The notes below the pieces were generated by a model that saw only the letters and a list, made by a program, of their open reading frames with translations, had not been told where the DNA came from and ran no database searches. A program made the position numbers and the translations under genes. Shown in pieces: positions 1-64,000 of a DNA stretch of 64,000 nt. Numbering within the stretch: the first letter of the stretch is position 1; every line of letters begins with the position of its first letter. This DNA is from Halorussus ruber (GTDB taxonomy: Archaea > Halobacteriota > Halobacteria > Halobacteriales > Haladaptataceae), in the NCBI RefSeq assembly GCF_004765785.1, contig NZ_SBIT01000002.1, positions 124,001 to 188,000 of the forward strand, in the 5' to 3' direction.

Positions 1-639
1 GCCTACAGACTCCAAGCCGGGCGAATCGACCATGTTCACGACCGGAATCACCGTCGCGCCCTCGGGAACGTCCTTCAGACCGCCCTCGTCGCTGGCGAGG
101 ACCGCGGCCACGTCCTCGGCGCGAATCTCGTCTCCTCGCTCGCACCCCGCCACCCCGGCCACGCGCTCCGGCCGATGGACGCGCTCCGCCGAGAGGAGTT
201 CGCCGACGATGCGGGCGCTGGCGACGGGAATCACGGTGTCGGCGCTGGCCGGAATCTGCGGTTCGCGCTCGTTCGGAGCCTTGAGCCACCGAGTCCGCGC
301 GCCGTCGGCCTTCACGAGGACGGGGCCGTCGTGGACCTCGGCGAGCGCGGCCACCGTCCCGGGGTCGTAGCCCCGGTAGCGGTCCGCTCGCTCGCGCTCC
401 GGCACCAGACCGGCCGGGAAGCCCTCGACCGCGTCGAGGGCGGCCACGGGGTCCTCGGTGACACGGACCTCCTCGACCTCGGCGTCGAAAACCGGGATGC
501 GGACCGTCGCCGTGACGACGGCATCTGAGAGTCCGCCAGCCAGCGCGTAGAGGGTCGTCTTCTTCCCGCCAGCGCCGACCACGCAGGTCAGGCCGGACTC
601 GGCGTCGAGGGCTTCGGCGAGCGGGACGGGCGAGGTCAT
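1..639 (-). CDS. yqeC: YqeC family protein (putative selenium-dependent hydroxylase accessory protein), partial
   Basis: The frame is open from the ATG at 639 down to base 1, so the C-terminus lies outside the window (213 codons visible). The N-terminus reads MTSPVPLAEALDAESG and is followed by VVGAGGKKTT, the glycine/lysine-rich P-loop-like motif of YqeC proteins. YqeC is linked by gene neighbourhood to maturation of molybdenum hydroxylases in other organisms. A later segment has VLVKADGARTRWLKAP, which also fits the family. Nothing nearby shows which enzyme it serves. The assignment rests on the N-terminal motif and overall resemblance. Confidence 0.72.
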   Translation of the reverse strand, partial: MTSPVPLAEALDAESGLTCVVGAGGKKTTLYALAGGLSDAVVTATVRIPVFDAEVEEVRVTEDPVAALDAVEGFPAGLVPERERADRYRGYDPGTVAALAEVHDGPVLVKADGARTRWLKAPNEREPQIPASADTVIPVASARIVGELLSAERVHRPERVAGVAGCERGDEIRAEDVAAVLASDEGGLKDVPEGATVIPVVNMVDSPGLESVG

Positions 640-699
640 GCCGACCGAGTACGCCGACCGGACACAAAGTATTCACGTCGGAAATGCTACCATCCGAGC

Positions 700-1071
700 G
701 TGCATCGCCGCCGCGCCCTCCGCGTCGTCGCCCTCGGAGCGTCTGCCAGCCTCGCAGGCTGTTTCGGCATGGCCCACCGGACCCCGCCCGAGGAGGGCGA
801 ACTGACGGTCCGGAACATGGACGACGAACCCCACGAGGTCGCCCTGACGCTCTCGGACGGCGACGAAACCGTGCTGGAGGAGAGCTACGACCTCGACGCG
901 GATCGGTCGAGTCCGAAGGCCATCGTCGAGCCAGCGACCTACGACCTGTCGGTGACCCTCGACGGCGGCCGGACCGAGCAGTTCGAGTGGGACGTGACGA
1001 GTTGCCGGAGCATCGGCTCCGTCCAGATTTGGGACGGCGGCGAGATTCGCTTCGAGACCAGTAATTGCTGA
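700..1071 (+). CDS. Small secreted lipoprotein, unknown function
   Basis: This 123-residue protein starts at a GTG; no ATG lies in a suitable place in this frame. Its N-terminus has consecutive arginines (HRRRALRV), a short hydrophobic stretch and the lipobox LAGC, so it is probably a Tat- or Sec-exported lipoprotein anchored at the Cys near residue 21. The mature part is acidic and looks beta-rich, with an immunoglobulin-like segment (EGELTVRNMDDEPHEV). Two more cysteines lie near the C-terminus (TSC and SNC), possibly forming a disulfide. I do not recognise a named family. It lies directly upstream of the arylsulfotransferase-like gene on the same strand, with a 47-nt gap, and may be co-transcribed with it. 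Confidence 0.7.
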   Translation: MHRRRALRVVALGASASLAGCFGMAHRTPPEEGELTVRNMDDEPHEVALTLSDGDETVLEESYDLDADRSSPKAIVEPATYDLSVTLDGGRTEQFEWDVTSCRSIGSVQIWDGGEIRFETSNC

Positions 1072-1118
1072 GTCGACAACCAGTAGTTAAAAACCGGACA
1101 ACCTCGATACCAGAATCC

Positions 1119-2579
1119 ATGCGAACGTCCGCCCGGCGGCCACTCGCCGCCACGGTAGCGCTTTTGTGTTGCCTCTCGATGATGACTCCCGTCGTCGCCA
1201 CGCCCGGCGGAGTTGGGTCCACCGACTCGGTTACGGCCCAAGACGGCGCGTCGAACCCCTGCGTGGGGAACATCACCCAGCCCGCGAACGGGACCACGGT
1301 CATCAGCGTGCAAGGGTTCAAGTTCGGCGAGGGCGGCGGGAAGCGCCCCGCCAAACTCGTCGGCGTCGGCCCGAGCGGCGAGGTCGAGTGGGTCCACCAG
1401 AGCGCCGAGAAGTACGGCGTGGTCTGGGGCTACGACGTTGACCCGATGGACAACGGGAACATCTTCGTCACAGCCACCCTGAAGAACCACCGGACGCTGG
1501 TCTACGAGTTCAATCCCGAGACGCAGGAGCGCGTCTGGTCGAAGACCTTCGACCTCGGGGACACCCACGACGCCGACCTCATCAACAACGGGTCCGAGAT
1601 TCTGCTGGCGAACATGCGCAACTACAACGCTACTGCCGAGCGCAACGACGACCGCATCTTCGTCTACAACCGCACGACCGACCGAATCGAGTGGGAGTGG
1701 CGCTTCGACGACCACTACGACCCCGAAAATCTGGAGGAGAACTACACCGACGACTGGACCCACGTCAACGACGTGGACAAAATCGGCGAGGGTCTCTATC
1801 TGGCCTCGCCCCGGAACTTCGACCAAGCCATCGTGGTCAATCGCTCCACGAACGAAATCGTCATGAAACTCGGCGAGGACGGCGAGAAGGACATTCTCGC
1901 CGAACAGCACAATCCCGACTACCTCGAAAGCGAGAACGGGACGCCGACCCTCATCGTCGGCGACAGCGAGAACGACCGCATCGTGGAGTACGCGAATCCC
2001 GACGGTGACCTGACCGACGGCGACGGCTGGCAGCTGACGTGGACCCTGAAGGGTGACCTCGACTGGCCCCGCGACGCCGACCGCCTGCCCAGCGGGAACA
2101 CGCTGGTCACCGACTCCGCGAACAACCGCGTGATGGAAGTGACGCCGAAAGGCGAGGTCGTCTGGGAGTTCTACGCCCCGTGGCTGGTCTACGACGCGGC
2201 CCGCATCCCGGCGGGCGAACACGGCGGCCCGACCGCGACCGACATGAACGCCACCGGCACCTACCGGATGCAGGGCGACACGGACGTTCACAGGAACGAG
2301 ACGCGACTGAACGCGTGCCACCAGCGCCTCGAAAACATCAGCGGCCTCGCCGACGGTGAGACGATGTCGGGGACCACCGCCGCGGGCGAGGGCGGAGAGC
2401 GAGACACCGCGACCAGCGAGGGCGCGATGAACGACGAGACGAGCGGCGACTCGACCGACCAGACCGGCGCGGACGACCAGACCGGCGAACCAGCCGACCC
2501 GACCGGCGTCCCCGGATTCGGACCGGTCGCGGCGCTCGCGGCGCTGGCCGTCGCGCTCGGAATCGCCCGGCGTCGATAA
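1119..2579 (+). CDS. Arylsulfotransferase (ASST)-like secreted protein with PGF-CTERM sorting signal
   Basis: The protein is about 486 residues from the ATG at 1119, chosen because a signal peptide begins there (MRTSARRPLAATVALL). The open frame extends upstream to 1065 without a better start. The middle is a repetitive beta-propeller-like region with Asp/His/Asn motifs such as THDADLINNG and WTHVNDVD, as in the arylsulfotransferase family annotated in haloarchaea. A Thr/Asp/Gly-rich spacer follows. The end, TGVPGFGPVAALAALAVALG plus an arginine cluster, is a PGF-CTERM tripartite signal (PGF motif, one hydrophobic helix, basic tail). Such proteins are known to be processed and lipid-anchored by archaeosortase A. 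Whether it really transfers sulfate is unknown. Confidence 0.82.
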   Translation: MRTSARRPLAATVALLCCLSMMTPVVATPGGVGSTDSVTAQDGASNPCVGNITQPANGTTVISVQGFKFGEGGGKRPAKLVGVGPSGEVEWVHQSAEKYGVVWGYDVDPMDNGNIFVTATLKNHRTLVYEFNPETQERVWSKTFDLGDTHDADLINNGSEILLANMRNYNATAERNDDRIFVYNRTTDRIEWEWRFDDHYDPENLEENYTDDWTHVNDVDKIGEGLYLASPRNFDQAIVVNRSTNEIVMKLGEDGEKDILAEQHNPDYLESENGTPTLIVGDSENDRIVEYANPDGDLTDGDGWQLTWTLKGDLDWPRDADRLPSGNTLVTDSANNRVMEVTPKGEVVWEFYAPWLVYDAARIPAGEHGGPTATDMNATGTYRMQGDTDVHRNETRLNACHQRLENISGLADGETMSGTTAAGEGGERDTATSEGAMNDETSGDSTDQTGADDQTGEPADPTGVPGFGPVAALAALAVALGIARRR

Positions 2580-2594
2580 GAGACCGTTCTCTTT

Positions 2595-3416
2595 TCAGAG
2601 GCTGTACTGCTCACCATCGACCGCGAGCGGCTCCTCGAAGGCCTCGTCGGCGGGGTAGAAGTGCGCGACGTGAACCAGCCGCGTCCGGTCGGCGTCGAGT
2701 TCGTCGGCGAGCGCGAGCGCCCCCTCTCTGGTCATGTGCTTGGTGCCGAACGTCCGGGGGACGCCGTCTGCGTGGTGGTCGCCGCCGAGCGGGTGGTGTT
2801 CGCAGAGGTCCGCCGGGACGATGGCGTCGGCCAGCAGGAGGTCCGCGTCGGCCAGAACCTCGCGGCTCTCGTCGGGAATCGCGTAGTTGGTGTCGCCGGT
2901 CAGCGCGAGCTTCGCGCCGGTCTCGGGGTCCTCGACGGCGACGCCGTAGCACAGCATCGGCGGGTGTTCGACCGGGACGAGCGTGACTTCGAGGCCGCAG
3001 ACCTCGAAGGGTTCGAGGGGCGCGCGGTCGTGGACCGTCACCCGGTCTAAGTAGTCGTACTTCGAGCGAATCGTGTCGGCGACGCTCTCGTCGGTCAAGG
3101 GGTCGGTCTCGTTCGCGGCGTGGACCGGCAGGTCGTCGAACAGTCGGTAGGCGTTACCGAGACCGTCGAGATGGTCGAAGTGGATGTGGGTGATAAGGGC
3201 CTCGTCGGGGAGGCCGACCTCGTGAGTCAGGAACTGGTGGCGGAAGTCGGGGCTGGCGTCGATGAGGAGGGCCTCGCCGGTGCGCTCGTTGCGGACGTGG
3301 ACCGAGAACCGCGAGCGCTCGACGCCTCGGCGGCGGGCCTCCTCGCAGGTCTCACAGTCGCAGTCCGGCGTGGGCGTCCCGGTGGTATCCCCGGTGCCGA
3401 GCAACGTAATCTGCAT
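2595..3416 (-). CDS. MBL-fold metallo-hydrolase, PhnP-like
   Basis: The protein is 273 residues, starting at the ATG at 3416 (MQITLLGTGDTTGTP). The longer open frame to 3569 lacks haloarchaeal composition. Family features are the early Cys cluster DCDCETCEE, which resembles the structural zinc site of PhnP, and the metal-binding signature THIHFDHLDGLG (HxHxDH). Later come GDTNYAIP, supplying a bridging Asp, and VHVAHFYP. It is probably a phosphodiesterase acting on small cyclic phosphates or nucleotides in the cytoplasm; the substrate cannot be read from sequence. It converges with the sulfotransferase-like gene, with 15 bases between the stops. Confidence 0.85.
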   Translation of the reverse strand: MQITLLGTGDTTGTPTPDCDCETCEEARRRGVERSRFSVHVRNERTGEALLIDASPDFRHQFLTHEVGLPDEALITHIHFDHLDGLGNAYRLFDDLPVHAANETDPLTDESVADTIRSKYDYLDRVTVHDRAPLEPFEVCGLEVTLVPVEHPPMLCYGVAVEDPETGAKLALTGDTNYAIPDESREVLADADLLLADAIVPADLCEHHPLGGDHHADGVPRTFGTKHMTREGALALADELDADRTRLVHVAHFYPADEAFEEPLAVDGEQYSL

Positions 3417-3514
3417 TTGCCGGGAGTAGTCGCTTGGGGTACAAAGGTCTCTAGGAGGTGGCCAGCGCATCGTGACCGACGTAAGAAGAACGATTTTCGT
3501 TCGAGTCGCCGGAC

Positions 3515-3763
3515 TTATCGGGTTTGATCGATCCACCGACACCACTTGTCGAAACCGTTTGCCCCACATTGTTCGGCGATGCTCCGTAGCGTACCGATTC
3601 TTATTCGGTCGTGCATTGGAACACTCACGATGCGTACGTCGTCGGTACGTGCCGGATGTTCGTATCGAAGTTTCACGTGGCTTCCCGTTCGGTCAACGAT
3701 GCGAACCCGGTTCTTAGTGAGTGCTTTGATAATATCCCGGCCGGAAAAATCAGTCGGCGGCAT
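3515..3763 (-). CDS. hicA: HicA-family toxin
   Basis: The protein is about 82 residues. An ATG at 3763 and a GTG at 3769 are both possible starts; I prefer the ATG. HicA is a small double-stranded-RNA-binding-fold mRNA interferase. The motifs present are FSGRDIIKALTK (first helix), GSHVKLRY with the conserved catalytic-type His, and VPMHDRIRIGTLRSIAEQ (last helix). It lies immediately 3' of hicB on the same strand with under 10 nt between them, so the two form one operon with the antitoxin gene first. The reading frame is intact and the key His is present, so this toxin may be active, unlike the two broken toxin genes elsewhere in the window. Confidence 0.85.
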   Translation of the reverse strand: MPPTDFSGRDIIKALTKNRVRIVDRTGSHVKLRYEHPARTDDVRIVSVPMHDRIRIGTLRSIAEQCGANGFDKWCRWIDQTR

Positions 3764-3772
3764 TCGCACTAC

Positions 3773-4048
3773 TTATTGCATGAAGTCGGGAAGCTCAGAA
3801 GATTCCTCACGCGAGTCCGCGACTTCGTCGGGGTCGATTCCCATTTCTTCGAGTGCCTCGCGCTCCTCGTCCCACGAGTCGATAGAATCTCCGCTTTTGT
3901 CCGCGTGAAGCGCGAGTGCCTCGTCGAGATTTTCTAACGCCTTCTCACGAGTTGGTCCTTGGGAGGCGACACCAGTCTCGGTATCCTTCGCTACCCACCA
4001 GTCGTCTTCTTTCGTGAGCGTAATCGTGGGTTCGGTGCCGGGACCCAT
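3773..4048 (-). CDS. hicB: HicB-family antitoxin
   Basis: The protein is 91 residues. The N-terminal half (ITLTKEDDWWVAKDTETGVA, then GPTREKALENLDEALAL) is the HicB partial RNase-H-like fold that binds and neutralises HicA. The C-terminal third is acidic and shows no obvious ribbon-helix-helix or helix-turn-helix, so DNA binding, if any, is not visible in a separate domain. A TATA-like element (gttataatc, minus strand, 4072-4080) sits about 25-32 nt before the ATG. A perfect 15-bp palindrome lies between it and the start, suggesting autoregulation of the hicBA operon. Confidence 0.85.
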   Translation of the reverse strand: MGPGTEPTITLTKEDDWWVAKDTETGVASQGPTREKALENLDEALALHADKSGDSIDSWDEEREALEEMGIDPDEVADSREESSELPDFMQ

Positions 4049-4063
4049 CGTATCCGGGATACG
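4049..4063. promoter_or_regulatory. Palindromic putative operator of hicBA
   Basis: CGTATCCGGGATACG is a perfect palindrome (7-bp arms around one G). It directly abuts the hicB ATG and lies downstream of the TATA-like box at 4072-4080, covering the expected transcription start. This is a typical place for autorepression of a toxin-antitoxin operon. Binding by HicB or HicAB is inferred. Confidence 0.55.
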
Positions 4064-4290
4064 AGAGAGAGGATTATAACGTTGCGGGACAAGACCTCTC
4101 GCAACGTCTGTCGCGGCCTGTAACTACTGACTTCTCGTCTCCTCGGACAAGAGGGCACGCTTGGGTGAAGCCATCGAGTAGTTCTGAAACAGAGTACGAG
4201 CAAGCGGTTAATTAATGTGACTATTTAGTCTTAGTAGGTTATACAGACGCAATATTTTAAGGCGTCGAGAGATAAAATGCGAGCGGGCTT

Positions 4291-4312
4291 GCGTGGAGTC
4301 ATCCACGCTTTT
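4291..4312 (+). other. Hairpin followed by T-run in the hicB to NmrA-gene gap
   Basis: In the gap 4064-4451 the sequence gcgtgga-gtca-tccacgc forms a perfect 7-bp hairpin followed by TTTT (4309-4312), like an intrinsic terminator or the end of a small RNA on the plus strand. AT-rich DNA with possible TATA elements (gttatacag near 4238; atatttta near 4252) lies 40-55 nt upstream. No gene ends just before it on this strand, so a small RNA is possible but unproven. The rest of the gap shows no coding signal. Confidence 0.3.
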
Positions 4313-4451
4313 GCTGGCGAACTATGAAGGAAGAGCCAACGTCTTATCTCTTTAGGCAATCTCTACAATTCTTTCGCAAATATACTCAATTGTTATCGGG
4401 ACCTCACACCAGCGAACGCACGGCCCACCCACCTTCGACGCCCGACGCCGC

Positions 4452-5315
4452 CTACCGTCGGAAGCAGTCGGCGCAGTCTGAGACAAACTCCCGAAAACCC
4501 CGCGGTTCTCGACCCAGCACTCGCTCGGCGTCGTCGCTGACCCGCCCGGACAGTCCGAGGCGCGTGACGGTGTAGAGGACGACCATCACGGCAATCATCG
4601 GGTAGGGCACGCCCCGAGAGCGCATCCGGCGCGCGAACCGGAGAATCGAGGGGTTCGGGTACGAGACGGGGCGGTCGAGCGCGTCGCTGAACGCCTCGGC
4701 GACCTCGTCGCAGTCGAGGGCCTCGGGACCGGTCACGTCGTACGCGCGGTTCTCGTGACCCGGTTCGGTGAGCGCGGCGACCCCGACGGCGGCCACGTCG
4801 CGGGCGTCCACGAATCCCATCTCGCCGCCGCCCGCGGGGACGAAAATCTCGTCGTGTTCGACCACGTCGGGGCGGTGAATCTCGCTGAAGTTCTGCATGA
4901 AGTTGGCGGCCCGGAGGAAGGTGTAGGCCACGCCAGCACCTTCGAGGTGGCGCTCCATCCGGTAGTGGGGGAGTAAGGGGTTCTTGCCCGCGCCGAGAAC
5001 CGAGAGGTAGACGACGTGGCGAACGCCGACCCGCGCCGCGGCGTCCGCGAACTCCCGCAGTCGGTCGACGCCGACGTTCGGGGGGCGCACCAGAAACAGG
5101 CGGTCCACGTCCTCGAGGGCAGACCCCCACGTCTCGGGGCGCTCGAAGTCGAACTCGACGGTCTCGGAGTCGTCACCCTCTGCATTCGCATCCGTCCGTG
5201 AGGGGTTTCGGGTGGCGATTCGGACTCGGACCGAGGTCTCGGCCTCGCGGAGTTGGTCGGCGACCGCAGAGCCGACGGTGCCGGTTGCGCCGGTCACCAG
5301 CACGAGGTCGGTCAC
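4452..5315 (-). CDS. NmrA/SDR-type NAD(P)-binding reductase
   Basis: The protein is 287 residues from a GTG start at 5315, immediately before the dinucleotide-binding strand TDLVLVTGATGTVGSAVADQL. The Gly-rich motif GATGTVG is the Rossmann signature of atypical short-chain dehydrogenases and NmrA-like proteins. Other family features are RVRIATRNPSR (NADP-discriminating basic region), VYLSVLGA and the mid-region FLRAANFMQNF. The frame runs open to 5552, but the upstream residues are Arg/Pro-rich and look non-coding. Proteins of this kind are NAD(P)H-dependent quinone or NADPH-sensing reductases; the substrate is not evident. It converges on nothing and stands alone between hicBA and the AAA ATPase gene. 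Confidence 0.8.
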   Translation of the reverse strand: MTDLVLVTGATGTVGSAVADQLREAETSVRVRIATRNPSRTDANAEGDDSETVEFDFERPETWGSALEDVDRLFLVRPPNVGVDRLREFADAAARVGVRHVVYLSVLGAGKNPLLPHYRMERHLEGAGVAYTFLRAANFMQNFSEIHRPDVVEHDEIFVPAGGGEMGFVDARDVAAVGVAALTEPGHENRAYDVTGPEALDCDEVAEAFSDALDRPVSYPNPSILRFARRMRSRGVPYPMIAVMVVLYTVTRLGLSGRVSDDAERVLGREPRGFREFVSDCADCFRR

Positions 5316-5493
5316 GTTGCCCCTCCGCCGAGAGTTGCTCCCCCGCTGCGAGTCAGGACGCGCCGGGGGAGTGTGCGCCCACTCCCTGAGGACGTTTCGG
5401 TTGCGGTGGTCATTCTTCCGACCGTACACACGCCCATCGACATTTTGTAAGCCACACTCGGACACCGCGGAAGGAAAATCAAGGGGAAGACGC

Positions 5494-6885
5494 TTAGTGG
5501 TCGTGGCCGTGCCCGCCGTCGGCACTCGCGTCGGACCCCGAAATGTCACCACCGGCCACGAGCGCGTCGTGGTCGCCCTCTATCATGTCTAAATCCTTGA
5601 GGTTGTCACGCTCCTCGAAGTCCTCGATGGCGTCCACGAAGTCCTCCTGCGTGAGCGCGGTGCGCTCCTCGGTCAGGGCGTCGAGGACGGCCTCGCGCAG
5701 GACCATCCGGAGGTCGCTCCCGGTCAGACCCTCGGTCTCCTCGGCCAACTCGTCGGGGTCGAAGTCCACGATGTCCATCGGTCGGGTGATGAGCCGGAGG
5801 ATGTCGGCGCGCATCTGGACGTCCGGCTTGGGGAAGTTGACGATCTCGTCGAAGCGCCGCCACGCCGCGGCGTCGAGCTGGTCGGGGTGGTTTGTCGCGC
5901 CGATGAGGAGCACGTCGTCCTGAATCAGGCTGATGTTGTCGATGGACTTCAGCAGGGTGTTGACCGCGCGCTTGATGGCGGCGTGCTCGTCGCTGGCGCG
6001 GGTCTTGGCGACGAAGTCGAACTCGTCCATGAAGAGGATACAGGGCGAGAGGCGCTTGGCGACCTCGAAGACCTTCTCGACGTTCTTGGCGGTCTCGCCG
6101 AGGTACTGGCTGGTGATCATCGAGAGCTTGACCTCCACGAACGGCAGGTCGAGGTCGTAGGCCAGCGCCCGAGCGGTCGAGGTCTTGCCGGTCCCCGGCG
6201 GCCCGACGAACAGGAGCTTGCCGATTTCCCGCAGGCCGATTTGGGCCAGATACTCCCGATGCTCGATTGCCTTGACGATTTTGTGAATCTCGGCCTCCTG
6301 GTCCTCGGTCAGCACGAGGTCGTCCAGCGTGGTCTCGATCTCCTCGGGCGCTCGGATGTCCACGAGGTCGAGCATCTCCTCTTCCTCCTCGTCGGCGAAA
6401 TACTGGGCGAGGAGCCCGTCGATCCACGCCCGGTCGGCCTGTACCGGCCGGTTAGCGTCTCGGGCCGCCTCGTAGTCTGCGCCATCGACCTCGTCCTCGT
6501 AGGCGTAGGCCAGCACGGGATTGTGGATAACTCGCTGTTCGCCCCGGTCCAAGAACCACTCCTCGGCCATGTCCTGCTGGGTGAGTTCCAGCGACCCCGA
6601 GAACTCGTCGCGGTCCGTGAACATCAGCCCGGAGATGGCACTCCAGGGGTTCTCGACCCCGGTCGCCCGGCGTGCGGTCTCGATGGTCGGCCGAATCGGG
6701 CGCTCGATTCCCAGCGGCGAGTCGTCGCTGCCGGGTCGGTCCGGTCCCGTCGATTCGGCCGCCCCGTCGGGCCAGAACACCTGGCGGTAGCGCGGGGGAA
6801 GGTCGTTCTCGTCTAACGCTCTGTTGTCGTTGTAGAGGCTCGCGGTGAGCAGAAACTCGACGACGTCCAGTGCCGCGTCGCTCAT
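5494..6885 (-). CDS. AAA-family ATPase, CDC48/FtsH-like single domain
   Basis: The protein is 463 residues with one AAA domain: Walker A GPPGTGKT at about 228-235, Walker B ILFMDEFD at about 283-290, sensor-1 GATNHP near 329-334 and a WRRFD arginine-finger region near 342. A C-terminal helical lid follows, with TGLTGSDLRMVLREAV. The N-terminal about 190 residues have no domain I recognise and probably bind substrates or partners. The last residues are His-rich (GGHGHDH), which could bind metal but is not conserved in AAA proteins. It is a soluble ATP-driven remodelling factor; its client is unknown. A minus-strand TATA-like element (cttaag, 6912-6917) lies about 27-32 nt before the ATG. Confidence 0.85.
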   Translation of the reverse strand: MSDAALDVVEFLLTASLYNDNRALDENDLPPRYRQVFWPDGAAESTGPDRPGSDDSPLGIERPIRPTIETARRATGVENPWSAISGLMFTDRDEFSGSLELTQQDMAEEWFLDRGEQRVIHNPVLAYAYEDEVDGADYEAARDANRPVQADRAWIDGLLAQYFADEEEEEMLDLVDIRAPEEIETTLDDLVLTEDQEAEIHKIVKAIEHREYLAQIGLREIGKLLFVGPPGTGKTSTARALAYDLDLPFVEVKLSMITSQYLGETAKNVEKVFEVAKRLSPCILFMDEFDFVAKTRASDEHAAIKRAVNTLLKSIDNISLIQDDVLLIGATNHPDQLDAAAWRRFDEIVNFPKPDVQMRADILRLITRPMDIVDFDPDELAEETEGLTGSDLRMVLREAVLDALTEERTALTQEDFVDAIEDFEERDNLKDLDMIEGDHDALVAGGDISGSDASADGGHGHDH

Positions 6886-6969
6886 TCCCGGGAGTTTTGA
6901 CGCTAAAGGTGCTTAAGCGCGTCGAAGCCGTCGTCGGAATCGGACCGCCGAAATCGGATGGTGGTGAAG

Positions 6970-8757
6970 CTATCCCTCGGTCGCGTCCGTATCGACGTAG
7001 ACGACCGCGCTACTGATGACACAGCCGCTGTCGTGGAGGTAGCGCTGGACCTCGTGGCGCTCGTAACCGTCCATGTACTCGTCGATGTCCTCGGCGTTGT
7101 CGTAGTCCTTCGAGCAGGACCCGGAGTCGCCGAGCGCGATGACGACCGGGGGCTTGTCGTCGCCCTTCAGCAGTTCGGCCTGCTTGACGCTGTCAGTCTC
7201 CGCGCCGTAGGTCTCCATGTACCACGCGAACGGTAGGCGGGCGAACCAGCCGTTTCCGGCAGGGGGGGCCGCGTGCGACGAGGAGTCCGAGGCGTAGAGG
7301 TTGTCGCCGTCGAAGTCGGGGTCGTCGCCGTAGTACATCACGTCGATGCCCTCGTTGGATTGGACCACCTCCCGAACCTCGCCGAGCAGGGGTTTCATCT
7401 CCGAGGAGGACTGGGCGTACTGGACGAGTTCGTTCTCCTCGCTCTGGGGGTCGAGGTACGAGGTTCCGACCGCGGTCGCGCCGACCTGCCCGACCACGAC
7501 CAGCAGGACCAGCGCCGCGGCGGTCGCCGAGATGGCGTCGCCCTCCGAGACGCTTTCGAGGCCGAGTCGGGCCACGAGCGCGAGGCCGACCGCGGCCGGA
7601 ACCACCAGCGGGACGATGATGTGGATGACCTCCCACGGGAAGGGGTTGTCCACGATGACGGGATAGCCCGCGATGCTGGCGATGCCCCAGTAGCCCGCGA
7701 ACGCCACCGCGTCGCGGGGTCGCTCGCCGGTGTAGCGGTCCACGACGAAGCCGAGGACGGCGAACGCGAACAGCACGATTGCGGCCTCTTGAACCACGGG
7801 CCAGAGCGCCTTCGCGGTCGAGAGGTACGACTCCTCGTTGCCGCCGCCCCACTGGCCGACGAACTTGTCCCACGACCCGAAGGTGGCCTCGTGAGCGACC
7901 GCAGGGAGCAGGGTCGGGTCGCCCAGCGCCTCGTAGAGACCGGGCGTGTCGGTGTTGAGGCGGTCGGTGTTTCGGGGCGCGTAGAAGAAAATCACGATGG
8001 CGAAAAAGAGGAACACCGACGCCGAGAGGTGTTCGGCCCACTCCCAGACGCCGACCGCGGTGGTCTTGACGCGCTCGGTGGCGACCGTCAGCAGGCCGCG
8101 CTCTCCGGCGCGCTCGACGAACAGGCGGTGGTCCCACAGCAGGACCGCGGCCCCGGCCCAGCAGACCGGGTAGACCAGCGCGTTCTCCTTGGTGGTGAAC
8201 GCCAGCGCGAAGGTGGCGGTCCCGGCGTAGAGGAAGAGCGGTCGGCGGTCGTCGTAGGCCCGGACGAAGAAGCCGAACGCGACCAGCATCAGGCCCGCCA
8301 GCAGGACGTCGTTGCGGTAGAACCGCGAGTAGTAGAGCAGGACGGGGTTGAACGCCAGCAGGAGCGCCATCGCCACGACTTCCGAGTCCCGCAGGCGCTG
8401 GCGGAACAGGAGCGCCGCGAGGGGGAACAGGCCGCCGATGAGCGCGACGATGAACCGCATCGTGAAGTCCGAGGCCCCGAAGACGCTGAACAGGTGGCCG
8501 TCCACGATAGTCAGGAAGGGTCCGTGGACGATGGGCCGGTACTCGTAGGCTCCGTTCTCCATGAAGCGGTAGGCCCAGTAGGCGACCCGGGCCTCGTCCT
8601 GATGGGCGACCCGGTGGCCGAGTTGGACGAATCGGGCCACGAGCGCGACCAGCGTGACCCCGAGGACGACTAGCTGGGTCCGCGAGGCGTAGCCGGTCAG
8701 CGTCTCGCGTGCGTCGGCGGTCGAACGCGACGAGGAGGTCTCAGTTTTCGATGCCAT
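6970..8757 (-). CDS. agl23: TIGR03663-type multi-spanning membrane protein (flippase activity-associated Agl23)
   Basis: The protein is 595 residues. An N-terminal Ser/Thr-rich tail is followed by a first helix (TQLVVLGVTLVALVARFVQL) and the motif HRVAHQDEARVAYWAYRFM, with Asp-Glu as in GT-C-fold glycosyltransferases. About ten more membrane helices follow. The last 150 residues form an extracytoplasmic domain with IDVMYYGDDPDFDGDN. This matches the archaeal TIGR03663 family, annotated as flippase activity-associated Agl23 and linked to protein N-glycosylation. The enzymatic role is inferred from the fold. The gene is monocistronic here; no other agl gene is next to it. Confidence 0.82.
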   Translation of the reverse strand: MASKTETSSSRSTADARETLTGYASRTQLVVLGVTLVALVARFVQLGHRVAHQDEARVAYWAYRFMENGAYEYRPIVHGPFLTIVDGHLFSVFGASDFTMRFIVALIGGLFPLAALLFRQRLRDSEVVAMALLLAFNPVLLYYSRFYRNDVLLAGLMLVAFGFFVRAYDDRRPLFLYAGTATFALAFTTKENALVYPVCWAGAAVLLWDHRLFVERAGERGLLTVATERVKTTAVGVWEWAEHLSASVFLFFAIVIFFYAPRNTDRLNTDTPGLYEALGDPTLLPAVAHEATFGSWDKFVGQWGGGNEESYLSTAKALWPVVQEAAIVLFAFAVLGFVVDRYTGERPRDAVAFAGYWGIASIAGYPVIVDNPFPWEVIHIIVPLVVPAAVGLALVARLGLESVSEGDAISATAAALVLLVVVGQVGATAVGTSYLDPQSEENELVQYAQSSSEMKPLLGEVREVVQSNEGIDVMYYGDDPDFDGDNLYASDSSSHAAPPAGNGWFARLPFAWYMETYGAETDSVKQAELLKGDDKPPVVIALGDSGSCSKDYDNAEDIDEYMDGYERHEVQRYLHDSGCVISSAVVYVDTDATEG

Positions 8758-8984
8758 GTGTCGGCGAGCGATGGAGGTGAGTCGGTCTGCGGGCGACGCG
8801 GGCGGCGGAAATCATTATCAAACTATTGCTGCGGGTTCGGACAAATAGTTTCTGGACCGACGCGTCGATGCTCGGCTTACGTATCGAGTCACGAAATCGG
8901 CGAGGTGGGGAAATCTGAGGTACCGACGAAAGCCTAGAAAGTTTTCACGCTCGTCACCGCAGGAGCAAACTTGACCGCAATGTC

Positions 8985-9030
8985 CTCGAAAGCCCTCGCG
9001 CGGTTCGCGGTCGCCCTTTCAGTCCACCAG
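8985..9030 (-). repeat. Family A element, short copy A1
   Basis: On the minus strand this reads GGACTGAAAGGGCGA joined to CCGCGAACCGCGCGAG and GGGCTTTCGAG. It is a deletion form that keeps both ends of the long family A copies (60251-60392, 63615-63745) but not the central hairpins. It lies in the 739-bp gap between agl23 and the thiolase gene, 76 bp from family B copy B1. Bases 8758-8984 of the gap show no coding signal. Confidence 0.75.
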
Positions 9031-9106
9031 GGAGGGTGGTTGGTTCACCGGTCGAATCGGGTCGGTGGATGCGCTACTGTCGAAGCCGCCATTCGGCTGT
9101 GTGATG

Positions 9107-9250
9107 GCGCGACGCTCTCGTGCGTCGCGCCGCGCGAGGGAGTCGGCCGCCTTGCGCGGCCGACGAGGGTGGGGAGGCGTGAGGTTCGCGGTTGCGGGGC
9201 GGTGCTGTGCGGTAGACTCCTCAGTTTCGGCAATAGCTAGCTTCTCCTCG
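9107..9250 (+). repeat. Family B element, copy B1 (divergent)
   Basis: It contains the family B landmarks in order: GCGCGAGGGA, the core GGTGGGGAGGCGTGAGG, a G-rich GCGGTTGCGGGGCGGT run, GGTAGACTCC and GCTAGCTTCTC. The variable hairpin at its 5' side differs in sequence from other copies. The 3' landmark is degenerate compared with 31389-31520. It forms part of the gap upstream of the thiolase gene. Confidence 0.65.
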
Positions 9251-9381
9251 ACTTCCGCATTCGTTCCCTGCCGGTGGAATACATATCGCTCATTTCGGTT
9301 CATCGGCTCGTCCGTCTCGACCGTAGACCGACAAACGGCCACGCGACTCGTCCGACTACGGGAAAGCAACCAGAACAAGCC

Positions 9382-9407
9382 CTAAAGAAATTTTTTGGTT
9401 TCTTTAG
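9382..9407. repeat. AT-rich palindrome with 8-nt spacer
   Basis: CTAAAGAAA and TTTCTTTAG are perfect 9-bp arms separated by 8 nt (ttttttgg). Two similar palindromes with the same spacer length occur at 44713-44740 and 58509-58534. This one is upstream of the thiolase gene rather than between converging genes. Confidence 0.55.
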
Positions 9408-9466
9408 AAAACAAAAATTTATACCTCGCGGAAACTCCCCGCCACGGGACGCGAGTTCTACCGTCA

Positions 9467-9471
9467 TTTAA
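9467..9471 (+). promoter_or_regulatory. TATA-like box of the thiolase gene
   Basis: TTTAA within gtcatttaagag lies 26-30 nt before the ATG at 9497, the usual spacing for a haloarchaeal leaderless or short-leader transcript. It supports that start over upstream in-frame codons. Confidence 0.5.
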
Positions 9472-9496
9472 GAGCATAGAGGCACGACAAGAGAGT

Positions 9497-10645
9497 ATGG
9501 GAGACGACACCACTCCAGTCATCGCCAAGGCCATCCGAACGCCGCAGGGCAAGCAGGACGGCGTGTTCGCCGACACCCGGAGCGAAGACCTCTCGATTCC
9601 GCTCGTAGACACCATCCTCGAGGAGACCGGCCTCACCAGCGACCACGTGGACGACCTCATGTGGGGCGTCGCACAACAGCGCGACGAGCAGGACAACAAC
9701 GTGGCGCGCGTCATCGCGCTCCTCTCCGATTTGGGCGAGGAGGTCCCCGCCGCGTCGATTAACCGCTGGTGCGCCTCCTCGATGCAGGCGCTGATGAGCG
9801 CGAGCGACGCCATCCGGGCGGGCCAGCGCGAGGTCATCATCGCGGGCGGCGTCGAGAACATGTCCCGCGTCCCGATGGGCGGCGGCTATCAGGGCCGGTC
9901 CATCCACCCGCGAATGAGCGAGGAGTACAACCTCCCCGGCCTCCAGATGGGGATGACCGCCGAGAAGGTCGCCGAGGAGTACGAGGTCAGCCGCGAGGCC
10001 CAAGACGAGTACGCCGCTCGGAGCCACCAGCGCGCCGCCGAGGCCACCGAGTCCGGGCGCTTCGACGACGAAATCGTCCCCATCGAAACCGACGAGGGCG
10101 TCGTCGAGGAGGACGAGGGAATCCGCCCCGACACCGACGTCGAGACGCTGTCGGGGCTCCCCTCGGTGTTCGTCGGCGACGGCACGGTCACGGCGGGTAA
10201 CTCCTCGCAAATCGCGGACGGCGCGTCCGCCACGCTCGTCACCAGCAAGGCGTTCGCCGAGGACCACGGCCTCGAAATCATGGCCCACGTCGGCGACAAC
10301 AACGTCGTCGGCGTGGACCCCAGCGTGATGGGCATCGGCCCGGTCCCGGCGACCAAGGGCCTGCTGGAGCGCACGGGCGAGTCCATCGAGGACTTCGACC
10401 TCGTGGAACTCAACGAGGCGTTCGCCAGCCAGACCGTCTACGCCAAGAACGAACTCGGCGTGCCGGACGAGAAGTTCAACGTCAACGGCGGCGCAATCGC
10501 CATCGGCCACCCGCTCGGTGCCTCCGGCGCGCGCCTGCCAGTGACGCTCGTCCACGAGATGCAGAAGCGCGACGCCGAGAAGGGCCTCGCCACGCTCTGC
10601 GTCGGGTTCGGACAGGGTGGAGCGATTACCTTCGAGCGGAAGTAA
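9497..10645 (+). CDS. Thiolase (acetyl-CoA C-acyltransferase)
   Basis: The protein is 382 residues. Motifs in order are the active-site region SINRWCASSMQAL with the nucleophilic Cys, ENMSRVPMGG, the substrate loop ELNEAFASQ, NVNGGAIAIGHPLGASGAR with the catalytic His, and LCVGFGQGGA with the second Cys. All three catalytic elements are present, so it is a competent type I/II thiolase. It cleaves 3-ketoacyl-CoA in beta-oxidation or condenses acetyl-CoA units; sequence alone does not separate these. The long-chain acyl-CoA synthetase at 17798-19780 is in the same window but not in an operon with it. The ATG at 9497 is supported by the TATA-like element 26-30 nt upstream. Confidence 0.92.
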   Translation: MGDDTTPVIAKAIRTPQGKQDGVFADTRSEDLSIPLVDTILEETGLTSDHVDDLMWGVAQQRDEQDNNVARVIALLSDLGEEVPAASINRWCASSMQALMSASDAIRAGQREVIIAGGVENMSRVPMGGGYQGRSIHPRMSEEYNLPGLQMGMTAEKVAEEYEVSREAQDEYAARSHQRAAEATESGRFDDEIVPIETDEGVVEEDEGIRPDTDVETLSGLPSVFVGDGTVTAGNSSQIADGASATLVTSKAFAEDHGLEIMAHVGDNNVVGVDPSVMGIGPVPATKGLLERTGESIEDFDLVELNEAFASQTVYAKNELGVPDEKFNVNGGAIAIGHPLGASGARLPVTLVHEMQKRDAEKGLATLCVGFGQGGAITFERK

Positions 10646-10697
10646 AGCGTCGGTCTGATTGCGGTCTTTTCATCGACGTTTTGCAAGCGAGGAATGG

Positions 10698-10716
10698 CGC
10701 GGCGCTTCGCGCCGCG
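10698..10716 (+). terminator. GC-rich hairpin after the thiolase gene
   Basis: CGCGGCGC-TTC-GCGCCGCG is a perfect 8-bp hairpin 52 nt after the thiolase stop and just before the end of the converging relE-like pseudogene. A second short hairpin (acggc-gaa-gccgt) follows. There is no T-run, so it may only slow or stabilise transcript ends. Confidence 0.35.
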
Positions 10717-10743
10717 AACGGCGAAGCCGTGAGTGAAAACCGT

Positions 10744-11036
10744 CTACTCACGCCACGTTCCCCACACCTCTCGAAGGCCCGAAAGTTCCCGATAATCGTG
10801 CTTTCGTCTCAAGACAGTAACGACATAGATGGTCTCGTGTGCAACCTCCCAATCGACGATAACCCGAAAGTCACCGACGCGAAGCTTGTAGCCGGGGAAG
10901 TTTGTGAGCGAATCGAGGAAGTGGTCCGGAAAGTCAGCGACTTCTTCGAGTTTGGAGATGATTCGCTCACCGATTCGCTGTCCAACTCGCTAAGTTCTTC
11001 AAGGGCGGTCTCTGTTATTTCGACTGTTGTAGTCAT
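10744..11036 (-). pseudogene. RelE/ParE-type toxin gene, frameshifted
   Basis: The start MTTTVEITETALEELSELDS is in one frame. From about codon 20 the RelE-like sequence continues in the next frame as RIGERIISKLEEVADFPDHF, then GYKLRVGDFRVIVDWE and VVTVLRRKHDYRELSGL, ending at TAG (10744). Losing one base in the AGCGA that would encode Ser-Arg explains the shift, and the total length (293 nt) is one short of 98 codons. The second frame has a stop just upstream and no start of its own, so it cannot be translated alone. The core RelE basic residues are intact in that frame, so the inactivation looks recent, or is a sequencing error. It lies just 3' of the RHH antitoxin gene. Confidence 0.72.
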
Positions 11037-11084
11037 TATTGACTACGCGCAGTCGGAGGTGTTTAAATTACTCGTCTTTCGACA

Positions 11085-11357
11085 CTATTCATCGAGGCCG
11101 AGTCGCTCTTTGGCCTCGTCCAAACTCACCGTTCGACCCTGCTCTACGTCCTCGACACCTTCGGCAAGTTGTCGGAGTGCGTCGGCTGTGAGCATAGGGT
11201 TCGTCGCGTCGCGGAGGACGTCGCGGATGAACTCCGACCGATTTGGATAGCCCTCCTCGCGCCACATACGGTCTATCTCTTCTTTCCGCTGTTTTGTGAC
11301 CTTCACGTCGAGTTTGACCATTTCGGGCGAGCCATTCCCGTCAGTATCCGTACTCAT
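11085..11357 (-). CDS. Ribbon-helix-helix (CopG-like) antitoxin
   Basis: The protein is 90 residues. Residues about 12-55 (PEMVKLDVKVTKQRKEEID, then GYPNRSEFIRDVLRDAT) form a ribbon-helix-helix DNA-binding domain. The C-terminal part, including VEDVEQGRTVSLDEAKERLG, resembles the toxin-binding tail of Phd/RelB-like antitoxins. The relE-like toxin gene follows 48 nt downstream on the same strand but is frameshifted, leaving this antitoxin as an orphan. It probably still autorepresses its promoter. Confidence 0.78.
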   Translation of the reverse strand: MSTDTDGNGSPEMVKLDVKVTKQRKEEIDRMWREEGYPNRSEFIRDVLRDATNPMLTADALRQLAEGVEDVEQGRTVSLDEAKERLGLDE

Positions 11358-11474
11358 CTCACGTCAGTGGTACAGGCGTCTCACGCAAAAGCGTTTCGGG
11401 GACCGAACAACGAGCGAGTCGAGACGACCAGAATATCTGCGAACGGGATTATGGCTCGGAAATGGAGCGGAGAA

Positions 11475-13160
11475 TCAGTCGTCTGCACTCACCGCACCGG
11501 ACCCACCGACTTGACTATCAGGAACGGTCCCGTCGTCGTTCCACCCGCGAACAGCATAGTACTCGTCAAGGGCCTCCTCGAAGCCCGGCAAGTCATACGG
11601 AAGACGGTCGGCGTCTCGCGCGATTCCCCGCTGGTTGTTGAAGTGGCGTTCGAGTTCCACCACGCGGTTCCCGACCGCGAGGAGGTCCTCGAAGTCGGCG
11701 TCGAAGAGCATCTCGTAGCGGTCGGGACTCATGAAGTCCCGCGAGAACTTGCAGACGATACCGGCGTCGTTGAGCGCCATCAGGTTCTCGCGCTCGACCA
11801 ATCGCTCGGGCTTGCCCTCCAGACCGGTAGGTTCCATGGCCTCGTCCTTGCCGACGAGGGGGTACTCGACCGAGTAGAAGGTGGCGTACATGTGGTCCGC
11901 GCCGCGGTTGGCGACGGCGTAGGAGAGACCCTGCCCGTGGAGGACCCGGCCCTCGTGGGCGGCGAAGTCCATGCCCTTGACCGTCCAGTTCTCGACGCCC
12001 AGTTCCTCGTGGGCGCGGTCGATGCCCTCCGCCAGCAGGTCGCCGACGCCCTCTCGGTGGGCGATTTTCTCCACGAGGTCCAAGATTAGCTCCTCGTCGC
12101 CGAATCGGTCCTCGCTTGCGAGGTACGCCGAGACCGTGTTCCCGGCCGAGATGGTGTCGAGGCCGTAGCGGTCGCACAACTCGTTGGACTGCATCACGTC
12201 CACGATGTCGTCGATGCCCGCGTTCGAGCCGAACGCCATCGCGGTCTCGAACTCCGGCCCCTCGGTCTCGACGCCGCGCTCGTCGTCCCTGGTCGGGAGT
12301 TTGCAGGCGAACGCGCAGGCCGAGCAGGTGCCCTTCTTGTACTTCTTCTCGGCGACCGAGTCGCCGTTGATGCCCTCAGCGCCCTCGAAGGACTGCTCGG
12401 AGAAGTAGTAGGAGGGCAGGCCGTCCATCTCGTTGGCGAGGTCCATCACGGCGACGGTGCCCTGCTCTTTCATGATGTGGTCGGTCGTGGCGGCCTCGCG
12501 GTGAATCTCCATCTGGTCGGCGGGAATCTCGATGTCGGGCCGCGAGTCGCCCTCGAAGGTGACGGCCTTGACGTTCTTCGCCCCGAGGACCGCGCCGAGA
12601 CCGCCCCGACCGAACGCGCGCTCCTCGGTCGTCATGACGGAGGCGAACCGGACCTCGTTCTCGCCCGCCGGGCCGATGCAGGCGACGTGTTCGGCGTCGA
12701 GGTCCCACTCCTCGGCGACGTACTCGCAGGTCTCGGGCACCGTGGCCCCTTCGAGGTCCGGGACCTCCTCGAACTCGACGCCCTCGTCGCTGACGCGGAC
12801 GACCAGCAGGTCGTCGCTCGCGCCGGTAAGCTCGACCGCGCTGTAGCCGGTGTAGGCGAAGTGCCGGGACATGAATCCGCCCGCGTTCGACGAGAGGAGA
12901 CCGCCGGTCAGCGGCGAGACGCCGGTCGCGTTCGTCCGCCCGGTGAAACTCATCTGGGAGACCTGCAACGGGCCGGTGGTGAAAAACAGGCTGTTGTCCG
13001 GCCCGAGCGGGTCTGCGTCGAACGGGATGCGGTCGTGAGCCAACTTCGTGCCGACGCCCCGACCGCCGACGAACGATTCGAGGACGCTATCGACGCTCTC
13101 GGTCCGCGTCTCGCGCTCGCCGACGTCGACGGTCAGGAGCGGTCCTTCGGCGTGTCTCAT
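11475..13160 (-). CDS. aor: Aldehyde:ferredoxin oxidoreductase family (tungsten enzyme)
   Basis: The protein is 561 residues. The N-terminal third carries GGRGVGTKL and TGRTNATGVSPLTGG, typical of the pterin-binding AOR N domain. The 4Fe-4S ligands are C279, C282 and C286 (CSACAFAC), with C470 (AGIVCKF) the likely fourth. The family binds a tungsto-bispterin cofactor and oxidises aldehydes to acids, reducing ferredoxin. The substrate is not defined; haloarchaea have several paralogues. It is slightly shorter than the 605-residue Pyrococcus enzyme. A minus-strand TATA-like ttttatt lies about 24-30 nt before the ATG, so it is probably transcribed alone. Confidence 0.9.
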   Translation of the reverse strand: MRHAEGPLLTVDVGERETRTESVDSVLESFVGGRGVGTKLAHDRIPFDADPLGPDNSLFFTTGPLQVSQMSFTGRTNATGVSPLTGGLLSSNAGGFMSRHFAYTGYSAVELTGASDDLLVVRVSDEGVEFEEVPDLEGATVPETCEYVAEEWDLDAEHVACIGPAGENEVRFASVMTTEERAFGRGGLGAVLGAKNVKAVTFEGDSRPDIEIPADQMEIHREAATTDHIMKEQGTVAVMDLANEMDGLPSYYFSEQSFEGAEGINGDSVAEKKYKKGTCSACAFACKLPTRDDERGVETEGPEFETAMAFGSNAGIDDIVDVMQSNELCDRYGLDTISAGNTVSAYLASEDRFGDEELILDLVEKIAHREGVGDLLAEGIDRAHEELGVENWTVKGMDFAAHEGRVLHGQGLSYAVANRGADHMYATFYSVEYPLVGKDEAMEPTGLEGKPERLVERENLMALNDAGIVCKFSRDFMSPDRYEMLFDADFEDLLAVGNRVVELERHFNNQRGIARDADRLPYDLPGFEEALDEYYAVRGWNDDGTVPDSQVGGSGAVSADD

Positions 13161-13286
13161 GTCCGGTAATTGGTCGGAGCGGACAATAAAACGGTGAGGT
13201 TCGGTGTTCCACTCGAAGAAAGTACTCTAATTATTTGAGATGTTATTAGCTGTCTTTAACAATTGTGTAGGATTTCGGTGGGTGAA

Positions 13287-13502
13287 TCACGTCGTCTTGA
13301 ACGCCGTATCCCCGCATTCGTGACACTCCTCGACCAACGGCTCCAGCGTTTTGGCGTCGGGGTCGCTTTCCGACTCGGTGGCGCTCTCGCGTTCGGACTC
13401 GGGTCCGCTCGCGCTTCTGAATTCGTCTCCGGCCGTATTTTCGCCTCCGTCGGCGGTGGTGCCGTCCCCTGCGTCGGCGGTCGCACCTTCGTCCTCGTCG
13501 TC
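13287..13502 (-). pseudogene. Out-of-frame acidic, Cys-containing tail after the antiporter gene
   Basis: Directly after the antiporter stop (TGA at 13503-13501), the frame one base further is open for 71 codons with strong haloarchaeal composition. It begins DDEDEGATADAGDG and ends LVEECHECGDTAFKTT before TGA, with a C-x2-C pair. There is no start codon suited to independent translation. Removing the T of the TGA would fuse it to the antiporter C-terminus (EA-DDEDEG). It is therefore best read as a former C-terminal extension cut off by a one-base insertion, or by a sequencing error. Confidence 0.45.
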
Positions 13503-15372
13503 AGGCCTCCTGGGGGTGACACCGGTCGATGGCCTCCCAGACGGACTCCTTGCGGCCGAGGAAGGTGATGTGGTCGCCGTGTTGGAGGGTGAAGCCCTCG
13601 CTGGGCACCTCGCTCTCGCCCTCCCGGCCGACGAGTGCGATGAGCACGCCGTTCGGGAGTTCGTCGTCGAGTTCCGAGATGGTCTTGCCGACGAGGTCGT
13701 CGGCGGTGACCTCTATCTCCTGAACGTCGCCCGACCGGCCGAGTTCCGTCATCCAGTCCGACAGCGCCGGACGCTCGATGACGTTGTCGATGGCCCACGC
13801 GGTCGCCGACGAGGCGTCGATGGTCTTCACGCCGAGGTCCTCGAACGCGTCGACGTTGTCGGGGTTGTTGGCCCGCGCGATGACGGTCTCGGCGTCGAAC
13901 TTCGAGTTCGACAGTTGGGCCACGAGCAGATTCGCGTCGTCGTCGCCGGTCGCGGCGACGATTATCTTCGCGTTGTTCGCGCCCGCGCTCCGGAGGACTT
14001 CGGTGTCGGTGCCGTCCCCGTGATGGACGGTGAAGTCCTCGGCGCGAGCGAGCTGTACCATCTCTTGGTCTTTCTCGATGATGACCACGTTCTCGCCACG
14101 ATCTTCGAGGCGTTCGGCGAGCGAACGGCCCACCTTCCCGCCTCCAACGATGATTACACGCATAGGTATCACGTCCAAGTATTCCGCGATGTGTCGGGCG
14201 AATCCGCCTTCGAAAACGACCGTCGCCAAGATGACGAGGAAGACGGTCCCGACGAGGACGTTCGCGGTCTGGTCCAGTCCTTGGTTCTGGAGTTGGACCG
14301 CGAACAGGGTCGCAACTGACGCGGGGATGATACCCCGCGGTCCGACAGCGCTCATGAAGATGCGCTCGTTGAAAGTGTAACGGTCGCCGGTCGTCGAGAC
14401 GAGGACGCCCAGCGGCCGGATGAGCAGCGCCACCGCCACGACGACGACGAGGCCCCCGAGACCCAACTGGAGCAGATTCTGGAACTCCAGCAGGGCCGCC
14501 AGCGCGATGAACACGAACGAGAGCACCAGCAGGGTGATGTCGCCCTTGAACGCCGCGATGTCCTCCTCGTAGGGGAGGTCAGCGTTGCCGAGGACGATGC
14601 CAGCGGTTGCGACCGCCGCAATTCCCGCCTCGGCGGCGAGGGTGTTGGCGCTCCCGAACGCGACCAGCGCACCCGCCAGCGTGATGAGCCGAGCGTTCTG
14701 CGGGGCGTTGGTCGGCGAGAGGTCCACGTATCTGAGCAGATACCAGACGATGCCAGCGACGACGAGGCCCGCGAGGACGCCGATGCCGAGCCGTCGGGCG
14801 AAGTCGGCGACGACCTTGTTGACGGTCGGGTTCTCGAGGACGACCACCTCGAACGTCACGACCGCCAGAATCGCGGCGGTCACGTCGTTGACGACCCCCT
14901 CGGTTTCGAGCGCGATCTCGACCCGGTCGCGGGCCGGGACAACTTCGAGGATGGGCGTGATGACCGTCGGCCCGGTGGCAACTAGTAGCGACCCGACGAG
15001 CATCGCCACGTCCCAGCCGACGCCGAGCGCGAACCGGACGACGGCCGCGGTGCCGACGAGCGCGATGACGGCACCGACGGTCACGAGTTTGAGCGTCGCC
15101 GAGGGCGCTTCCCGAAGTTTCTCGATGGTGAGGTGGAACGCCCCCTCGAAGACGATGATGGCGACCGAGAGGCCGACGATGGCCGACAGCGCGCCGCCGA
15201 ACGCCTCGGGGGTGACTATCCGCAACCCCTCCGGCCCGATGATAATACCAGCGATGATGAGAAACAGCACGCTGGGCACCTGAAAACGGTCGGCTAAGAC
15301 CTGCGCTCCGACACCGAGACCGATGATTGCGGCGACGATCGGGACCAGTTGTGCGCCACCTTCGGCTGCCAC
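13501..15372 (-). CDS. CPA1-type Na+/H+ antiporter with C-terminal TrkA-N/TrkA-C (RCK) domains
   Basis: The protein is 623 residues from a GTG at 15372. About 12 membrane helices come first (IIGLGVGAQVLADRF, then AGIIIGPEGL), including the ion-binding Asn-Asp pair at about 162-163 (TEGVVND) of CPA antiporters. From about residue 405 a Rossmann TrkA-N domain follows (MRVIIVGGGKVGRSLAERL, EKD), then TrkA-C (DLVGKTISELDDELPNG). It probably exchanges Na+ or K+ for H+ at the membrane, gated by nucleotide binding to the RCK part. A Shine-Dalgarno GGAGGT sits 8 nt before the GTG, unusual for the mostly leaderless genes here, and it fixes the start. The 3' end may be truncated (see 13287-13502). Confidence 0.9.
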   Translation of the reverse strand: MAAEGGAQLVPIVAAIIGLGVGAQVLADRFQVPSVLFLIIAGIIIGPEGLRIVTPEAFGGALSAIVGLSVAIIVFEGAFHLTIEKLREAPSATLKLVTVGAVIALVGTAAVVRFALGVGWDVAMLVGSLLVATGPTVITPILEVVPARDRVEIALETEGVVNDVTAAILAVVTFEVVVLENPTVNKVVADFARRLGIGVLAGLVVAGIVWYLLRYVDLSPTNAPQNARLITLAGALVAFGSANTLAAEAGIAAVATAGIVLGNADLPYEEDIAAFKGDITLLVLSFVFIALAALLEFQNLLQLGLGGLVVVVAVALLIRPLGVLVSTTGDRYTFNERIFMSAVGPRGIIPASVATLFAVQLQNQGLDQTANVLVGTVFLVILATVVFEGGFARHIAEYLDVIPMRVIIVGGGKVGRSLAERLEDRGENVVIIEKDQEMVQLARAEDFTVHHGDGTDTEVLRSAGANNAKIIVAATGDDDANLLVAQLSNSKFDAETVIARANNPDNVDAFEDLGVKTIDASSATAWAIDNVIERPALSDWMTELGRSGDVQEIEVTADDLVGKTISELDDELPNGVLIALVGREGESEVPSEGFTLQHGDHITFLGRKESVWEAIDRCHPQEA

Positions 15373-15380
15373 TATCTGTA

Positions 15381-15386
15381 ACCTCC
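15381..15386 (-). promoter_or_regulatory. Shine-Dalgarno of the antiporter gene
   Basis: On the minus strand GGAGGT precedes the GTG start at 15372 by 8 nt. A TATA-like ctttta/tttaaa stretch lies further up at about 15409-15416, implying a leader of roughly 15-20 nt. The motif decides between the GTG and later Met codons. Confidence 0.6.
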
Positions 15387-15514
15387 TATCAGTGTAAAGT
15401 GGCGAAGGACGTTTAAAAGGGTCGGTAGCGGCCGGAGAGTGGGTTTGCGTGTATTAATCGGGGAAGACCGAACCGCCATTTAAATAACCCGACCGACCAA
15501 CCGTAGCAACCACG

Positions 15515-17797
15515 ATGAACGACGACGGGACGTTCGGGCGTCAGCGCGGCGAGGGCGGCGGATTCGACGCGGCCCTCGTCACCGAGCAGTTGGGCCGCGA
15601 GAGCGCGACCTACGAGGCCTACACCGACGCGGCCCGCGACCTGCTGGCGACCGACCGGGAGTTCCGGGCCGCCCGCGAGACGTGGGAGACCTTCTTCGAG
15701 ACCAGCCACGGCGACGTGTTCGCCGACGTGGCGGTCGAAAACCCCCGAACTCGGCTGTTCGTTGACGCGCTCTACTACGACTTCGTGGTGGACCGCCTCG
15801 TCGCGCTCTGCGAGCGCGAGTTCGACTTCGCGCTCGCAAACCGGGAGTCCCGGGCGAACACCGACGCGCTGTCGGTCGAGTTCGGCGCGTTGCACTCCCG
15901 CGTGGCGAGCGCCGGAGACATCGCCGACCCGCTCCCCGACGAACTCGGCGCGGACGCTCTCCGAGACGCCGACACCGAGTTTCTGCGGACCCTCTACGAG
16001 AGCGTCGTCTCGCGAGAACTCCGACTCGCGCTCGGCGAGTACTACACGCCCCGCGGCGTCGCCGAACTCGCCGTGGACGCGCTCGACGTGGCGAACTCCC
16101 GCGTGGCGGCCCCCGAGAACGCGACCTTCCTCGACCCCGGATGCGGGTCCGGGGTCTTCCTCGCGGTCTGCATCGACGAGAAGATTTCCGCGATGCAGGG
16201 CGCAGCTTCTCCCGAGGAAATCGTGGACGCCGTGACCTCCTCGGTGGTCGGCATCGACCTCAACCCGGTCGCGGTCAAGAGCGCGAAACTGAACTACCTG
16301 CTGTCGCTTCTACCCGTCCTCGAAGACGCCGACCTCGACAGCGTCGAACTCCCGGTCTTCCTCACCGACGCCCTCGGACTGGCCCACGACGGCCCCATCT
16401 CGTTCGCGGGCGAAGCCTTCGAGCCGACCGCCGACTACCTCGTCGGGAACCCGCCGTGGATTCCGTGGAGTCGCCTCTCGGAGACCACGAAGCGGCGCTG
16501 GCGCGAGACCTACGCCGACGAGGAGGACCTCGATTTGCTCCCCCACGAGGGGCTGGACTCCCGGCTCGGCCACGCCAACGACGACATCTCGCTCCCCTAC
16601 GTCTGGGTCTGCATCGACCGCTATCTGACCGAGGAGGGCGGCGCGAGTTTCGTCCTCAAGCGCGACGTGACCAAGGGTCCGGCGGGGAGACTCCTCCGGA
16701 CGCTCCGAGTCGGCGACCGACCGCTCGCGCTCGACCGAATCCACGACTTCAACAAACTCCGGCCCTTCGGCGAGCAGGTCGGCGCGAACGCCGCGATTTA
16801 CGCGCTCCGGGCCGACGCCGACCACTCCTTTCCGGTCGATGGGACCTCGTGGACCGAGCGCGCCGAGTCGCCCGGTGACTCCGGTCCCGACCCGACCCCC
16901 GACTTCGCCACCGCCGAGGAGATGCGCGAGACCCTCGCCACCGAGGAGGTCGGCGTCGTCCCGGTGGACGAGGAGGACACCGAGTCGGCGTGGATACGCG
17001 CCGACGCCGAGCGCGCCGCCCTCGGCGAGTGTGCCCACCAAATCCGCCACGGGGTGAAAGACGACGCCCAAGACGTGTTCTCGATTTCCCGCGAGGAGGT
17101 GGGTGACCTCGAACCGGACCTGATTTACCCCTACCTCAAGTCGCGCCACGTCGTCAAGTACGGCCTCTTCGGCCACGAACTCCGGCTGGTTCCCCTCCGG
17201 AAGGCCAACGAGGACAACGAGGCGGAACTCCGCGAGCAGTACCCCGAGACGTATCAATACCTCAGAACCCACCGCGAGGCGCTCGAAAATCGGTCCTCGT
17301 CGTGGCTGGAGAAGGGGCCGTTCTACAACGTCTTCGGTCTCGGCGAGTACACGTGGCGCGACTACAAGGTAGTCTGGTGCCGACTCGGGTTCAAGCCCCA
17401 CTTCGCGGTCGTCTCGACCGTCGAGGACGACGACGTGGGCGAGAAGCAAGTCGTGCCGGGAGACCACTTCATGTTCGTCGGCACCGATTCGGAGGCCGAG
17501 GCCCACTTCCTCTGCGCCCTGCTCAACTCGGCGGTCTACCAGCGGTCGCTCGACGGCGTGGCCTCCGAGGGGAAGGCCAGCCTCTCGAAGACGGTGGTCT
17601 CGCGCCTCGACCTCCCCGAGTGGGAGGGCACCGAGGTCCAGCGCCGACTCGCCGACCTCTCGATGGCGGCCCACGAAATCGTGCCCGAATACACCGACAC
17701 CTCCAAGCGAGCGTACAACAAGCGGACGATTCCCGAGCTGGAGGCGGTACAGGCCGAAATCGACAGTCTCGTGGAGAATCTTGTCGCCGAAGCGTAA
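15515..17797 (+). CDS. Class I SAM-dependent DNA (adenine-N6) methyltransferase, Eco57I/PglX-like, no visible nuclease
   Basis: The protein is 760 residues. An N-terminal helical region (about 1-165) has no D-xn-ExK nuclease motif that I can see. The methyltransferase core has LGEYYTPRGVAELAVD (174-188), motif I LDPGCGSGVFL (206-216), GIDLNPVAVKSAKLNYLL and the catalytic NPPW (312-315) of N6-adenine enzymes. The C-terminal half (YPYLKSRHV, YTWRDYKVVWCRLGF, FLCALLNSAVYQRSL) resembles target-recognition regions of type IIG and BREX PglX enzymes. No restriction or phage-exclusion partner lies beside it. It may be an orphan epigenetic methyltransferase or the remaining part of a defence system. 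A TATA-like atttaaataa lies 28-36 nt upstream. Confidence 0.87.
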   Translation: MNDDGTFGRQRGEGGGFDAALVTEQLGRESATYEAYTDAARDLLATDREFRAARETWETFFETSHGDVFADVAVENPRTRLFVDALYYDFVVDRLVALCEREFDFALANRESRANTDALSVEFGALHSRVASAGDIADPLPDELGADALRDADTEFLRTLYESVVSRELRLALGEYYTPRGVAELAVDALDVANSRVAAPENATFLDPGCGSGVFLAVCIDEKISAMQGAASPEEIVDAVTSSVVGIDLNPVAVKSAKLNYLLSLLPVLEDADLDSVELPVFLTDALGLAHDGPISFAGEAFEPTADYLVGNPPWIPWSRLSETTKRRWRETYADEEDLDLLPHEGLDSRLGHANDDISLPYVWVCIDRYLTEEGGASFVLKRDVTKGPAGRLLRTLRVGDRPLALDRIHDFNKLRPFGEQVGANAAIYALRADADHSFPVDGTSWTERAESPGDSGPDPTPDFATAEEMRETLATEEVGVVPVDEEDTESAWIRADAERAALGECAHQIRHGVKDDAQDVFSISREEVGDLEPDLIYPYLKSRHVVKYGLFGHELRLVPLRKANEDNEAELREQYPETYQYLRTHREALENRSSSWLEKGPFYNVFGLGEYTWRDYKVVWCRLGFKPHFAVVSTVEDDDVGEKQVVPGDHFMFVGTDSEAEAHFLCALLNSAVYQRSLDGVASEGKASLSKTVVSRLDLPEWEGTEVQRRLADLSMAAHEIVPEYTDTSKRAYNKRTIPELEAVQAEIDSLVENLVAEA

Positions 17798-19780
17798 CTA
17801 CGCGGTCTCGTACTCCCGCTCGTAAATCTCGTCGATTTGGTCGGCGAACCGCTCCAGGATGTTGCGGCGCTTCTTCTTCATCGTCGGGGTCAGCAGGTCG
17901 TTGTCCTCGGTGAACTCCTCGCCGACGACGCGGTACTGCTTGATCTGCTCGTGGGACTCGAATCGCTGGTTGACCGCCTCGACCTCCTCGTCTATCCACG
18001 CCTTCACGCGGTCGTCTCGGGCGAGTTCCCGGTCGTCGTCGGGCAGGTCGATGCCCTTCTGGTCGGCCCGGTGGCGGACCTCGTCGAAGTTCGGGACCAC
18101 GAGCGCGGAGACGAACTTGTGGCCGTCGCCGACCACCATGACCTGCTCGATGATGTCGCAGGGCGCGAAGGCGTCCTCGATGGGGCCGGGCGCGACGTTC
18201 TTCCCTGTCGAGAGGACCAGCAGTTCCTTGGCGCGCTCCTCGAAGGCGATGTAGCCGTCGGGCCGGAGTTCCACGATGTCGCCGGTTCGGAACCAGCGCT
18301 CGCCGTCGTCCTCGGTGAACGCCCGGTCGGTCGCGTCGGGCATCTCCCAGTAGCCGTCGGTCACTTGGGGTCCCCGCACGAGGAGTTCGCCGACTTCGCC
18401 CTCGGCGTCGTCGAAGATTTCCTGCGAGACGGTCGAGGAATCGACTTTCACCGCCGCGTCGGTGACCGGCGGGCCGATAGTGCCGACTTTCGGCTCCTCG
18501 GGCGGGTTGACCGAGATGACCGGCGAGGTCTCGGTCAGGCCGTAGCCCTCCAGAATCGGCAGGCCCATCCCGTGATAGAGCGCGCAGAGGTCCGCCGAGA
18601 GGCTTCCGCCGCCCGAGATGAGGAAGTCGATGTTGCCCCCGAGCCCCTTCCGGACCTTCCGGAAGACGAGTTTGTCGGCGACGGCGCGCTTGGCCCGGAG
18701 CGCGAGGCCGGGACTCTCGGCCTCGAAGTACTCGCGGCCGACCTCGGTCGCCCACTCGAACAGGCGCTCCGAGAAGTCCGAGGACTCGGCCTGCTCGCGG
18801 ATGGCGTCGTACATTCGCTCGTAGACTCGCGGGACGCTGGTCCCCGTGGTTGGTTGGACCTGCTGGAAGTCCTCCTGAATCGTCTCGGGATTTTCGGCGT
18901 AGGCCACGGTCGCGCCCGCCGCGAACATCAGGAAGTGGCCCGCGAGTCGCTCGAAGACGTGGGCGAGGGGCAGGAAGGAGACGGTACTGGACTCCTCGCT
19001 GATGGTCGGCAAGTCGCCCTTGTCGGGCCGGGGACCGAACCGCTTGTAGCACTGGTTGACGTTCGACCGGAAGTTCCAGTGGGTCAGTCTGACGCCCTTG
19101 GGCTGGCCGGTCGTACCCGAGGTGTAGATGAGCGTGGCCAAGTCGTCGGGGTCGCGGGCGTCGAGCCACGACTCGTACTCCTCGCGGTCGAAGGCCTCGC
19201 TGCCGCGCTCGTAGAGGTCGCCGAGGGTCAGGACCTCGAAGTCGGCGTCCGCTGCGGTCTCATCCCCTTCTCCTGCGATTTCGTCCATCACGACCGCGAA
19301 TTCGAGGTCCAGCGAGTCTTGGACCGACACCACGCGGTCGAGCAACTCGGCGTTCTCCACGACCACGCCGTCAGCGTCGGGGTCGCCCAGCAGGTACTCG
19401 ACTTGGTTGGGCGAGGACCCGCGGTACACGGTCGTCACGACCGCTCCCGCCGCCAGCAGGCCGAAGTCGGATTGGGCCCACTCCATCCGGGTGTCGGCGA
19501 AGATACCCACGCGGTCGTCGGCCTCGACGCCCAACTCGCGGAACCCGGTCGCCAGCGACCGGACGATATCGCGCATCTCGGCGTAGGACAGCGACCGGAA
19601 CTGGCCGTCCGCCGCCGCGGCGAACGCCGACCCCGCCAGCGACCGGTCGTAGACGCCGCCCTTGTACTGCTGGGCCGGACGGTTCTCGTGTCGGGACGCG
19701 CTCTCCTCGAACAGTCGCGCCATCGTGGACCGACCGACCACCTCGTCTTCGTACGCTCGTTCGGCGTCACGCCATTCCAT
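17798..19780 (-). CDS. Long-chain acyl-CoA synthetase (AMP-forming)
   Basis: The protein is 660 residues, the normal size for long-chain fatty acyl-CoA ligases. The AMP-binding P-loop-like motif TLIYTSGTTGQPKGVRLTH is clear, followed by GYGLTETSPVIS (A5) and WFRTGDIVELRPDGYI (A7). Next come ERAKELLVLSTGKNVAPG (hinge) and LTPTMKKKRRNILERF, with the C-terminal catalytic Lys region. It activates fatty acids with ATP and CoA in the cytoplasm, feeding beta-oxidation. It is tail-to-tail with the methyltransferase gene with no base between the two stop codons. Confidence 0.92.
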   Translation of the reverse strand: MEWRDAERAYEDEVVGRSTMARLFEESASRHENRPAQQYKGGVYDRSLAGSAFAAAADGQFRSLSYAEMRDIVRSLATGFRELGVEADDRVGIFADTRMEWAQSDFGLLAAGAVVTTVYRGSSPNQVEYLLGDPDADGVVVENAELLDRVVSVQDSLDLEFAVVMDEIAGEGDETAADADFEVLTLGDLYERGSEAFDREEYESWLDARDPDDLATLIYTSGTTGQPKGVRLTHWNFRSNVNQCYKRFGPRPDKGDLPTISEESSTVSFLPLAHVFERLAGHFLMFAAGATVAYAENPETIQEDFQQVQPTTGTSVPRVYERMYDAIREQAESSDFSERLFEWATEVGREYFEAESPGLALRAKRAVADKLVFRKVRKGLGGNIDFLISGGGSLSADLCALYHGMGLPILEGYGLTETSPVISVNPPEEPKVGTIGPPVTDAAVKVDSSTVSQEIFDDAEGEVGELLVRGPQVTDGYWEMPDATDRAFTEDDGERWFRTGDIVELRPDGYIAFEERAKELLVLSTGKNVAPGPIEDAFAPCDIIEQVMVVGDGHKFVSALVVPNFDEVRHRADQKGIDLPDDDRELARDDRVKAWIDEEVEAVNQRFESHEQIKQYRVVGEEFTEDNDLLTPTMKKKRRNILERFADQIDEIYEREYETA

Positions 19781-19843
19781 ACCATCCCATCAGAACCCCG
19801 AACCATTAAGCTACTCCCGAACTTCCGGGGCGTTCAACCGCGT

Positions 19844-21103
19844 TTATTCGGTCTCGCCCGGGGAAGTTATCTCCTCGCGGGTGACCTCCCGTCCGAGGTC
19901 TGCCGAACGATAGATGCCCTCGATGATGGCCATCGACTCCAGCGCGAGGTCGGCGGTCGGCAGCGGAGCTTTGTGCCCGGCCAGCGACTCGACCCAGTGG
20001 TAGAGGGGGTCGGGCCAGAGATTCACCTCGTACGCCTGCTCGCCGCGCTCGCCGTCGAGGTACTGCTGGCGGAAGAGGTACTCTTCGAGGTCCGCACTCG
20101 CTCGCATCTCCACGTCGCCGACCGTCGAGAAGTACTCGAAGGGGTCGAGGCGGACCCCGCCCGCGGTGCCGACCACGGCGCTCGACTCGTCGTCTAAGTA
20201 GCGCGACCAACTCGTCCGGACCGTGAGGACCGACCCGTCCTCGAAGGTGACGAAGGCCGCCGCCACGTCCTCCACGTCGTAGCCAGACGCTTCGAGGCGC
20301 TCGGCGTACTCGGGGTCGGCGGCCGCGGCGACTCGCTCGGGCACGGTCTGGAAGGTTTCGCCGCGGACGCGCTCGACGGTGGGGGGTCCCGCGGACGAGG
20401 AGTCGTCGGCAGGCGAATCGCCGGACGAATCCATCAGGTAGAGAAGCTGTCCGATGGTGTAGCTCCCCAAATCGAGGACGACCCCGCCGCCCGCGGCGTC
20501 CTCGCGGACGAACGCCGGGGAGCCGTAGCCGTCGACGTAGGGCGTCCCGCGGCGGCGCGCGCCGAGTCTGACCTCCTCGGGATTGCCGTCTCCGGCGAAG
20601 GCGAACCCCGGCGACCGGGCCGCGAGGCCGTGGTAAATCTCGCCGAGTTCGCCCGCGTCGGCGAGTGCTTTGGCGGCCCGCGCGTCCTTGGTATAGAGGA
20701 GCTGGTTCTGGACCGCGAGTCGGTTGCCGGTCCGGTCGGCGGCGTCGGCCATCCGGCGCGCGTCGGCGTAGCTGTCGGCCATCGGCTTCTCGCAGAAGAC
20801 GTGAACCCCGGCCTCCAGCGCGTCCACCGCGATGTCGGCGTGGAGCGTCGCGTGGACGCAGACGTTCACGGCGTCCAACTCGGCGGCGTCGAGCATCTCG
20901 GCGTGGGTCGGGTAGCTCTCGGCGCGGTACTCCTCGGCGAGCGCTTGGGCCTTCGGTTCGTCTACGTCGGCGACCGCCGCGATTTCCGCGCCGGGAATCC
21001 GGTCGTAGCGCGCCGCGTGGTTCCGACCGCGGTTGCCAGCGCCCACGAGGCCGATTTTGACTGGTTCGGTAACGTTCGCGTCGGTGGTTGTTTCCGTACC
21101 CAT
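19844..21103 (-). CDS. Gfo/Idh/MocA-family NAD(P)-dependent oxidoreductase
   Basis: The protein is 419 residues from the ATG at 21103; an in-frame ATG at 21124 would add seven hydrophobic residues of no obvious value. The Rossmann motif KIGLVGAGNRGRNHAARYD comes first. It is followed by the family signature VFCEKPMADSYADARRM (Glu-Lys-Pro) and a C-terminal beta-sheet domain with GGGVVLDLGSYTIGQLLYL. Members oxidise or reduce sugars, inositols and related polyols. The substrate is unknown, and there are no sugar-metabolism neighbours. Confidence 0.85.
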   Translation of the reverse strand: MGTETTTDANVTEPVKIGLVGAGNRGRNHAARYDRIPGAEIAAVADVDEPKAQALAEEYRAESYPTHAEMLDAAELDAVNVCVHATLHADIAVDALEAGVHVFCEKPMADSYADARRMADAADRTGNRLAVQNQLLYTKDARAAKALADAGELGEIYHGLAARSPGFAFAGDGNPEEVRLGARRRGTPYVDGYGSPAFVREDAAGGGVVLDLGSYTIGQLLYLMDSSGDSPADDSSSAGPPTVERVRGETFQTVPERVAAAADPEYAERLEASGYDVEDVAAAFVTFEDGSVLTVRTSWSRYLDDESSAVVGTAGGVRLDPFEYFSTVGDVEMRASADLEEYLFRQQYLDGERGEQAYEVNLWPDPLYHWVESLAGHKAPLPTADLALESMAIIEGIYRSADLGREVTREEITSPGETE

Positions 21104-21202
21104 CAGGAGTAGGAAACCCGACAACGCCCCGTTATAAACCGATAACGGCTATCAGAAATCGGAGGGGCGTCGGGAATGTCGTACTACATTGACGGTTAGC
21201 TG

Positions 21203-21280
21203 CTAGGGAGTACCGTCGTTGCGAGTGGTCGGGTTCCTGTAGAGGAGGTATCCCATCGCAATCAGGGACACGGCGACTGA
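21203..21280 (-). pseudogene. 3' remnant of the membrane-protein gene split by the IS200/605 element
   Basis: Reading from the right end of the transposon, the minus strand encodes SVAVSLIAMGYLLYR (a membrane helix), then NPTTRNDGTP and TAG at 21203. There is no start of its own. The gene on the other side of the element (22971-23519) has five helices and ends exactly at the transposon edge, so this is most likely its original sixth helix and C-terminus. Confidence 0.55.
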
Positions 21281-21281
21281 C

Positions 21282-21420
21282 ATCCTCCCACGGCTAAAGC
21301 CGTGGGGTTCCCCCACTGGGGGTTGAACCCACGGAAACGGAGAGGTTCGCAGGTTCGTCGTCGCGTGGGACGATGACCTGCGTTTCGGGCTGTGCCAGTA
21401 CAGCCCCCGCCTCGGACAGC
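21282..21420 (-). ncRNA. Putative reRNA/omega-RNA scaffold at the tnpB 3' end
   Basis: TnpB proteins use a guide RNA transcribed from the 3' end of tnpB through the right end of the element. Here the tnpB stop (21294) lies inside the right-end hairpin, and a second GC-rich hairpin sits at 21309-21321, as expected for the scaffold. The guide would begin at the flanking host DNA below 21281 (minus strand gtcagtcgccgtgtcc). The 5' limit given is a guess, and transcription is inferred from the family. Confidence 0.4.
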
Positions 21421-22448
21421 GGTTTCGAGAACTTGCCCAAGGCTCGTTTGCCGATATTCAGCGCACCGTTCTTGTCCGCGTTATCGTCCAATCCACACAC
21501 GGGACACTCAAAGCGCCCTTGCGTCTCTCGGGCGCCCTCGCAGGCGCACCGATTGCACGTCTTCGACGTGTCGTATTCTTCGACCAACTGCACGCCGATA
21601 CCCGCGTCGTGGGCCTTGTACTCAATGTAGTCCAACAGGCGGGCGAACGGCATCTTGTGGGTCTTGTCGTTGACGTACCGCCCCTTGTCGTTGTCCTTGC
21701 GAATCCCGCCGAGGTCGCCCACGACGATAACCGCGTTCCGTTCTTCGGCGTCCTCTACGAGCTGGCGAGCAATCTTGTGGAGGCGGTCGTCCACCTTCCG
21801 TGCCTCGGCGTCACCGATACGCTCGACCACCTGCTGTCCCTGTCGGGCTTTGGCTTTCCCGATGGACTTGCGGAGTTGCTTGTAGTGTTCGCGGATACGA
21901 CGGACTTCCCCGCCGTAGAAGGTGGTTTTGCGGTCGGAGAGGAACACGCATGTAGCAACCCACCGTGCACCCATGTCGATAGCCAGTACGTCGTCGTACT
22001 CGTCTTGAACGGTCACAGACCGCTTGACGACGAGGTGGACGTACCAGTCACCGTCACGGCGCACTAACTCGCTGTCCCGAATGTCGCCCTCACGGATGAG
22101 TTGTTCGTCCTTGTCTGGGACGTGGGCAGGACACCAAATCGAGTTCCCCCGTCCCCGGTCTGGGTCGTAGACGGGGACTTTCATCCACCACGATGAGAGA
22201 ACGGTGTCCTCGTCGTAGGCCACGTCGAACACGTCATTGCGAAGGACGACGGGTTGGTCGGTGTCGGGGTTCGGGTCTTTCTGTCGCTGGACTTTCGACG
22301 CTTGCTGGTCGGTTGCAGAGTACAGGTCGGCGTCTCCGCCGTGTACCTCGGTCTGGAACGCCTCGTACTCACGGGCGAGCAGGTCAGCCTTCCTGTTAGT
22401 CAGCGAGTGGAGTTTGACCCGCACCGTGGTCGAGACGGTCCGTTGCAT
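21294..22448 (-). CDS. tnpB: TnpB-type RNA-guided nuclease (IS605 accessory protein)
   Basis: The protein is 384 residues. It has RuvC-I AIDMGARWVATCV (D158), a RuvC-II region AVIVVGDLGGIR (243-250), a zinc ribbon with C298/C301 and C315/C318 (CNRC, CPVC) and RuvC-III DDNADKNGALNI (D325 likely). In canonical TnpB the RuvC-II motif carries a catalytic Glu directly before Asp-Leu; here that place is Gly (G244). The enzyme may therefore use another acidic residue or be impaired. It starts 2 nt after the tnpA stop, so the two are coupled. It helps retain the element by cutting the donor site. Confidence 0.9.
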   Translation of the reverse strand: MQRTVSTTVRVKLHSLTNRKADLLAREYEAFQTEVHGGDADLYSATDQQASKVQRQKDPNPDTDQPVVLRNDVFDVAYDEDTVLSSWWMKVPVYDPDRGRGNSIWCPAHVPDKDEQLIREGDIRDSELVRRDGDWYVHLVVKRSVTVQDEYDDVLAIDMGARWVATCVFLSDRKTTFYGGEVRRIREHYKQLRKSIGKAKARQGQQVVERIGDAEARKVDDRLHKIARQLVEDAEERNAVIVVGDLGGIRKDNDKGRYVNDKTHKMPFARLLDYIEYKAHDAGIGVQLVEEYDTSKTCNRCACEGARETQGRFECPVCGLDDNADKNGALNIGKRALGKFSKPLSEAGAVLAQPETQVIVPRDDEPANLSVSVGSTPSGGTPRL

Positions 22449-22450
22449 GG

Positions 22451-22840
22451 CTACTCGCCTGCTTGGGCGTCGATGTACTCCTCAATAACCTCGCTGGATA
22501 CGTCGCCCGCACTGGAAACGAAGTACGAGCGCGTCCACAGAGACGGGAGGCCGAAGTCGAACTCGTCGCGGAGGTGGCGCGAGGAGTAGCCTTTGACCTG
22601 TTGCATTATCTTGTTCGGGGCGAGCGTCGGGTCGCCCGTGATGAACAGGTGTACGTGGTCGGGGCGAATCGCCAACTCCAAGATTTCGAGGTCGAGTTCG
22701 TCAGCCTTGTCCTCGATGAGTTCTTCAAGACGGTCGCGTGCCTCGCCCTCAAGCACCGATTTGCGGTATTTCGGGCACCAGATGAAGTGGTACTGGAGTT
22801 TGTGGACGTTGGTACGTTCCCTGTCGAATCCACGAGGCAT
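22451..22840 (-). CDS. tnpA: IS200-type Y1 transposase TnpA
   Basis: The protein is 129 residues from the ATG at 22840; an upstream in-frame GTG at 22864 would add eight residues. The HUH motif HVHLFI (H62, H64) and the catalytic tyrosine in VIEEYIDAQ (Y122) are present. The Tyr is in the C-terminal helix, as in IS200/IS605 transposases, which move single-stranded DNA. All catalytic residues are intact, so the element may still be mobile. It is followed directly by tnpB. Confidence 0.92.
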   Translation of the reverse strand: MPRGFDRERTNVHKLQYHFIWCPKYRKSVLEGEARDRLEELIEDKADELDLEILELAIRPDHVHLFITGDPTLAPNKIMQQVKGYSSRHLRDEFDFGLPSLWTRSYFVSSAGDVSSEVIEEYIDAQAGE

Positions 22841-22970
22841 CGCCAGTATATAGATATCTCTCACCTAAAGGTGTTACGCAAGCATCTACCCCCCGGCCGT
22901 GGCTACGAGCGTGGATAGATTCCCAGTTGTCGGCTTCATCCCACCCCTGAAGGAGTGGGCTTTCGCCTCA

Positions 22971-23519
22971 CTATCGCTGTAATTCGACGGTCGGAAACCA
23001 GTCCGGGACTCGCCCGTTTTTCAGGCTGACAACGTATAGCAGTATCCACGTCCCCGAGAACACGAGTAGTGGAACCCCGACGAAGCGGATGGGAGCGGGT
23101 TTCCGGAAGAACGCCAGTCCGAAAGCCCCAGTCCCCATCGTGTACGGGAGCGGACTGAGCCAGAGGAGATACGGGACTCTGGGTACCGGACGAACCAGCA
23201 GGGTCAGGAGACCGCTCACGAATAGAATCGGTGTGAGCGCCATCAGCGTGACGCCCACGGCCGCCAGCCGAGGAGCCTCGGAAGTCAGGCGGTGATAGAG
23301 GCCGAACAGAGCGACGAACGGGATTGCGAATCCGACGAGGTCGGGGAGTGCCGCAAAGAAAATAAAGCCAGCCCATCCCGGGAGTCTCGCCGGGGTCGTG
23401 AACCCGACGAAATCCGGAAAAGTCCGGATTAGCGACTGAATCGAGAGGTATCCGCCCGCAATCAGGAGGAGCGTCCCGGTTTTTTCTTCGAGCAACTCTC
23501 GTAGTTCCAAGCGAATCAT
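22971..23519 (-). CDS. Membrane protein, C-terminus cut off by the IS element
   Basis: The present open frame encodes 182 residues with five predicted membrane helices (for example GTLLLIAGGYLSIQSLI, VTLMALTPILFVSGLLTLLV and GVPLLVFSGTWILLYVV). It ends ...DWFPTVELQR with TAG at the very edge of the transposon. The sequence across the element (21203-21280) encodes one further helix in the same strand sense. The shortened protein may fold but would lose the last helix. I recognise no family. It has an ordinary haloarchaeal N-terminus with a clear ATG. Confidence 0.7.
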   Translation of the reverse strand: MIRLELRELLEEKTGTLLLIAGGYLSIQSLIRTFPDFVGFTTPARLPGWAGFIFFAALPDLVGFAIPFVALFGLYHRLTSEAPRLAAVGVTLMALTPILFVSGLLTLLVRPVPRVPYLLWLSPLPYTMGTGAFGLAFFRKPAPIRFVGVPLLVFSGTWILLYVVSLKNGRVPDWFPTVELQR

Positions 23520-23575
23520 CGTCAGTACTGTCCGACTACTATCCGTCGCTACATGTTAATCTTATTAATACAAAC

Positions 23576-23616
23576 GGCGTCGCCCCCGGTTCTGTGCGGG
23601 GCGGTGCGGCGACGCC
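23576..23616. repeat. Imperfect palindrome upstream of the membrane-protein gene
   Basis: GGCGTCGCC (23576-23584) and GGCGACGCC (23608-23616) are perfect 9-bp arms around a G/C-rich 23-nt loop containing GGGGCGGTGCGG. It sits 56 nt upstream of the membrane-protein start and may be a cruciform or an RNA hairpin. The loop resembles G-rich parts of family A and B elements, but I cannot place it in either. Confidence 0.4.
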
Positions 23617-23727
23617 TCGGAGTCGGTAATGGCTATCTCTGCCTCTCCAGAGACACCTCGAGACGCCAAGAGCAGACAACAAAACAATGACTAAAGTCAA
23701 CTATATAATTCTAGAAGAAAGAATTAC

Positions 23728-24642
23728 CTATTCTTCCCGGTTGTCGAGATAGGTTACGACTCCACGGACGTTCAGCCGCGCTTCCTCGCTGGCCTTGCGC
23801 TCGCCCCAGACATCCACCATCTCGGCGTTCTCCGCGAAGTAGTCCTCGACCGCCTCGGCGTCGCCCAGTTCCTCGTACTTCTCTTCGACCACAGCGACCC
23901 ACTCGCGGAGGACCTCGGCGTACTCGTCCATGACGCCCTCCTCGTACTCGCGCGGGCCGAAGTGCGGGTAGAGGAGCGCCGTCGGATGCAAGTCCCGAAT
24001 CGTCTCCAAGTCGGCGAGACACTGCTCCAGGTCGAAGTTCGGCGGCGGCGAGGTCTGGCGAATCTCCTCGACGGATGGGACCCAGATGCCCGCCGCGTCG
24101 GCGGTGAAGACCGCGTCGTCGTCCCGGTCGTGGAAGACGACCTGATGGGGTGCGTGGCCCGGCGCGTGGTAGACGTCGAGGCGGTGGTCGCCGAGGTTGA
24201 TTTCGTCGCCGCCGTTGAGTTCGACCACGCGCTCCTCGGGGACCGGCTTCGGCTCGACGTAGAACTCCCACTGGTCGCCGACCGCGGCCTTCGTCCCCTC
24301 GACGAGGCGCGAGGGGTCCACGAGGTGGCGCGCGCCGATTTCGTGGATCATGACCTCGGCGTTGGGACAGGCCTCGGCGAGGAAGCCAGCGCCGCCCGCG
24401 TGGTCGAGGTGGACGTGGGTGGGTGCGATTACTGCGACGTCCTCGCGGGCGATGTCGAGTTCGTCCAGCGCGTCGAGAATGAGTTCGTGGTGGGTTCCGA
24501 TGCCCGTGTCGATAATCGCGGGCCGGGCGGCGTCGTAGATGTAGACCGCGCCGTACTCGTCGGTGTCGTACATCCCGGTGTCGAGGTAGTAGAGGTCCGA
24601 GCAGTCGCCTACTGTGACCTCTCGGAGGTCGCCTTGTTGCAT
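23728..24642 (-). CDS. MBL-fold metallo-hydrolase
   Basis: The protein is 304 residues from the ATG at 24642 (MQQGDLREVTVGDCSDLYYL); the open frame reaching 24747 has an unlikely Arg/Pro-rich extension. The metal site motif is THVHLDHAGG (HxHxDH), with later HAPGHAPHQVVFHD and YPHFGPREYEEG, giving the remaining His and Asp ligands. The C-terminal 70 residues are helical. It resembles glyoxalase II/lactonase-like MBL proteins of haloarchaea; the substrate is unknown. It is not clearly in an operon. Confidence 0.85.
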   Translation of the reverse strand: MQQGDLREVTVGDCSDLYYLDTGMYDTDEYGAVYIYDAARPAIIDTGIGTHHELILDALDELDIAREDVAVIAPTHVHLDHAGGAGFLAEACPNAEVMIHEIGARHLVDPSRLVEGTKAAVGDQWEFYVEPKPVPEERVVELNGGDEINLGDHRLDVYHAPGHAPHQVVFHDRDDDAVFTADAAGIWVPSVEEIRQTSPPPNFDLEQCLADLETIRDLHPTALLYPHFGPREYEEGVMDEYAEVLREWVAVVEEKYEELGDAEAVEDYFAENAEMVDVWGERKASEEARLNVRGVVTYLDNREE

Positions 24643-24782
24643 ATGGCTTGGTGGGTCGCGGCGGAGTAAAAGGTGTTCGCTCCTCGGAAATTTAGACGCT
24701 GGTGTTCGATTTGCTCGGACATCTGGAATAGGGTCCGATACGCGCAACCAATCCTACTTCGCTCGGCGAGACAGACCGCGTC

Positions 24783-24830
24783 CTGGTGGACTGAAAGGGC
24801 GACCGCGAACCGCGCGAGGGCTTTCGAGAC
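24783..24830 (+). repeat. Family A element, short copy A2
   Basis: It reads GGTGGACTGAAAGGGCGA, then CCGCGAACCGCGCGAG and GGGCTTTCGAG. It is nearly identical to copy A1 in opposite orientation and lacks the central hairpins of A5 and A7. It lies in the 612-bp gap between the metallo-hydrolase and serS genes, 68 bp from family B copy B2. Confidence 0.75.
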
Positions 24831-24898
24831 TTTCGTCATTCTCCTTTGAGCCTCCTGTGCTTTCGGTTACTGTCGCGGAACACGGAAGAAGTGGCGAG

Positions 24899-25142
24899 AA
24901 GCTAGCTTCAGGCTTGAGCCGAGGAGTCGCCGCAACCGCCTCGCAACCGCACCGCAACCGCACCGCAACCGCACCGCAACCGCACCGCAACCGCACCGCA
25001 ACCGCACCGCAACCGCACCGCAACCGCACCGCGACAGCCTCATACCTCCCCAACCTCCTGCGCTTCTCGGCCATGGGCCTGCGATGCTCGTCCCTCGCGC
25101 GATTCGGCGCGGCGATAAACCGCCGCGCCAGCACGCGCCGGA
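24899..25142 (-). repeat. Family B element, copy B2, with expanded tandem repeat
   Basis: On the minus strand it reads GGCGCGTG, a hairpin (ggcgcggcg-gtttat-cgccgcgcc), GCGCGAGGGACGAG, GCAGGAGGTTGGGGAGG, the expanded GTGCGGTTGCG tandem array, GACTCCTCGGCTCAAG and CCTGAAGCTAGCTTC. All family B landmarks are present. The hairpin is unrelated in sequence to those of the other copies but is at the same place. It fills most of the gap upstream of serS. Confidence 0.75.
24942..25029. repeat. 11-bp tandem repeat, 8 exact copies
   Basis: The unit CGCAACCGCAC is repeated eight times without error, with one degenerate unit just before (24931-24941). It lies at the G-rich position of family B copy B2, where other copies have one or two units, so it is a local expansion, probably by replication slippage. 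Confidence 0.9.
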
Positions 25143-25254
25143 TTCCGAGAAAGCACACGGCGCAGTATCACCTAATCTTGCTACACCTACCTTGCCAACC
25201 CCTGCCCCACGAACGATACGGTTTTTTGCCGGGAGTGGGATGTAGCGAGTAGGA

Positions 25255-26637
25255 ATGCTAGACCGGAACTACATCCGCGAGAATCCCGACGAGGTCCGCG
25301 CCGCGCTCGAACAGAAGGGCGTGGCCGACGTGGACTTCGACCGGATTCTCGAACTCGACGAGGAGTGGCGTGACCTGAAGGCCCGCGGCGACGACCTGCG
25401 ACACGAGCGAAACGAAGTCAGCAGCAAAATCGGCGAACTCAAGCAGGAGGGCAAACACGACGAGGCCGACGAGGCCATCGAGCGGTCGCAGGAACTCAAG
25501 GACGAAATCGAGGAGGTCGAAGAGCGAGCGGCCGAGTTGGAAGCAACCCTCGAAGAAGAGATGCTTCGCCTGCCGCAGATTCCCGCCGAGGAGGTCCCGG
25601 TCGGCGACAGCGAGGACGACAACCGAGAGCGCCGACGCGAGGGCTTCGAGGACCTGCGCGAGTTGCCCGAGGAGGTCACACCTCACTACGAACTCGGCGA
25701 GGAACTCGACATCATCGACGAGGCCCGCGCCGCCAAGACCAGCGGGAGCGGGTTCTACTTCCTGAAGGGCGAGGGTGCCCAGCTAGAGTACGCCCTCCTC
25801 CAGTTCATGCTGGAACTCCACCGCGAGCAGGGGTACATCGACCTCTTCCCGCCGGTTCCGGTCAACAGCAAGTCGATGGAGGGCACCGGCCAGTTCCCCA
25901 AGTTTGTGGACGACGCCTACCGACTCGGCGGGTCGAACGACGAACCCTACGACGACGACGACCTCTGGCTCTGTCCGACCGCGGAGGTCCCGGTCACGAA
26001 CATGTACCGCGACGACATCCTGCTGAAAGAGGACCTCCCGCTGAAGCATCAGGCCTACACGCCGAACTTCCGGCGCGAGGCGGGCGAACACGGCACCGAG
26101 ACCCGGGGCATCGTCCGGGTCCACCAGTTCAACAAGGTCGAGATGGTCAACTTCGTGGAACCCGAAAACAGCTACGAGGCCTTCGAGCGGCTCGTGGACG
26201 AGGCCGAGGAGGTCCTGCGCCGCCTCGACTTGCCCTACCGAATCTTGGAGATGTGTACTGCAGACCTCGGGTTCACGCAGGCCAAGAAGTACGACATCGA
26301 GGTCTGGGCCCCCGGCGACGACATGGAAGACGGCCCCGAGGAGGGCGGCCGCTGGCTCGAAGTCTCGTCGGTGTCGAACTTCGAGGACTTCCAGGCCCGG
26401 CGCGCTGGCCTGCGCTACCGGCCCGAGCGCCACGAGTCGGCCGAGTACCTCCACACGCTCAACGGGTCGGGACTGGCCCTGCCTCGCGTGATGGTCGCCA
26501 TCCTCGAATACTACCAGAACGACGACGGCACCGTGACCGTGCCCGAACCCCTCCGGCCCTACATGGGCGGCACGGAGGTCATCGAGGGCCACGAACCGGT
26601 CGGCGAGAGCGCCCTCGGCGCGGGCGAGAAGGAGTAG
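25255..26637 (+). CDS. serS: Serine--tRNA ligase
   Basis: The protein is 460 residues. An N-terminal coiled-coil arm (about 30-105, heptads of Glu, Lys and Leu such as SSKIGELKQEGKHDEADEAI) binds tRNA-Ser. The class II core follows: GTGQFPKF (motif 1 region), NFRREAGEHGTETRGIVRVHQFNKVE (motif 2, with flipping loop; quoted in part) and GSGLALPRVMVAILEYYQ (motif 3, with the terminal Arg). This is the bacterial-type SerRS found in haloarchaea, not the rare methanogen form. The ATG at 25255 begins MLDRNYIRENPDEVR, matching the family start. Confidence 0.96.
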   Translation: MLDRNYIRENPDEVRAALEQKGVADVDFDRILELDEEWRDLKARGDDLRHERNEVSSKIGELKQEGKHDEADEAIERSQELKDEIEEVEERAAELEATLEEEMLRLPQIPAEEVPVGDSEDDNRERRREGFEDLRELPEEVTPHYELGEELDIIDEARAAKTSGSGFYFLKGEGAQLEYALLQFMLELHREQGYIDLFPPVPVNSKSMEGTGQFPKFVDDAYRLGGSNDEPYDDDDLWLCPTAEVPVTNMYRDDILLKEDLPLKHQAYTPNFRREAGEHGTETRGIVRVHQFNKVEMVNFVEPENSYEAFERLVDEAEEVLRRLDLPYRILEMCTADLGFTQAKKYDIEVWAPGDDMEDGPEEGGRWLEVSSVSNFEDFQARRAGLRYRPERHESAEYLHTLNGSGLALPRVMVAILEYYQNDDGTVTVPEPLRPYMGGTEVIEGHEPVGESALGAGEKE

Positions 26638-26711
26638 TTCCAAGGCGAACCGCCCCACTGGAGCATTTACATTCTATCAGCGGCCAACAATTAACACAGA
26701 GAGATTTTCCG

Positions 26712-26870
26712 ATGGCGACGAATTCCCGCGATTCGAGTGAGGCGGTCCGGGAGTTCTTGGAGAGTACTACCTCTAGCGCCCCTGACTTGGGTGAACCCCT
26801 GAGTGAGGAACACGAGGACCCCTTGCTCGACGGCGAGCGAATCGAGTTGGAAGACGAAGACGAACGCTGA
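26712..26870 (+). CDS. Small acidic protein, possible antitoxin of the PIN locus
   Basis: A 52-residue protein (MATNSRDSSEAVREFLEST, then EPLSEEHEDPLLDGERIELE) precedes the PIN-domain pseudogene by 9 nt on the same strand. Its size, acidity and position suggest an antitoxin, but I see no DNA-binding motif and do not recognise a family. The reading frame is intact, with haloarchaeal codon choice. Confidence 0.55.
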   Translation: MATNSRDSSEAVREFLESTTSSAPDLGEPLSEEHEDPLLDGERIELEDEDER

Positions 26871-26879
26871 GTATCCCTG

Positions 26880-27499
26880 ATGTCTGGAGTTCGAGACAGA
26901 ATCCCCGAGCAGGCGCTCGAACGTCACGACCGAGGCGAACTGAATCCGAGTCGCGGCGGACCAGTGCTTCTCGGAGTTGGAAAGGAGGCCCTTCTGACGC
27001 GACTGACGACGATTCGACCCCGCGACCATCACGCGGTAATCGACTACATCTTCGAGGAGGCGAAGCGACGGAACGCCTTCGTCTTCACGACCACGTACGT
27101 CGTTGCGGAGGTTCTCGGGACCGTCCGGAGTGGCAAAGACTCTAACACCGTCGAATCGCTTTGGAACGACCTGTCCGAATCACATATCTCGGTATTGTAC
27201 GACGGCGAACCGTGGGACGAGGACGGCTCCGGTGGACAGCAAGCGACTGTCGGTGTCCGGCCACCGAAGCACAGTTCAGGAACGTTAATCGACTCTACGG
27301 AGAGCAACCTGACCTCGATTTCAAATTCCACGAGGGAACGCTTCTCCTGAACGCGATTTCACTCGAAGAGCGTCTCGACGCGGAGAGCGCGACTGTCTGT
27401 CTCGTCACCTTCGACGGTGCATTAGGGGCACTTGGGAGTCGGTACGGTGTCGAAGTTCTGCCGTATAATACGCCGCTTCGCGCCGACGAGAAGTACTAA
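26880..27499 (+). pseudogene. PIN-domain (VapC-like) toxin gene, degraded
   Basis: The 5' part (from 26880) reads like a haloarchaeal PIN protein: ALERHDRGELNPSRGGPVLL, then AFVFTTTYVVAEVLGTVRSG with the second acidic residue. The C-terminal part, PDLDFKFHEGTLLLNAISL and CLVTFDGALGALGSRYGVEV with the third acidic residue, is in a different frame and ends at TAA (27497-27499). The frames must change between about 27225 and 27285. The first catalytic Asp expected after GGPVLL is Gly (GVGKEALL). Two separate faults suggest a true pseudogene rather than one sequencing error. Its end overlaps the converging transporter gene by 4 nt. Confidence 0.68.
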
Positions 27500-27909
27500 C
27501 TCGTCGTCAGGTAGACGCCGACGGCCGCCAGTACGATGCCGAGGGCCTTCTTCGCGGTCAGCGGGTCGTTCAGGAACACGACGCCGAGTAAGGAGCTACC
27601 GACCAGAAACATCCCGAAGATGGGGACGACCGTGCTGACCGGGCCGGACCCGAGCGCCTGATAGTACGCCAGAATGCCGACCGTGAGGAAGACCCCGGCG
27701 GCGTACATGTACACCGCGTTCTCGCCGGTGAGATACTGGACGACTGGCTCGTCCCGGTAGGCGATGACCCCGGCGGCACCGAGCGCGAGCATGCTGTTGG
27801 CGACCAGCGCGACGACGGTACTCGGAATCTGGTCGGTCGCCAGACTCGCCAGCGGCGTGAAGACCGAGTAGCCGACGAGCGCGACGACTGCCCACGCGAC
27901 GTAGTTCAT
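27496..27909 (-). CDS. EamA/DMT-superfamily small membrane transporter
   Basis: The protein is 137 residues from the ATG at 27909 (MNYVAWAVVALVGYSVFTPL), with four to five membrane helices. The motif PVSTVVPIFGMFLVGSSLLGVVFLN near the C-terminus is typical of one EamA repeat. At half the length of a full DMT exporter it would have to act as a dimer, as four-helix SMR-like proteins do. The substrate is unknown. The longer open frame to 27972 has no typical start. Confidence 0.75.
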   Translation of the reverse strand: MNYVAWAVVALVGYSVFTPLASLATDQIPSTVVALVANSMLALGAAGVIAYRDEPVVQYLTGENAVYMYAAGVFLTVGILAYYQALGSGPVSTVVPIFGMFLVGSSLLGVVFLNDPLTAKKALGIVLAAVGVYLTTS

Positions 27910-28050
27910 GCCACCCCGTTGGAAATCCCCGCACGTATCGGTTGGGGTTCCAGCGAGTTGTGGTACCGTCAAGGGACGCGGCGACGGACCATTCTCGTCT
28001 TGTAGAAATCGCGCAAGTCTATTTTAAGTATCGAGTGCGTACTACTGGAC

Positions 28051-29412
28051 ATGGGAGAAACGTTCGTAGTAATCGGCGGCGACGCGGCAGGGATGAGTGC
28101 AGCGAGCAAGGCCAAGCGCGAGAACCCGGACCTCGACGTAATCGTCTTCGAGAAGGGCGAGTGGGTCTCCTACGGGGCCTGCGGGATGCCCTACTACGTC
28201 AAGGGCGATATCGACGAGTTAGAGGACCTCGTCGCCATCACGCCCGAGGAGTTCCGCGAGGAGCGCAACATCGACCTCCGGACCCACAGCGAAGTGGTCG
28301 GTATCGACCGCGAGGCCCAGACCGTGACCGTGGAGAACGGCGAAGGGACCTACGAACAGGAGTACGACGACCTCCTCGTGGCGACCGGCGCGCGAGCCAT
28401 CGAGCCGCCCATCGACGGGATGGACTTAGACGGCGTGTTCACCTTCCACTCGATGGAGAGCGCCCGAGACGTGCGGGACACGGTCGCGGGCGAGTCCGGC
28501 GAGAAACCCGAGTCGGTGGGCATCATCGGCGGGGGCTACATCGGACTGGAGATGGCCGAGGCCTTCGACGCGCGGGGCATCGACGTGTCGGTCTTCGAGA
28601 TGCTCCCGCACGTCCTCGCACCCTTCGGGGAGACCATCGCCGAGGAGGTCGAGGACCACCTCCGCGAGCAGGGCGTCTCGCTCCACCTCGACACGCTGGT
28701 CGAGGAAATCGGCGGCGAGGAGGACCGAGTCGCGGCAGTCGAGACCGAAGACGACAGCTATCCCGTAGACGCGGTACTGGTCGCCACGGGCGTCGCGCCG
28801 AACTCGGAACTCGCCGAGGAGGCGGGCATCGAGGTCGGCGAGACCGGCGCGATTGCGACCGACGAGTACGGTCGGACCAACGACGACAACGTCTTCGCCG
28901 CGGGCGACTGCGCCGAGGCCCACAACGTCGTGGCCGACGCGCCCGACTACGTCCCGCTGGCGCTGACCGCCAACCGGGCCGGGCGAGCTATCGGTTCGAC
29001 CGTCGGGGGCGACCCCACCGAAGTCGGCGACATCGTCGGTACGGCGGTCGTGAAGGTGTTCGACCTCGAAGTCGCCCGGACCGGCATCACCGACACCGAG
29101 GAGGCCGAACAGGCCGGGTTCGACCCGGTCACGCAGGTCATCACCGCCGGGTCGCGCGCTCACTACTACCCCGGCGACGAACCCATCACCATCGAGATGG
29201 TCGGCGACCGAGAGACGGGGCGTCTCCTCGGCGCGGCGATGGTCGGCGAGGAGGGCGTCGCCAAGCGCATCGACACCGTCGCCACGGCGCTCCACGCCGG
29301 GATGACCGTCGAGGAGGTCCAGAACCTCGACCTGTCGTACGCCCCGCCGTTCAGTCCGGTCTGGGACCCCGTGCTGACCGCGGCGAAGGTGCTGTCCGGC
29401 AAGTTGGAGTAG
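28051..29412 (+). CDS. CoA-disulfide reductase / NAD(P)H oxidase-like flavoprotein
   Basis: The protein is 453 residues. It begins with an FAD-binding GxGxxG-like motif (VVIGGDAAGMSAASKAK). The single active-site Cys is in SYGACGMPYYV (C44), as in CoA-disulfide reductases and NADH oxidases of this clade. An NAD(P)H site (VGIIGGGYIGLEMAEAF) follows, then the second FAD motif NVFAAGDCAE. The C-terminal dimerisation domain (YAPPFSPVWDPVL) is complete. It probably keeps CoA reduced or transfers electrons to persulfide or O2; biochemistry is needed to decide. A TATA-like tattttaag is 24-31 nt upstream. Confidence 0.9.
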   Translation: MGETFVVIGGDAAGMSAASKAKRENPDLDVIVFEKGEWVSYGACGMPYYVKGDIDELEDLVAITPEEFREERNIDLRTHSEVVGIDREAQTVTVENGEGTYEQEYDDLLVATGARAIEPPIDGMDLDGVFTFHSMESARDVRDTVAGESGEKPESVGIIGGGYIGLEMAEAFDARGIDVSVFEMLPHVLAPFGETIAEEVEDHLREQGVSLHLDTLVEEIGGEEDRVAAVETEDDSYPVDAVLVATGVAPNSELAEEAGIEVGETGAIATDEYGRTNDDNVFAAGDCAEAHNVVADAPDYVPLALTANRAGRAIGSTVGGDPTEVGDIVGTAVVKVFDLEVARTGITDTEEAEQAGFDPVTQVITAGSRAHYYPGDEPITIEMVGDRETGRLLGAAMVGEEGVAKRIDTVATALHAGMTVEEVQNLDLSYAPPFSPVWDPVLTAAKVLSGKLE

Positions 29413-29422
29413 AATACGGAAA

Positions 29423-29791
29423 TTAGCGCGTGTAGGTCCGGATTCGACCGATTTTCGCTTCTCCACCTTCGACCGAATTTTCGAAGTCGAACACGTCTAC
29501 GAACTCGAACATCGGGTTCCCGTCTGCGCCCCGCAGTCGCCCTTCTATCGCCACCCCGTCGCTATCTCCGAAGACGGACCGGACCTCGTGGGAGGTGTCC
29601 TTGTCGGGCCGGTCGTCGCGCATGAACCCGACCAGCGTGTCCCGGCCCTCGATGGTCCGGTCGGGGCGCTCGTGGACGACGTCCGGCGCGAGGAGGTCCG
29701 CGAACCGGTCGTAGTCGCCCGCGTCGATGGCGTCGTAGTAGGCCAGCGCGACGGTCTCGGCGTCCACCGGCGCGTCGTCGGTCTCGCTCAT
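29423..29791 (-). CDS. SnoaL/NTF2-like protein
   Basis: The protein is 122 residues from the ATG at 29791. It has AETVALAYYDAIDAGDYDRF and LLAPDVVHERPDRTIEGRD, the start of the SnoaL/NTF2-like cone fold, and FEFVDVFDFENSVEGG near the end. Such proteins are small hydrolase- or isomerase-like enzymes or ligand binders; the substrate is unknown. The longer frame to 30040 is Arg-rich and runs into the repeat region. It converges with the flavoprotein gene, leaving 10 nt. Confidence 0.8.
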   Translation of the reverse strand: MSETDDAPVDAETVALAYYDAIDAGDYDRFADLLAPDVVHERPDRTIEGRDTLVGFMRDDRPDKDTSHEVRSVFGDSDGVAIEGRLRGADGNPMFEFVDVFDFENSVEGGEAKIGRIRTYTR

Positions 29792-29931
29792 GATCGAAGC
29801 GAGGGGCCGCGGCCACTCGAAGGCTATGGTGGTCGAAGCGGACAACCAGCGCCGGTATCGCTCGGCCGAACAACCACCAATGCGCTCGGCCGAATCAGCC
29901 ACCGGTACCACTCGGCCGCGCAACCGAATCC

Positions 29932-30118
29932 TGGCGTCTGCGCGAGTGAAGCGAGCGCAGGTTCGGAGGACGCGGTTTGTCCTCCGGCGGACTGAAAGGG
30001 CGAGCACGGTTCCGTTCACCTCGGTCACCTGCGCAGGCAACTATTCGACGCGCGCAGGTCTGCACGCGTCGAATAGCCTGCGTCAGCGACCGCGAACCGC
30101 GAGAGGGCTTTCGAGGAC
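29932..30118 (+). repeat. Family A element, long copy A3
   Basis: The 5' module (TCTGCGCGAGTGAAGCGAG, then GGAGGACGCGGTTTGTCC) is shared with A4. The conserved 5' box GGCGGACTGAAAGGGCGA follows, then a large hairpin (ctattcgacgcg paired with cgcgtcgaatag) and the 3' boxes GCGACCGCGAACCGCGAG and GGGCTTTCGAG. It occupies the gap between the SnoaL-like gene and priL. Bases 29792-29931 show no coding signal. Confidence 0.78.
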
Positions 30119-30250
30119 GTTGCTGTCCCGTTTGCTCCCATCGCCTCTAATTCAAGAATCTCCGAAGCCCCGACGCCGAATCCTACTCAGGCTATTACTC
30201 CGCGCAAAGGGACCGTCGCGTTTATCCGCGCCGGTCGAAATTGAGCGAGT

Positions 30251-31318
30251 ATGGACCCGTTTCACGCGAACTATCCGTTTCTTGACGCCTCTCAGGAAGT
30301 AGTCCGAGAGGCAGATATTGGTCCTGCCGAAGCAATTAGAGCAGACGAAACGGATGAGACACGCCACCCTGCGGTCGAGCGTGGTGTTCAGCGTGTTGAA
30401 CGTGCTTTACTCGAAGGGACCGTAGATATTCCAGAAGGCCAACGCCATCCGGGGGTCCGGATTGAACTCTTGTCCTATCCTGTTGCACGGATTCTCGTTT
30501 CTCTTCTTGACGAACCAGGTGTAATTGACAAATACACGAATGCTGAAGCAGAAACAGCCTACAAACGGTTCACGGAGGACTTTGACGTTTTAGACGACAA
30601 GAAACGATTACCCGAGAATGGAAAGGTTCCCCTCCAATATTTCCTTCATGAATTTGGCCTCGCAAGCCAAGTTGAACAGTATCAGTCAGGCTTCTTAATC
30701 GCGGTTACTCACTATCTCAGGTTATCATCAAATCTCGAAGGTAAATCGTGGACACTCGCAACAAGACAACTCAGAGATGGGAAAGTAACGATATCTAGGG
30801 AGGAATTGTACGAACTGCTTCAAGAGGCAATACGCCAGCGTATCAGCGATGGCTTACCTCCGGAACAAATACCTGAGGAAATCAAAGAGAGTCTAAGTGA
30901 CGAAATAAGCGAAATAAAGGATGAAATTTCTGAAATAGACATCCAAACCAATATTGATGTCATTGCTCCGGATTGCTTCCCCCCTTGTATTACCTCGCTG
31001 GTAGAACAGGCGCAGGACGGTGCGACGCTTACAAATACCGAAGAGTTCACGCTTGTATCGTTTTTTGCTAGTCTAAATTCGGATACCGATGAACTACAGG
31101 ATTTTTGCGGTGCAAATACTGATACTAGCAGAGTAGAATATATCCGCGACGAGTCGGGTGCCCAGTACGCCCCGCCCTCCTGCGAGACGATGGCGGCCTA
31201 CGGCGAGTGCCCGGTCGCCGACGAGGAGGACCCGACCGTAGACGCCCGCTGTGACTCGATTTCCCACCCGCTGGCTTACTACGAGGACGCGCTGGACGAC
31301 GCGGGACAGAGAAATTAG
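30251..31318 (+). CDS. priL: DNA primase large subunit PriL (iron-sulfur)
   Basis: The protein is 355 residues, the usual archaeal length. It has the N-terminal helical domain (PFHANYPFLDASQEVV, HPAVERGVQRVERALLEG) and a C-terminal Fe-S domain with cysteines 242, 246, 286, 311, 320 and 334. Four of these (in PPCI, FCG, SCETM and GEC) should hold the 4Fe-4S cluster needed for primer synthesis with PriS. Codons 1 to about 300 are much richer in A/T, with atypical codons (aga, ata, tta), than codons 301-355, which show normal haloarchaeal bias. This suggests replacement of most of the gene by a foreign allele. The start is supported by a TATA-like gtttatcc about 28-34 nt upstream. Confidence 0.9.
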   Translation: MDPFHANYPFLDASQEVVREADIGPAEAIRADETDETRHPAVERGVQRVERALLEGTVDIPEGQRHPGVRIELLSYPVARILVSLLDEPGVIDKYTNAEAETAYKRFTEDFDVLDDKKRLPENGKVPLQYFLHEFGLASQVEQYQSGFLIAVTHYLRLSSNLEGKSWTLATRQLRDGKVTISREELYELLQEAIRQRISDGLPPEQIPEEIKESLSDEISEIKDEISEIDIQTNIDVIAPDCFPPCITSLVEQAQDGATLTNTEEFTLVSFFASLNSDTDELQDFCGANTDTSRVEYIRDESGAQYAPPSCETMAAYGECPVADEEDPTVDARCDSISHPLAYYEDALDDAGQRN

Positions 31319-31388
31319 AAGTTGTCTCTAGGAACTACATTACTATTTTATAAATAATAAATTGTTCCTCTAAGGATTGAATAGGATT

Positions 31389-31520
31389 GTCGGCGCGCGC
31401 GTTTCTCGCGCGCGAGGGGCGAGTGAGCGACCGGAGGGAGCGAGCGAGGAGGTTGGGGAGGCGTGAGGTGCGGTTGTGGAGCGGTAGACTCCGTGGCTCA
31501 AGCCTGAAGCTAGCTTCCCA
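31389..31520 (+). repeat. Family B element, copy B3
   Basis: It reads GGCGCGCGCG-tttct-CGCGCGCGAGGG (hairpin), GCGAGTGAGCGACCGGAGG, GAGGTTGGGGAGGCGTGAGG, TGCGGTTGTGGAGCGGTAG and CTCAAGCCTGAAGCTAGC. It is the clearest full copy with a minimal G-rich run. It lies after priL in the 381-bp gap 31319-31699. The following bases 31590-31690 are strikingly poor in G on the plus strand, and I see no gene there. Confidence 0.75.
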
Positions 31521-31699
31521 GTCCAATCTACCGTCGCGGTGCTGTGCGGTTCGGTCGCGGCTTCCGTCGCTCGACTACCAGCGACTCTGCCGAATCCATC
31601 CACAACGACCCTCAAAAACCCGACTTCCTCCAATACCCACAAAACCGCCACACCCGCCACTACCCGAAACTCTCGACACCCACAACCCCCGAAACGATT

Positions 31700-31900
31700 T
31701 CAGTACTGCTGTGCCATCCAGTAGCCGACGCCGGTCATCAACAGCACGAAGAAGACGATAGCCGCCACGATAGCCAACGCGCCCGTCTGCGTGAGACCGC
31801 CGTTCCCGTAGGTCGCGCCCACCCAGAGGAGGACCGCGACGAACAGCCCGACGGAACCCACGCCGACGAGTATCTCGCGGCGCGTTTCCTTATCTACCAT
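31700..31900 (-). CDS. Small two-helix membrane protein
   Basis: The protein is 66 residues from the ATG at 31900 (MVDKETRREILVGVGSVGLF). Two membrane helices (VGSVGLFVAVLLWVGA and ALAIVAAIVFFVLLMTGVGY) are joined by YGNGGLTQTG. It is acceptable as a real gene because of the basic N-terminus, two clean helices and a correct start. The function is unknown; proteins of this shape are common and uncharacterised in haloarchaea. Confidence 0.65.
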   Translation of the reverse strand: MVDKETRREILVGVGSVGLFVAVLLWVGATYGNGGLTQTGALAIVAAIVFFVLLMTGVGYWMAQQY

Positions 31901-31936
31901 AGCGGTGGCTTCCGAGGGTATCGGCAAAAGGGCTTC

Positions 31937-32100
31937 GGAACGACCTTTTGCTGCGCTCCGCGGCGCGGCTCTGCCGCGCCGCTACGCTGGCAAAAGCTCG
32001 ACCAAAAACACGGCGTCACCCCCTCACGAGCGCCGGAGGCGCTCGTTCGAGGATTCCTTGGTCCGCTCGCTCGTCGCTTCGCTCCTCGCTCGCGGTAGAA
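31937..32100 (+). repeat. Family C element, copy C1
   Basis: GAACGACCTTTTGC begins a hairpin closed by cttttgc (31945-31951) and gcaaaag (31990-31996), with an inner ggcgcggc-tct-gccgcgcc. A conserved linker follows (AGCTCGACCAAAAACACGGC and GTCACCCCCTCA), then a second hairpin cgagcgcc-gga-ggcgctcg and TTCCTTGGTCCGCTCGCTCG. Copy C2 (59208-59362) shares the linkers but not the hairpin sequences. It lies in the gap between two diverging genes. Bases 32101-32365 of this gap are AT-richer with no coding signal I trust. Confidence 0.75.
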
Positions 32101-32365
32101 TTTCTGGCGCGAGCCATCAGATCGCTGAAACGTGGTTAGTGTGGCCGGGCGTTTGCACCCCGATTTATTCTAAGTTTTCCCTGACGAATTTAGCCGTTAT
32201 TCGTCCATTACTGCTCTGGCGCGCTCGTATAGCTGTTCTGTCAGGTGCAAGACTTAGGAGGGTTCAGGCCCTAATGGATTGTACGCGGAATCGACCGACT
32301 GTCTGCCGATTCGGGGGTGGCGCTGATTCTGTCGCGTCGGTCGCCGCACACGAGGTGGGAAGCCC

Positions 32366-33091
32366 ATGGAAAACACAACAGCTTCCGAACGAACGCGAGC
32401 ATCGCTTGCGCCCGTCCCCGAGGTGACCGACAGCCGGTCCCAGCGGGCGCGCATGGAGCGAATGGCCGTCACGCCGCTCGGCGGCGGCGTCTACGAAGTC
32501 GAGAGCCAGAGCGGCAACGCCTACTCGGTGGACCTGCCCGGCGGGCGCTGTACCTGCCCGGACCACAACTTCCGAGGAGTCCGGTGTAAGCACATCCGGC
32601 GCGTCGCCATGGAGGTCACCGAGGGACTCGTCCCGCCGCCCGGCGAGCGGGCCGTCGCCTGCGCCAACTGCGGCGAGGAGACCTTCGTGGACGAGAAGAG
32701 CGAGGGGCCGCACTTCTGCGAGGAGTGCGGACTCGACCCCGGCGAGGCCGTCGTGGACCGCGAGACCGGCGACCTGCTGGTCGTGGTCCGGACGACCGGC
32801 CGCCGGGCCGACGAGGTCGAAATCGCCAACCACGACTGCACGGTCGCGGCGTACCACAACAACGAGGACTACCGCGCCGACGACGTGGTGGTCGAGGCGA
32901 TGTACCCAGTCCCGGCGGGTCTCGGGACCGAGGACCTCAAGCCCCACCATCTCCGGCGGTACTCCTTCCCGCGGGGGCGACTCGCCCGCCGCGGGGAGTC
33001 CGAAGACGGCCCCGAGAGCGCAGTCGCCGACGTGGCCGACCGCGAGGGCGAAGACCAGTCGGAACTGAACGAGTTCGAGGCCCGCGCGTAG
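32366..33091 (+). CDS. SWIM zinc-finger protein
   Basis: The protein is 241 residues. The SWIM motif CxCxnCxH is in RCTCPDHNFRGVRCKHIRRV (about 62-81). A second Cys-rich module follows, CANCGEETFVD and HFCEECGLDPG, a possible zinc ribbon (two CxxC pairs). The C-terminal half is mixed alpha/beta, then acidic. SWIM domains bind DNA or proteins; haloarchaeal members are implicated in homologous recombination only by analogy. It converges on hjc (Holliday-junction resolvase), an interesting but not conclusive neighbour. Confidence 0.85.
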   Translation: MENTTASERTRASLAPVPEVTDSRSQRARMERMAVTPLGGGVYEVESQSGNAYSVDLPGGRCTCPDHNFRGVRCKHIRRVAMEVTEGLVPPPGERAVACANCGEETFVDEKSEGPHFCEECGLDPGEAVVDRETGDLLVVVRTTGRRADEVEIANHDCTVAAYHNNEDYRADDVVVEAMYPVPAGLGTEDLKPHHLRRYSFPRGRLARRGESEDGPESAVADVADREGEDQSELNEFEARA

Positions 33092-33401
33092 CGACGAAAA
33101 TCATTCGTAACGCAGCGCAGTTGCCCGCGAGGAATCGACAGGGAAGTAGTGACGGCGATCCGGCCCTCCACCGAAGATGCCGCGACGGACCGCCGCCGGG
33201 GTGACAATGCTCGAACTCCGTCCAGAGAGTCGATGAGCGGTGGGTCGTTCCGCGTCGGTGACGGTGCCCGCTGACGCGACGGCCGGGAGTGTAGCTACGT
33301 CACCGACATTGACGAAATAGTCACAGAAGGAAATATATTTTTCCATACGAGTTCGTGAGAGTGAGAGGAACCCCGAGACGAGACGGAAAAGGGAGAATTA
33401 C
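33092..33401. other. Gap between converging SWIM and hjc genes, no feature recognised
   Basis: This 310-bp stretch between two stop codons has mixed composition and an A/T-rich patch near 33325-33345. A minus-strand open frame of 81 codons (33101-33346) exists but its residue make-up (few acidic residues, many Ser/Arg) is not haloarchaeal-like, so I do not call it a gene. No hairpin terminator stands out. Confidence 0.4.
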
Positions 33402-33896
33402 CTACTCCAGCATCGACGCGGCCTCGTCCACCGAGAGGACGCCCTGCTCGACCGCGGTCAGCACGTCGCGGATGCCGTGGTCGGACTCCTCGTCGTCGGC
33501 CGCGTCGCTCCCCCGGAGCGCGTCGAGCGGTTCGCCGTCTTCGAGCGCGGTCTCCTTCTTGACTCGGTAGTTGCCCCCGTCGGTCTGATGGACGTCCGCG
33601 GGGTGGAAGAAGTACCAGTCCTCGCGGTCGAACCGCACCCCGATTTTGGGCTTCGCGCCGAAGTTCTGCGAGAAGTAGACCAGCGCCTCGACCTCCTCGC
33701 CCGTCAGGTAGATGGGGTCGCCCGAACTCGACTTGGCCTCGATAGCGTAGAACACGTCGCCGTCGCCCGCCAGCACGTCCGGTAGTTCGCGCTCGGTCGC
33801 ACTCCCGCTGGCCGGTGCCCGCATGACCGCGAACCCGGCCTCGTCGAGTCGGTTGACGAGTTCGCGTTCCCGGCGGTCACCCTTCGCGTTGGACAT
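33402..33896 (-). CDS. hjc: Holliday junction resolvase Hjc
   Basis: The protein is 164 residues from the ATG at 33896. The nuclease core has [18 protein letters not shown] with the N-terminal Glu, then [20 protein letters not shown], which holds the catalytic D-xn-ExK triad (Asp, Glu-Ala-Lys). These are the residues of the archaeal Hjc family, which cuts four-way DNA junctions. The C-terminal 40 residues are an acidic extension ([19 protein letters not shown]) beyond the core, typical in haloarchaea. It converges with the SWIM gene. Confidence 0.93.
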
Positions 33897-34065
33897 CACC
33901 GCACCCCCAGAGACACGTCGTGTCTGCCATGTCGGATACTGCTTCCTTCCGTGTGTTAAGTCCCTCGGGAGCGCGGTGGAAGTGAAGTGGCGGGAGTTGA
34001 CTGGCCCTCGGTCCGCTTTTCAGCGGCCAGACCGCTTTTTGCCGGAAAGGTCCACTTTCTCCGTA

Positions 34066-34899
34066 GTGTCGAAGGAAGAACTCGACCGGCGCATCCGGAC
34101 CGAAGCGCCGGGTGAAGGCCAAAAGTCCAAGCAGGAGATTCTCGCACAGGAGATACAGGAGGGACTCGAGGAACTCGACCGCCCAGCCGACGGCCTGCTC
34201 CTCTCCGGCATCTCGGCCGGACTCGACATCGGGTTCGGTCCGCTGCTCATGGCAGTCCTGCTGACGCTGGTCGGCGGCGCGTGGGGCGAACCCCTGACGC
34301 GAATCGTCGTCGCCAACGCCTACGCGGTCGGGTTCATCTTCGTCATCGGCGGTCGGTCGGAGCTGTTCACCGAACACACGGCCCGCGCCACCCTTCCGGT
34401 CCTCGACGGCAGGGCGAGCGTCGGCGAACTGGCCCGCCTCTGGGCGTTCGTCTACGCCGGAAACATCCTAGGCGGGTCGGCCTTCGCCGTCGGGATGGTC
34501 TGGTTCGCGCCGGCCTACCACATCGCCGACTCCTCGGCGTTCACCGAGATTGCAAGGAACCTCACGACCCACGGCCCGTGGCTCTTGCTCGCCGGAGGCA
34601 TCGCGGCCGGGTGGATGATGGGACTGCTCTCGTGGCTGTTGACAGCCGCCAGAGAGAGCATCGCTCGCCTCGCGGTCGTCTGGCTGGTCACGACCAGCAT
34701 CGGTCTGGCCCACTTGCCCCATTCCATCGCGGGCAACGTCGAGGTGCTGGCGGGCGCGCTCGTCACCCCCGCTATCAGCCTCGTGGACTACCTCAGTTTT
34801 CTCGCGCTCGCCACGGTCGGCAACGCCATCGGCGGGTCGATCTTCGTCGCCTTACTGAAGTACGGTCACGTCGTCCGGACCGGCGACGACGAGGAGTGA
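34066..34899 (+). CDS. Formate/nitrite transporter (FNT) family channel
   Basis: The protein is 277 residues from a GTG at 34066 (VSKEELDRRIRTEAPG); the frame is open upstream to 33823 but that part overlaps hjc and has no fitting start. About six membrane helices follow a cytoplasmic N-terminus (GQKSKQEILAQEIQEGLEEL). Helix segments such as AGNILGGSAFAVGMVW and SIAGNVEVLAGALVTP fit the FNT fold, whose pores carry formate, nitrite or hydrosulfide. The pore His typical of this family may be the one in GLAHLPHSIAG. The ion is not evident. Confidence 0.85.
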   Translation: MSKEELDRRIRTEAPGEGQKSKQEILAQEIQEGLEELDRPADGLLLSGISAGLDIGFGPLLMAVLLTLVGGAWGEPLTRIVVANAYAVGFIFVIGGRSELFTEHTARATLPVLDGRASVGELARLWAFVYAGNILGGSAFAVGMVWFAPAYHIADSSAFTEIARNLTTHGPWLLLAGGIAAGWMMGLLSWLLTAARESIARLAVVWLVTTSIGLAHLPHSIAGNVEVLAGALVTPAISLVDYLSFLALATVGNAIGGSIFVALLKYGHVVRTGDDEE

Positions 34900-34911
34900 C
34901 GCCGAGACCGA

Positions 34912-35871
34912 CTACACGGGACCGACCTCGTTCGTCAGAAACGCCACGGCCGCGTCGGTGGCTTCGTCGCCGGGTTCCAGCCACGGCGTGTGGCCGTGGT
35001 CGGACAGGGTCACGAAGTCGGCGTTCGCCATCGCGCCGGCCACCGGCCGACCCACCGAGGGCGGCCAGAAGTAGTCCTCGGTGCCCCAGACGAACCGGGT
35101 CGGGACCTCGATTTCTCGGACCTCCTCGCGCAGGTCGAACTGCGAGTCCATCCCCCGGTAGGTCCCGAGCGTCTCCAACAGCGACCAGAGGCTCTCGCGC
35201 TGGCCGGGCAGGTCCTCGCCGACCACGCCCGGTTCGAGGAGCGCGTCGGGGACCGCCGAGTCGTCCTCGACGTTGATTCGCCGGAACTCCGCGCGAGCCT
35301 CCGAAACCGTCTCGGTCCTGAAGTAGTCGAACAGCCAGCGCCCGAGGAGGGGCACGTCGAGGACTCGAAAGAGGAGGGGAATGTCGAGCGAGAGGCCAGC
35401 AGGTGCGCCGATGAGACAGAGTCGAGTCACGCGCTCCGGATAATCCACCGTCAGCGCGAGCGACTGGAATCCCCCGAGAGAGTTGCCCACGACCGCGGTC
35501 TCCTCGACGTCGAGCGCGTCGAGGAAGTCGGTGACGTACTCGACGCCGAACTCTCGGAATCCCGTCTCGCGGTAGTCTACCGCGGTCGAGAGGCCTCGGC
35601 CCGGCCTGTCCGGCGCGTAAATCGTAAAGTGGTCGGTCAGCGCGTCGAACATCGGCACCCAGTAAGTCGCGGTCGCGCCGAGGCCGTGGAGGAGGAGCAA
35701 GGGCGGTCCCTCGCCCGCGGTCAGGTAGTGAACCCTGTCGGCGGGGTCGGGCAGAGTGACGTAACTCGATTCGGCGTCTACGCCGTAGTAGTCGCAGACC
35801 TCCGAGAGGGCGTCGAGATAGGGTCTCGCCGTCGCGCTCGGGTCGTCGGCGTGGTCGTACTGGAGGGTCAC
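34912..35871 (-). CDS. Alpha/beta-hydrolase
   Basis: The protein is 319 residues from a GTG at 35871 (VTLQYDHADDPSATARPYL); an ATG at 35922 in frame would add 17 residues. The oxyanion motif LLLLHGLGATATYW comes first, then the nucleophile elbow VVGNSLGGFQS (Ser), the acid in VWGTEDYFWPP (Asp) and the catalytic His in LSDHGHTPWLE. All three are present. A helical cap lies between (residues about 170-250). It could be an esterase, lipase or haloperoxidase-like enzyme; the substrate is unknown. It ends 12 nt from the converging FNT gene. Confidence 0.85.
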   Translation of the reverse strand: MTLQYDHADDPSATARPYLDALSEVCDYYGVDAESSYVTLPDPADRVHYLTAGEGPPLLLLHGLGATATYWVPMFDALTDHFTIYAPDRPGRGLSTAVDYRETGFREFGVEYVTDFLDALDVEETAVVGNSLGGFQSLALTVDYPERVTRLCLIGAPAGLSLDIPLLFRVLDVPLLGRWLFDYFRTETVSEARAEFRRINVEDDSAVPDALLEPGVVGEDLPGQRESLWSLLETLGTYRGMDSQFDLREEVREIEVPTRFVWGTEDYFWPPSVGRPVAGAMANADFVTLSDHGHTPWLEPGDEATDAAVAFLTNEVGPV

Positions 35872-35977
35872 GGACGTCGGTACGCACTCCGGAGGAAAAG
35901 CGTTAGCGCCCGGCGAGAGCATCGAGGGAATCGAGCGAATCGAGGGCGTCAGGCGAGCGAAATCCGCGTCCGGCGTC

Positions 35978-37282
35978 TCAGTCTTCCAGTCGCTCTTCGA
36001 CCCGGTTGACGCTCTCGGCGATTTCGTCCACCATCATGGTCTGCTCCTCGTTCGCCGCCGCAATCTCTTCGACCGCGTTGGCGACCTCGTCGCTCCGGTT
36101 CGAGGTCTCGTCTATCATCGTCGCAATCTCCTCGGCGCTGGCGGCCTGTTCGTCGGTGGCGTTGGCAATCTCGTCGATGCCCCGCGAGGTCTCGCGGATG
36201 GACTCGAGAATCGTCTGCTGGTTCTCGACCAACTCGTCGATGCGCTCGACGGCGACGTCTACCTTCTCGGCGGAGGCATCCACGCTCTCGACCGTCTCGG
36301 CGGTGTTGTCCTTGACCTTCTCGACGATGGTCTCGATTTCGTCGGCCCGCTCCTTGGACTGCTCGGCGAGCGCCTTGATCTCCTCGGCCACGACCGCGAA
36401 GCCGTCGCCGTCTCGTCCGGCGCGCGCCGCCTCGATGTTGGCGTTGAGCGCGAGCAGGTTGGTCTGGTCGGCGATGTCGTCGATGACGGTGACGATTTCG
36501 TCTATCTCCTCGATTTGGGCCTCCAGTCGGCTGGCGTTCGACCGAACGTCGTCGCTCGACTCGGCCACCTCTGTCATTACCTCGATGGCGTCCTCGGCGG
36601 TCTCCTCGGACTCGGCGGCCGCACGCTCGGCGTCTTGGCTCTGGCTGTTGACCTCCTCGGTACTCGACGCGACCTCCTCGATGGTCGCGCTGAACGTCGA
36701 GACCTCCTTCGAGACCTCGTCTAAGTTCTGGGACTGCTCGGTCGCCAGTTCGCTTATCTCCTGTGAGCTCTCGGCGACGTTCTCGGCCGACTGCTGGAGT
36801 TCGTCCACCGAGGTCTCGACCTCGGTCGTCATCTGGCTCTGGAGCGTCTCGAGTTTCTCGCGCTGCTCGACCAGTTCGGTCACGCGACCGAGGACCTCGA
36901 TGGCCCCCAAGACGGTGCCGGAGTCGTCCACGAGCGGGATGCCCTTCGCCCGGACGTGAATCGTCCCCTCGGGTGTCTCTGCCTCCCGAATCTGGGACTC
37001 CCGAATCGGCTCGCCGGTCCGGACGACCGACTCGGCCAGCGTCTCGTCCTCGCCCTTCGTGCCGAAGAGGTCGTAGGCGTTCTCTCCGACGGCCTCCTCG
37101 GCGGTGTACCCGGTCATCTCCTCGGCGTGGTCGTTCCAGAGCGAGACCCGGCCCGAGGCGTCGATGGCGAACGTCGGCTCCGGGAACCACGCGATCGTCG
37201 TCTCGAAGACGTGCTTCCAGTCTTCGCCCGAGAGGTCCATGTCGTGCCCGATAACTAACTCCTCTGAGAGGTCAGGCGTCAT
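35978..37282 (-). CDS. Soluble methyl-accepting chemotaxis transducer with PAS domain
   Basis: The protein is 434 residues from the ATG at 37282. A PAS domain (about 25-135) with PEPTFAIDASGRVSLWNDHA and EMTGYTAEEAVGENAYDLF is followed directly by a coiled-coil MCP signalling domain. The hairpin-tip region includes DIADQTNLLALNANIEAARA and FAVVAEEIKALAEQS, the invariant CheA/CheW contact. There are no membrane helices, so it senses a cytoplasmic cue, perhaps redox or a small ligand through PAS. Glu/Gln-rich heptads near both ends would be methylation sites. No che genes are nearby. Confidence 0.92.
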   Translation of the reverse strand: MTPDLSEELVIGHDMDLSGEDWKHVFETTIAWFPEPTFAIDASGRVSLWNDHAEEMTGYTAEEAVGENAYDLFGTKGEDETLAESVVRTGEPIRESQIREAETPEGTIHVRAKGIPLVDDSGTVLGAIEVLGRVTELVEQREKLETLQSQMTTEVETSVDELQQSAENVAESSQEISELATEQSQNLDEVSKEVSTFSATIEEVASSTEEVNSQSQDAERAAAESEETAEDAIEVMTEVAESSDDVRSNASRLEAQIEEIDEIVTVIDDIADQTNLLALNANIEAARAGRDGDGFAVVAEEIKALAEQSKERADEIETIVEKVKDNTAETVESVDASAEKVDVAVERIDELVENQQTILESIRETSRGIDEIANATDEQAASAEEIATMIDETSNRSDEVANAVEEIAAANEEQTMMVDEIAESVNRVEERLED

Positions 37283-37552
37283 CAATATCTATCCGAGTGA
37301 TGGAAGAACACCTACTTGCAATTTTTGAATCATACAGGATTTTCCCGCAAAACTTGCGGATTATCGTCTAGATAGTGCCCATTATTTACATTCTGATGAC
37401 ATATGAGGAGTCGAACCGGGGTCCACAGGATGGCCGCTGGGAAAACGGCACCTCGCGGTATCGGAAATATTTCACTTTTCACGAGAAATTATCGGCTTTC
37501 GTCCTATCGGCGAGTTTAGACTCGAAGCCGACGAGAACTATTTTATAGAGGA

Positions 37553-37579
37553 AAACCCCCGAGAAACTGGCGGGGGTTT
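37553..37579 (-). terminator. Intrinsic terminator of ahcY
   Basis: On the minus strand AAACCCCCG and CGGGGGTTT form a perfect 9-bp stem with a 9-nt loop 16 nt after the ahcY stop, followed by TTTTCC and an A/T-rich run. The remaining bases to 37283, upstream of the transducer gene, are A/T-rich and hold its promoter region but no gene. Confidence 0.6.
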
Positions 37580-37594
37580 CTTCGTAGAAAGCGC

Positions 37595-38878
37595 TTACGT
37601 CCCGTGCTGCCAGCTATCCATGTACTCGGCCTGCTCGTCGGTCAGGTCGTCGTACTCGACGCCCTCGGCGTCGAGTTTGATTTCCGCAATCTCCACGTCC
37701 AACTCGTCGGGCACGTCGTGGACGCCGGCGTCGTACTCCTCGCCGTTGTCCACCAGTTCGCGGACGCAGGCGGCCTGCACGCCGAAGCTCTGGTCCATGA
37801 CCTCGACCGGGTGACCCAGCGCGATGGGGCTGGCGAGGTTGACCAGTCGGCCTTCCGCCAGAACGTTCAGCCTGCGGCCGTCGTCCATCTCGTACTCCCG
37901 AACGCCCTCGCGGGCCTCGCGCTCGGCGACGGCGAGGTCCGAGAGTTGGTCGAGGTCGATTTCGATGTCGAAGTGGCCCGCGTTGGCCAGCAGGACGCCG
38001 TCCTGCATCTTCTCGAAGTGCTCCTCGGTAATCACGTCGCGGTTGCCCGTCGTGGTGAGGAACACGTCGCCGATTTCGGCCGCCTCCGCCATCGGCATCA
38101 CGTCGTAGCCCTCCATGTGGGCCTCGAGCGCGCGGCGGGGTTCGACTTCGGTCACGATGACGTTGGCGTTCTGGCCCGAAGCCTTCTTGGCGACGCCGCG
38201 GCCGCAGTCGCCGTAGCCCGCGACGACGACGTCCTTGCCCGCCCACGAGAGGTTCGTGGTCATGGCGATGTTCGCCAGCGAGGACTCGCCCGTGCCGTGG
38301 ACGTTGTCGAACAGGCGCTTCATCGGCGTGTCGTTCACGGCGAAGACGGGGTACTTCAACTCGCCGTCGGCGTCCATCGCGCGGAGTCGGTGGACGCCGG
38401 TCGTAGTCTCCTCGGCCCCGCCGACGATGGAGTCGATGAGTTCGGGGTAGTCCTCGTGGATGGCCGCCACGAGGTCCATGCCGTCGTCCACCGTAATCGT
38501 CGGTTCGTGGGCGATGACGGACTCGATGGCCGCGTAGTACTCCTCGTCGTCCACGCCGTGTTTGGCGTAGGAGGAGATGTTGGGGTGTTCGTCCAGCGCG
38601 GCGCTCACGTCGTCGTGGGTCGAGAGCGGGTTGCACCCGGTGACGGCGACTTCAGCGCCGCCTTCCGCGAGGGTCTCGACCAGCACGGCGGTCTTGGCCT
38701 CGACGTGCATCGCCATCCCGATTCGCTCGCCCTCGAAGGGCTTGTCGGCCTCGAACTCGTCCTGAATCGCCGAGAGAATCGGCATGTGTTCGCGCGCCCA
38801 GTCCATCTTGCGATGGCCCTCGGTGCGCGACGACTCCAAGTCGTCTACCTGTTCGGAGATTGTCGGATAGTCTGCCAT
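37595..38878 (-). CDS. ahcY: Adenosylhomocysteinase
   Basis: The protein is 427 residues from the ATG at 38878 (MADYPTISEQVDDLESSR). It has the substrate region HVEAKTAVLVETL and VTGCNPLSTHDDVSAAL with the conserved Cys, NDTPMKRLFDNVHGTGES and the NAD-binding motif VVVAGYGDCGRGVAKKA. It hydrolyses S-adenosylhomocysteine to adenosine and homocysteine, removing the by-product of methylation. The mtaD-like deaminase gene lies about 1.3 kb upstream on the same strand, separated by a secreted-protein gene. Together they would salvage adenosine or methylthioadenosine. A terminator follows the gene. Confidence 0.96.
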   Translation of the reverse strand: MADYPTISEQVDDLESSRTEGHRKMDWAREHMPILSAIQDEFEADKPFEGERIGMAMHVEAKTAVLVETLAEGGAEVAVTGCNPLSTHDDVSAALDEHPNISSYAKHGVDDEEYYAAIESVIAHEPTITVDDGMDLVAAIHEDYPELIDSIVGGAEETTTGVHRLRAMDADGELKYPVFAVNDTPMKRLFDNVHGTGESSLANIAMTTNLSWAGKDVVVAGYGDCGRGVAKKASGQNANVIVTEVEPRRALEAHMEGYDVMPMAEAAEIGDVFLTTTGNRDVITEEHFEKMQDGVLLANAGHFDIEIDLDQLSDLAVAEREAREGVREYEMDDGRRLNVLAEGRLVNLASPIALGHPVEVMDQSFGVQAACVRELVDNGEEYDAGVHDVPDELDVEIAEIKLDAEGVEYDDLTDEQAEYMDSWQHGT

Positions 38879-39000
38879 AGCTGAAAAAAGGGAGACCACG
38901 CCCAAAACGCTACCGAAGGTGGACGCGAGCGTTTCGGCGGGTGGTGCGGGGGTTCGGCGCGGCGATTTCGCACGGAGACGAGCGACGCGAAATAGTAAGT

Positions 39001-39035
39001 CGCCGAACCGCTCGCAAACCGCGAGCGGTTCGGCG
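39001..39035. repeat. 15-bp perfect inverted repeat
   Basis: CGCCGAACCGCTCGC, a 5-nt loop (aaacc) and GCGAGCGGTTCGGCG make a very stable hairpin in the gap 38879-39265, 123 nt upstream of the ahcY start. It could be a transcript terminator for the secreted-protein gene or a cruciform. It partly resembles stem 2 of family A (CGGTTCG/CGAACCG), but the conserved GGACTGAAAG and GGGCTTTCGAG boxes are absent. Confidence 0.6.
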
Positions 39036-39117
39036 ACGGCTAAGCGCAACTTCAGGTAATTTTGTATTGCTTTAGTAAATGAAATTGTTTTCTTACCGAT
39101 TCAATACAATTCTCTAT

Positions 39118-39265
39118 GAGGTGGAGAGCCAGCGAAGCGTCAGCAGGACGCTGACCGAGAGCCAACGGAGAGCCAGCGGAATGCCGACAGAGAGTCAGCG
39201 AAGCGCCAGCGAATTACCGGCGAAGCGCCGACAGGGCGTCAACACAGCGTCAGCGGAGTCGGGCG
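39118..39265. repeat. Degenerate short direct repeats after the secreted-protein gene
   Basis: The plus strand carries many imperfect copies of AGCCAGCGAAGCGTCAGC-like units (about 18-22 nt), for example at 39124-39142 and 39200-39215. They start right after the stop codon at 39266. No open frame here is convincing. They look like a decayed tandem array. Confidence 0.5.
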
Positions 39266-40039
39266 TTACTTACCCTTTCCTTTGCCCTTGCCGTTACCGT
39301 TGCCCTTGTCGGAATCACTGTCAGAGTCGCTGTCGGAGTCGTCGCCCTTGTCGTTGCCCGCGTTCTCGGGCGGACCCTGCGAGCCACCGTCGTCGTCGGT
39401 CTTGTTGGCGGAGCCAGCGTCGTCGGGCTTGCCCTTGTCCTTGCCGTTCTTGCCCGCGTCGTCGGGCTTACCCTTGTCTTTGCCGTTTTTACCCGCGTCG
39501 TCGGGCTTTCCGGCGTGGTCGGGGCGCTTCTCGTCGGCGTTACCGGGGTTGTTCTCCGTGACGAACTCCGAGACGGCCTGACCGATGGGGCCGCCGTCGT
39601 CGCCCGCGTTCAGCATCTCGTGGACGAACGACGAGACGAGGTCGCCGAACGTCTTCTCCTCGCCCTCGCCGCCGACTGCGTGAATCGTCGCGGTCGTCGA
39701 GCCAGTCATGTTACCCTTCGCGGCCGTGACCTCGACGGTCACGTTCTCCTCGGGTTCGGGGGGCGAGACTTCACCGTCCGCGTCGGTGGTGTACTCGCCC
39801 ACGCCCGTGTAGGAGGTGTTCTGGGTCTCGACGGTCACGGAGGCGTTGGCGACCGCGGTGTCGTTGTGCGACACCGACACCGTCGCGCCGTCGTTCCCTG
39901 CGTTCTCGACCGCCACGACCAGCGAGTCGTTCGCCGCCGTGTTCGCCGTCGTACTACTCACTGCGCTCGCGGCCGAGACGCTCGACAGGAGCATGAGCCC
40001 TGCGAGCGCGACCGCCACCAGTCGTTTCTTCGAGGTCAT
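39266..40039 (-). CDS. Secreted low-complexity protein with KPDDAGKNGKD repeats
   Basis: The protein is 257 residues. A signal peptide (MTSKKRLVAVALAGLMLLSS, cleaved near AASA) is followed by an Ig-like segment (GATVSVSHNDTAVANASVTV) related to one in the 49788-50837 protein. The C-terminal half is unstructured: GKPDDAGKNGKDK in three imperfect tandem copies, then SDSDSDSDSD and the basic Gly/Lys tail KGNGNGKGKGKGK. A strongly lysine-rich secreted tail is unusual in a haloarchaeon. I know of no function. It lies between ahcY and mtaD but is probably not part of that pathway. Confidence 0.72.
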   Translation of the reverse strand: MTSKKRLVAVALAGLMLLSSVSAASAVSSTTANTAANDSLVVAVENAGNDGATVSVSHNDTAVANASVTVETQNTSYTGVGEYTTDADGEVSPPEPEENVTVEVTAAKGNMTGSTTATIHAVGGEGEEKTFGDLVSSFVHEMLNAGDDGGPIGQAVSEFVTENNPGNADEKRPDHAGKPDDAGKNGKDKGKPDDAGKNGKDKGKPDDAGSANKTDDDGGSQGPPENAGNDKGDDSDSDSDSDSDKGNGNGKGKGKGK

Positions 40040-40225
40040 TGCACTCGATGCTACGGGAAATGGGAGATTAAACCCCGCCTGCCGTCCATTCTGTTTTCAG
40101 TGTTCAAACATGCGCCCAGAAAGTACGAGAGCGCGCTAGAAAGTTTAGAATCGGTTCTAATCGTTCAACGAAACCTTCAATGGTACGTTTCCGACAGGAA
40201 TTTCGGGCGAAGCTCGCTCGTTTCC

Positions 40226-41524
40226 CTACTCTGCGCGCTCGACGGCGGCGGCGGCGCGCTCCTCGGCGCGCTCTCGGACCGCCTCGGCGTCCATCGTTAG
40301 GACTTCGCCGTCGCGCATCAGCACCGCGCCGTCACAGACGGTGTGGCGCACGTCCGACCCGCGGGCCGCGTAGGCGAGGTGACTCACGAGGTCGTGGTGG
40401 GGCGTGAGGTGGGCGGATTCGAGGTCCACGACCGCGATGTCGGCGTTCGCCCCCGCCTCGATTCGACCGCTGTCGAAGCCGATGGCCTCTGCACTCCCCT
40501 GCGTCGCCATCCGGACGACCGACTCGGCGGGGACCGCGCTGGCGTCCTCCTCGGCGAGTTTGCCGACCATCGCGGCGTCGCGCATCTCGTCGAACATGTC
40601 GAGGTCGTTGTTCGAGGCCGCGCCGTCGGTGCCCAGTCCGACCGTCACGCCCGCGTCGAGGAGTTTCTGGACCGGGGCCATCCCGCTGGCGAGTTTCATG
40701 TTCGACGCCGGGCAGTGGACGACGCCGGTGCCCGCCTCGGCCAGCAGATCGATTTCGGTTCCGTCGACGTGGACGCCGTGGGCCACGAAGTCCGAGTCGC
40801 CGGTCATGTTCAACTCGCGGGCGAATTCGAGGGGTCGCTCGCCCTGCTCCTCGACGATGGGGTCCACCTCGTCTTCGGTCTCGTTGGCGTGGTAGTGAAT
40901 CGGGATTCCGTCCTCGCGGGCCTCGGCGACGTACTCGCGGAGGTACTCCTCGCCGACCGTGGTGAGACTGTGGGGCATGAACGCGGTCTTCACTCGGCCG
41001 TCGGCCGCGCCGTCGAACTCGCTGGCGACTTCGATGCTGGTGTCGAGGTCCTCGCGCGCCTCCTCGTCGTCCTTGGCGACCGTGACGACGCCGTGGCCGA
41101 CCCGCGCCCGGAGTCCGGCGTCTTCGACCGCGTCCACGATTTCGGGCACGTGGAAGTACATGTCGGCGAACGCGGTCGTGCCCGACCGAATCATCTCCAG
41201 CAGACCGAGCTCGGTCCCGGCGCGCACGTCCTCGGCGGTGAACTCAGCCTCGACCGGCCAGATGTCCTCCTGAAGCCACGCGTCCAACTGCTTGTCGTCG
41301 GCGTAGCCCCGCAGGAGCGTCATGGCGACGTGAGTGTGGGCGTTGACCAGTCCGGGCATCACGAGTCCGCCCTCGGCGTCGAGGGTCTCGTCGCCCTCGG
41401 GAATCTCCTCGGGGTCGCCCACGGCGACGATGTCGCCGGACTCGGAATCGACCAGTACGTCCGCCTCCTCGACGGTCTCGTCGGGACGGAGGACCTGCCC
41501 GCCCGCGATTCGCAGTTTCGTCAT
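40226..41524 (-). CDS. mtaD: 5-methylthioadenosine/S-adenosylhomocysteine deaminase family amidohydrolase
   Basis: The protein is 432 residues of the amidohydrolase superfamily. Metal ligands are in NAHTHVAMTLLRGYADD (HxH), HYHANETEDEV (His and catalytic Glu region), AHGVHVDGTEI (His) and GLGTDGAASNNDLDMFDEM (Asp). The SNNDLD motif is typical of MTA/SAH deaminases. It would deaminate SAH, MTA or adenosine. Its neighbour ahcY supports a role in SAM by-product recycling. The C-terminus is rich in Ala/Glu. Confidence 0.9.
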   Translation of the reverse strand: MTKLRIAGGQVLRPDETVEEADVLVDSESGDIVAVGDPEEIPEGDETLDAEGGLVMPGLVNAHTHVAMTLLRGYADDKQLDAWLQEDIWPVEAEFTAEDVRAGTELGLLEMIRSGTTAFADMYFHVPEIVDAVEDAGLRARVGHGVVTVAKDDEEAREDLDTSIEVASEFDGAADGRVKTAFMPHSLTTVGEEYLREYVAEAREDGIPIHYHANETEDEVDPIVEEQGERPLEFARELNMTGDSDFVAHGVHVDGTEIDLLAEAGTGVVHCPASNMKLASGMAPVQKLLDAGVTVGLGTDGAASNNDLDMFDEMRDAAMVGKLAEEDASAVPAESVVRMATQGSAEAIGFDSGRIEAGANADIAVVDLESAHLTPHHDLVSHLAYAARGSDVRHTVCDGAVLMRDGEVLTMDAEAVRERAEERAAAAVERAE

Positions 41525-41569
41525 GCGAGACGGTTCACACTCGGAGGGCGTGAAACCTCCGGCTTTCCG

Positions 41570-42889
41570 CTACGTCGAATTCACATCGAACCCGACCGCC
41601 TCAGAAATCGAATCCAGCGATGGGTCCACGGTCGGTGACTCGCCGACCGCGCCCGCGGTCTTCTCGGGCCACGCGACCCCAGCGCCGGTTCCGACCGCAA
41701 CCGCGGTGTCGTCCGGACCGACGACGCCCTCCTCGACCGCCTGGGAAATCACGGCGGGCGCGAGCGCCGAGGAGGGTTCGAGGAAGACGCCGTCTCGACC
41801 CACCGCCCGAATCGCGGCCTCGACCGATTCCCGAGAAGCGGCGTAGGCCGCGCCGCCGGAGGCCCGGACCGCGGCGAGAGCGTGGTCGCCCGAGGTCGTT
41901 CCCATCGTGGAGGTGCTGAGCGGTTCCGGCCCGTCGTCTCGGCCGACGGACTTGGCCCCGGACTCGAAGGCGGCCGCGAGGGGGTGGCGCTCTTCGCTCT
42001 CGGCGCTTATCATCCGGGGCTTGTCGGCGACGACGCCGTTGGCCGCGAGTTCACGGAAGCCCTTCCAGACGCCGTAGAGGCCGTCGCCCGCGCCGACCGG
42101 GACGACCACCGCGTCGGGAACCTCGCCCAACTCCTCGACGATTTCGTAGGCGATGGTCTTGTAGCCCTCGTAGACGTAGGGCTGGCCGGTGAAGCGGTCG
42201 TCGAGGTTGTACGCGACGAACCACCCGCGGTCGGCCAGTTCCGAGAGGAGACGCTTGCGCTCGCCGTAGTCGGTGAGCCGAATCGCTTCGGCCCCGTAGG
42301 CCCGAATCTGACGGTGGTGGGGTGGTTCGCTCGACGGGTGGACGAACGCGAGGACGCGCTCGACGCCGTCGTTTTGCTTCGCTTCACGACGAGCATCGCG
42401 CTCGCTCCGCTCGCGCTCAACTCCGGCCCGTGAGGCGTAGGCCGCGACTGCGCTGGCGTGGTTTCCGGTCGAGGCGGTGGCGATGCGGTCCGCGCCATTG
42501 GCGACGGCGTGGGGGACGACCACCGGCGCGAGGCGGTCCTTCCACGACCACGTGGGGTTGGCGGTCTCGTTTTTGAGGTAGCAGTCCGGGCCGCCGACCT
42601 CGAACCCGGCCGCCGCGGTGTCCGAGAGGTGCGGGGCCTCGACCAGCGGGGTCCAGCCCTCCCCCATCGAGGACGAGGGGGCACCTTCCGACCCGCGGTC
42701 GAGGCCGAGGCCCTCGGTCGGGAGCCAGTCGGCGTAGCGCCAGAGGTCGGTCCGGCCGGAGCCGGGGAGCGCGTCGGGTAGCTCCTCGTGGACGACTTCG
42801 AGCGCACCGCCGCACTCGGGGCAGTCCGCGGGGCGCTGGTCGGGGTCGATGCTCGCGCCGCACGACAGGCACTCGAAGACGTAAGTCAT
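41570..42889 (-). CDS. thrC: Threonine synthase (PLP-dependent)
   Basis: The protein is 439 residues. An N-terminal zinc ribbon (CLSCG and CPECG) is common in archaeal threonine synthases. The PLP Lys is in NPTWSWKDRLA, followed by TASTGNHASAVAAYASRAG and the phosphate loop PVGAGDGLYGVW. It converts O-phosphohomoserine to threonine. An unusual charged insert of about 18 residues (ERERSERDARREAKQN) sits between SRAGV and VERVLAFVHP, with VER duplicated on both sides. The DNA of this insert resembles the GC-rich intergenic repeats. Related PLP enzymes cannot be fully excluded. Confidence 0.85.
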   Translation of the reverse strand: MTYVFECLSCGASIDPDQRPADCPECGGALEVVHEELPDALPGSGRTDLWRYADWLPTEGLGLDRGSEGAPSSSMGEGWTPLVEAPHLSDTAAAGFEVGGPDCYLKNETANPTWSWKDRLAPVVVPHAVANGADRIATASTGNHASAVAAYASRAGVERERSERDARREAKQNDGVERVLAFVHPSSEPPHHRQIRAYGAEAIRLTDYGERKRLLSELADRGWFVAYNLDDRFTGQPYVYEGYKTIAYEIVEELGEVPDAVVVPVGAGDGLYGVWKGFRELAANGVVADKPRMISAESEERHPLAAAFESGAKSVGRDDGPEPLSTSTMGTTSGDHALAAVRASGGAAYAASRESVEAAIRAVGRDGVFLEPSSALAPAVISQAVEEGVVGPDDTAVAVGTGAGVAWPEKTAGAVGESPTVDPSLDSISEAVGFDVNST

Positions 42890-42990
42890 GGCTCGCGTGT
42901 TGGGTGTCTGGAAGGAAAGTGGTTCGGGAATCGGCTAGGTGTGTCAGCGAGAGACCGCAACTCAGCGACTGAAAGAGACGCAGTATTTTC

Positions 42991-43108
42991 CTCGAAAGCC
43001 CTCGCGCGGTTCGCGGTCGCTCGCCGGGATATTCGCGGCTCTCTCAGCACCGGAGGACAAACCGCGTCCTCCGAGCCTGCGCTCGCTTCGCTCGCGCAGA
43101 CACCAGGG
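42991..43108 (-). repeat. Family A element, copy A4
   Basis: On the minus strand it has the module TCTGCGCGAGCGAAGCGAG and GGAGGACGCGGTTTGTCC, shared with A3. It ends with GCGACCGCGAACCGCGCGAG and GGGCTTTCGAG. The usual GGACTGAAAG box is replaced by a divergent segment (gtgctgagagagcc). It lies between thrC and hisG, 50 bp from copy B4; the rest of that 526-bp gap has no gene. Confidence 0.7.
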
Positions 43109-43157
43109 ACGTGGATTGTTCGGCCTGTCGTTTCCGGTGGAAAGTCCCCCCGAGCGT

Positions 43158-43293
43158 CCGGCGCGCGGGAGTGCGCGCAGAACTGCGCGCACTCCTCGTG
43201 CGAGGGACGAGTGAACGACCGCAGGGAGTGAGCGAGGAGGCTGGGGAGGACGAGGTGCGGCGACTCCTGTGTCCGAGCCTGAAGCTAGCGTCC
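43158..43293 (+). repeat. Family B element, copy B4
   Basis: It reads CCGGCGCGC, a 13-bp hairpin (ggagtgcgcgcag-aa-ctgcgcgcactcc), GTGCGAGGGACGAGTGA, GCGAGGAGGCTGGGGAGG, ACGAGGTGCGGCGACTCC and AGCCTGAAGCTAGCGTCC. The landmarks match B3 and B5, but the hairpin sequence is its own. Confidence 0.75.
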
Positions 43294-43415
43294 TGTCACC
43301 TCTACTCTACAGTCGTCGGTCAGCGAGACATTCCACCAAAAACCAAAACTCCAGAATCGGCGAATCTCGCGGGAGGACGAAAGCTAGTTCCCCGAAGAAC
43401 GCGAAACCTCCATCC

Positions 43416-44282
43416 ATGAGAATCGCCGTCCCGAACAAGGGCCGACTCCACGACCCGGCGATGGAACTGCTCGAACGCGCCGGTCTCCACGCCGTCGACG
43501 GCGCGGACCGCAAGTTGTACGCCGACACGGTGGACCCCGACGTGTCCCTGCTGTTCGCTCGCGCCGCCGACATCCCCGAGTACGTCAGCGACGGCGCGGC
43601 GGACGTGGGAATCACCGGCTTGGACCAAGTCCGCGAGGCGAACCCCGGCAACGTAGAGGAGATGCTCGACCTCGAATTCGGCCGGTGCAGACTGGTGCTG
43701 GCGGCCCCCGAGGAGGGGAACATCCAGTCGGTCGCCGACGTGGCGGGCAGGACCGTGGCGACCGAGTTCCCCAACATCGCCGAGCGCTACTTCGAGGACA
43801 AGGACGTCGAGGCCGACATCGTGGAGGTCAGCGGCGCGACCGAACTCACGCCCCACGTCGAGATGGCCGACGCCATCATCGACATCACGAGTACCGGAAC
43901 GACGCTGAAGGTCAACCGCCTCGCAATCGTGGACGAGGTCCTGTCGAGTTCGGTCTACCTCTTCGCCCGCGACGACGTGGCCGACGACGACAAAGTCCAG
44001 CAGGTCGTGATGGCCCTCCAGTCGGTGCTGACCGCCGACGGCAAGCGCTACCTGATGATGAACGCGCCCGAGGAGCGCCTGAGCGAGGTCCGCGACGTGA
44101 TTCCGGGCCTCGGCGGCCCGACAGTGATGAACGTCGAGAGCAAGGAGAACGGCGAGAAGGACGGGATGGTCGCGGTCCACGCCGTCGTGGACGAGCGCGA
44201 CGTGTTCGAGACTATCAACGAGTTGAAGTCGGTCGGCGCGAGCGGGATTCTCGTGACCGAAATCGAGCGATTGGTGGAGTAG
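43416..44282 (+). CDS. hisG: ATP phosphoribosyltransferase HisG (long form)
   Basis: The protein is 288 residues, the long self-sufficient HisG with a C-terminal ACT-like regulatory domain. It starts [19 protein letters not shown]. Other motifs are [28 protein letters not shown] and the phosphoribosyl-binding [18 protein letters not shown]. The C-terminal part ([31 protein letters not shown]) would bind histidine for feedback inhibition. It catalyses the first step of histidine synthesis from ATP and PRPP. No other his gene is adjacent. Confidence 0.95.
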
Positions 44283-44353
44283 CCCGCTCGCCGGTTTTCA
44301 CCCCCTGAGAATCGGCTGTCCCCCTTTTGCTCGCCCGGCGCGTACAGAATCGT

Positions 44354-44695
44354 ATGACTCCCGAACTCGACAGCGCGCTGGACGCGAGCGCCGAGGAGGC
44401 ACCAGAGACCTCCGAATCGCCCGAGTCCGTGCAGGTCTGGATGGTGGACCGGACGTTCTCGCAGGACTCGCCCCACATTCTGGTCATCCGGTACGCGACC
44501 GACGACGGGGCGGCTTACCTCCAGAAGGAGCGCGCCGTCCCGAGTTTCAGTCGCGCCGCAGTCCCCGAGGTCACCGCCGCGATGGAGGTCTCGGCAGACC
44601 GCCTCTCGCCGGTCGAGGACGAGGAGACCCGCGAGCGGTACGCTACCGAGGCCGAGCGCATGCGGGAGATGCACGACCCCGACGACGTGGTGTGA
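44354..44695 (+). CDS. Small acidic protein, unknown function
   Basis: The protein is 113 residues, following hisG by 71 nt on the same strand. An acidic N-terminal tail precedes a compact region (VQVWMVDRTFSQDSPHILVI, then YLQKERAVPSFSRAAVPEV). The C-terminus is helical (ETRERYATEAERMREMHDP). Codon usage and acidity are normal for the genome, so I accept it as a gene, but I recognise no family. Confidence 0.65.
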   Translation: MTPELDSALDASAEEAPETSESPESVQVWMVDRTFSQDSPHILVIRYATDDGAAYLQKERAVPSFSRAAVPEVTAAMEVSADRLSPVEDEETRERYATEAERMREMHDPDDVV

Positions 44696-44712
44696 GAGAC
44701 ACTAAATTATTG

Positions 44713-44740
44713 CTTTAGAAAACTTTTTTATTTTCTAAAG
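44713..44740. terminator. AT-rich palindrome between converging genes
   Basis: CTTTAGAAAA and TTTTCTAAAG are perfect 10-bp arms with an 8-nt spacer (ctttttta). The site is centred between two converging stop codons (44695 and 44751), so it may end both transcripts. It shares arm composition and spacer length with sites at 9382 and 58509. Confidence 0.55.
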
Positions 44741-44750
44741 GTGGATTTTG

Positions 44751-45098
44751 TCACGTCGGCGCGGTGCCGAGCAGTCGCACCAGATTGAAGATCGTGATGC
44801 CGAACAGCGCGCTCACGGTGTAGTGGGCCAGCGCCACGACGCCCGCGGTCCGGTATCGCAGGCGGTACACGGCGCGGATGGCGAAGAAGTCCGCGGCCAG
44901 CGCGATGGCGATGATGACCGCCGGGTTCTGATACGCTTCGAGCGCGAAGGAGATGACCGCCGGGACGACGCCGACGAGGAACGCCCGCGTTATCGGCACG
45001 TCGCCGAGGACGTACCGCGCGGCGATGTGTGCGGTGACGCTGTAGAACAGCACCGCCAACAGGAACGTACCGACCAGCGCGACGATGGGGACCGCCAT
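44751..45098 (-). CDS. Small membrane protein, unknown function
   Basis: The protein is 115 residues from the ATG at 45098 (MAVPIVALVGTFLLAVLFYS). It has four membrane helices, including AFLVGVVPAVISFALEAY, AVIIAIALAADFFAIRAVY and YTVSALFGITIFNLVRLLG. It looks like a complete small integral protein of a haloarchaeal uncharacterised family. The start at 45098 is preferred over 45125 because a hydrophobic helix begins right after it. Confidence 0.7.
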   Translation of the reverse strand: MAVPIVALVGTFLLAVLFYSVTAHIAARYVLGDVPITRAFLVGVVPAVISFALEAYQNPAVIIAIALAADFFAIRAVYRLRYRTAGVVALAHYTVSALFGITIFNLVRLLGTAPT

Positions 45099-45206
45099 GG
45101 GTGTCCCTCGGGAGGGATAGGTCAAGGAAGTAGCGGTTTCCGTGGCCCGAGTCGTAGTCTATTTAGTCAAAATTATGGTCGTCGGTGGGTGAAATTCGGG
45201 CGAACG

Positions 45207-46079
45207 ATGGCCGCTGACCTCGTCCACTACCACCACCCTGAGGACCACCAGTTCTCGCTCGGCTTCGTGAACCCCGACACGGACGCAATCGAGAAACGAC
45301 TCGACTCCTACGAGGACGCGACCGAAACGCGGGTGAGGACCTACAACCCCGACGAGGAGGTCTACGTGATTTACACCAAGACGAACGAAGTGGCCGACAC
45401 CGAGGAAATCGAGTACGATTTCGACCGCGCGTTCGCCGAGATGGGTCCGGATACGCGGGTCATCGTCCGGTATCTACTCGATTTGTTCGATAGCATTCAA
45501 AAGACGAAGCGCGAAGAAGAATCGGTTCCCCTCGGCGCGTACAAGAGCATAGAGATTAGCCGGATTCCGGCCGCACTCGAACGAGTCGATTGGTCGAGAA
45601 CGGTTCCGGAAGTCGGTGGGCAGTTAGCGTCGAACGTGATACTCTGGCACGCATTACCGAATGCGAACCATCGTACCGCCTTCGGAATGTTCGAGGGATA
45701 CGCAAACGCGAGTTCTGATTCGTCTTTCCGCCTTCCATCACTAATAACAGACAGTTACGAGTGGCAGACGTTGGTTGACGGGTTCGTCGTTGACTCGAAA
45801 CGCCTGTTGACCGTTCGCCGTAACGTCGCTCCGTTTCGTTACCTCGCCGAACTCGGATGTCGAACGGTGCGCCGAAAGGGTGGAATCGAGATTCCGCTCT
45901 GCGAGTACGACTTAGAACTGCACACGAGCGAGGCACTCTCGGAATACGCATCTCGTCACGAGCAACGAACAGTACAGTTCGCAGCGACGATTCTGAAAAA
46001 GACGGGTAACGCTCGGCTAACGAGCGAATCAGGACTTACGAAATCGGAGTTTGCCGGACGAGTCCGCCAGAAAATCTAA
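45207..46079 (+). CDS. Fic/Doc-like protein with altered motif
   Basis: The protein is 290 residues. The central segment LWHALPNANHRTAFGMFEGY (147-166) matches the Fic/Doc core HxFx(D/E)(G/A)N(G/K)RTA: His148, Asn154 and Arg156 are kept, but the acidic residue is Asn152 and the Phe is Leu. Fic/Doc enzymes transfer AMP or phosphate to proteins such as EF-Tu and often act as toxins. The N-terminal 120 residues include a negatively charged helical region; the C-terminal part may bind DNA or partners. GC content falls in the second half (from about 45480), hinting at transfer. Its stop overlaps the stop of a minus-strand remnant by 3 nt. Confidence 0.6.
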   Translation: MAADLVHYHHPEDHQFSLGFVNPDTDAIEKRLDSYEDATETRVRTYNPDEEVYVIYTKTNEVADTEEIEYDFDRAFAEMGPDTRVIVRYLLDLFDSIQKTKREEESVPLGAYKSIEISRIPAALERVDWSRTVPEVGGQLASNVILWHALPNANHRTAFGMFEGYANASSDSSFRLPSLITDSYEWQTLVDGFVVDSKRLLTVRRNVAPFRYLAELGCRTVRRKGGIEIPLCEYDLELHTSEALSEYASRHEQRTVQFAATILKKTGNARLTSESGLTKSEFAGRVRQKI

Positions 46080-46213
46080 TCTCGAAGATGGGCGACAGAG
46101 CGACCGATTTCACGGGCTTCGGTACAGCTTCCGAGATTGTACTTCTCGTCGATTTCTTCGAGAGTCACGGAAGGGTCACTTGCCAAGAGCTTGTTCGGCG
46201 TGAGGAATAAAGC
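46076..46213 (-). pseudogene. Short coding remnant converging with the Fic-like gene
   Basis: The minus strand reads ALFLTPNKLLASDPSVTLEE, then IDEKYNLGSCTEAREIGRSV and AHLRD before TAG (46076). The sequence looks like a genuine protein C-terminus, but no ATG or GTG fits a full gene. The frame runs back, without normal composition, to the tbp stop. A TTG or GTG start would give a peptide of about 30-36 residues. It may be the end of an eroded partner gene of the Fic-like protein. Confidence 0.35.
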
Positions 46214-46279
46214 TGTTGTCGAGCCGCTCCTCGTCCGAAAAACGAAAGAAAGGCCGCGTCCGCTCCGCGTTCGACCGCG

Positions 46280-46840
46280 CTATTCCAGCAGACCGAGTTC
46301 TTCGAGCCGCGAGACGATTTTGTCGACCGCCTGCTCTGCGTCCTCGGGTTTCTTGCCGCCCGTGATGACGAGTTTGCCCGAGCCGAACAGCAGCGCGACG
46401 ACTTCGGGTTCGTCGAGTCGGTAGACGAGACCGGGGAACTGCTCGGGTTCGTACTCGATGTTCTCCAGTCCGAGGCCGATAGCGATGGCGTTGAGGTTGA
46501 GGTTGCGGCCGAGGTCCGCGGACGTGACGATGTTCTGAACGACGATTTCCGGGTCCTCGTTCACGTCGATGTTGAGTTCGCGGAGCTTGTCGAAGACGAT
46601 TTCGAGGCTTTCGTGTACGTCAGCCGTGCTCTTGGCACCGGTACAGACGATTTTGCCCGACCGGAAGATGAGTGCGGCGGACTTGGGATTCTGGGTCCGG
46701 TAGACGAGACCGGGGAACTGCTCCGGGTCGTAGTCGGCCCCCTCCAGGTCCATCGCCACGCTCTGCAGGTCGAGTTCCTGCCCGATGCCGGTGGAGGCGA
46801 CCACGTTTTCAATGTTGATGGTCTCCTTTGGGTCAGTCAT
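46280..46840 (-). CDS. tbp: TATA-box-binding protein
   Basis: The protein is 186 residues and consists of two direct repeats (about 7-95 and 97-184): INIENVVASTGIGQELDLQS with QFPGLVYRTQNPKSAALIF, and IVVQNIVTSADLGRNLNLNA with QFPGLVYRLDEPEVVALLF. This is the symmetrical saddle fold that binds TATA boxes with TFB. The acidic C-terminus (RLEELGLLE) is typical of haloarchaeal TBPs. Haloarchaea often have several paralogues; this one sits in a housekeeping context and is probably the main copy. Its own promoter has a good TATA box. Confidence 0.97.
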   Translation of the reverse strand: MTDPKETINIENVVASTGIGQELDLQSVAMDLEGADYDPEQFPGLVYRTQNPKSAALIFRSGKIVCTGAKSTADVHESLEIVFDKLRELNIDVNEDPEIVVQNIVTSADLGRNLNLNAIAIGLGLENIEYEPEQFPGLVYRLDEPEVVALLFGSGKLVITGGKKPEDAEQAVDKIVSRLEELGLLE

Positions 46841-46866
46841 GCGCGACTTAAATGTCGTATTTAAGG

Positions 46867-46874
46867 TTTATAAA
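46867..46874 (-). promoter_or_regulatory. TATA box of tbp
   Basis: TTTATAAA on the minus strand lies 27-34 nt before the tbp ATG at 46840, the spacing for a leaderless or near-leaderless transcript. It is the best TATA match in the window apart from the one at its right edge. Confidence 0.65.
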
Positions 46875-46984
46875 GGTTGGTACTCCCTCTTGACAAGTGT
46901 GCTGAGGGTTTTTATGGGCCTTTCGGACCCCAACGCCGGGGTTTCGCTTATCAGAGGGGAAAAATCCGGGGCACTCGGAGGCCG

Positions 46985-48073
46985 ATGAAGCGCCCCGACG
47001 AGCGGGGTCCGACCGCAGACGAAACCCCCAATAGCCACCGCCGAGTTCGATACACCGTGTACGCGCTGGAACTCGGCGGAGAGGAGGACCGATTCGCGGC
47101 CGCAGAGGCGGCGAGCGCCGCGACCGGCGTCGAACTCGTCGCGCCCGGACTCGCCACCGCCAACGCCGTCACCGACCGCGTGCGGAACTTGGCCTACACT
47201 CGCCGCGCCAGCGAGTTGGTCGGGCGGACCGACGCCAGCATCGAATCGGCCCGCGTCCTGCTGGAGGCCGCCGGGTTCGACCGAGAGGGAACCGTCGCGG
47301 TCAGGGCGCGCGACGTTCGGGAGACCACCGGTATCGACACCCAGCGCGCCGAGCGCGAACTCGGCCAGATTCTCGTAGACCGGGGCTACGCGGTGGACTT
47401 GGACGACCCCGACCACGAGTTGCGCGCCCTCTTCTCCGAGGAGACCTGCCTGCTGGGTTGGCTGGAAGCCGAGAGCGTCCGGGACTTCGGCGCGCGCAAG
47501 CCGACCGACCGGCCGTTCTTCCAACCCGGCGGGATGGACCCCCTGCTGGCCCGCGCGCTGGTCAACCTGGCGGGCGCTCGCCCCGGTTCGACCCTGCTCG
47601 ACCCGATGTGCGGGACCGGCGGCGTCCTCATCGAGGCCGGACTGGTGGGCGCGAACGCCCTCGGCGCGGACGCCCAGCGCAAGATGGCTCGCGGCGCGGC
47701 CGAGAACTTGGGCCACTACTTCCAGACCGATGAGCGCGCGACCGGCGACTGGGCCACCCTGCAAGGCGACGCGACCCATCTGCCCCTGCCTGACGATTCA
47801 GTTGAGGCCGTGGTCTTCGACGCGCCCTACGGCCGCCAGTCGAAGATAGCGAATCTGGACTTGGACGACCTCGTGGCGGGCGCGCTCTCGGAGGCTCGCC
47901 GCGTCGCCGACCGGGCAGTCGTCGTCGGCGACCGATCGTGGGCCGACGTGGCCCGCCAGCAGGGCTGGACCGTCGAGGACGAGTTCGAGCGCCGGGTTCA
48001 CCGGTCGCTGGTCCGGCACATCGTCGTTCTCGACGGAAACGACGACGACGCGCTCGGCTCTGATTTCCGCTGA
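46985..48073 (+). CDS. trmG10: tRNA (guanine(10)-N2)-dimethyltransferase, TIGR01177 family
   Basis: The protein is 362 residues from the ATG at 46985. An N-terminal THUMP-like region (about 30-160; VRYTVYALELGGEEDRF, DTQRAERELGQILVDRGYAV) binds tRNA. The SAM-binding motif LDPMCGTGGVLIEAGLVGAN and the catalytic DAPYGRQSK (D/N-P-P-Y variant) follow. It methylates G10 in archaeal tRNAs. DAPYG in place of DPPYG is seen in haloarchaeal members. It diverges from tbp with a 144-nt gap and converges with the thioesterase gene. Confidence 0.9.
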   Translation: MKRPDERGPTADETPNSHRRVRYTVYALELGGEEDRFAAAEAASAATGVELVAPGLATANAVTDRVRNLAYTRRASELVGRTDASIESARVLLEAAGFDREGTVAVRARDVRETTGIDTQRAERELGQILVDRGYAVDLDDPDHELRALFSEETCLLGWLEAESVRDFGARKPTDRPFFQPGGMDPLLARALVNLAGARPGSTLLDPMCGTGGVLIEAGLVGANALGADAQRKMARGAAENLGHYFQTDERATGDWATLQGDATHLPLPDDSVEAVVFDAPYGRQSKIANLDLDDLVAGALSEARRVADRAVVVGDRSWADVARQQGWTVEDEFERRVHRSLVRHIVVLDGNDDDALGSDFR

Positions 48074-48079
48074 GTCGGG

Positions 48080-48517
48080 TCAGGACTCGGCGTTTCTGGC
48101 CTGCTCGCGTAGCTCTCGCTCCTCGTCAGTCTCGACCGTTAGCTCCGGGACCGGAACCGGCTTGCCCTCCTCGCCGAGCGCGACGAAGGTGAACGACGAA
48201 CCGGTCGTGCGCTCGGTCTCGCCGGTCCGAGGGTCCTCGCGCCACGCCCGGAGTCGGACTGTGACGCTGGTCTTCCCGGCGTCGTAGACGTAGGCGTCGA
48301 TGAGGGCGGTGTCGCCGACCGGGACCGGGCGGTGGAAAGAGAGGTCGTCGACGCCCGCGGTGACGCAAGTCTCGCCAGCAAAGCGCATGGCAGACATCGC
48401 GCCGAGTTCGTCCATCCACTTCATGAGTTCGCCGCCGTGGAGCGTCTCGTAGTTGTTGGCGTCGTTGGGCTGAACTCGGTAGCGATTCCGGATGTGGGTC
48501 GCTTCGAGGCTCGGCAT
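48080..48517 (-). CDS. Hotdog-fold acyl-CoA thioesterase
   Basis: The protein is 145 residues. The motifs RYRVQPNDANNYETLHGGEL and MKWMDELGAMSAMRFAGETC contain the conserved Asn/Asp and the hotdog helix of YciA/BACH-type acyl-CoA thioesterases. The beta-sheet segments VTAGVDDLSFHRPVPVGD and KTSVTVRLRAWRED follow. It hydrolyses acyl-CoA in the cytoplasm. The ATG at 48517 fits the family start. Confidence 0.87.
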   Translation of the reverse strand: MPSLEATHIRNRYRVQPNDANNYETLHGGELMKWMDELGAMSAMRFAGETCVTAGVDDLSFHRPVPVGDTALIDAYVYDAGKTSVTVRLRAWREDPRTGETERTTGSSFTFVALGEEGKPVPVPELTVETDEERELREQARNAES

Positions 48518-48588
48518 GGTGGGACTTCGCCGAGGAGCGCCAAGAGTTAGGCGGGCGATTCGCCGACCGGTAGAAGGCCGCCAGCGCG

Positions 48589-49608
48589 CTACGCTTCGAC
48601 CCCTTCACCGAGTTCCGCAAGCAGGTGGCCGAGGTGGACCCGGTCGCTCGACCCCTCGGCGAGGTCCACGTCGATTTCGCCCGCGAGGCGGGTGAGTTCT
48701 GCCAGTTCGTCGCCGGAGTAGCGGCCCGAGTTGGCCACGTCGAGAATCTCGTGGAGGACCTCCTCGCCGCTGAAGCCCTCGTCCACGAGCAGGTCGTCGA
48801 GTTTCTTGCGGGCGTCGGTGAACTCCCCGGCCTCGGCGTCGTCCAGCATCTCCTCGATTTCGGCCTTGATGCCGACGTCTTGGAGAATTTCGAAGGCCGC
48901 CGTCTGGGTGAGTTCGCCCTGCTTCTCGACGGTGGTCTGGGCACCGAGGATGGCCTCGCGGAGGTCGCCGCTCGCGTAGCCCGCGACGAACCGCAGGCCC
49001 TTCTCCTCGTACTCGATGTCCTCGGCCTCCGCAATCTGTTCCAAGACCCCCACAATCTCCGAGACGGTGGGCGCGCGCATCGCTACCGGGAAACACCGGG
49101 ACTTGATGGGCGGGATGAGTTTGGTCGGCTGGCGCGTCGTGATGATAAACTGGGTCGCCTCGTGGTGGCGCTCCATCACCCGGCGAAGCGCCTGCTGGAA
49201 GTCCTCGCGGATGGCCTCGGCGTTGTCCAGCACGACCGTCTTGTACGTCCCCGAGACCGGCGAATAGCTCGCCGACTCCTTGAGGACGTGGTTGATGAGG
49301 TCCGCCTTCGAGGAGTTGCGCCGTCGCTTGCTGTCGATGAACGACGAGAAGCGCGGGTCCGATGCGATTTCCTTCTTGGTCATCCCGAAGAAGTCCGCGA
49401 CGTTGATTTCCACGAGGTCGTTGTCCGGGTCCTCGTGGGCCTCGCGGGCCAGCGCCCGCACGGCGGCGGTCTTTCCGGCCCCCGACGGGCCGTGGAGGAC
49501 GAGGTTAATCGGGTCGTCGACGGCCTTCTGGAGGTACTCGCGGACCTCCGACTGGGGGAGGTCTTCGAGGTCGGGCGCGTACCGTTCGGTCCACAGCGGC
49601 GCGTCCAT
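48589..49608 (-). CDS. rfcC: Replication factor C small subunit (RfcC-type clamp loader)
   Basis: The protein is 339 residues from the ATG at 49608 (MDAPLWTERYAPDLEDLPQS). Walker A is HGPSGAGKTAAV and the arginine-finger motif is KSRC (IPPIKSRCFPVAM). The Walker B region is VVLDNAEAI rather than the usual LDEAD, so the Glu is replaced by Asn and ATP hydrolysis by this subunit may be reduced. Sensor-2-like and collar-domain helices follow (GDLREAILGAQTTVE). It would form the clamp loader for PCNA with other RFC subunits. Gene order tbp-trmG10-rfcC-rnz resembles other haloarchaea as I recall it. Confidence 0.88.
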   Translation of the reverse strand: MDAPLWTERYAPDLEDLPQSEVREYLQKAVDDPINLVLHGPSGAGKTAAVRALAREAHEDPDNDLVEINVADFFGMTKKEIASDPRFSSFIDSKRRRNSSKADLINHVLKESASYSPVSGTYKTVVLDNAEAIREDFQQALRRVMERHHEATQFIITTRQPTKLIPPIKSRCFPVAMRAPTVSEIVGVLEQIAEAEDIEYEEKGLRFVAGYASGDLREAILGAQTTVEKQGELTQTAAFEILQDVGIKAEIEEMLDDAEAGEFTDARKKLDDLLVDEGFSGEEVLHEILDVANSGRYSGDELAELTRLAGEIDVDLAEGSSDRVHLGHLLAELGEGVEA

Positions 49609-49787
49609 CGACCGCGAGTAGGGACCGGCCGGATAAGAATCGGTCGGTTGGCTATCGGCGGGCCGCAGGCGAGTCGTCGCCGTGACACCGACTTCGCGCG
49701 GTAGCAATGAAATTCGTTATCTAAAATATATTTGCCTATGTTTACAAGACGTTTTGCGTGCCGAAACCGGTCGGCGAGTTCGAGTGC

Positions 49788-50837
49788 CTACGCCGTCGTC
49801 GTCTGGTTCTCGGTCGTCGTTTCGTCGTCCTCGCGCTCGTCGTCCTCCTCGGACTCGAACTCGCGTTCGAGTTCGACCGCCCCGCGCTCGGTCTCGATTT
49901 CGACCTCGAACTCCTCGGCGTCGGGCACCGAGACGGTCAGGCTCCCGTCTGCGGCCGTCTCGCCCACGATGTCGCCGTTCACCGACACCGTCGCGTTCGC
50001 CACGGCGCTCCCGTTGTGGGTGACGGAGACGGTGACGTTCTCGCCGCGGGTGACGTTGCCGACGAACGTGGCGTCCAGATCGAGTTCGTCGCCGCCGTCG
50101 CGCTCGTCGTGTTCGTCGCGCTCGTCGTGTTCGTCGTCCTCGTCGTGCTTGTCGTCCCTCTTCTCGTCTTTCTCGCCGTCGCGGACCTCGATTTTCTTGT
50201 CCGTGCCCGACTCGCTGATGACCGGCTTGAGGATGTACTTTCCGCTCTTCCCGGCCTTGAACACCGAGATGTCGAAGACGTAGTCCACCGACTCGTTCGC
50301 GCCGACCGCGAACGACTGGTGAATCTGGAGTTTCTCGCTCGGGAGTTTGACTCGGACCTCCTCGCCGTTCTCCAGCGTTCCGTTGATCTCGCTGACGTAG
50401 ACGAAGACCGTCTCGTAGGTCCCGTTCCCCACGTCGAAGGACCCGAGACGAGTCGCGTTCGCGCCGGGGAGTCGCGTCAGGTCCACCGTGCGGTCGTCTA
50501 CCTCGTGGGTCGTCCACCCGCCGCCAGCGCGCTTCATGCCGACCTCCGAGACGGTGACGTTCAGGTGCGCGAAGTCGCCCATCGCGTTCTGTTCGTCGCT
50601 CAGGTAGAGGTCCACCGCGCTCGCGTCACCGTCCGTCGAGTCCTCGACCGAACCCCCGGTCTCGGAGTCTGTAGTCGCTGAATCTGTGGTCGCGGCGGTC
50701 GTTCCCGCCGCAGTCAGTTCCGCACTCGTCGTTTCGCCGTCGCCCGCGTCCGGCGACGTGGCCGTTCCTCCCTGCCCGCCGATACATCCGGCGAGCAGTA
50801 GCATCACTGCGAGACAGACAGTCGCGTATCGCCTCAT
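49788..50837 (-). CDS. DUF4382-type secreted lipoprotein
   Basis: The protein is 349 residues. A signal peptide ends in the lipobox LLAGC (Cys at about 17). A Thr/Ser/Ala-rich linker is followed by a domain with AVDLYLSDEQNAMGDFAHLN, VTVSEVGMKRAGGGW and KLQIHQSFAVG, as in the archaeal DUF4382 family. A charged low-complexity run (KRDDKHDEDDEHDERDEHDE) precedes an Ig-like segment (ENVTVSVTHNGSAVANATVS). The last part is acidic and Thr-rich. It is a cell-surface protein of unknown function. The Ig-like piece is shared with the 39266-40039 protein. Confidence 0.8.
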   Translation of the reverse strand: MRRYATVCLAVMLLLAGCIGGQGGTATSPDAGDGETTSAELTAAGTTAATTDSATTDSETGGSVEDSTDGDASAVDLYLSDEQNAMGDFAHLNVTVSEVGMKRAGGGWTTHEVDDRTVDLTRLPGANATRLGSFDVGNGTYETVFVYVSEINGTLENGEEVRVKLPSEKLQIHQSFAVGANESVDYVFDISVFKAGKSGKYILKPVISESGTDKKIEVRDGEKDEKRDDKHDEDDEHDERDEHDERDGGDELDLDATFVGNVTRGENVTVSVTHNGSAVANATVSVNGDIVGETAADGSLTVSVPDAEEFEVEIETERGAVELEREFESEEDDEREDDETTTENQTTTA

Positions 50838-50997
50838 TACGGTTGGTCCGCACTCAGCAGTCGGTAATAAAGGGTCGTTCCCGTTCGCACCCGTTTTGAA
50901 CCCGACGCCGTCTTGCGATTAAACGGATTTGAACTCCAAAAACAGTATGAATTTGGGAACGTCTGGTCGGGAACTGACTCCCGACCGCGGTACGGCG

Positions 50998-52845
50998 TTA
51001 CGCTTCGGCGGTGGTCGTCTCGTTACCAGCGGCGGCCGTCGTCTCACCGGCGGCAGCAGTCGTCGTCTCCGCGCCGGGTTCTTCGAGGACGATGACCGCG
51101 AGTTCACCGAAGTCGCGGGTGTACACGCCGTGGATGTACTGGCCCGCAGGCACGCCTTCGGTGTCGACCTCGAAGGAGACGTTCGTCTGCTCGCCAGCGT
51201 CGAGCGTGACGGTCTCACGAGCGATGACGGTGCCTTCGAGGCGGAAGGCGACTGTCTGCGTGGCTTCCTGGTCGTTGGGGTTACTGACGGTCGCGCTCAC
51301 CGTGATGGTGTCGCCAGCCGTCGCGCTCTCGGGCGCGTCCAACTGCGAGACCTCGAACGAGTTGAGGTCTACAGCCCCAATGGTCTCTTCAGTAGTCGTG
51401 GTCTCCTCGACCGCTTCAGTCGTGGTCTCCTCCACTTCTTCCGTGGTGGTTTCCTCGACTTCCTCGGTCGTGGTCTCCTCCACGACTTCTTCAGTGGTCG
51501 TCTCCTCGACAACTTCCTCGGTCGTGGTCTCCTCCACGACTTCTTCAGTGGTCGTCTCCTCGACAACTTCCTCGGTCGTGGTCTCCTCCACGACTTCCTC
51601 GGTGGTCGTCTCCTCGACAACCTCCTCGGTCGTGGTCTCCTCGGGTGTCGCAGTCGTCTCTTCCACGACTTCTTCGGTGGTCGTCTCCTCGACAACCTCC
51701 TCGGTCGTGGTCTCTTCAGGTGCTGCGGTCGTCGTTTCTTCGGGTGCCGCAGTCGTGGTCTCCTCGACGACCTCCTCGGTGGTCGTCTCTTCCACGACTT
51801 CTTCGGTCGTCGTTTCCTCAGGCGCTTCCGTGGTGGTCATCATCGGCGGCTGGGGGAGGTCGACGTCCTCCGGAGCCAGAATGACGAACGTCACGTTCTC
51901 GACGTTGACGTTCTCGATGACGAACCGGACCGTCTGGATGTCCTGAGTGATGTTCTCTTCGAGTTGTTCTTCGACCTGTTCGGGACTCTGGGTAGTCATC
52001 TGACCCATCTGGCCCTGACTGGCTTCGGCCTGCCGAAGCACTTCGGCCAGGTTGATGACGACCCGCCGGTCCTGAACGTTGATGTTGCGGACGGTCTCGG
52101 TCCGGTCGGGCGTCTCTTCGTCACCGACGACGAAGGACCACCGGTCGATGCTCATCTCTTCGACCTTGAAGATGAACTGCTCCATCCCGGCGGGCGGCTC
52201 TTCGGCCTCGGTCGTGGTTTCGCCGGGTGCCGCGGTCGTGGTCTCGTCCACGACTTCCTCGGTCGTGGTCTCTTCGACACCTTCAGTCGTGGTCTCCTCG
52301 GCCTCTTCCGTCGTCGTGGTCGTCTCCTGAGTGACGGTCACGTTGGCCTGGTCGACGACGACCGAACCGTCAGCGGTGTACGGGCCGTCCAACTCGCCGG
52401 TCGAGAGGACGAAGTCGTACACTTCGTTATCGTTCGTGTCGAAGTGCGGCATGGCGACGAGCGTCTGGTCCTCGGTGATGGGCCGGGCGAGCGTGATGGT
52501 CACGTTCTCGTGAGTGCCCGGTTCGAGATACACCGAGTTGCCGAGGACGCTCGCAATCGGAGCCTCGGCGACCGACGAGTCGTGGATAGCGATGAAGCCA
52601 CCCTCAGGCATCGTCACCGACTCGACGACGACCTGCTCGCCGTCGGTTTCCTGTTCGTTTATCGTCACGGACGCCGTCTCGTTGTCGTCTTCTGCCGCGG
52701 TGGTCGTCTCTTGGACCCCCACCGCGTTCGTCCCTGCGTCTGTTGTCGAACTACCAGTCACTGCGAGCGATACGGCTGTACCGCTCGCCAAAACCAGCAG
52801 CACCGCCATGAAGACGGCGCTAATTGTTCTGCTATTACGTGTCAT
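50998..52845 (-). CDS. Large secreted protein with DUF7282-like domains and TTTEEVVEE tandem repeats
   Basis: The protein is 615 residues. After a signal peptide (VFMAVLLVLASGTAVSLA) come two beta domains separated by Thr/Glu-rich linkers: one from about residue 55 (VVVESVTMPEGGFIAIHDSS) and one from about 200 (MEQFIFKVEEMSIDRWSFVV). A 27-bp tandem array encoding TTTEEVVEE (about ten near-exact units with AAP/ATP variants) spans about 51370-51830. A C-terminal CARDB-like domain follows (NSFEVSQLDAPESATAGDTI, quoted in part). There is no PGF-CTERM signal. The extended negatively charged stalk suggests a surface or S-layer-associated role. DUF7282 is my best family guess. Confidence 0.75.
   Translation of the reverse strand: MTRNSRTISAVFMAVLLVLASGTAVSLAVTGSSTTDAGTNAVGVQETTTAAEDDNETASVTINEQETDGEQVVVESVTMPEGGFIAIHDSSVAEAPIASVLGNSVYLEPGTHENVTITLARPITEDQTLVAMPHFDTNDNEVYDFVLSTGELDGPYTADGSVVVDQANVTVTQETTTTTEEAEETTTEGVEETTTEEVVDETTTAAPGETTTEAEEPPAGMEQFIFKVEEMSIDRWSFVVGDEETPDRTETVRNINVQDRRVVINLAEVLRQAEASQGQMGQMTTQSPEQVEEQLEENITQDIQTVRFVIENVNVENVTFVILAPEDVDLPQPPMMTTTEAPEETTTEEVVEETTTEEVVEETTTAAPEETTTAAPEETTTEEVVEETTTEEVVEETTATPEETTTEEVVEETTTEEVVEETTTEEVVEETTTEEVVEETTTEEVVEETTTEEVVEETTTEEVEETTTEEVEETTTEAVEETTTTEETIGAVDLNSFEVSQLDAPESATAGDTITVSATVSNPNDQEATQTVAFRLEGTVIARETVTLDAGEQTNVSFEVDTEGVPAGQYIHGVYTRDFGELAVIVLEEPGAETTTAAAGETTAAAGNETTTAEA
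51370..51830 (-). repeat. 27-bp coding tandem repeats (TTTEEVVEE)
   Basis: Within the secreted protein gene, a block of about 27-bp units (minus-strand sense ACGACCGAGGAAGTTGTCGA-like) repeats roughly 10-15 times with small variants. It is likely to vary in copy number between strains through slippage or recombination. Confidence 0.75.
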
Positions 52846-53069
52846 TTGTAACCCCCAATCTGCAGAATATCAGACGGCAAGACCGCGAATAAACGGGCGC
52901 GACTGTTTACGAGCGTAACAGCGAGATACGTCGGTTTAGGCCCGGACTATCCCGCGGTTCGGGGCAGGTGCTTCGACTCGTAACCGACTGTTTCCGCCGG
53001 GGTAACTCAGCATATCGCGGTCGGGATTTCGAAGGCGCTTTCCCGCGGGCACTCGGAGTACCCTTGAGG

Positions 53070-53996
53070 ATGTCGATGCGCGTGACCTTTCTCGGAACCG
53101 GTGGGGCAGTACCGACCACAGAGCGAAACCCGAGTTCGGTGCTGGTCAACCGGGAGGGAGACCGGTTGCTGTTCGACGCGGGCGAGGGCACCCAGCGCCA
53201 GATGATGCGCTTCGGCACGGGGTTCACTATCTCCGATATCTTCGTGACGCATCTCCACGGCGACCACGTTCTGGGGCTTCCGGGCCTGATTCAGACCCTC
53301 GACTTCAACGACCGCGAGGAGGCCCTGACAATCTACACGCCCGACGGGACCGAGGACGACATCCACGAGTTGGTCCACGCCGCCGACAACCACCCCTCGT
53401 TCCCGGTCCACATCTACGGCGTCGGCCCGGACGAGACCGCGGTCCGGCGCGAGGACTACGAAATCCGGGCCTTTCGGACCGACCACGACACCAACTCGCT
53501 GGGCTACGCCCTCGTCGAGGACGACCGCAAGGGCCGGTTCGACCGCGAGAAGGCCGAGGAGTTGGGCGTCCCGGTCGGCCCGAAGTTCTCGCAACTCCAC
53601 GAGGGCGAATCCGTCGAACTGGACGACGGGACGACGGTCGAACCCGAGCAAGTCGTCGGCGACCCCCGACCGGGCCGGAAGTTCGTCTACACGGGCGACA
53701 CTCGACCGAGTGCCACGGTCGCGGAAATCGCCGAGGACGCCGACATGCTCGTCCACGACGCGACTTTCGCCGACGACCGGGCCGACCGCGCGGCCGACAC
53801 CGCCCACTCGACCGCCCGGCAGGCCGCCGAAATCGCCAACCGGGCCGACGTTCAGCGGTTGGCGCTGACCCACATCTCCTCGCGCTACGCCGGAAACGTC
53901 TCCGACCACGTTCGAGAGGCCCGCGAGGCGTTCGACGGCGAGGCGTTCGTGCCCGACGACGGCGAGAACCGGGACGTTCCGTACCCCGACGAGTAG
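53070..53996 (+). CDS. rnz: Ribonuclease Z
   Basis: The protein is 308 residues from the ATG at 53070 (MSMRVTFLGTGGAVPTTERN). The zinc site THLHGDHVLGLPG (H61, H63, D65, H66) is followed by FRTDHDTNSLGYALVEDD, VYTGDTRPSA (Asp bridging ligand) and LTHISSRYAG (His). These are the elements of a short-form tRNase Z, which cleaves the 3' trailer of tRNA precursors. Length is normal. The DNA upstream, 52846-53069, holds promoter sequence only. Confidence 0.95.
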   Translation: MSMRVTFLGTGGAVPTTERNPSSVLVNREGDRLLFDAGEGTQRQMMRFGTGFTISDIFVTHLHGDHVLGLPGLIQTLDFNDREEALTIYTPDGTEDDIHELVHAADNHPSFPVHIYGVGPDETAVRREDYEIRAFRTDHDTNSLGYALVEDDRKGRFDREKAEELGVPVGPKFSQLHEGESVELDDGTTVEPEQVVGDPRPGRKFVYTGDTRPSATVAEIAEDADMLVHDATFADDRADRAADTAHSTARQAAEIANRADVQRLALTHISSRYAGNVSDHVREAREAFDGEAFVPDDGENRDVPYPDE

Positions 53997-54061
53997 TCTC
54001 CGCCCTCGGCGAAGGTAGTCCGAAACCTAGCTTTTTCTCCCCCCGACGAGACGCCCCGGAC

Positions 54062-54643
54062 GTGACCGAAGCCCACCGAAATCAGAACACCGCTTCTCTT
54101 CTCGCGCTCGTCGCCTGCGTAGTCGGCGACCTCGCGGCGGGCCTCCTCGGGTACGCGACCGGCGGCCCCGACGGCGGCGCAATCGGCGCAATCGCGTTCG
54201 CGCTCGGCCTCGGCGTCGTCGGCGGTCTGCTGTTGGCGGTCGGCACGACGGTCGGCGGGCCGGACGACATCCTCGTCCGGCCCGCAGTCGGCGGAGCGGT
54301 CGCAGTCGCGGGGTGGGCCATTCTGGGCGCGTCGGTCCTCGAACCCGGCGCGCCGATGTGGACCTACCTCGTCGCGGCGGCGCTAGTCGGCGTCGCGCTC
54401 GGAACCGCCTGCGAGTCGGCGGCGGGCGGCCTCTGGCACGGAACGCTGGCTGGCGGCGCGGGCGGGGTACTGACGGTCTACCTCGCTATCTACGAGTCGT
54501 TCACGATGCGGCCCGAACTCGGGGGCATCGTCCTCCTCGGTGGCGTCGTCGCACCGCTGGCGCTCGGCGTGGCGGGTGGTCTGGGCGGTGCGGTCGGCGT
54601 CGTGACGAACGGGGTCGTCGAGCGAGGCCGGGTTTCGGAATAG
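54062..54643 (+). CDS. Gly/Ala-rich membrane protein, unknown function
   Basis: The protein is 193 residues from a GTG start at 54062, 65 nt after rnz on the same strand. It has five or six glycine-rich membrane helices (ASLLALVACVVGDLAAGLLG, AIAFALGLGVVGGLLLAVGT, GAVAVAGWAILGASVLEPGA). I recognise no family; the glycine zipper style is common in haloarchaeal proteins of unknown role. It ends where an A/T-rich stretch begins. Confidence 0.7.
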   Translation: MTEAHRNQNTASLLALVACVVGDLAAGLLGYATGGPDGGAIGAIAFALGLGVVGGLLLAVGTTVGGPDDILVRPAVGGAVAVAGWAILGASVLEPGAPMWTYLVAAALVGVALGTACESAAGGLWHGTLAGGAGGVLTVYLAIYESFTMRPELGGIVLLGGVVAPLALGVAGGLGGAVGVVTNGVVERGRVSE

Positions 54644-54715
54644 AGAGGGAATAATATCCAATATATAGAACAATAGAATATTTTCATTCCAATTTTATTT
54701 CTTGCTTAAACGTGA

Positions 54716-54988
54716 TTCACGGTCGAGGAGGGCCACGTCGAGGTCGGCTTCGACAACGCCGAGTACCGGACGCTCGCTGGCGACGGCGGCACGCTCCAGA
54801 TTTACGGCGAGTACGACACGAGCGCCTACGAGCGCGTCTACTTCGAACACTCGGTTCTGAACGCCGACTTCGAGGCCAGCGATTCGGGCGAGAAGAAGGG
54901 CCACCAGAAGGAAGACGGGAAGCAGACCGATTCGGCCAGTCTCGCGCCCATCACGCAGGATTCAGCCCCGATTACGGCCGCCGCGTAA
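54716..54988 (+). pseudogene. 5'-truncated gene remnant
   Basis: An open frame of 90 codons with typical haloarchaeal composition (FTVEEGHVEVGFDNAEYRTL, ERVYFEHSVLNADFEASDSG, KQTDSASLAPITQDSAP) ends at TAA, but a TGA stands immediately before its first codon and there is no start. It begins exactly where A/T-rich DNA (54644-54715) stops, so the 5' part was probably replaced or deleted. I cannot identify the protein; the segment is beta-rich, then has a charged tail. Confidence 0.5.
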
Positions 54989-55099
54989 CGCAGACAGAAC
55001 AGTTCTCGAAACGACTCTCGACGCTTCTTTTTTGGGTGCGACGCGGGTTTTAGTAATTTCGGGCAGGTATCGGATTTAAATAGATTTAAATAATGTAGT

Positions 55100-55275
55100 C
55101 TGGCGCGCGCGAAGCACGGCGCTCGTGAGCGCCGTGCCCGTGCGCGAGGGACGAGCATCGCAGGGAGCGGAGCGACCGAGAAGCACAGGAGGTTGGGGAG
55201 GACGAGGTGCGGTCGCGGGGCGGTCGCGGGGGAGTGCAGTAGACGCCCGTGTTCAAGCCCAAAACTATCGTCTTC
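55100..55275 (+). repeat. Family B element, copy B5
   Basis: It reads TGGCGCGCGCG, a hairpin (gcacggcgct-cgtg-agcgccgtgc), GTGCGCGAGGGACGAGC, GGAGGTTGGGGAGGACGAGG, TGCGGTCGCGGGGCGGTCG, GTAGACGCCCG and a degenerate 3' part (TTCAAGCCC). It occupies most of the gap 54989-55376 before the DUF460 gene. Confidence 0.72.
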
Positions 55276-55346
55276 CGTCCTTCGACCCTTCCCCACGACA
55301 ACCTGCACTCCGGAATCGCGGGTAGAAATCCAGCCCCCGCGTCGGA

Positions 55347-55353
55347 TTTATAT
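55347..55353 (+). promoter_or_regulatory. TATA box of the DUF460 gene
   Basis: TTTATAT lies 24-30 nt before the GTG start at 55377 and supports that start and a leaderless transcript. It is just downstream of family B copy B5. Confidence 0.55.
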
Positions 55354-55376
55354 CCGCCGACCCCCTACGCCCGGCC

Positions 55377-57383
55377 GTGAACGCCCGCACGAGTGCCCTC
55401 GACACGCTCGTCTTCGGCGTGGACGTCCAGAGCGGGGACGTCCGCGGCGACGCACCTTCCTACGCGCTCGTCGCGTTCGATGGCGAGAACATCGACCGCG
55501 ACGTGGTGTCACACCGCAAACTCCGCCGACTCATCGAACGCGAGGAGCCAGCGCTCGTGGCGACCGACAACATGTACGAGTTGGCCGCCGACAAGGACGC
55601 CCTCGTCCACTTCTTGCGCGAGCTACCCGACGGAACCCGGCTCGTGCAGGTCACTGGGGCCGAGCGCCCCGAGCCGCTATCGCGGGTCTCCTCGCGCCAC
55701 GGGGTACCCTACGACAAGAAGCCGATGAAGGAGGCCGAGGCCGCCGCGCGCCTCGCCGCCGGAAACGTCGGCTACGAGGTCTCCGCGTTTACCAACACGA
55801 CGAAAATCAAGGTCTCGCGGGGTCGCTCGACCGGCAAGGGTGGGTGGAGCGAGGACCGATACACCCGCCGGATTCACGGGTCGGTCAAGACCCGCGCGAG
55901 GGAAGTCGAGTCCGAACTCGACGCGGCGGGCCTCGACTACGAGCGCGACGTGACCGAGAAGTACGGCGGGTTCTCGAACGCCGTCTTCGAGGTCGAAGGC
56001 CGACCCGAGGACATCCCGGTCTCGAACGAGCGGTCCGGCGACGTGCGCGTGGAAGTCGAGCGCGAGCGCCGGGACGGCATCGAGTTCGAACCGCTCGCCA
56101 AGCGCCGGGACCACGTCCTCGTCGGTATCGACCCCGGCACGACCACCGCGGTCGCGGTGGCGGACTTAGACGGGACAATTCTGGACGTGTTCAGCACCCG
56201 GACCGCCGACACCGCCGAGGTCATCGAGTGGATCATCGAGCGCGGGCGGCCGGTCGTCGTCGCCGCCGACGTGGAACCGATGCCCGAGACCGTCGAGAAG
56301 ATTCGCCGGAGCTTCGACGCCGAGGGGTGGATTCCCCAGTCGGACCTGCCGATAGACGAGAAGCAACACCGGACCCGCGACCACGACTACGACAACGACC
56401 ACGAGCGCGACGCGATGGCCGCCGCCCTCTGCGCGTTCGACGACCATCAGGACCAGTTCGAGCGCATCGCCGAGAAGGTGCCCCCGAGGATGGACCGCGG
56501 GGAGGTCACTGCTCGGGTCGTCGCTGGCGAGGACTCGGTGGAGACGGCGCTCGCGGACCTCTCCGAGGACGACGAACCCGAGGAGGAAGAGACCGAGCAT
56601 ACGCCCCGCGAGCTGACCGCCGAGGAGAAGCGCATCAAGGAGTTGGAGTCGCAGGTCGAGCGACTGGAAGACCACATCGAGGAATTGGAGGACACCATCG
56701 AGCGCAAGGAGGGCCGCATCGGCCAACTGAAGGGTGACCTCGAACAGGCCAGAAGCGAGGAGCGCAAGGAGGTCCGCGAGCGCCGGGAGGTCTCCCGACT
56801 CGAACGCGAGAACCAGCGCCTCGAACGCGAACTGGACGAGCGCGACGAGAAAATCGAGAACTTGGAGGGCAAACTCGCCCGACTCAAGGAACTCTGGAAG
56901 CTCGACCACTCGAACTTCAGCGACGTCTCGGAGAAGAAGGCCGGACTCACCCCGGTCAAACCGGTCGAGAAGTTCACCAAGGGAGCCATCGAGCGCGCCC
57001 ACGAGAGCTTCGGCCTCGCCACCGACGACGTGGTCTACCTCCGGGACGCTTCGGGCGCAGGGCGCTCGACCGCCGAGCGCCTCGCCGAGGTGGACCCGAA
57101 AGTCGTGCTGACCGGCGACGGTGGCCTCTCGGACGCCGCCGACGAAGTGCTGTTCGACAGGGAGATTCCAGTCGGACCCGCCGACGACGTGACGATTCAA
57201 GAGGTAGACGAGTTGGCCGTCACCCGCGAGAGCGAGGTCGAGGCCGTCATCGAGGACTGGGAGGACCGCGCCGAGGAGCGCCGCAAGGAACAGAAGGCCG
57301 AGCAGTTGGACCGACTCATCAGCGAGCATCGCGCCGACCGGAAGTACGAATCGCGGTCCGGGGCCAGCGGGCAGAGTCCGTGA
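55377..57383 (+). CDS. DUF460 protein: RNase-H-like domain plus long coiled coil
   Basis: The protein is 668 residues from a GTG start. The N-terminal 110 residues have LDTLVFGVDVQSGDVRGDAP. A second RNase-H-like domain (about 245-360) carries LVGIDPGTTTAVAVADLDG and HERDAMAAALCAFDDH, with conserved acidic residues as in Holliday-resolvase-type folds. A coiled coil (about 410-520; KRIKELESQVERLEDHIEEL) follows, then a C-terminal alpha/beta domain. The family is archaea-wide, without a proven role; nuclease activity is inferred from fold. It begins the tyrS-aIF1A housekeeping stretch. Confidence 0.87.
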   Translation: MNARTSALDTLVFGVDVQSGDVRGDAPSYALVAFDGENIDRDVVSHRKLRRLIEREEPALVATDNMYELAADKDALVHFLRELPDGTRLVQVTGAERPEPLSRVSSRHGVPYDKKPMKEAEAAARLAAGNVGYEVSAFTNTTKIKVSRGRSTGKGGWSEDRYTRRIHGSVKTRAREVESELDAAGLDYERDVTEKYGGFSNAVFEVEGRPEDIPVSNERSGDVRVEVERERRDGIEFEPLAKRRDHVLVGIDPGTTTAVAVADLDGTILDVFSTRTADTAEVIEWIIERGRPVVVAADVEPMPETVEKIRRSFDAEGWIPQSDLPIDEKQHRTRDHDYDNDHERDAMAAALCAFDDHQDQFERIAEKVPPRMDRGEVTARVVAGEDSVETALADLSEDDEPEEEETEHTPRELTAEEKRIKELESQVERLEDHIEELEDTIERKEGRIGQLKGDLEQARSEERKEVRERREVSRLERENQRLERELDERDEKIENLEGKLARLKELWKLDHSNFSDVSEKKAGLTPVKPVEKFTKGAIERAHESFGLATDDVVYLRDASGAGRSTAERLAEVDPKVVLTGDGGLSDAADEVLFDREIPVGPADDVTIQEVDELAVTRESEVEAVIEDWEDRAEERRKEQKAEQLDRLISEHRADRKYESRSGASGQSP

Positions 57384-57496
57384 TACAAATTTCAGGATTT
57401 TCTATCTAGATAAATACCGCCAGAACCGCCGACGCGCGTCCCAACCGTTAGCACAGTCCCGGAACGCTAAAGCCCCGTGCGAGACACAAACCGCGT

Positions 57497-58477
57497 ATGG
57501 ACGCCTACGAGTTGATTACGCGGAACGCCGAGGAGGTAGTGACCGACGAGGAGGTCGAGGAACTCGCCGAGGACCCCGAGGGCAAGCGGGTCTACGTCGG
57601 ATACGAACCCTCGGGGGTCCTCCACATCGGGCACATGCTCACCGCCAACAAGCTCATCGACCTGCAGGAGGCCGGGATGGAGGTCGTCATCCTGCTGGCG
57701 GACGTTCACGCCTACCTCAACGGGAAGGGCACCTTCGAGGAAATCGAGGCGACCGCCGAGAAGATGCGCAAGCAGTTCCTCGCCTACGGACTGGACGACG
57801 AGAAGACCGAGTTCGTCTACGGCTCCGACTACCAGTTGGACGACGACTACGCGCTGGACCTCCACAAGCTAGAGTTGGACACGACGCTCAACCGCGCCCA
57901 GCGAGCGATGGCCGAGATTCAGGGCGACGAGACCGCGAAGGTCAGCCACGTCGTCTACCCGCTGATGCAGGCGCTGGACATCGAGTACCTCGACTTGGAC
58001 TTGGCGGTCGGCGGGTTGGACCAGCGCAAGGTCCACATGCTGATGCGCGAGGAGCTACCGGAAATCGGCTACGACGCCCGGCCGTGCCTCCACACGCCGA
58101 TTCTGGCCGACCTCGGCACGGGCGAGGGCAAGATGTCGAGCAGTTCCGGCGTCACCATCTCGATGGAGGACAGCACCGAGGACATCGAGGAGAAGGTCAA
58201 CTCGGCGTTCTGCCCGCCGACCCGCGACCCGGAGGGCGACCTCGAAAACCCCGTCCTCGAAATCTTCCAGTACCACATCTTCCCGCGCTTCGAGACGGTC
58301 GTGGTCGAGCGCCCCGACGAGTACGGCGGCAATCTGGAGTACGACGACTACGAGGCGCTGGCCGACGACTTGGAGAGCGGAGAGCTTCACCCGGCGGACG
58401 CGAAGGGCGCGCTGGCGACGTACCTCGACAAGTTGGTCGCGCCGGGCCGCGAGAAGTTGCGGGAGTTGGAGCAGTAG
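57497..58477 (+). CDS. tyrS: Tyrosine--tRNA ligase
   Basis: The protein is 326 residues, the archaeal short form. The class I signatures are VLHIGHMLTANKL (HIGH at 43-46) and GEGKMSSSSGVTISM (KMSSS). The Tyr-binding VYVGYEPSG and YPLMQALDIEYLDLDLAVGG are present. The C-terminal domain (about 230-326) is complete. It charges tRNA-Tyr. It lies 113 nt after the DUF460 gene on the same strand and converges on the small membrane-protein gene. Confidence 0.95.
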   Translation: MDAYELITRNAEEVVTDEEVEELAEDPEGKRVYVGYEPSGVLHIGHMLTANKLIDLQEAGMEVVILLADVHAYLNGKGTFEEIEATAEKMRKQFLAYGLDDEKTEFVYGSDYQLDDDYALDLHKLELDTTLNRAQRAMAEIQGDETAKVSHVVYPLMQALDIEYLDLDLAVGGLDQRKVHMLMREELPEIGYDARPCLHTPILADLGTGEGKMSSSSGVTISMEDSTEDIEEKVNSAFCPPTRDPEGDLENPVLEIFQYHIFPRFETVVVERPDEYGGNLEYDDYEALADDLESGELHPADAKGALATYLDKLVAPGREKLRELEQ

Positions 58478-58508
58478 TCCGCGACCCTCAGACACAGCTA
58501 TATAGTTT

Positions 58509-58534
58509 TCTAAGAAACAGAATTATTTCTTAGA
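58509..58534. terminator. AT-rich palindrome after tyrS
   Basis: TCTAAGAAA and TTTCTTAGA are perfect 9-bp arms with an 8-nt spacer (cagaatta), 31 nt after the tyrS stop, in the space between two converging genes. It is likely to help end the tyrS transcript; it is the third member of the palindrome set. Confidence 0.5.
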
Positions 58535-58612
58535 CCAACTATTCTATTGTTTTGCATCGGCGAGAATTTGCGACGAGTACCGACGCTGACTCCGTGTTCC
58601 GGTCGGAGAACC

Positions 58613-58816
58613 CTACTCGAAGCCGCCGCCCATCATGCCGCCCATGCCGAAACTCGCCATGAGGCCCGAGACGAGGCCCCACGCGGTCAGGACGAACCCG
58701 AGGACGACGAGTCCGATTCCGGCCGCGATGATGAGGTTCTGGATGGCGATGACGGCGATACCCGCGAGCAAGAGGAGTACGCCGAGGATACCCTTGGTGC
58801 CGAGTTTGTCAAGCAT
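58613..58816 (-). CDS. Small Gly/Met-rich membrane protein
   Basis: The protein is 67 residues from the ATG at 58816 ([19 protein letters not shown]). Two membrane helices ([20 protein letters not shown] and [19 protein letters not shown]) are followed by a Gly/Met tail, [12 protein letters not shown] minus-strand TATA-like cttaaag lies 25-31 nt upstream. The function is unknown; such small proteins are common near aIF1A genes in haloarchaea as I recall. Confidence 0.7.
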
Positions 58817-58915
58817 ACCTCGGGGTGGGTTCGGGCGCGACTTAAAGACCTTGCTCCGGAAACGGGAGGGACAGACGACGGCGGATTTAAACCTCCCCGT
58901 CTCCAAACCAAAAAT

Positions 58916-59206
58916 ATGAGTGACAACGACGGCGGACGGCGGAAGAACCTCCGCATGCCAGACGACGACGAGGTGTTCGCCACCGTCACCAACATGCTCG
59001 GCGCGAATCGCGTGAAAGTACGATGCGCAGACGGGACGGAGCGCACCGCCCGGATTCCGGGCAAGATGCAAAAGCGCATCTGGATTCGGGAGGACGACGT
59101 GGTACTGGTCGAGCCGTGGGACTGGCAGGACGAGAAGGCCGACATCAAGTGGCGCTACGACAAGCAGGAAGCCGACCAGCTTCGGGAAGAAGGGCACATC
59201 CAATAA
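58916..59206 (+). CDS. eif1A: Translation initiation factor aIF1A
   Basis: The protein is 96 residues. The OB-fold body has [36 protein letters not shown] and [15 protein letters not shown], the invariant core of archaeal/eukaryal IF1A, which sits in the ribosomal A site during initiation. The N-terminal tail is short and basic ([10 protein letters not shown]). The ATG at 58916 lies 25-30 nt after a TATA-like tttaaa. Family C copy C2 starts right after its stop codon. Confidence 0.96.
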
Positions 59207-59207
59207 G

Positions 59208-59362
59208 AACGACCTTTTTATTGCGAGCGAGGCCGCCTGCGGCGGCCTCGCGCGATAAAAAGCTCGACCAAAAACACGGCGTCACCCCCTCAGCCTCGCG
59301 CCGTCGGCGCGAGGCTTCGAGGAGTTCCTTGGTCCGCTCACTCACTTCGTTCGCTCGCGGTA
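59208..59362 (+). repeat. Family C element, copy C2
   Basis: GAACGACCTTTTTAT opens a hairpin (ctttttat 59214-59221 paired with ataaaaag 59255-59262; inner cgaggccgcc-tgc-ggcggcctcg). It is followed by the linker AGCTCGACCAAAAACACGGC and GTCACCCCCTCA, a second hairpin gcctcgcgcc-gtc-ggcgcgaggc and TTCCTTGGTCCGCTCACTC. It begins 2 nt after the aIF1A stop and could act as its 3' UTR. Bases 59363-59526 after it show no gene. Confidence 0.75.
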
Positions 59363-59526
59363 CAGTAGCTAGCCCGTCCCGCACCTGGTTGGCTCTCGCT
59401 AGCGATACACCTGACTCGGTGACGCCGACGTAACCTGCTCACCGCCGCGCTATCGACAGCGACCCCCAATCGGCAAGAACGCGGGCTTGCGATTTTCGTT
59501 TACTTACCGGCCTCTTACGGTGTCTC

Positions 59527-60195
59527 GTGACTCTCCAGCAAGCCGAACTCGAAGAGAGCGACGTAGCGCACGACGAGGAGATACCCGAGGCCATCCGTGC
59601 CATCCGAACCCGGCGGTCGGGCCACAACTTCGACCCCGAGGCCGAGTTAGACGACGAGACGCTCGAAGCGCTGGTTCGGGACGCCGCGCTCGCGCCCTCG
59701 TCGTACAACCTTCAGCCGTGGGAGTTCGTCGCCGTGCAGGACGACGACCGACTCGAAGAGGTCGTCGAACTCGCCTACGGGCAGGAACACGTCCGAGCGG
59801 CCGGGACCGCGATTCTGGTCGTCGGCCACACCGAACCCGAGACGGCCGACCGCGTGTTCGACCAGTGGGTCCAAGCGGGCCGTTTCGACGCCGAGACCGG
59901 CGAACAGGTCAAAGAACAGACGGTCGCTGGCTACCAGAGCGAACAGGCCGGGCGCGATTACGCTATCCGGAACGCGAGTCTCGCGGCCCAGAATCTCCTC
60001 CTGTCGGCCCACGCCCGCGGACTGGCCGCCACGCCGATGAGCGGTTTCGACTTTGAAGGGATGGCCGAGTTCCTCGACCTCCCCGAGGACAAGATTCCCG
60101 TGATGCTCATCGCGGTCGGCCCGAGCGGCGGCGAGGAACCCGAGCGACTCCCGCGCCGGGATGTCGAGGAGATTCTCCACCGCGAGCAGTACTGA
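59527..60195 (+). CDS. Nitroreductase-family flavoprotein
   Basis: The protein is 222 residues from a GTG start. The FMN-binding motif RAIRTRRSGHNFDPEAEL and LAPSSYNLQPWEFVAV are typical of the family, as are SLAAQNLLLSAHARGLAATP and MLIAVGPSGGEEP near the end. It reduces nitro compounds, quinones or flavin with NAD(P)H. The substrate is unknown. It stands between C2 and A5 elements, outside the operon-like run of tRNA genes' enzymes. Confidence 0.88.
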   Translation: MTLQQAELEESDVAHDEEIPEAIRAIRTRRSGHNFDPEAELDDETLEALVRDAALAPSSYNLQPWEFVAVQDDDRLEEVVELAYGQEHVRAAGTAILVVGHTEPETADRVFDQWVQAGRFDAETGEQVKEQTVAGYQSEQAGRDYAIRNASLAAQNLLLSAHARGLAATPMSGFDFEGMAEFLDLPEDKIPVMLIAVGPSGGEEPERLPRRDVEEILHREQY

Positions 60196-60250
60196 ACCCT
60201 CCCGCCTCGGAAGGCGATGTTTAAAACACACTTCGCTTGGTGATACAAGC

Positions 60251-60392
60251 CATGTCCTGGCGGACTGAAAGGGCGAGCGCGGTTCGCGTCCGAAGGACAT
60301 GGTCGTCTCAGCGACCCCTATCTGTGCCGGGCGGTGCGGAGAGGCGCAGATATGTCGCTGAGCGGCCGCGAACCGCGCGAGGGCTTTCGAAA
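60251..60392 (+). repeat. Family A element, full-length copy A5
   Basis: The structure is nested. Stem 1 is gaaag (60267-60271) with ctttc (60384-60388). A symmetrical internal loop ggcga/gaggg follows. Stem 2 is GCGCGGTTCGCG (60277-60288) with CGCGAACCGCGC (60367-60378), a perfect 12 bp. Inside are a small hairpin tcc-gaa-gga and a long hairpin tcagcgac (60308-60315) with gtcgctga (60354-60361), extended by tatctg/cagata. Copy A7 keeps the same fold with different stem sequences. It lies before rio1. Confidence 0.82.
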
Positions 60393-60447
60393 CTGCGACT
60401 CCAGTTTGACTAACTACTCTAAACACCATTCTCCAAGGAAGCCCACC

Positions 60448-60455
60448 CTTTTATC
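60448..60455 (+). promoter_or_regulatory. TATA-like box of rio1
   Basis: CTTTTATC lies 25-32 nt before the rio1 ATG at 60480, after family A copy A5. Confidence 0.45.
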
Positions 60456-60479
60456 GCTGGACGCGCTAGGTCGGCACAG

Positions 60480-61343
60480 ATGCCCGAGGAGTACGGCCTA
60501 CTCGACCTCGAAAACGCCGAGGAACCCGGCGACGAGTGGGAGGAGATCGACGTATCCGACACGGAAGCCGACAAGGTCCAGCGACAGCGCGACCGGGAGT
60601 TCAACAAGTTCCGCGAGCGCCTGAAGAACACCGAGCAGTTCAAAGTCGAGCAGTCGGTGTTCGACGACGCCACGCTGGGTGCCCTCTACAAACTGGTTCA
60701 GGACGACTACGTCAGGGCCTTCGGCGGCCCCATCTCCTCGGGGAAGGAAGCAAACGTCTACTCGGCGCTCGGCGACGAGGAGCGCGGCGAAGTCGCGGTC
60801 AAGGTCTACCGAATCAACGCCTCCGATTTCAGGGACATGCGCGACTACCTCGTGGGCGACCCCCGGTTCGAGGAACTCTCGGGCGACAAGAAGCGAGTCG
60901 TCCTCGCGTGGACGCGCAAGGAGTTCGCCAACCTCAAGCGCGCCGCGAAGGCCGGAGTCCGAGTCCCCGAGCCAATCGCGGTCCAGCGCAACGTCCTCGT
61001 CATGGAGTTCCTCGGCGCTGACGGCGAGCGAGCGCCCACGCTGGACGACGCTCACCTCGAAAATCCCGAGACCGCCTTCGAGGTCGTTCGGGAGTACATG
61101 CGGCGACTCTACGACGCGGGACTGGTCCACGGCGACCTGAGCGAGTACAACATCATCGTCCACGACGGCGAACTCGTCATCATCGACCTCGGGCAGGCCG
61201 TGACGATTCACCACCCCAACAGCGGCGAGTTCCTGACGCGGGACTGCGCCAACGTGGCCTCGTTCTTCCAGCGACAGGGGATGGACGTTCGCGGCGACGA
61301 ACTGGAGGAGTGGATTCGGGAGAACGCTGACCCGGACAAGTAG
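60480..61343 (+). CDS. rio1: RIO1-type serine protein kinase
   Basis: The protein is 287 residues. After a winged-helix-like N-terminal region, the nucleotide loop GGPISSGKEANVYSALGD and VAVKVYRINASDFRDM (Lys) are followed by the catalytic VHGDLSEYNIIVHDG (Asp) and metal-binding VIIDLGQAVTIHH. STTGKEA-like (here SSGKEA) and the IDxxQ motif mark RIO1 kinases, which act in small-subunit ribosome maturation. The KH protein 1.7 kb downstream is the archaeal Pno1/Dim2 homologue and fits the same pathway. Confidence 0.95.
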   Translation: MPEEYGLLDLENAEEPGDEWEEIDVSDTEADKVQRQRDREFNKFRERLKNTEQFKVEQSVFDDATLGALYKLVQDDYVRAFGGPISSGKEANVYSALGDEERGEVAVKVYRINASDFRDMRDYLVGDPRFEELSGDKKRVVLAWTRKEFANLKRAAKAGVRVPEPIAVQRNVLVMEFLGADGERAPTLDDAHLENPETAFEVVREYMRRLYDAGLVHGDLSEYNIIVHDGELVIIDLGQAVTIHHPNSGEFLTRDCANVASFFQRQGMDVRGDELEEWIRENADPDK

Positions 61344-61408
61344 CTTCTCGACCGACTCGGACGAGCGAAACGTTCAAATCCTCGACGCGACTACGGTAAC
61401 TCGATGCA

Positions 61409-61453
61409 GTCCGCTCTCCGGACTTGGCGCTGGCAGACGCCCGGAGAGCGGAC
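61409..61453. other. Strong hairpin upstream of trpS
   Basis: GTCCGCTCTCCGG (61409-61421) pairs perfectly with CCGGAGAGCGGAC (61441-61453). A nested ggcg/cgcc can form in the loop with a 5-nt bulge on the 5' side. It lies in the 225-bp space between rio1 and trpS and is not near a T-run. It may be a leader RNA structure of trpS, a processing site or a structured RNA. Confidence 0.5.
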
Positions 61454-61568
61454 AGTGTCGTAACCGACGGCGGTCGGCCTCACCGGGCGTCGGCGGTGGC
61501 GGCGCTCACTCGCGTTCTCTTCGTTCTCGCACCGACTTCCGAGCGACAGCCACCGATATCACGACACC

Positions 61569-62792
61569 ATGCCAGCGAACTCGACGGATCGACCGACAGA
61601 TTCGACAGACCAGCAGTCCGACGGGCCGACGGACCAGCAATCAGACGACTTCACCGTCACGCCCTACGCGGTCGAGGGCGACGTGGACTACCGCGAACTC
61701 CTCGACCGATTCGGCGCGGACGAACTGACCGACGACCAAATCGCCCGGTTCCCCGACCACCCGATGGTCCGGCGGCGGGTGTTCTACGCGGGCCGGGACG
61801 TAGACCGATTCCTCCGGGCGGCGAACAGCGGCGAAACCGTCTCGGTCGTCACCGGGCGCGGTCCCTCGGGACCGATGCACCTCGGGCACGTCCTGCCGTT
61901 CTACTTCGCCAAGCACCTGCAGGAGCAGACGGGGGCACACGTCTACATCCCCCTCTCGGACGACGAGAAGCACTTTACGAAGGACCTCTCGCTCGCCGAT
62001 ATTGACGAGTACACAAGAGAGAACCTGTGGGACCTGCTGGCGGTCGGCTTCGACCCCGAACGGACCCGCATCGTCGTGGACACCGCCGACGCGGACGTAA
62101 TCTACCCGCTCGCCGCACAGTTCGCCGACCGGGTCACACAGTCCACGATGGAGGCGACTTACGGGCGGCCCGACAACGTCGGGATGGCGTTCTACCCGGC
62201 GGTCCAAATCGCCCACCTGCTGTTGCCCCAACTGGTCCACGGACGACACGCCAGCGTCGTTCCCATCGCGGTGGACCAAGACCCCCACGTCCGACTCGCT
62301 CGCGACGTGGCCGCCAAGGAGGCGTTCGACGTGGACAAGCCCGCGGCCCTGCTGAGCAAGTTCCTCCCCACGCTCGACGGCCCGGGCAAGATGAGCAGTT
62401 CGAGCGAGGTGCCCGCCATCCAACTCACGGACGACCGCGAGACGGTCGAACAGAAAGTCCAGACCCACGCTTACTCCGGCGGGCGGTCCAGCCTCGACGC
62501 CCACCGCGAACACGGCGGCGACCCCGAGGTCGACGTTGCCTACCAACTGCTGGCGTTCTTCTTCGAGGAGGACGACCGGACCCTCGACCGCCTCGCCGCG
62601 GAGTACCGGGCGGGCGACCTCCTCAGCGGGGAACTCAAGGCCTACGCCGCCGAGCGAATCGCGGACTTCCTCGACGCCCATCAGGAGCGCCGCGAGGCCA
62701 TCGACGACCTCGAAGCCGAGTTCGAGCAGTACCGCCTTACTCAAGACGAACGTGCGCGTGCGAGACCGGAGGGAGTCGGGCTCTTCGACTGA
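61569..62792 (+). CDS. trpS: Tryptophan--tRNA ligase
   Basis: The protein is 407 residues. A disordered Gln/Asp-rich N-terminus (DRPTDSTDQQSDGPTDQQSD) precedes the class I core: VTGRGPSGPMHLGHVLPFYF (HLGH) and DGPGKMSSSSEVPAIQL (KMSSS). AFYPAVQIAHLLLPQLVHG, then PIAVDQDPHVRLARDVAA are archaeal/eukaryal TrpRS features. It charges tRNA-Trp. The imperfect repeat TDQQSD in the leader segment looks unstructured. An upstream hairpin (61409-61453) may regulate it. Confidence 0.94.
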   Translation: MPANSTDRPTDSTDQQSDGPTDQQSDDFTVTPYAVEGDVDYRELLDRFGADELTDDQIARFPDHPMVRRRVFYAGRDVDRFLRAANSGETVSVVTGRGPSGPMHLGHVLPFYFAKHLQEQTGAHVYIPLSDDEKHFTKDLSLADIDEYTRENLWDLLAVGFDPERTRIVVDTADADVIYPLAAQFADRVTQSTMEATYGRPDNVGMAFYPAVQIAHLLLPQLVHGRHASVVPIAVDQDPHVRLARDVAAKEAFDVDKPAALLSKFLPTLDGPGKMSSSSEVPAIQLTDDRETVEQKVQTHAYSGGRSSLDAHREHGGDPEVDVAYQLLAFFFEEDDRTLDRLAAEYRAGDLLSGELKAYAAERIADFLDAHQERREAIDDLEAEFEQYRLTQDERARARPEGVGLFD

Positions 62793-62850
62793 CCGACAAA
62801 ATCAGTCGAGAGACCTGTCCGCCGGGTTTCGCGCTGGCGGAACAAACTAC

Positions 62851-62886
62851 AGTCCTGACGGACTGAAAGGACGAGGGCTTTCGAGG
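62851..62886 (+). repeat. Family A element, minimal copy A6
   Basis: GACGGACTGAAAGGACGAG is joined directly to GGGCTTTCGAGG. Only the two outer boxes are left, able to pair as gaaag/ctttc. It looks like a full internal deletion of the long form. It is in the gap between trpS and the KH gene. Confidence 0.65.
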
Positions 62887-63004
62887 AATTCGATACGACA
62901 ATCAGTCCGGAATCTGCGTCGGTACTACTGGGAATCCCGGCCGATTTTACAAAACCTAGCACGCGGACGAAGAGTTAAAACACCCGGAGCGAGTAGGTAA
63001 TCCC

Positions 63005-63553
63005 ATGCAACACGTGAAGATTCCGCAGGACCGAATCGGTGTTCTCATCGGCGAGGGAGGTGAGACGATGCGCGAAATCGAGAGTCGCGCAGAGGTGCGA
63101 CTCGACATCGACTCCGAGAACGGGTCGGTCGAGGTCGAGAAGACCGGCGACCCCGTTCGCGGCCTGAAGGGGCCGGAAATCGTGAAGGCCATCGGCCGCG
63201 GTTTCGCGCCCGAGGAAGCCCTCACTTTGCTAGAGGACGACATGATGATGTTCGACATCATCGACATCGACGCCGCCGCCCGGAACAAAAACGACCTCGA
63301 ACGCCAGAAGGGGCGACTCATCGGCGAGAACGGTCGGACCCGCGAACTCATGGAGGAGTTGACCGGCGCGAGCGTCGTCATCTACGGGACCACGATGGGT
63401 ATCATCGGCAACCCCAAGCAGGTGGACGCGGTCCGGAGCGCCGCCGAGATGATTCTCGACGGTGCGCCCCACGGCTCGGTCTACTCCTTCCTCGAACGCA
63501 AGCGCAACGAGATGAAGCGTCAGGGGATGGAGTTCCACCAGTTCCCGGGCTAG
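63005..63553 (+). CDS. KH-domain RNA-binding protein, Pno1/Dim2 type
   Basis: The protein is 182 residues with two KH domains: HVKIPQDRIGVLIGEGGETM (GEGG in place of GxxG) and RQKGRLIGENGRTRELMEEL (GENG). The second is the more conserved RNA-binding KH. It ends with GSVYSFLERKRNEMKRQGME, as in archaeal Pno1/Dim2 proteins, which help mature the 3' end of 16S rRNA with Nob1 and RIO1. A TATA-like gttaaaac is about 24-31 nt before the ATG. It fits functionally with rio1 upstream. Confidence 0.93.
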   Translation: MQHVKIPQDRIGVLIGEGGETMREIESRAEVRLDIDSENGSVEVEKTGDPVRGLKGPEIVKAIGRGFAPEEALTLLEDDMMMFDIIDIDAAARNKNDLERQKGRLIGENGRTRELMEELTGASVVIYGTTMGIIGNPKQVDAVRSAAEMILDGAPHGSVYSFLERKRNEMKRQGMEFHQFPG

Positions 63554-63614
63554 ACAGTTTTTCTTTTTCGAGTGGGTTTATCCGGTCCGCAGGAGTCAGA
63601 CAGCATTTTTCGTT

Positions 63615-63745
63615 CTCGAAAGCCCCCGGTTCGCTCGCGGTCGTTCAGCGACATATCCGACGGACGTAGTTGCGACGGATAGAGGTCGCTGAAACGACCA
63701 CGGGCCGGAGGCCCGCGAGCGAACCGGCCCCTTTCAGTCCCGCCC
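63615..63745 (-). repeat. Family A element, full-length copy A7
   Basis: On the minus strand it has the boxes GGGACTGAAAG and GGGCTTTCGAG. Stem 2 is ccggttcgctcgcgg (63626-63640) with ccgcgagcgaaccgg (63713-63727), 15 bp, flanked by a ggg/ggg internal loop. Inner hairpins are gggcc-gga-ggccc and ttcagcgac/gtcgctgaa, extended by tatccg/cggata. Every stem differs in sequence from A5 yet pairs. The rest of the gap 63554-63985 has no gene I trust. Confidence 0.8.
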
Positions 63746-63985
63746 CGTCGGTTGTGGCACCGAGCGTTTCCGAGGAAAGAGCAACCGGCACGCTTCCGGC
63801 GGTTGTGACACCAAGCACTTCCTGTCGAAAAGTCGTACCGAGCTATCGCCGTGGAAAGTCTCACCGAGCGTGGGAATCGGGGCGAGCGTCGCTCTTCGTA
63901 ACCTCTTATAAAGGTACTGTGATAAGTATTCCCACAACAGGTTTGGGGTTCTGTGCGCCGGTTTCTCATACGGCTTAGGGAAAGG

Positions 63986-63993
63986 TTTATATA
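63986..63993 (+). promoter_or_regulatory. Strong TATA box at the right edge
   Basis: TTTATATA preceded by AAAGG (BRE-like) lies 14 nt before the window end and must drive a plus-strand gene beyond it. In other haloarchaea a thermosome gene often follows rio1 and the KH gene, as I recall, but the sequence here cannot show that. Confidence 0.55.
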
Positions 63994-64000
63994 GAATGGC

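What the first reader, a model, noticed from the sequence alone, without database searches (positions are those of the whole stretch)
21203..23519. IS200/605 insertion splits a six-helix membrane-protein gene
The gene at 22971-23519 ends exactly at the left edge of the transposon after five helices. Across the element the minus strand resumes with SVAVSLIAMGYLLYR, a good sixth helix, and a stop at 21203. Removing 21281-22970 would nearly restore one frame. With intact TnpA catalytic residues this may be a recent insertion.
Basis: partly seen in the sequence, partly recalled or inferred. Interest (0 to 1): 0.5.

Follow-up and report, generated by a model that had tools for sequence, protein, structure and literature searches.

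The report
Transposon-split membrane-protein gene
A small jumping gene has landed cleanly inside a salt-loving archaeon's gene for a membrane protein, cutting off what is probably its last helix; this is a well-resolved but ordinary insertion of a known kind of element.

Summary
The finding holds, with sharper edges. An IS200/IS605 element (tnpA + tnpB, ISHhu3-like) occupies 21277-22978 (1702 bp, minus strand), directly 3' of TTAC. It interrupts a gene for a ~205-residue membrane protein of no Pfam family, probably six helices (weak model). All 7 full-length orthologues found (6 among the 28 family genomes, 1 elsewhere among 392 order genomes) continue past the break with the window's 21203-21276 peptide; none ends at ELQR. 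TTAC itself is at the site in 2 of the 7. At DNA level the two window flanks abut exactly in an uninterrupted relative, so they form one frame, not "nearly" one; the stop of the 182-aa ORF is made by element bases. TnpA has its HUH and Tyr residues; target and presumed guide tetranucleotides follow the IS608 scheme (TTAC/AAAG left; TCAG/GAAC right). The host gene shows no decay, so the insertion looks recent, but it is undated and no strain without it was seen. No second copy of the gene was found in this genome. Side points: TnpB has Gly at the canonical RuvC-II Glu place; its 3' end resembles Rfam HgcC below cut-off. Ordinary; low interest.

The parts
22979..23519 (-). 5' 180 codons plus one base of the interrupted membrane-protein gene (helices 1-5)
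   Evidence: 59-69% identical to 7 full-length orthologues; 0 of 59 columns invariant in the other seven deviates
22979..22982 (-). target TTAC (reads GTAA on +), retained at the left flank
   Evidence: TTAC precedes 6 of the 6 copies whose left end aligns from its first base; present at the uninterrupted site in 2 of 7 orthologues, L010 and L012; the other 5 have TTGC, CTGC or CTCC there
21277..22978 (-). IS200/IS605 element, 1702 bp, ISHhu3-like
   Evidence: boundaries from uninterrupted relatives and from other copies
22940..22959 (-). left-end hairpin (CCCACTCC-TTCA-GGGGTGGG), with AAAG directly 5' of it (22960-22963)
   Evidence: coordinates; fold, z only -1.2; AAAG compared with the IS608 left guide (PMC5934647 passages)
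22451..22840 (-). tnpA, Y1/HUH transposase (129 aa from ATG; ORF open to a GTG at 22864)
   Evidence: PF01797 3.9e-38, NF033573 8.2e-42, ISHp608 transposase chain 2a6m 2.2e-27; 390-base length as in annotated homologues
21294..22448 (-). tnpB (384 aa), RNA-guided endonuclease family; Gly at the canonical RuvC-II Glu position
   Evidence: NF040570 149.5 bits, cut-off 100; PF07282 5.4e-18; alignment to PDB chain 8j3r
21287..21306 (-). right-end hairpin (CCCACGGC-TTTA-GCCGTGGG), GAAC directly 5' of it (21307-21310), TCAG at the element's end (21277-21280)
   Evidence: (z -2.05); comparison with the IS608 right end in PMC5934647 (passages)
21266..21408 (-). sub-threshold Rfam HgcC match over the tnpB 3' end, right end and first flank bases: presumed TnpB guide RNA (inference)
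   Evidence: 40.2 bits against gathering 50, E 4.9e-7; same in L030, L031, L032
21203..21276 (-). 3' end of the interrupted gene: most of the predicted helix 6, tail and stop 21203-21205
   Evidence: 12-18 of 24 residues identical to the 7 orthologues; window 21192-21276 is 80% identical to L109 over 87 bases

Best explanation
A complete ISHhu3-like IS200/IS605 element inserted, by single-strand peel-and-paste transposition, 3' of a TTAC inside a Halorussus accessory gene for a roughly 205-residue membrane protein with about six predicted helices. The insertion removes most of helix 6 and the tail from the product; translation now ends at a stop supplied by the element, giving a 182-residue protein. 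Shown: site, boundaries, orthologue tails, no target duplication. Inferred: mechanism (by family), recent age, loss of function of the truncated protein.
For: 7 of 7 full-length orthologues continue through the break in one frame. Window 22979-23521 and 21192-21276 abut at L109 5233|5234. Element ends AGCG..GTCAG; TTAC before 6 of 6 copies aligned at the left end. TnpA and TnpB identified by Pfam, NCBIfam and PDB comparison. dN/dS 0.04-0.06 (tnpA, 6 pairs) and 0.07-0.15 (tnpB, 10 pairs) between copies, which come from Halorussus and, for some, Halorubrum and Halobacterium. Left end TTAC with AAAG as in IS608. One place only in this genome encodes the protein at E <= 0.001.
Against: No strain of the same species without the insertion was available; relatives are only 59-69% identical in protein. 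TTAC is at the site in only 2 of 7 orthologues. The remaining 180 residues show no relaxation of constraint, which a still-functional truncated form would also explain. The window's tail is 24 residues against 26-27 in relatives. The left-end hairpin fold is weak in the window copy (z -1.2).
Confidence: 0.96

Rival explanations
1. The 182-aa ORF is the complete natural gene and the element merely lies downstream; the peptide at 21203-21276 is chance.
For: The ORF is open and ends with a stop codon.
Against: Its last 8 bases, stop included, are element bases; 7 of 7 full-length orthologues carry the tail; the flanks abut in a relative.
Confidence: 0.01
2. The insertion is old and tolerated: the truncated product has been kept as a functional, shortened protein.
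For: 0 of 59 invariant columns deviates in the remaining 180 residues; no stop or frameshift in them.
Against: The unused tail is not decayed either: 80% DNA identity to L109 against 76% for the 5' part; 1 of 9 invariant tail columns deviates, as in 2 of the 7 others. A long-standing truncation should have let the tail drift, though 24 codons give little power.
Confidence: 0.15
3. The insertion acts as a reversible switch: precise excision restores the longer gene in part of the population.
For: The flanks are exact and tnpA and both ends look intact; precise donor sealing is described for IS608 (PMC5934647 passages).
Against: No polymorphism data; precise excision is a general property of the family and does not show regulation.
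Confidence: 0.03

Closest known systems
ISHhu3-family element of Halobacterium hubeiense pSTJ001 (NZ_LN831303.1)
   Same: tnpA then tnpB on one strand, 89.5% DNA identity over bases 20-1702, same right end
   Different: Its first 19 bases do not align and no TTAC was seen there; 89.5% is below the identity usually asked for the same IS name (threshold recalled)
IS608 (Helicobacter pylori)
   Same: Inserts 3' of TTAC; left guide AAAG 5' of a hairpin; HUH/Tyr TnpA; tnpB (PMC5934647 passages)
   Different: Right end TCAG with GAAC here instead of TCAA with GAAT; gene order and strands differ (IS608 arrangement recalled)
ISDra2 TnpB (Deinococcus radiodurans)
   Same: RNA-guided TnpB whose guide would be the flank next to the target site (PMC8612924 passages)
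   Different: TTGAT instead of TTAC; canonical RuvC-II Glu (recalled) where this subfamily has Gly
TnpB as a gene drive of IS200/605 elements in plasmids
   Same: Proposed use of TnpB against copies without the insertion (PMC11870625, preprint, passages)
   Different: Shown there for bacterial plasmids; here only a speculation for a haloarchaeal chromosome
Hypothetical proteins of Halorussus limi, Halomicrococcus gelatinilyticus and Halorussus aquaticus plasmids
   Same: Uninterrupted orthologues, 624-base CDS including stop
   Different: 207 residues with the tail; different gene neighbours in each record

Membership tests
IS200/IS605 insertion sequence | Y1/HUH TnpA | tested here: met
   PF01797 3.9e-38, NF033573 142.4 bits against cut-off 55; HVH and the Tyr of EEYIDAQ align with 2ec2
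IS200/IS605 insertion sequence | TnpB (optional partner) | tested here: met
   NF040570 149.5 bits against cut-off 100
IS200/IS605 insertion sequence | Insertion 3' of a short fixed target without target duplication | tested here: met
   TTAC in 6 of 6 left-aligned copies, a seventh copy not alignable at the left end; flanks abut in a relative
IS200/IS605 insertion sequence | Subterminal hairpins with guide tetranucleotides | tested here: met
   Hairpins at both ends; AAAG and GAAC read from sequence; left-end fold z only -1.2 in the window copy, -2.5 in L030
IS200/IS605 insertion sequence | Single-strand transposition activity | not testable with these tools
   needs bench work
Active RNA-guided TnpB nuclease | RuvC Asp-Glu-Asp at canonical places | tested here: not met
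   Gly at the RuvC-II Glu place in 6 of 6 copies read; an invariant Glu before YDTSKTC might substitute (recalled from work on rearranged sites, not seen in a paper here)
Rfam HgcC | Score over the gathering cut-off | tested here: not met
   40.2 bits against 50

The most novel reading that the evidence does not exclude
The TnpB of this element, with a relocated RuvC glutamate, takes its guide from the interrupted gene's tail and cuts uninterrupted alleles, driving the insertion through all chromosome copies of a polyploid haloarchaeon (polyploidy recalled) and keeping the gene broken.
Probability: 0.1. Interest if true: 0.4.

Novelty: new member of a known kind. Interest (0 to 1): 0.17.

Why it matters
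It corrects the reading of a gene that would otherwise be listed as a complete 182-residue protein, and gives a base-exact insertion site with an uninterrupted comparison for an ISHhu3-like element. Otherwise it is ordinary genome dynamics. Modest by-products: HgcC-like sequence at the right end of a TnpB element, and a TnpB subfamily that is conserved without the canonical RuvC-II glutamate.

Tried and rejected
Pfam and NCBIfam gave no family for the membrane protein; scanning the 8 aligned members gave two families, each in 1 of 8 members at E 0.06-0.07, taken as chance. An AlphaFold2 model of orthologue L010 has helices 2-40, 49-79, 83-109, 116-121 plus 123-138 (taken as one, broken), 143-168 and 177-192, so six, but mean pLDDT is 56; no fold search was run on it. 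Hydropathy alone passed its cut-off at only 3 to 6 segments per protein (3 in the truncated window protein), so 'six helices' rests on pooling orthologues and a weak model. Dating by copy identity failed: the best full-length other copies in 28 family genomes are 91% and 89%. Gene neighbours are not shared: between window 12-34 kb and 7 orthologue regions of 11 kb only the gene itself aligned at DNA level, E <= 1e-10. HgcC as a TnpB RNA was looked at in 45 loci given to a script, of 53 matches (17 + 36): in the window's genome 7 of 15 loci hold a tnpB-like ORF on the same strand as the match and 0 of 15 on the other; in the phylum sample 7 of 30 same strand, 10 of 30 opposite strand, 13 of 30 none; some of these ORFs lie near the match rather than over it, and no control was run. 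The contig-1 copy of the element did not ring for HgcC at E <= 0.01 (4 of 5 sources did) but did, at 25.4 bits. So the link is suggestive only. A literature point on rearranged RuvC sites could not be read.

Full report
What is there. On the minus strand the window holds an ORF of 182 codons (23519-22971), an IS200/IS605 element with tnpA (22840-22451, open to 22864) and tnpB (22448-21294), and then a short peptide ending at a stop at 21205-21203. The window lies in a 4.3 Mb genome of 31 contigs. Two genomes given as the same genus have contigs whose lengths (414603, 404376) equal those of Halorussus limi and Halorussus aquaticus plasmid records, so by inference this is a Halorussus.

Orthologues. 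The 182-aa product was searched in 28 genomes of the family (10 with a match, the window's own included) and in 392 of the order, family included (14 with a match, own included). Outside the window these are seven full-length orthologues (G021, G017, G010, G012, G020, G024 and, outside the family, G203), matches to fragments in two genomes (G005, G007; G007 also has a second, weak match) and four distant relatives (G019, G117, G288, G359). In 7 of 7 full-length orthologues the frame runs on through the counterpart of ELLAVSLIAMGYLLY and stops 26-27 residues after the position of the break, giving 204-209 residues; the window's own flank has 24 residues. The G005 fragment and the distant relatives in G019 and G359 also align into the tail. 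Three orthologues are annotated in plasmid records as hypothetical proteins with 624-base CDS.

Boundaries. Blast of window DNA to 11-kb regions around the seven orthologues gave, for L109, window 22979-23521 on 5234-5776 and window 21192-21276 on 5147-5233: the two pieces abut. The limit 21276 is also found in L110 and L114; the other four regions gave only the 5' piece. The element is therefore 21277-22978, 1702 bases. Seven copies were compared. Six align from the element's first base (window, G022, G025, the internally deleted copy on contig 1 of this genome, Halorubrum ezzemoulense, Natribaculum longum) and 6 of 6 are preceded by TTAC; the seventh (Halobacterium hubeiense) aligns only from base 20 and shows no TTAC there. 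Six of seven reach base 1702 and end in GATGTCAG; Natribaculum longum aligns only to 1684. TTAC is at the uninterrupted site in 2 of 7 orthologues (L010, L012); the other five have TTGC, CTGC or CTCC, so it is host sequence and not brought by the element. No target duplication is seen.

Element. TnpA is a Y1 transposase, related to the ISHp608 transposase in the PDB. TnpB exceeds the NCBIfam cut-off for RNA-guided TnpB. Passages of PMC5934647 give for IS608: left cleavage site TTAC with guide AAAG, right site TCAA with guide GAAT, guides 5' of the hairpins. Read from the sequence, this element has TTAC with AAAG, and TCAG with GAAC: on the right the fourth base of site and guide have both changed in a way that would keep a pair; which bases pair in the complex is recalled. 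Hairpins fold at both ends, weakly at the left in the window copy (z -1.2, against -2.5 in L030; right -2.05 and -2.6). Full-length copies at 91% and 89% occur in G022 and G025, and similar ones in plasmids of other haloarchaeal genera (29 plasmid records with a match, 10 with at least 80% of the query), one annotated as ISHhu3 family. Between copies dN/dS is 0.04-0.06 for tnpA (6 pairs; read in 4 of the 6 copies tried) and 0.07-0.15 for tnpB (10 pairs; the Natribaculum copy, of another length, was left out).

Age and effect. Of 59 columns invariant in the other seven proteins, none deviates in the window's first 180 residues (for the others left out in turn: 0 to 2 deviations for five, 8 for the two most distant); in the tail 1 of 9 does, as in 2 of the 7 others. 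DNA identity to L109 is 80% in the tail (87 bases) and 76% in the 5' part. Neither part has visibly decayed, which fits a recent insertion; a still-useful truncated protein is not excluded, and no strain without the element was seen. One place only in this genome encodes the protein. The protein loses most of the predicted sixth helix; the six-helix count rests on a model of low confidence (mean pLDDT 56) and pooled hydropathy.

Side observations. In 6 of 6 TnpB copies read, the place of the canonical RuvC-II Glu is Gly (VVGDL); it aligns with the Glu of PDB chain 8j3r, which I recall to be a Cas12f1; a Glu directly before YDTSKTC is invariant in the six. I recall work on TnpB with rearranged catalytic sites but could not read it (not held; one search found none, one search listed one crop-editing review). 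Rfam HgcC matches the right end below its cut-off, its model position 117 falling on the element's last base in L030. PMC4247193 (passages) already reports that three of five expressed HgcC RNAs of Thermococcus kodakarensis come from within transposase genes, two not; PMC5732400 (passages) calls the function unresolved in 2017. One search of the held library found no paper with both HgcC and TnpB. Haloarchaeal TnpB guide RNAs as such are known (PMC12558985, passages).

Verdict. The finding is right and its stated test is passed; the element is a new member of a known kind in an accessory gene of unknown function, and interest is low.

Noticed in passing
window 21266-21408 (-); L030, L031, L032: Rfam HgcC (archaeal RNA of unresolved function) matches the tnpB 3' end plus right end, below its cut-off; in this genome 7 of 15 HgcC-like loci checked hold a tnpB-like ORF on the same strand. 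HgcC may in part be TnpB guide RNA; no control was run.
   Followed up: partly
window 21294-22448 (-), and copies in L030, L031, L119, L120, L121: TnpB subfamily with Gly instead of the canonical RuvC-II Glu in 6 of 6 copies, otherwise conserved; an invariant Glu lies before YDTSKTC.
   Followed up: partly
G000 contig 1, 485764-487117 (L046): Second, 86% identical copy in this genome with an internal tnpB deletion and an early stop in tnpB; TTAC-flanked and apparently decaying.
   Followed up: partly
L032 (G010:C1 around 1897660-1897985): A related element's left end, preceded by TTAC, abuts a 281-base tnpB 3' fragment in the opposite orientation: looks like one element inserted into another's tnpB.
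   Followed up: no
G005:C1:143452-143694 (L016) and G007:C1:1581830-1581925 (L018): Fragments of the same membrane-protein gene in relatives, suggesting an accessory gene that is often lost.
   Followed up: partly

Follow-up and report, generated by a model that had tools for sequence, protein, structure and literature searches.

Within the 64,000-nucleotide stretch of the Halorussus ruber genome analysed here (contig NZ_SBIT01000002.1, positions 124,001 to 188,000; hereafter the window), the gene of the DNA primase large subunit, priL, raises the question of how one conserved reading frame came to be AT-rich over most of its length and GC-rich at its 3' end. A first-pass annotation had attributed this to the replacement of most of the gene by a low-GC allele, perhaps from a virus or from a low-GC, Haloquadratum-like haloarchaeon. 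Genes of the core replisome are generally held to be refractory to horizontal replacement, since their products must fit together.

The compositional mosaic of priL

The encoded protein belongs to the family PF04104 (DNA_primase_lrg; 1.2e-20, 74.4 bits for a cut-off of 22.4) and matches NCBIfam NF002590 over nearly its full length (5e-97, 325 bits), under the curated haloarchaeal equivalog cut-off of 459, which we attribute to divergence of this PriL rather than to a different family. It is the single orthologue in the genome, where no second copy or paralogue was found, and its locus is conserved in Halorussus. The flanking genes, most of them at roughly 70-91% protein identity, place the host with its own group of the genus, subclade A (G012, G013, G014, G017, G020, G023, G024, and G026), the other group considered here being subclade B (G015, G019, G021, G022, and G027); relatives in the genus include Halorussus pelagicus and H. 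vallis. Elsewhere in the window, serS (25255-26637) is 88-90% identical to its counterparts in G022, G019, and G011 vs 80-81% to those of the host's subclade A, and is probably another swapped allele, of normal composition. The features of the priL locus are as follows:

29423..30040, - strand: neighbour ORF 5' of priL, high GC, locus-conserved in Halorussus (synteny)
30214..30250, + strand: the 37 nt before the priL start codon, conserved in Halorussus (blastn alignments)
30251..31318, + strand: priL, DNA primase large subunit, 355 aa, intact (PF04104, NCBIfam, synteny)
30251..30691, + strand: residues 1-147, within the PriS-docking N-terminal domain, grouping with subclade B (node support 100)
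30272..31141, + strand: AT-rich block, codons 8-297, GC3 0.40 vs 0.86 elsewhere in the gene (change-point likelihood)
30692..31141, + strand: residues 148-297, AT-rich, including C246, grouping weakly with subclade A (tree, branch 0.63)
30986..30988, + strand: codon of C246, the first Fe-S cysteine, inside the AT-rich block (invariant column)
31138..31147, + strand: 3' junction, codons 296-299, immediately 5' of the conserved DESGAQYAPPSC motif (change-point range, junction DNA vs relatives)
31142..31318, + strand: GC-rich native 3' end, residues 298-355, GC3 about 0.85, holding C311, C320, and C334
31700..31927, - strand: neighbour ORF 3' of priL, high GC, locus-conserved, 72-77% identical to subclade A (synteny)

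As a whole, priL has a GC content of 0.50 and a GC3 of 0.48, when neighbouring genes range from 0.81 to 0.91 in GC3, which puts it at about the 2nd percentile among some 1690 ORFs (2% lying at 0.49). Low-GC stretches of 300 nt are not unusual in this genome, about 5% of such windows being below 0.51, and the rarity here lies in a sharp AT-rich block within a conserved gene rather than in low GC per se. A two-change-point likelihood model places the start of the block at codon 8 and its end at codon 297 (2-logL ranges of codons 3-14 and 296-299), with a log-likelihood ratio (LLR) of 24.9, where 60 shuffles did not exceed 8.3. The first-pass reading of about 900 A/T-rich nucleotides followed by an abrupt switch to high GC near 31150 is thus borne out. 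It had also stated that the protein stays in frame and keeps its Fe-S cysteines, and indeed C246, C311, C320, and C334 occupy invariant columns across 19 PriLs. The AT-rich part encodes the first of these and the GC-rich part the remaining three, which places the 3' junction within the Fe-S domain. At the 5' end, where DNA alignments to most relatives begin at 30214, the junction is close to the start codon.

Separate phylogenies of the parts of priL, a check set beforehand, yielded trees that differ between segments. With subclade A, residues 298-355 share 81-94% identity, and they sit on a short branch (0.08), their placement within that subclade being poorly supported because the segment is short. 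For residues 1-297, the identity to subclade A is no more than 53-57%. Synonymous differences from this subclade, counted at codons for the same residue, are 0.11-0.22 in residues 298-355 and 0.59-0.69 in residues 1-297, and the synonymous jump at the junction is from 0.11-0.28 to 0.58-0.73. Residues 1-147, on a long branch of 0.36, are 70% identical to G021 of subclade B vs about 55% to subclade A. As the remainder of the block, residues 148-297, goes weakly with subclade A, the AT-rich part is itself probably composite. The tree conflict, the synonymous jump, and the sharp change points together support the view that a low-GC allele replaced most of priL.

Blocks of the same type in PriS and MCM

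What is new here is that priL is not alone: the PriS and MCM genes of the same genome carry blocks of the same type. PriS, on another contig than priL (G000:C1:286994-288151, G000 being the host), is GC-rich except for codons 176-281, where GC3 is 0.37 vs 0.88 elsewhere in the gene (LLR 49). Protein identity reaches 94% and 90% in the flanks, has a median of 50% in the block, and is back to 79-90% (subclade A) in the 3' flank; in a control pair within subclade A, the block region is the best conserved part of the protein, at 93%. In phylogenies, the PriS block pairs with G016 as its sister (support 99), with a branch length of 0.69, when its flanks go with subclade A. MCM, on the same contig as the window but outside it (G000:C2:326495-330163), carries an intein, and its last 60 codons are AT-rich (GC3 0.28 vs 0.93 elsewhere, LLR 54). 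By comparison with Haloferax, in whose MCM the C-terminal winged-helix domain spans residues 633-702 (PMC3972481), this block is most of that domain. Identity to relatives goes from 93% before the block to a median of 52% inside it, when the winged helix, conserved across the family, has a median of 85% and a minimum of 74% among the others. Across 293 genomes of the order, no sequence matches the MCM block at more than 60% identity, the top matches being G025 (60%) and G023 (58%).

In the three genes, shuffles give change points with LLRs of at most 8.5. Synonymous differences from subclade A are 0.11-0.34 in the flanks and 0.59-0.82 in the blocks, and the branch of the host measures 0.36-0.70 in the blocks vs 0.01-0.08 outside, when the DNA past the PriS 3' junction and ahead of the MCM junction is near-identical to that of the host's relatives. 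Even at residues conserved throughout the genus, GC-ending codons account for only 36/86 in the PriL block, 8/26 in that of PriS, and 10/28 in that of MCM, as compared with about 90% outside, which speaks against an origin through selected amino-acid changes alone. The enrichment in ATA, AGA, and TTA codons, singled out at first pass for priL, holds for the pooled blocks of the three genes relative to high-GC genes (0.23/0.04, 0.17/0.03, and 0.17/0.01, respectively), and pooled block codon usage is similar to that of AT-rich accessory genes of the same genome.

Native sequence is retained at the catalytic motifs of PriS and in the AAA+ core of MCM. The PriS block is the helical domain between those motifs, and the winged helix of MCM serves as an accessory domain at its C-terminus; as judged by homology, the replaced parts are therefore mainly docking or accessory domains. 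In Pyrococcus, residues 1-210 of PriL are enough to form a complex with PriS, and the winged helix of RPA touches PriS at R105, K239, E240, E244, and R317 (PMC11686378); Pyrococcus residues 239-244 align in the PriS block region, in an approximate alignment whose numbering may be tag-offset. Across the genus, we saw no co-variation by eye between PriL type and PriS type.

The same block test was run on 2.05 Mb, about half of the genome, comprising 1567 ORFs of at least 120 aa, among which replication genes such as PolB, DP1, RPA, and Orc1 were not encountered. It flagged 67 ORFs, most of which owe their signal to N-terminal extensions that do not look coding, judged as miscalled by composition and low Asp+Glu content alone. 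Judged by position and Asp+Glu content, the convincing blocks were those of PriL, PriS, and MCM, a PolC tract, a ribonucleotide reductase mini-intein, and those of a CHAT-like family (four or five members). Setting aside inteins, intein scars, this family, and miscalled starts, PriL, PriS, and MCM are the only conserved single-copy genes with such a block left in the 2.05 Mb. Given a crude gene caller and a sorting made partly by eye, this is a strong impression rather than a formal enrichment test, and PriL, as the starting point, cannot count as independent evidence for enrichment.

Two of these candidates were rejected as further cases. PolC (G000:C3:387773-391375, - strand), considered as a fourth replisome case, was set apart as a probable intein scar: its codons 935-979 form a 45-codon, 134-nt AT-rich tract round an empty intein site (AAKRRN/CDGDED), the DNA of which is about 80% identical to full-length tracts in other families and 87-90% identical to those of three Halorussus genomes, when in many other genomes the DNA match ends at the intein insertion point. 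The tract is thus probably what intein homing followed by loss left behind, and has a different origin from the primosome blocks. The ribonucleotide reductase gene (G000:C1:88428-92093) holds an AT-rich mini-intein of about 180 aa. As to the CHAT-like paralogues (so assigned by eye), they are proteins of ~700-800 aa with GC-rich N-terminal parts and an AT-rich C-terminal part of ~110 aa:

G000:C1:235048-237126, CHAT-like paralogue
G000:C1:241464-243638, CHAT-like paralogue
G000:C1:355057-357177, CHAT-like paralogue
G000:C4:259772-262177, CHAT-like paralogue
G000:C20:2635-4785, CHAT-like paralogue

Among relatives (30 PriL, 27 PriS, and 29 MCM genes scanned), the sole other strong block is that of G021 priL (L002 1501-2571), at codons 3-185 (GC3 0.62 vs 0.96, LLR 35), in a PriL that is a subclade A/B mosaic with an N-terminus of subclade B type; weaker C-terminal blocks are present in some relatives' PriS genes (LLR 12-17). 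A PriL mosaic with an altered N-terminal part thus occurs in at least two Halorussus species. Separately, the priL genes of G018 and G015 (L026, L004) have linker insertions near residue 145, a tandem GDTAGRG-like repeat in G018, and that of the Haladaptatus G008 (L027/L029) appears split over two reading frames by a frameshift or a sequencing error.

Candidate sources of the AT-rich DNA

That the blocks arose by recombinational replacement is, taken by itself, a conclusion we hold with high confidence. Under this explanation, AT-rich and strongly diverged DNA would have been joined to the resident priL by homologous recombination or gene conversion, with one end of the tract near the start codon, the other at the conserved motif of the Fe-S domain, and the frame kept; the same type of event would have affected the PriS helical domain and the MCM winged helix. 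The run of the PriS and MCM junctions into near-identical host DNA is expected if strand exchange ended in conserved motifs. The donor DNA would have long resided in an AT-rich, fast-evolving context, most likely the Halorussus mobile pool, that is, plasmids and proviruses with copies of primosome domains taken from Halorussus itself. The account as a whole, in which recombination at conserved motifs imported AT-rich, fast-evolved primosome domains, probably from this pool, is put forward tentatively, with a chance just short of even. A single donor for the three blocks would be a further step, against which counts the fact that their nearest relatives differ (subclade B for PriL 1-147, weakly subclade A for 148-297, G016 for PriS, none resolved for MCM). 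A selective reason shared by PriL, PriS, and MCM, such as a need for interacting partners to stay matched or an escape from mimicking elements, would be another such step.

Searches for the donor bear on both sources proposed at first pass. A Haloquadratum-like or otherwise distant cellular donor finds no backing, the best PriL matches in 392 Halobacteriales genomes (Haloquadratum not necessarily among them) all being Halorussus, at 53-65%, with others at 49% or less; likewise, the PriS block does not exceed 47% outside Halorussus. As for a virus, no donor closely matching the blocks was found in these genomes or in the phage, plasmid, and IMG/VR collections, nor, in the latter three, any AT-rich mobile homologue closer to a block than cellular genes are, nor a comparable AT-rich PriS/PriL pair on mobile elements. 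At the thresholds used, phage and plasmid records yielded only a priS on one Natrinema megaplasmid and short PriL/PriS fragments, and scans of IMG/VR with PriL, PriS, and the MCM block yielded one match only. The latter keeps part of the viral proposal alive: contig IMGVR_UViG_3300046025_000059 (L245:3494-4762) encodes a PriL N-terminal domain fused to DUF7474, without the Fe-S domain, possibly a primase-hijacking mimic. As this protein is GC-rich and was found once (31% identity), it indicates that modules travel rather than proving it to be the donor. Small plasmid proteins with an MCM-like winged helix were also found in Haladaptatus pallidirubidus (L246:3842-4207) and on Haloarcula taiwanensis pNYT2 (L247:3605-4138), the gene of the latter lying close to Cdc6, and a Halorussus plasmid carries full and truncated MCMs. 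The presence on mobile elements of MCM copies, stand-alone winged-helix proteins, and a PriL N-terminal domain protein is counted in favor of a mobile-pool donor, with the AT-richer plasmid MCM of H. pelagicus being, at 41-47%, not especially close to the MCM block.

The main rival holds that the donor was a low-GC cellular lineage, within Halorussus or close to it, that escaped sampling, and that relatives recombined in the ordinary way, primosome genes being hit by chance or through a need for co-adaptation. The nearest relatives of the PriL and PriS blocks do lie inside the genus, where serS and the G021 PriL testify to exchange. Against this, an MCM block at no more than 60% over 293 genomes is more diverged than one would expect if it came from a related cell living freely, the genus and family sample contains no genome with this composition, and random import should strike other genes, none of which was found in the 2.05 Mb; we consider this reading unlikely, albeit the best placed of the alternatives.

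More doubtful is an adaptive module swap, selected as a resistance to hijacking of the replisome by elements that mimic or dock on these domains. It would give a further ground on which the new domains were kept, and it overlaps with the import account; because it leaves the source of the AT-rich DNA unexplained, a recombination step is needed too. The viral N-terminal domain protein, the plasmid winged-helix proteins (one of them near Cdc6), the altered PriL N-terminal domain of G021, and the Pyrococcus RPA contacts aligning to the PriS helical domain (PMC11686378) all speak for it, but the case is one of sequence comparison and the viral mimic was found once only. More speculatively still in its content, and with a similarly low chance of being right, the PriL N-terminal, PriS helical, and MCM winged-helix domains could be interaction modules traded between host replisomes and the AT-rich elements that mimic them, this strain having swapped all three together and so altered which elements can hijack its replisome.

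Change in place, through local hypermutation or lost constraint, is improbable. Long branches and AT enrichment do coincide, and the MCM block is marginally closest to Halorussus, as such drift would have it; yet synonymous saturation would have to extend over 60-290 codons beside adjacent codons left almost unchanged in the same near-identical gene flanks, block edges are confined to a few codons, and PriL 1-147 and the PriS block regroup phylogenetically. Assembly error or contamination, conceivable in a draft of 31 contigs with an estimated contamination of 4.3%, is scarcely credible given that the junctions are in frame and lie at domain edges in each of the three single-copy genes, which sit on two contigs and keep their active residues.

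Known modes of exchange and the biology of the primosome

Exchange between diverged homologues has a precedent in polyploid haloarchaea: in Haloferax volcanii, gene conversion between homologues, even across species, proceeds efficiently and can carry an introduced allele to fixation in every genome copy (PMC8223754). However, the conversion tracts obtained there were long and took in whole ORFs, with no chimeric genes observed (PMC8223754), when the tracts described here measure 180-870 nt and end inside genes, at or near domain edges; this counts against the recombination account. Intein homing with co-conversion of flanking exons, as for the haloarchaeal PolC, MCM, and ribonucleotide reductase inteins, also leaves sharp-edged AT-rich DNA in conserved replication genes and fits the PolC tract of this genome, but the PriL, PriS, and MCM winged-helix blocks have no intein and show high amino-acid divergence. 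The MCM copies and fragments of mobile elements (plasmids of Halorussus pelagicus, H. vallis, and others) are diverged and, in the two compared, AT-richer, in agreement with the donor model, although none closely matches the block of the chromosomal MCM. Finally, allele exchange within Halorussus offers subclade swaps of a like kind in serS and in the N-terminus of G021 PriL; the primosome blocks differ from serS, whose composition is normal, in being AT-rich and more diverged than sampled Halorussus alleles.

Overall, AT-rich blocks shared by unlinked genes of physically associated proteins suggest that recombination with diverged, probably mobile, DNA exchanged their interaction domains. In one strain, three genes whose products act in one complex, spread over two contigs, have diverged, sharp-ended domains of matching composition. 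If the import model is true, this would be a natural experiment on how far primase and helicase tolerate the replacement of domains, and would draw attention to proteins of viruses and plasmids that reproduce these domains. Trees built from PriL, PriS, or MCM alone are also to be read with caution in haloarchaea, as the gene can be a mosaic.
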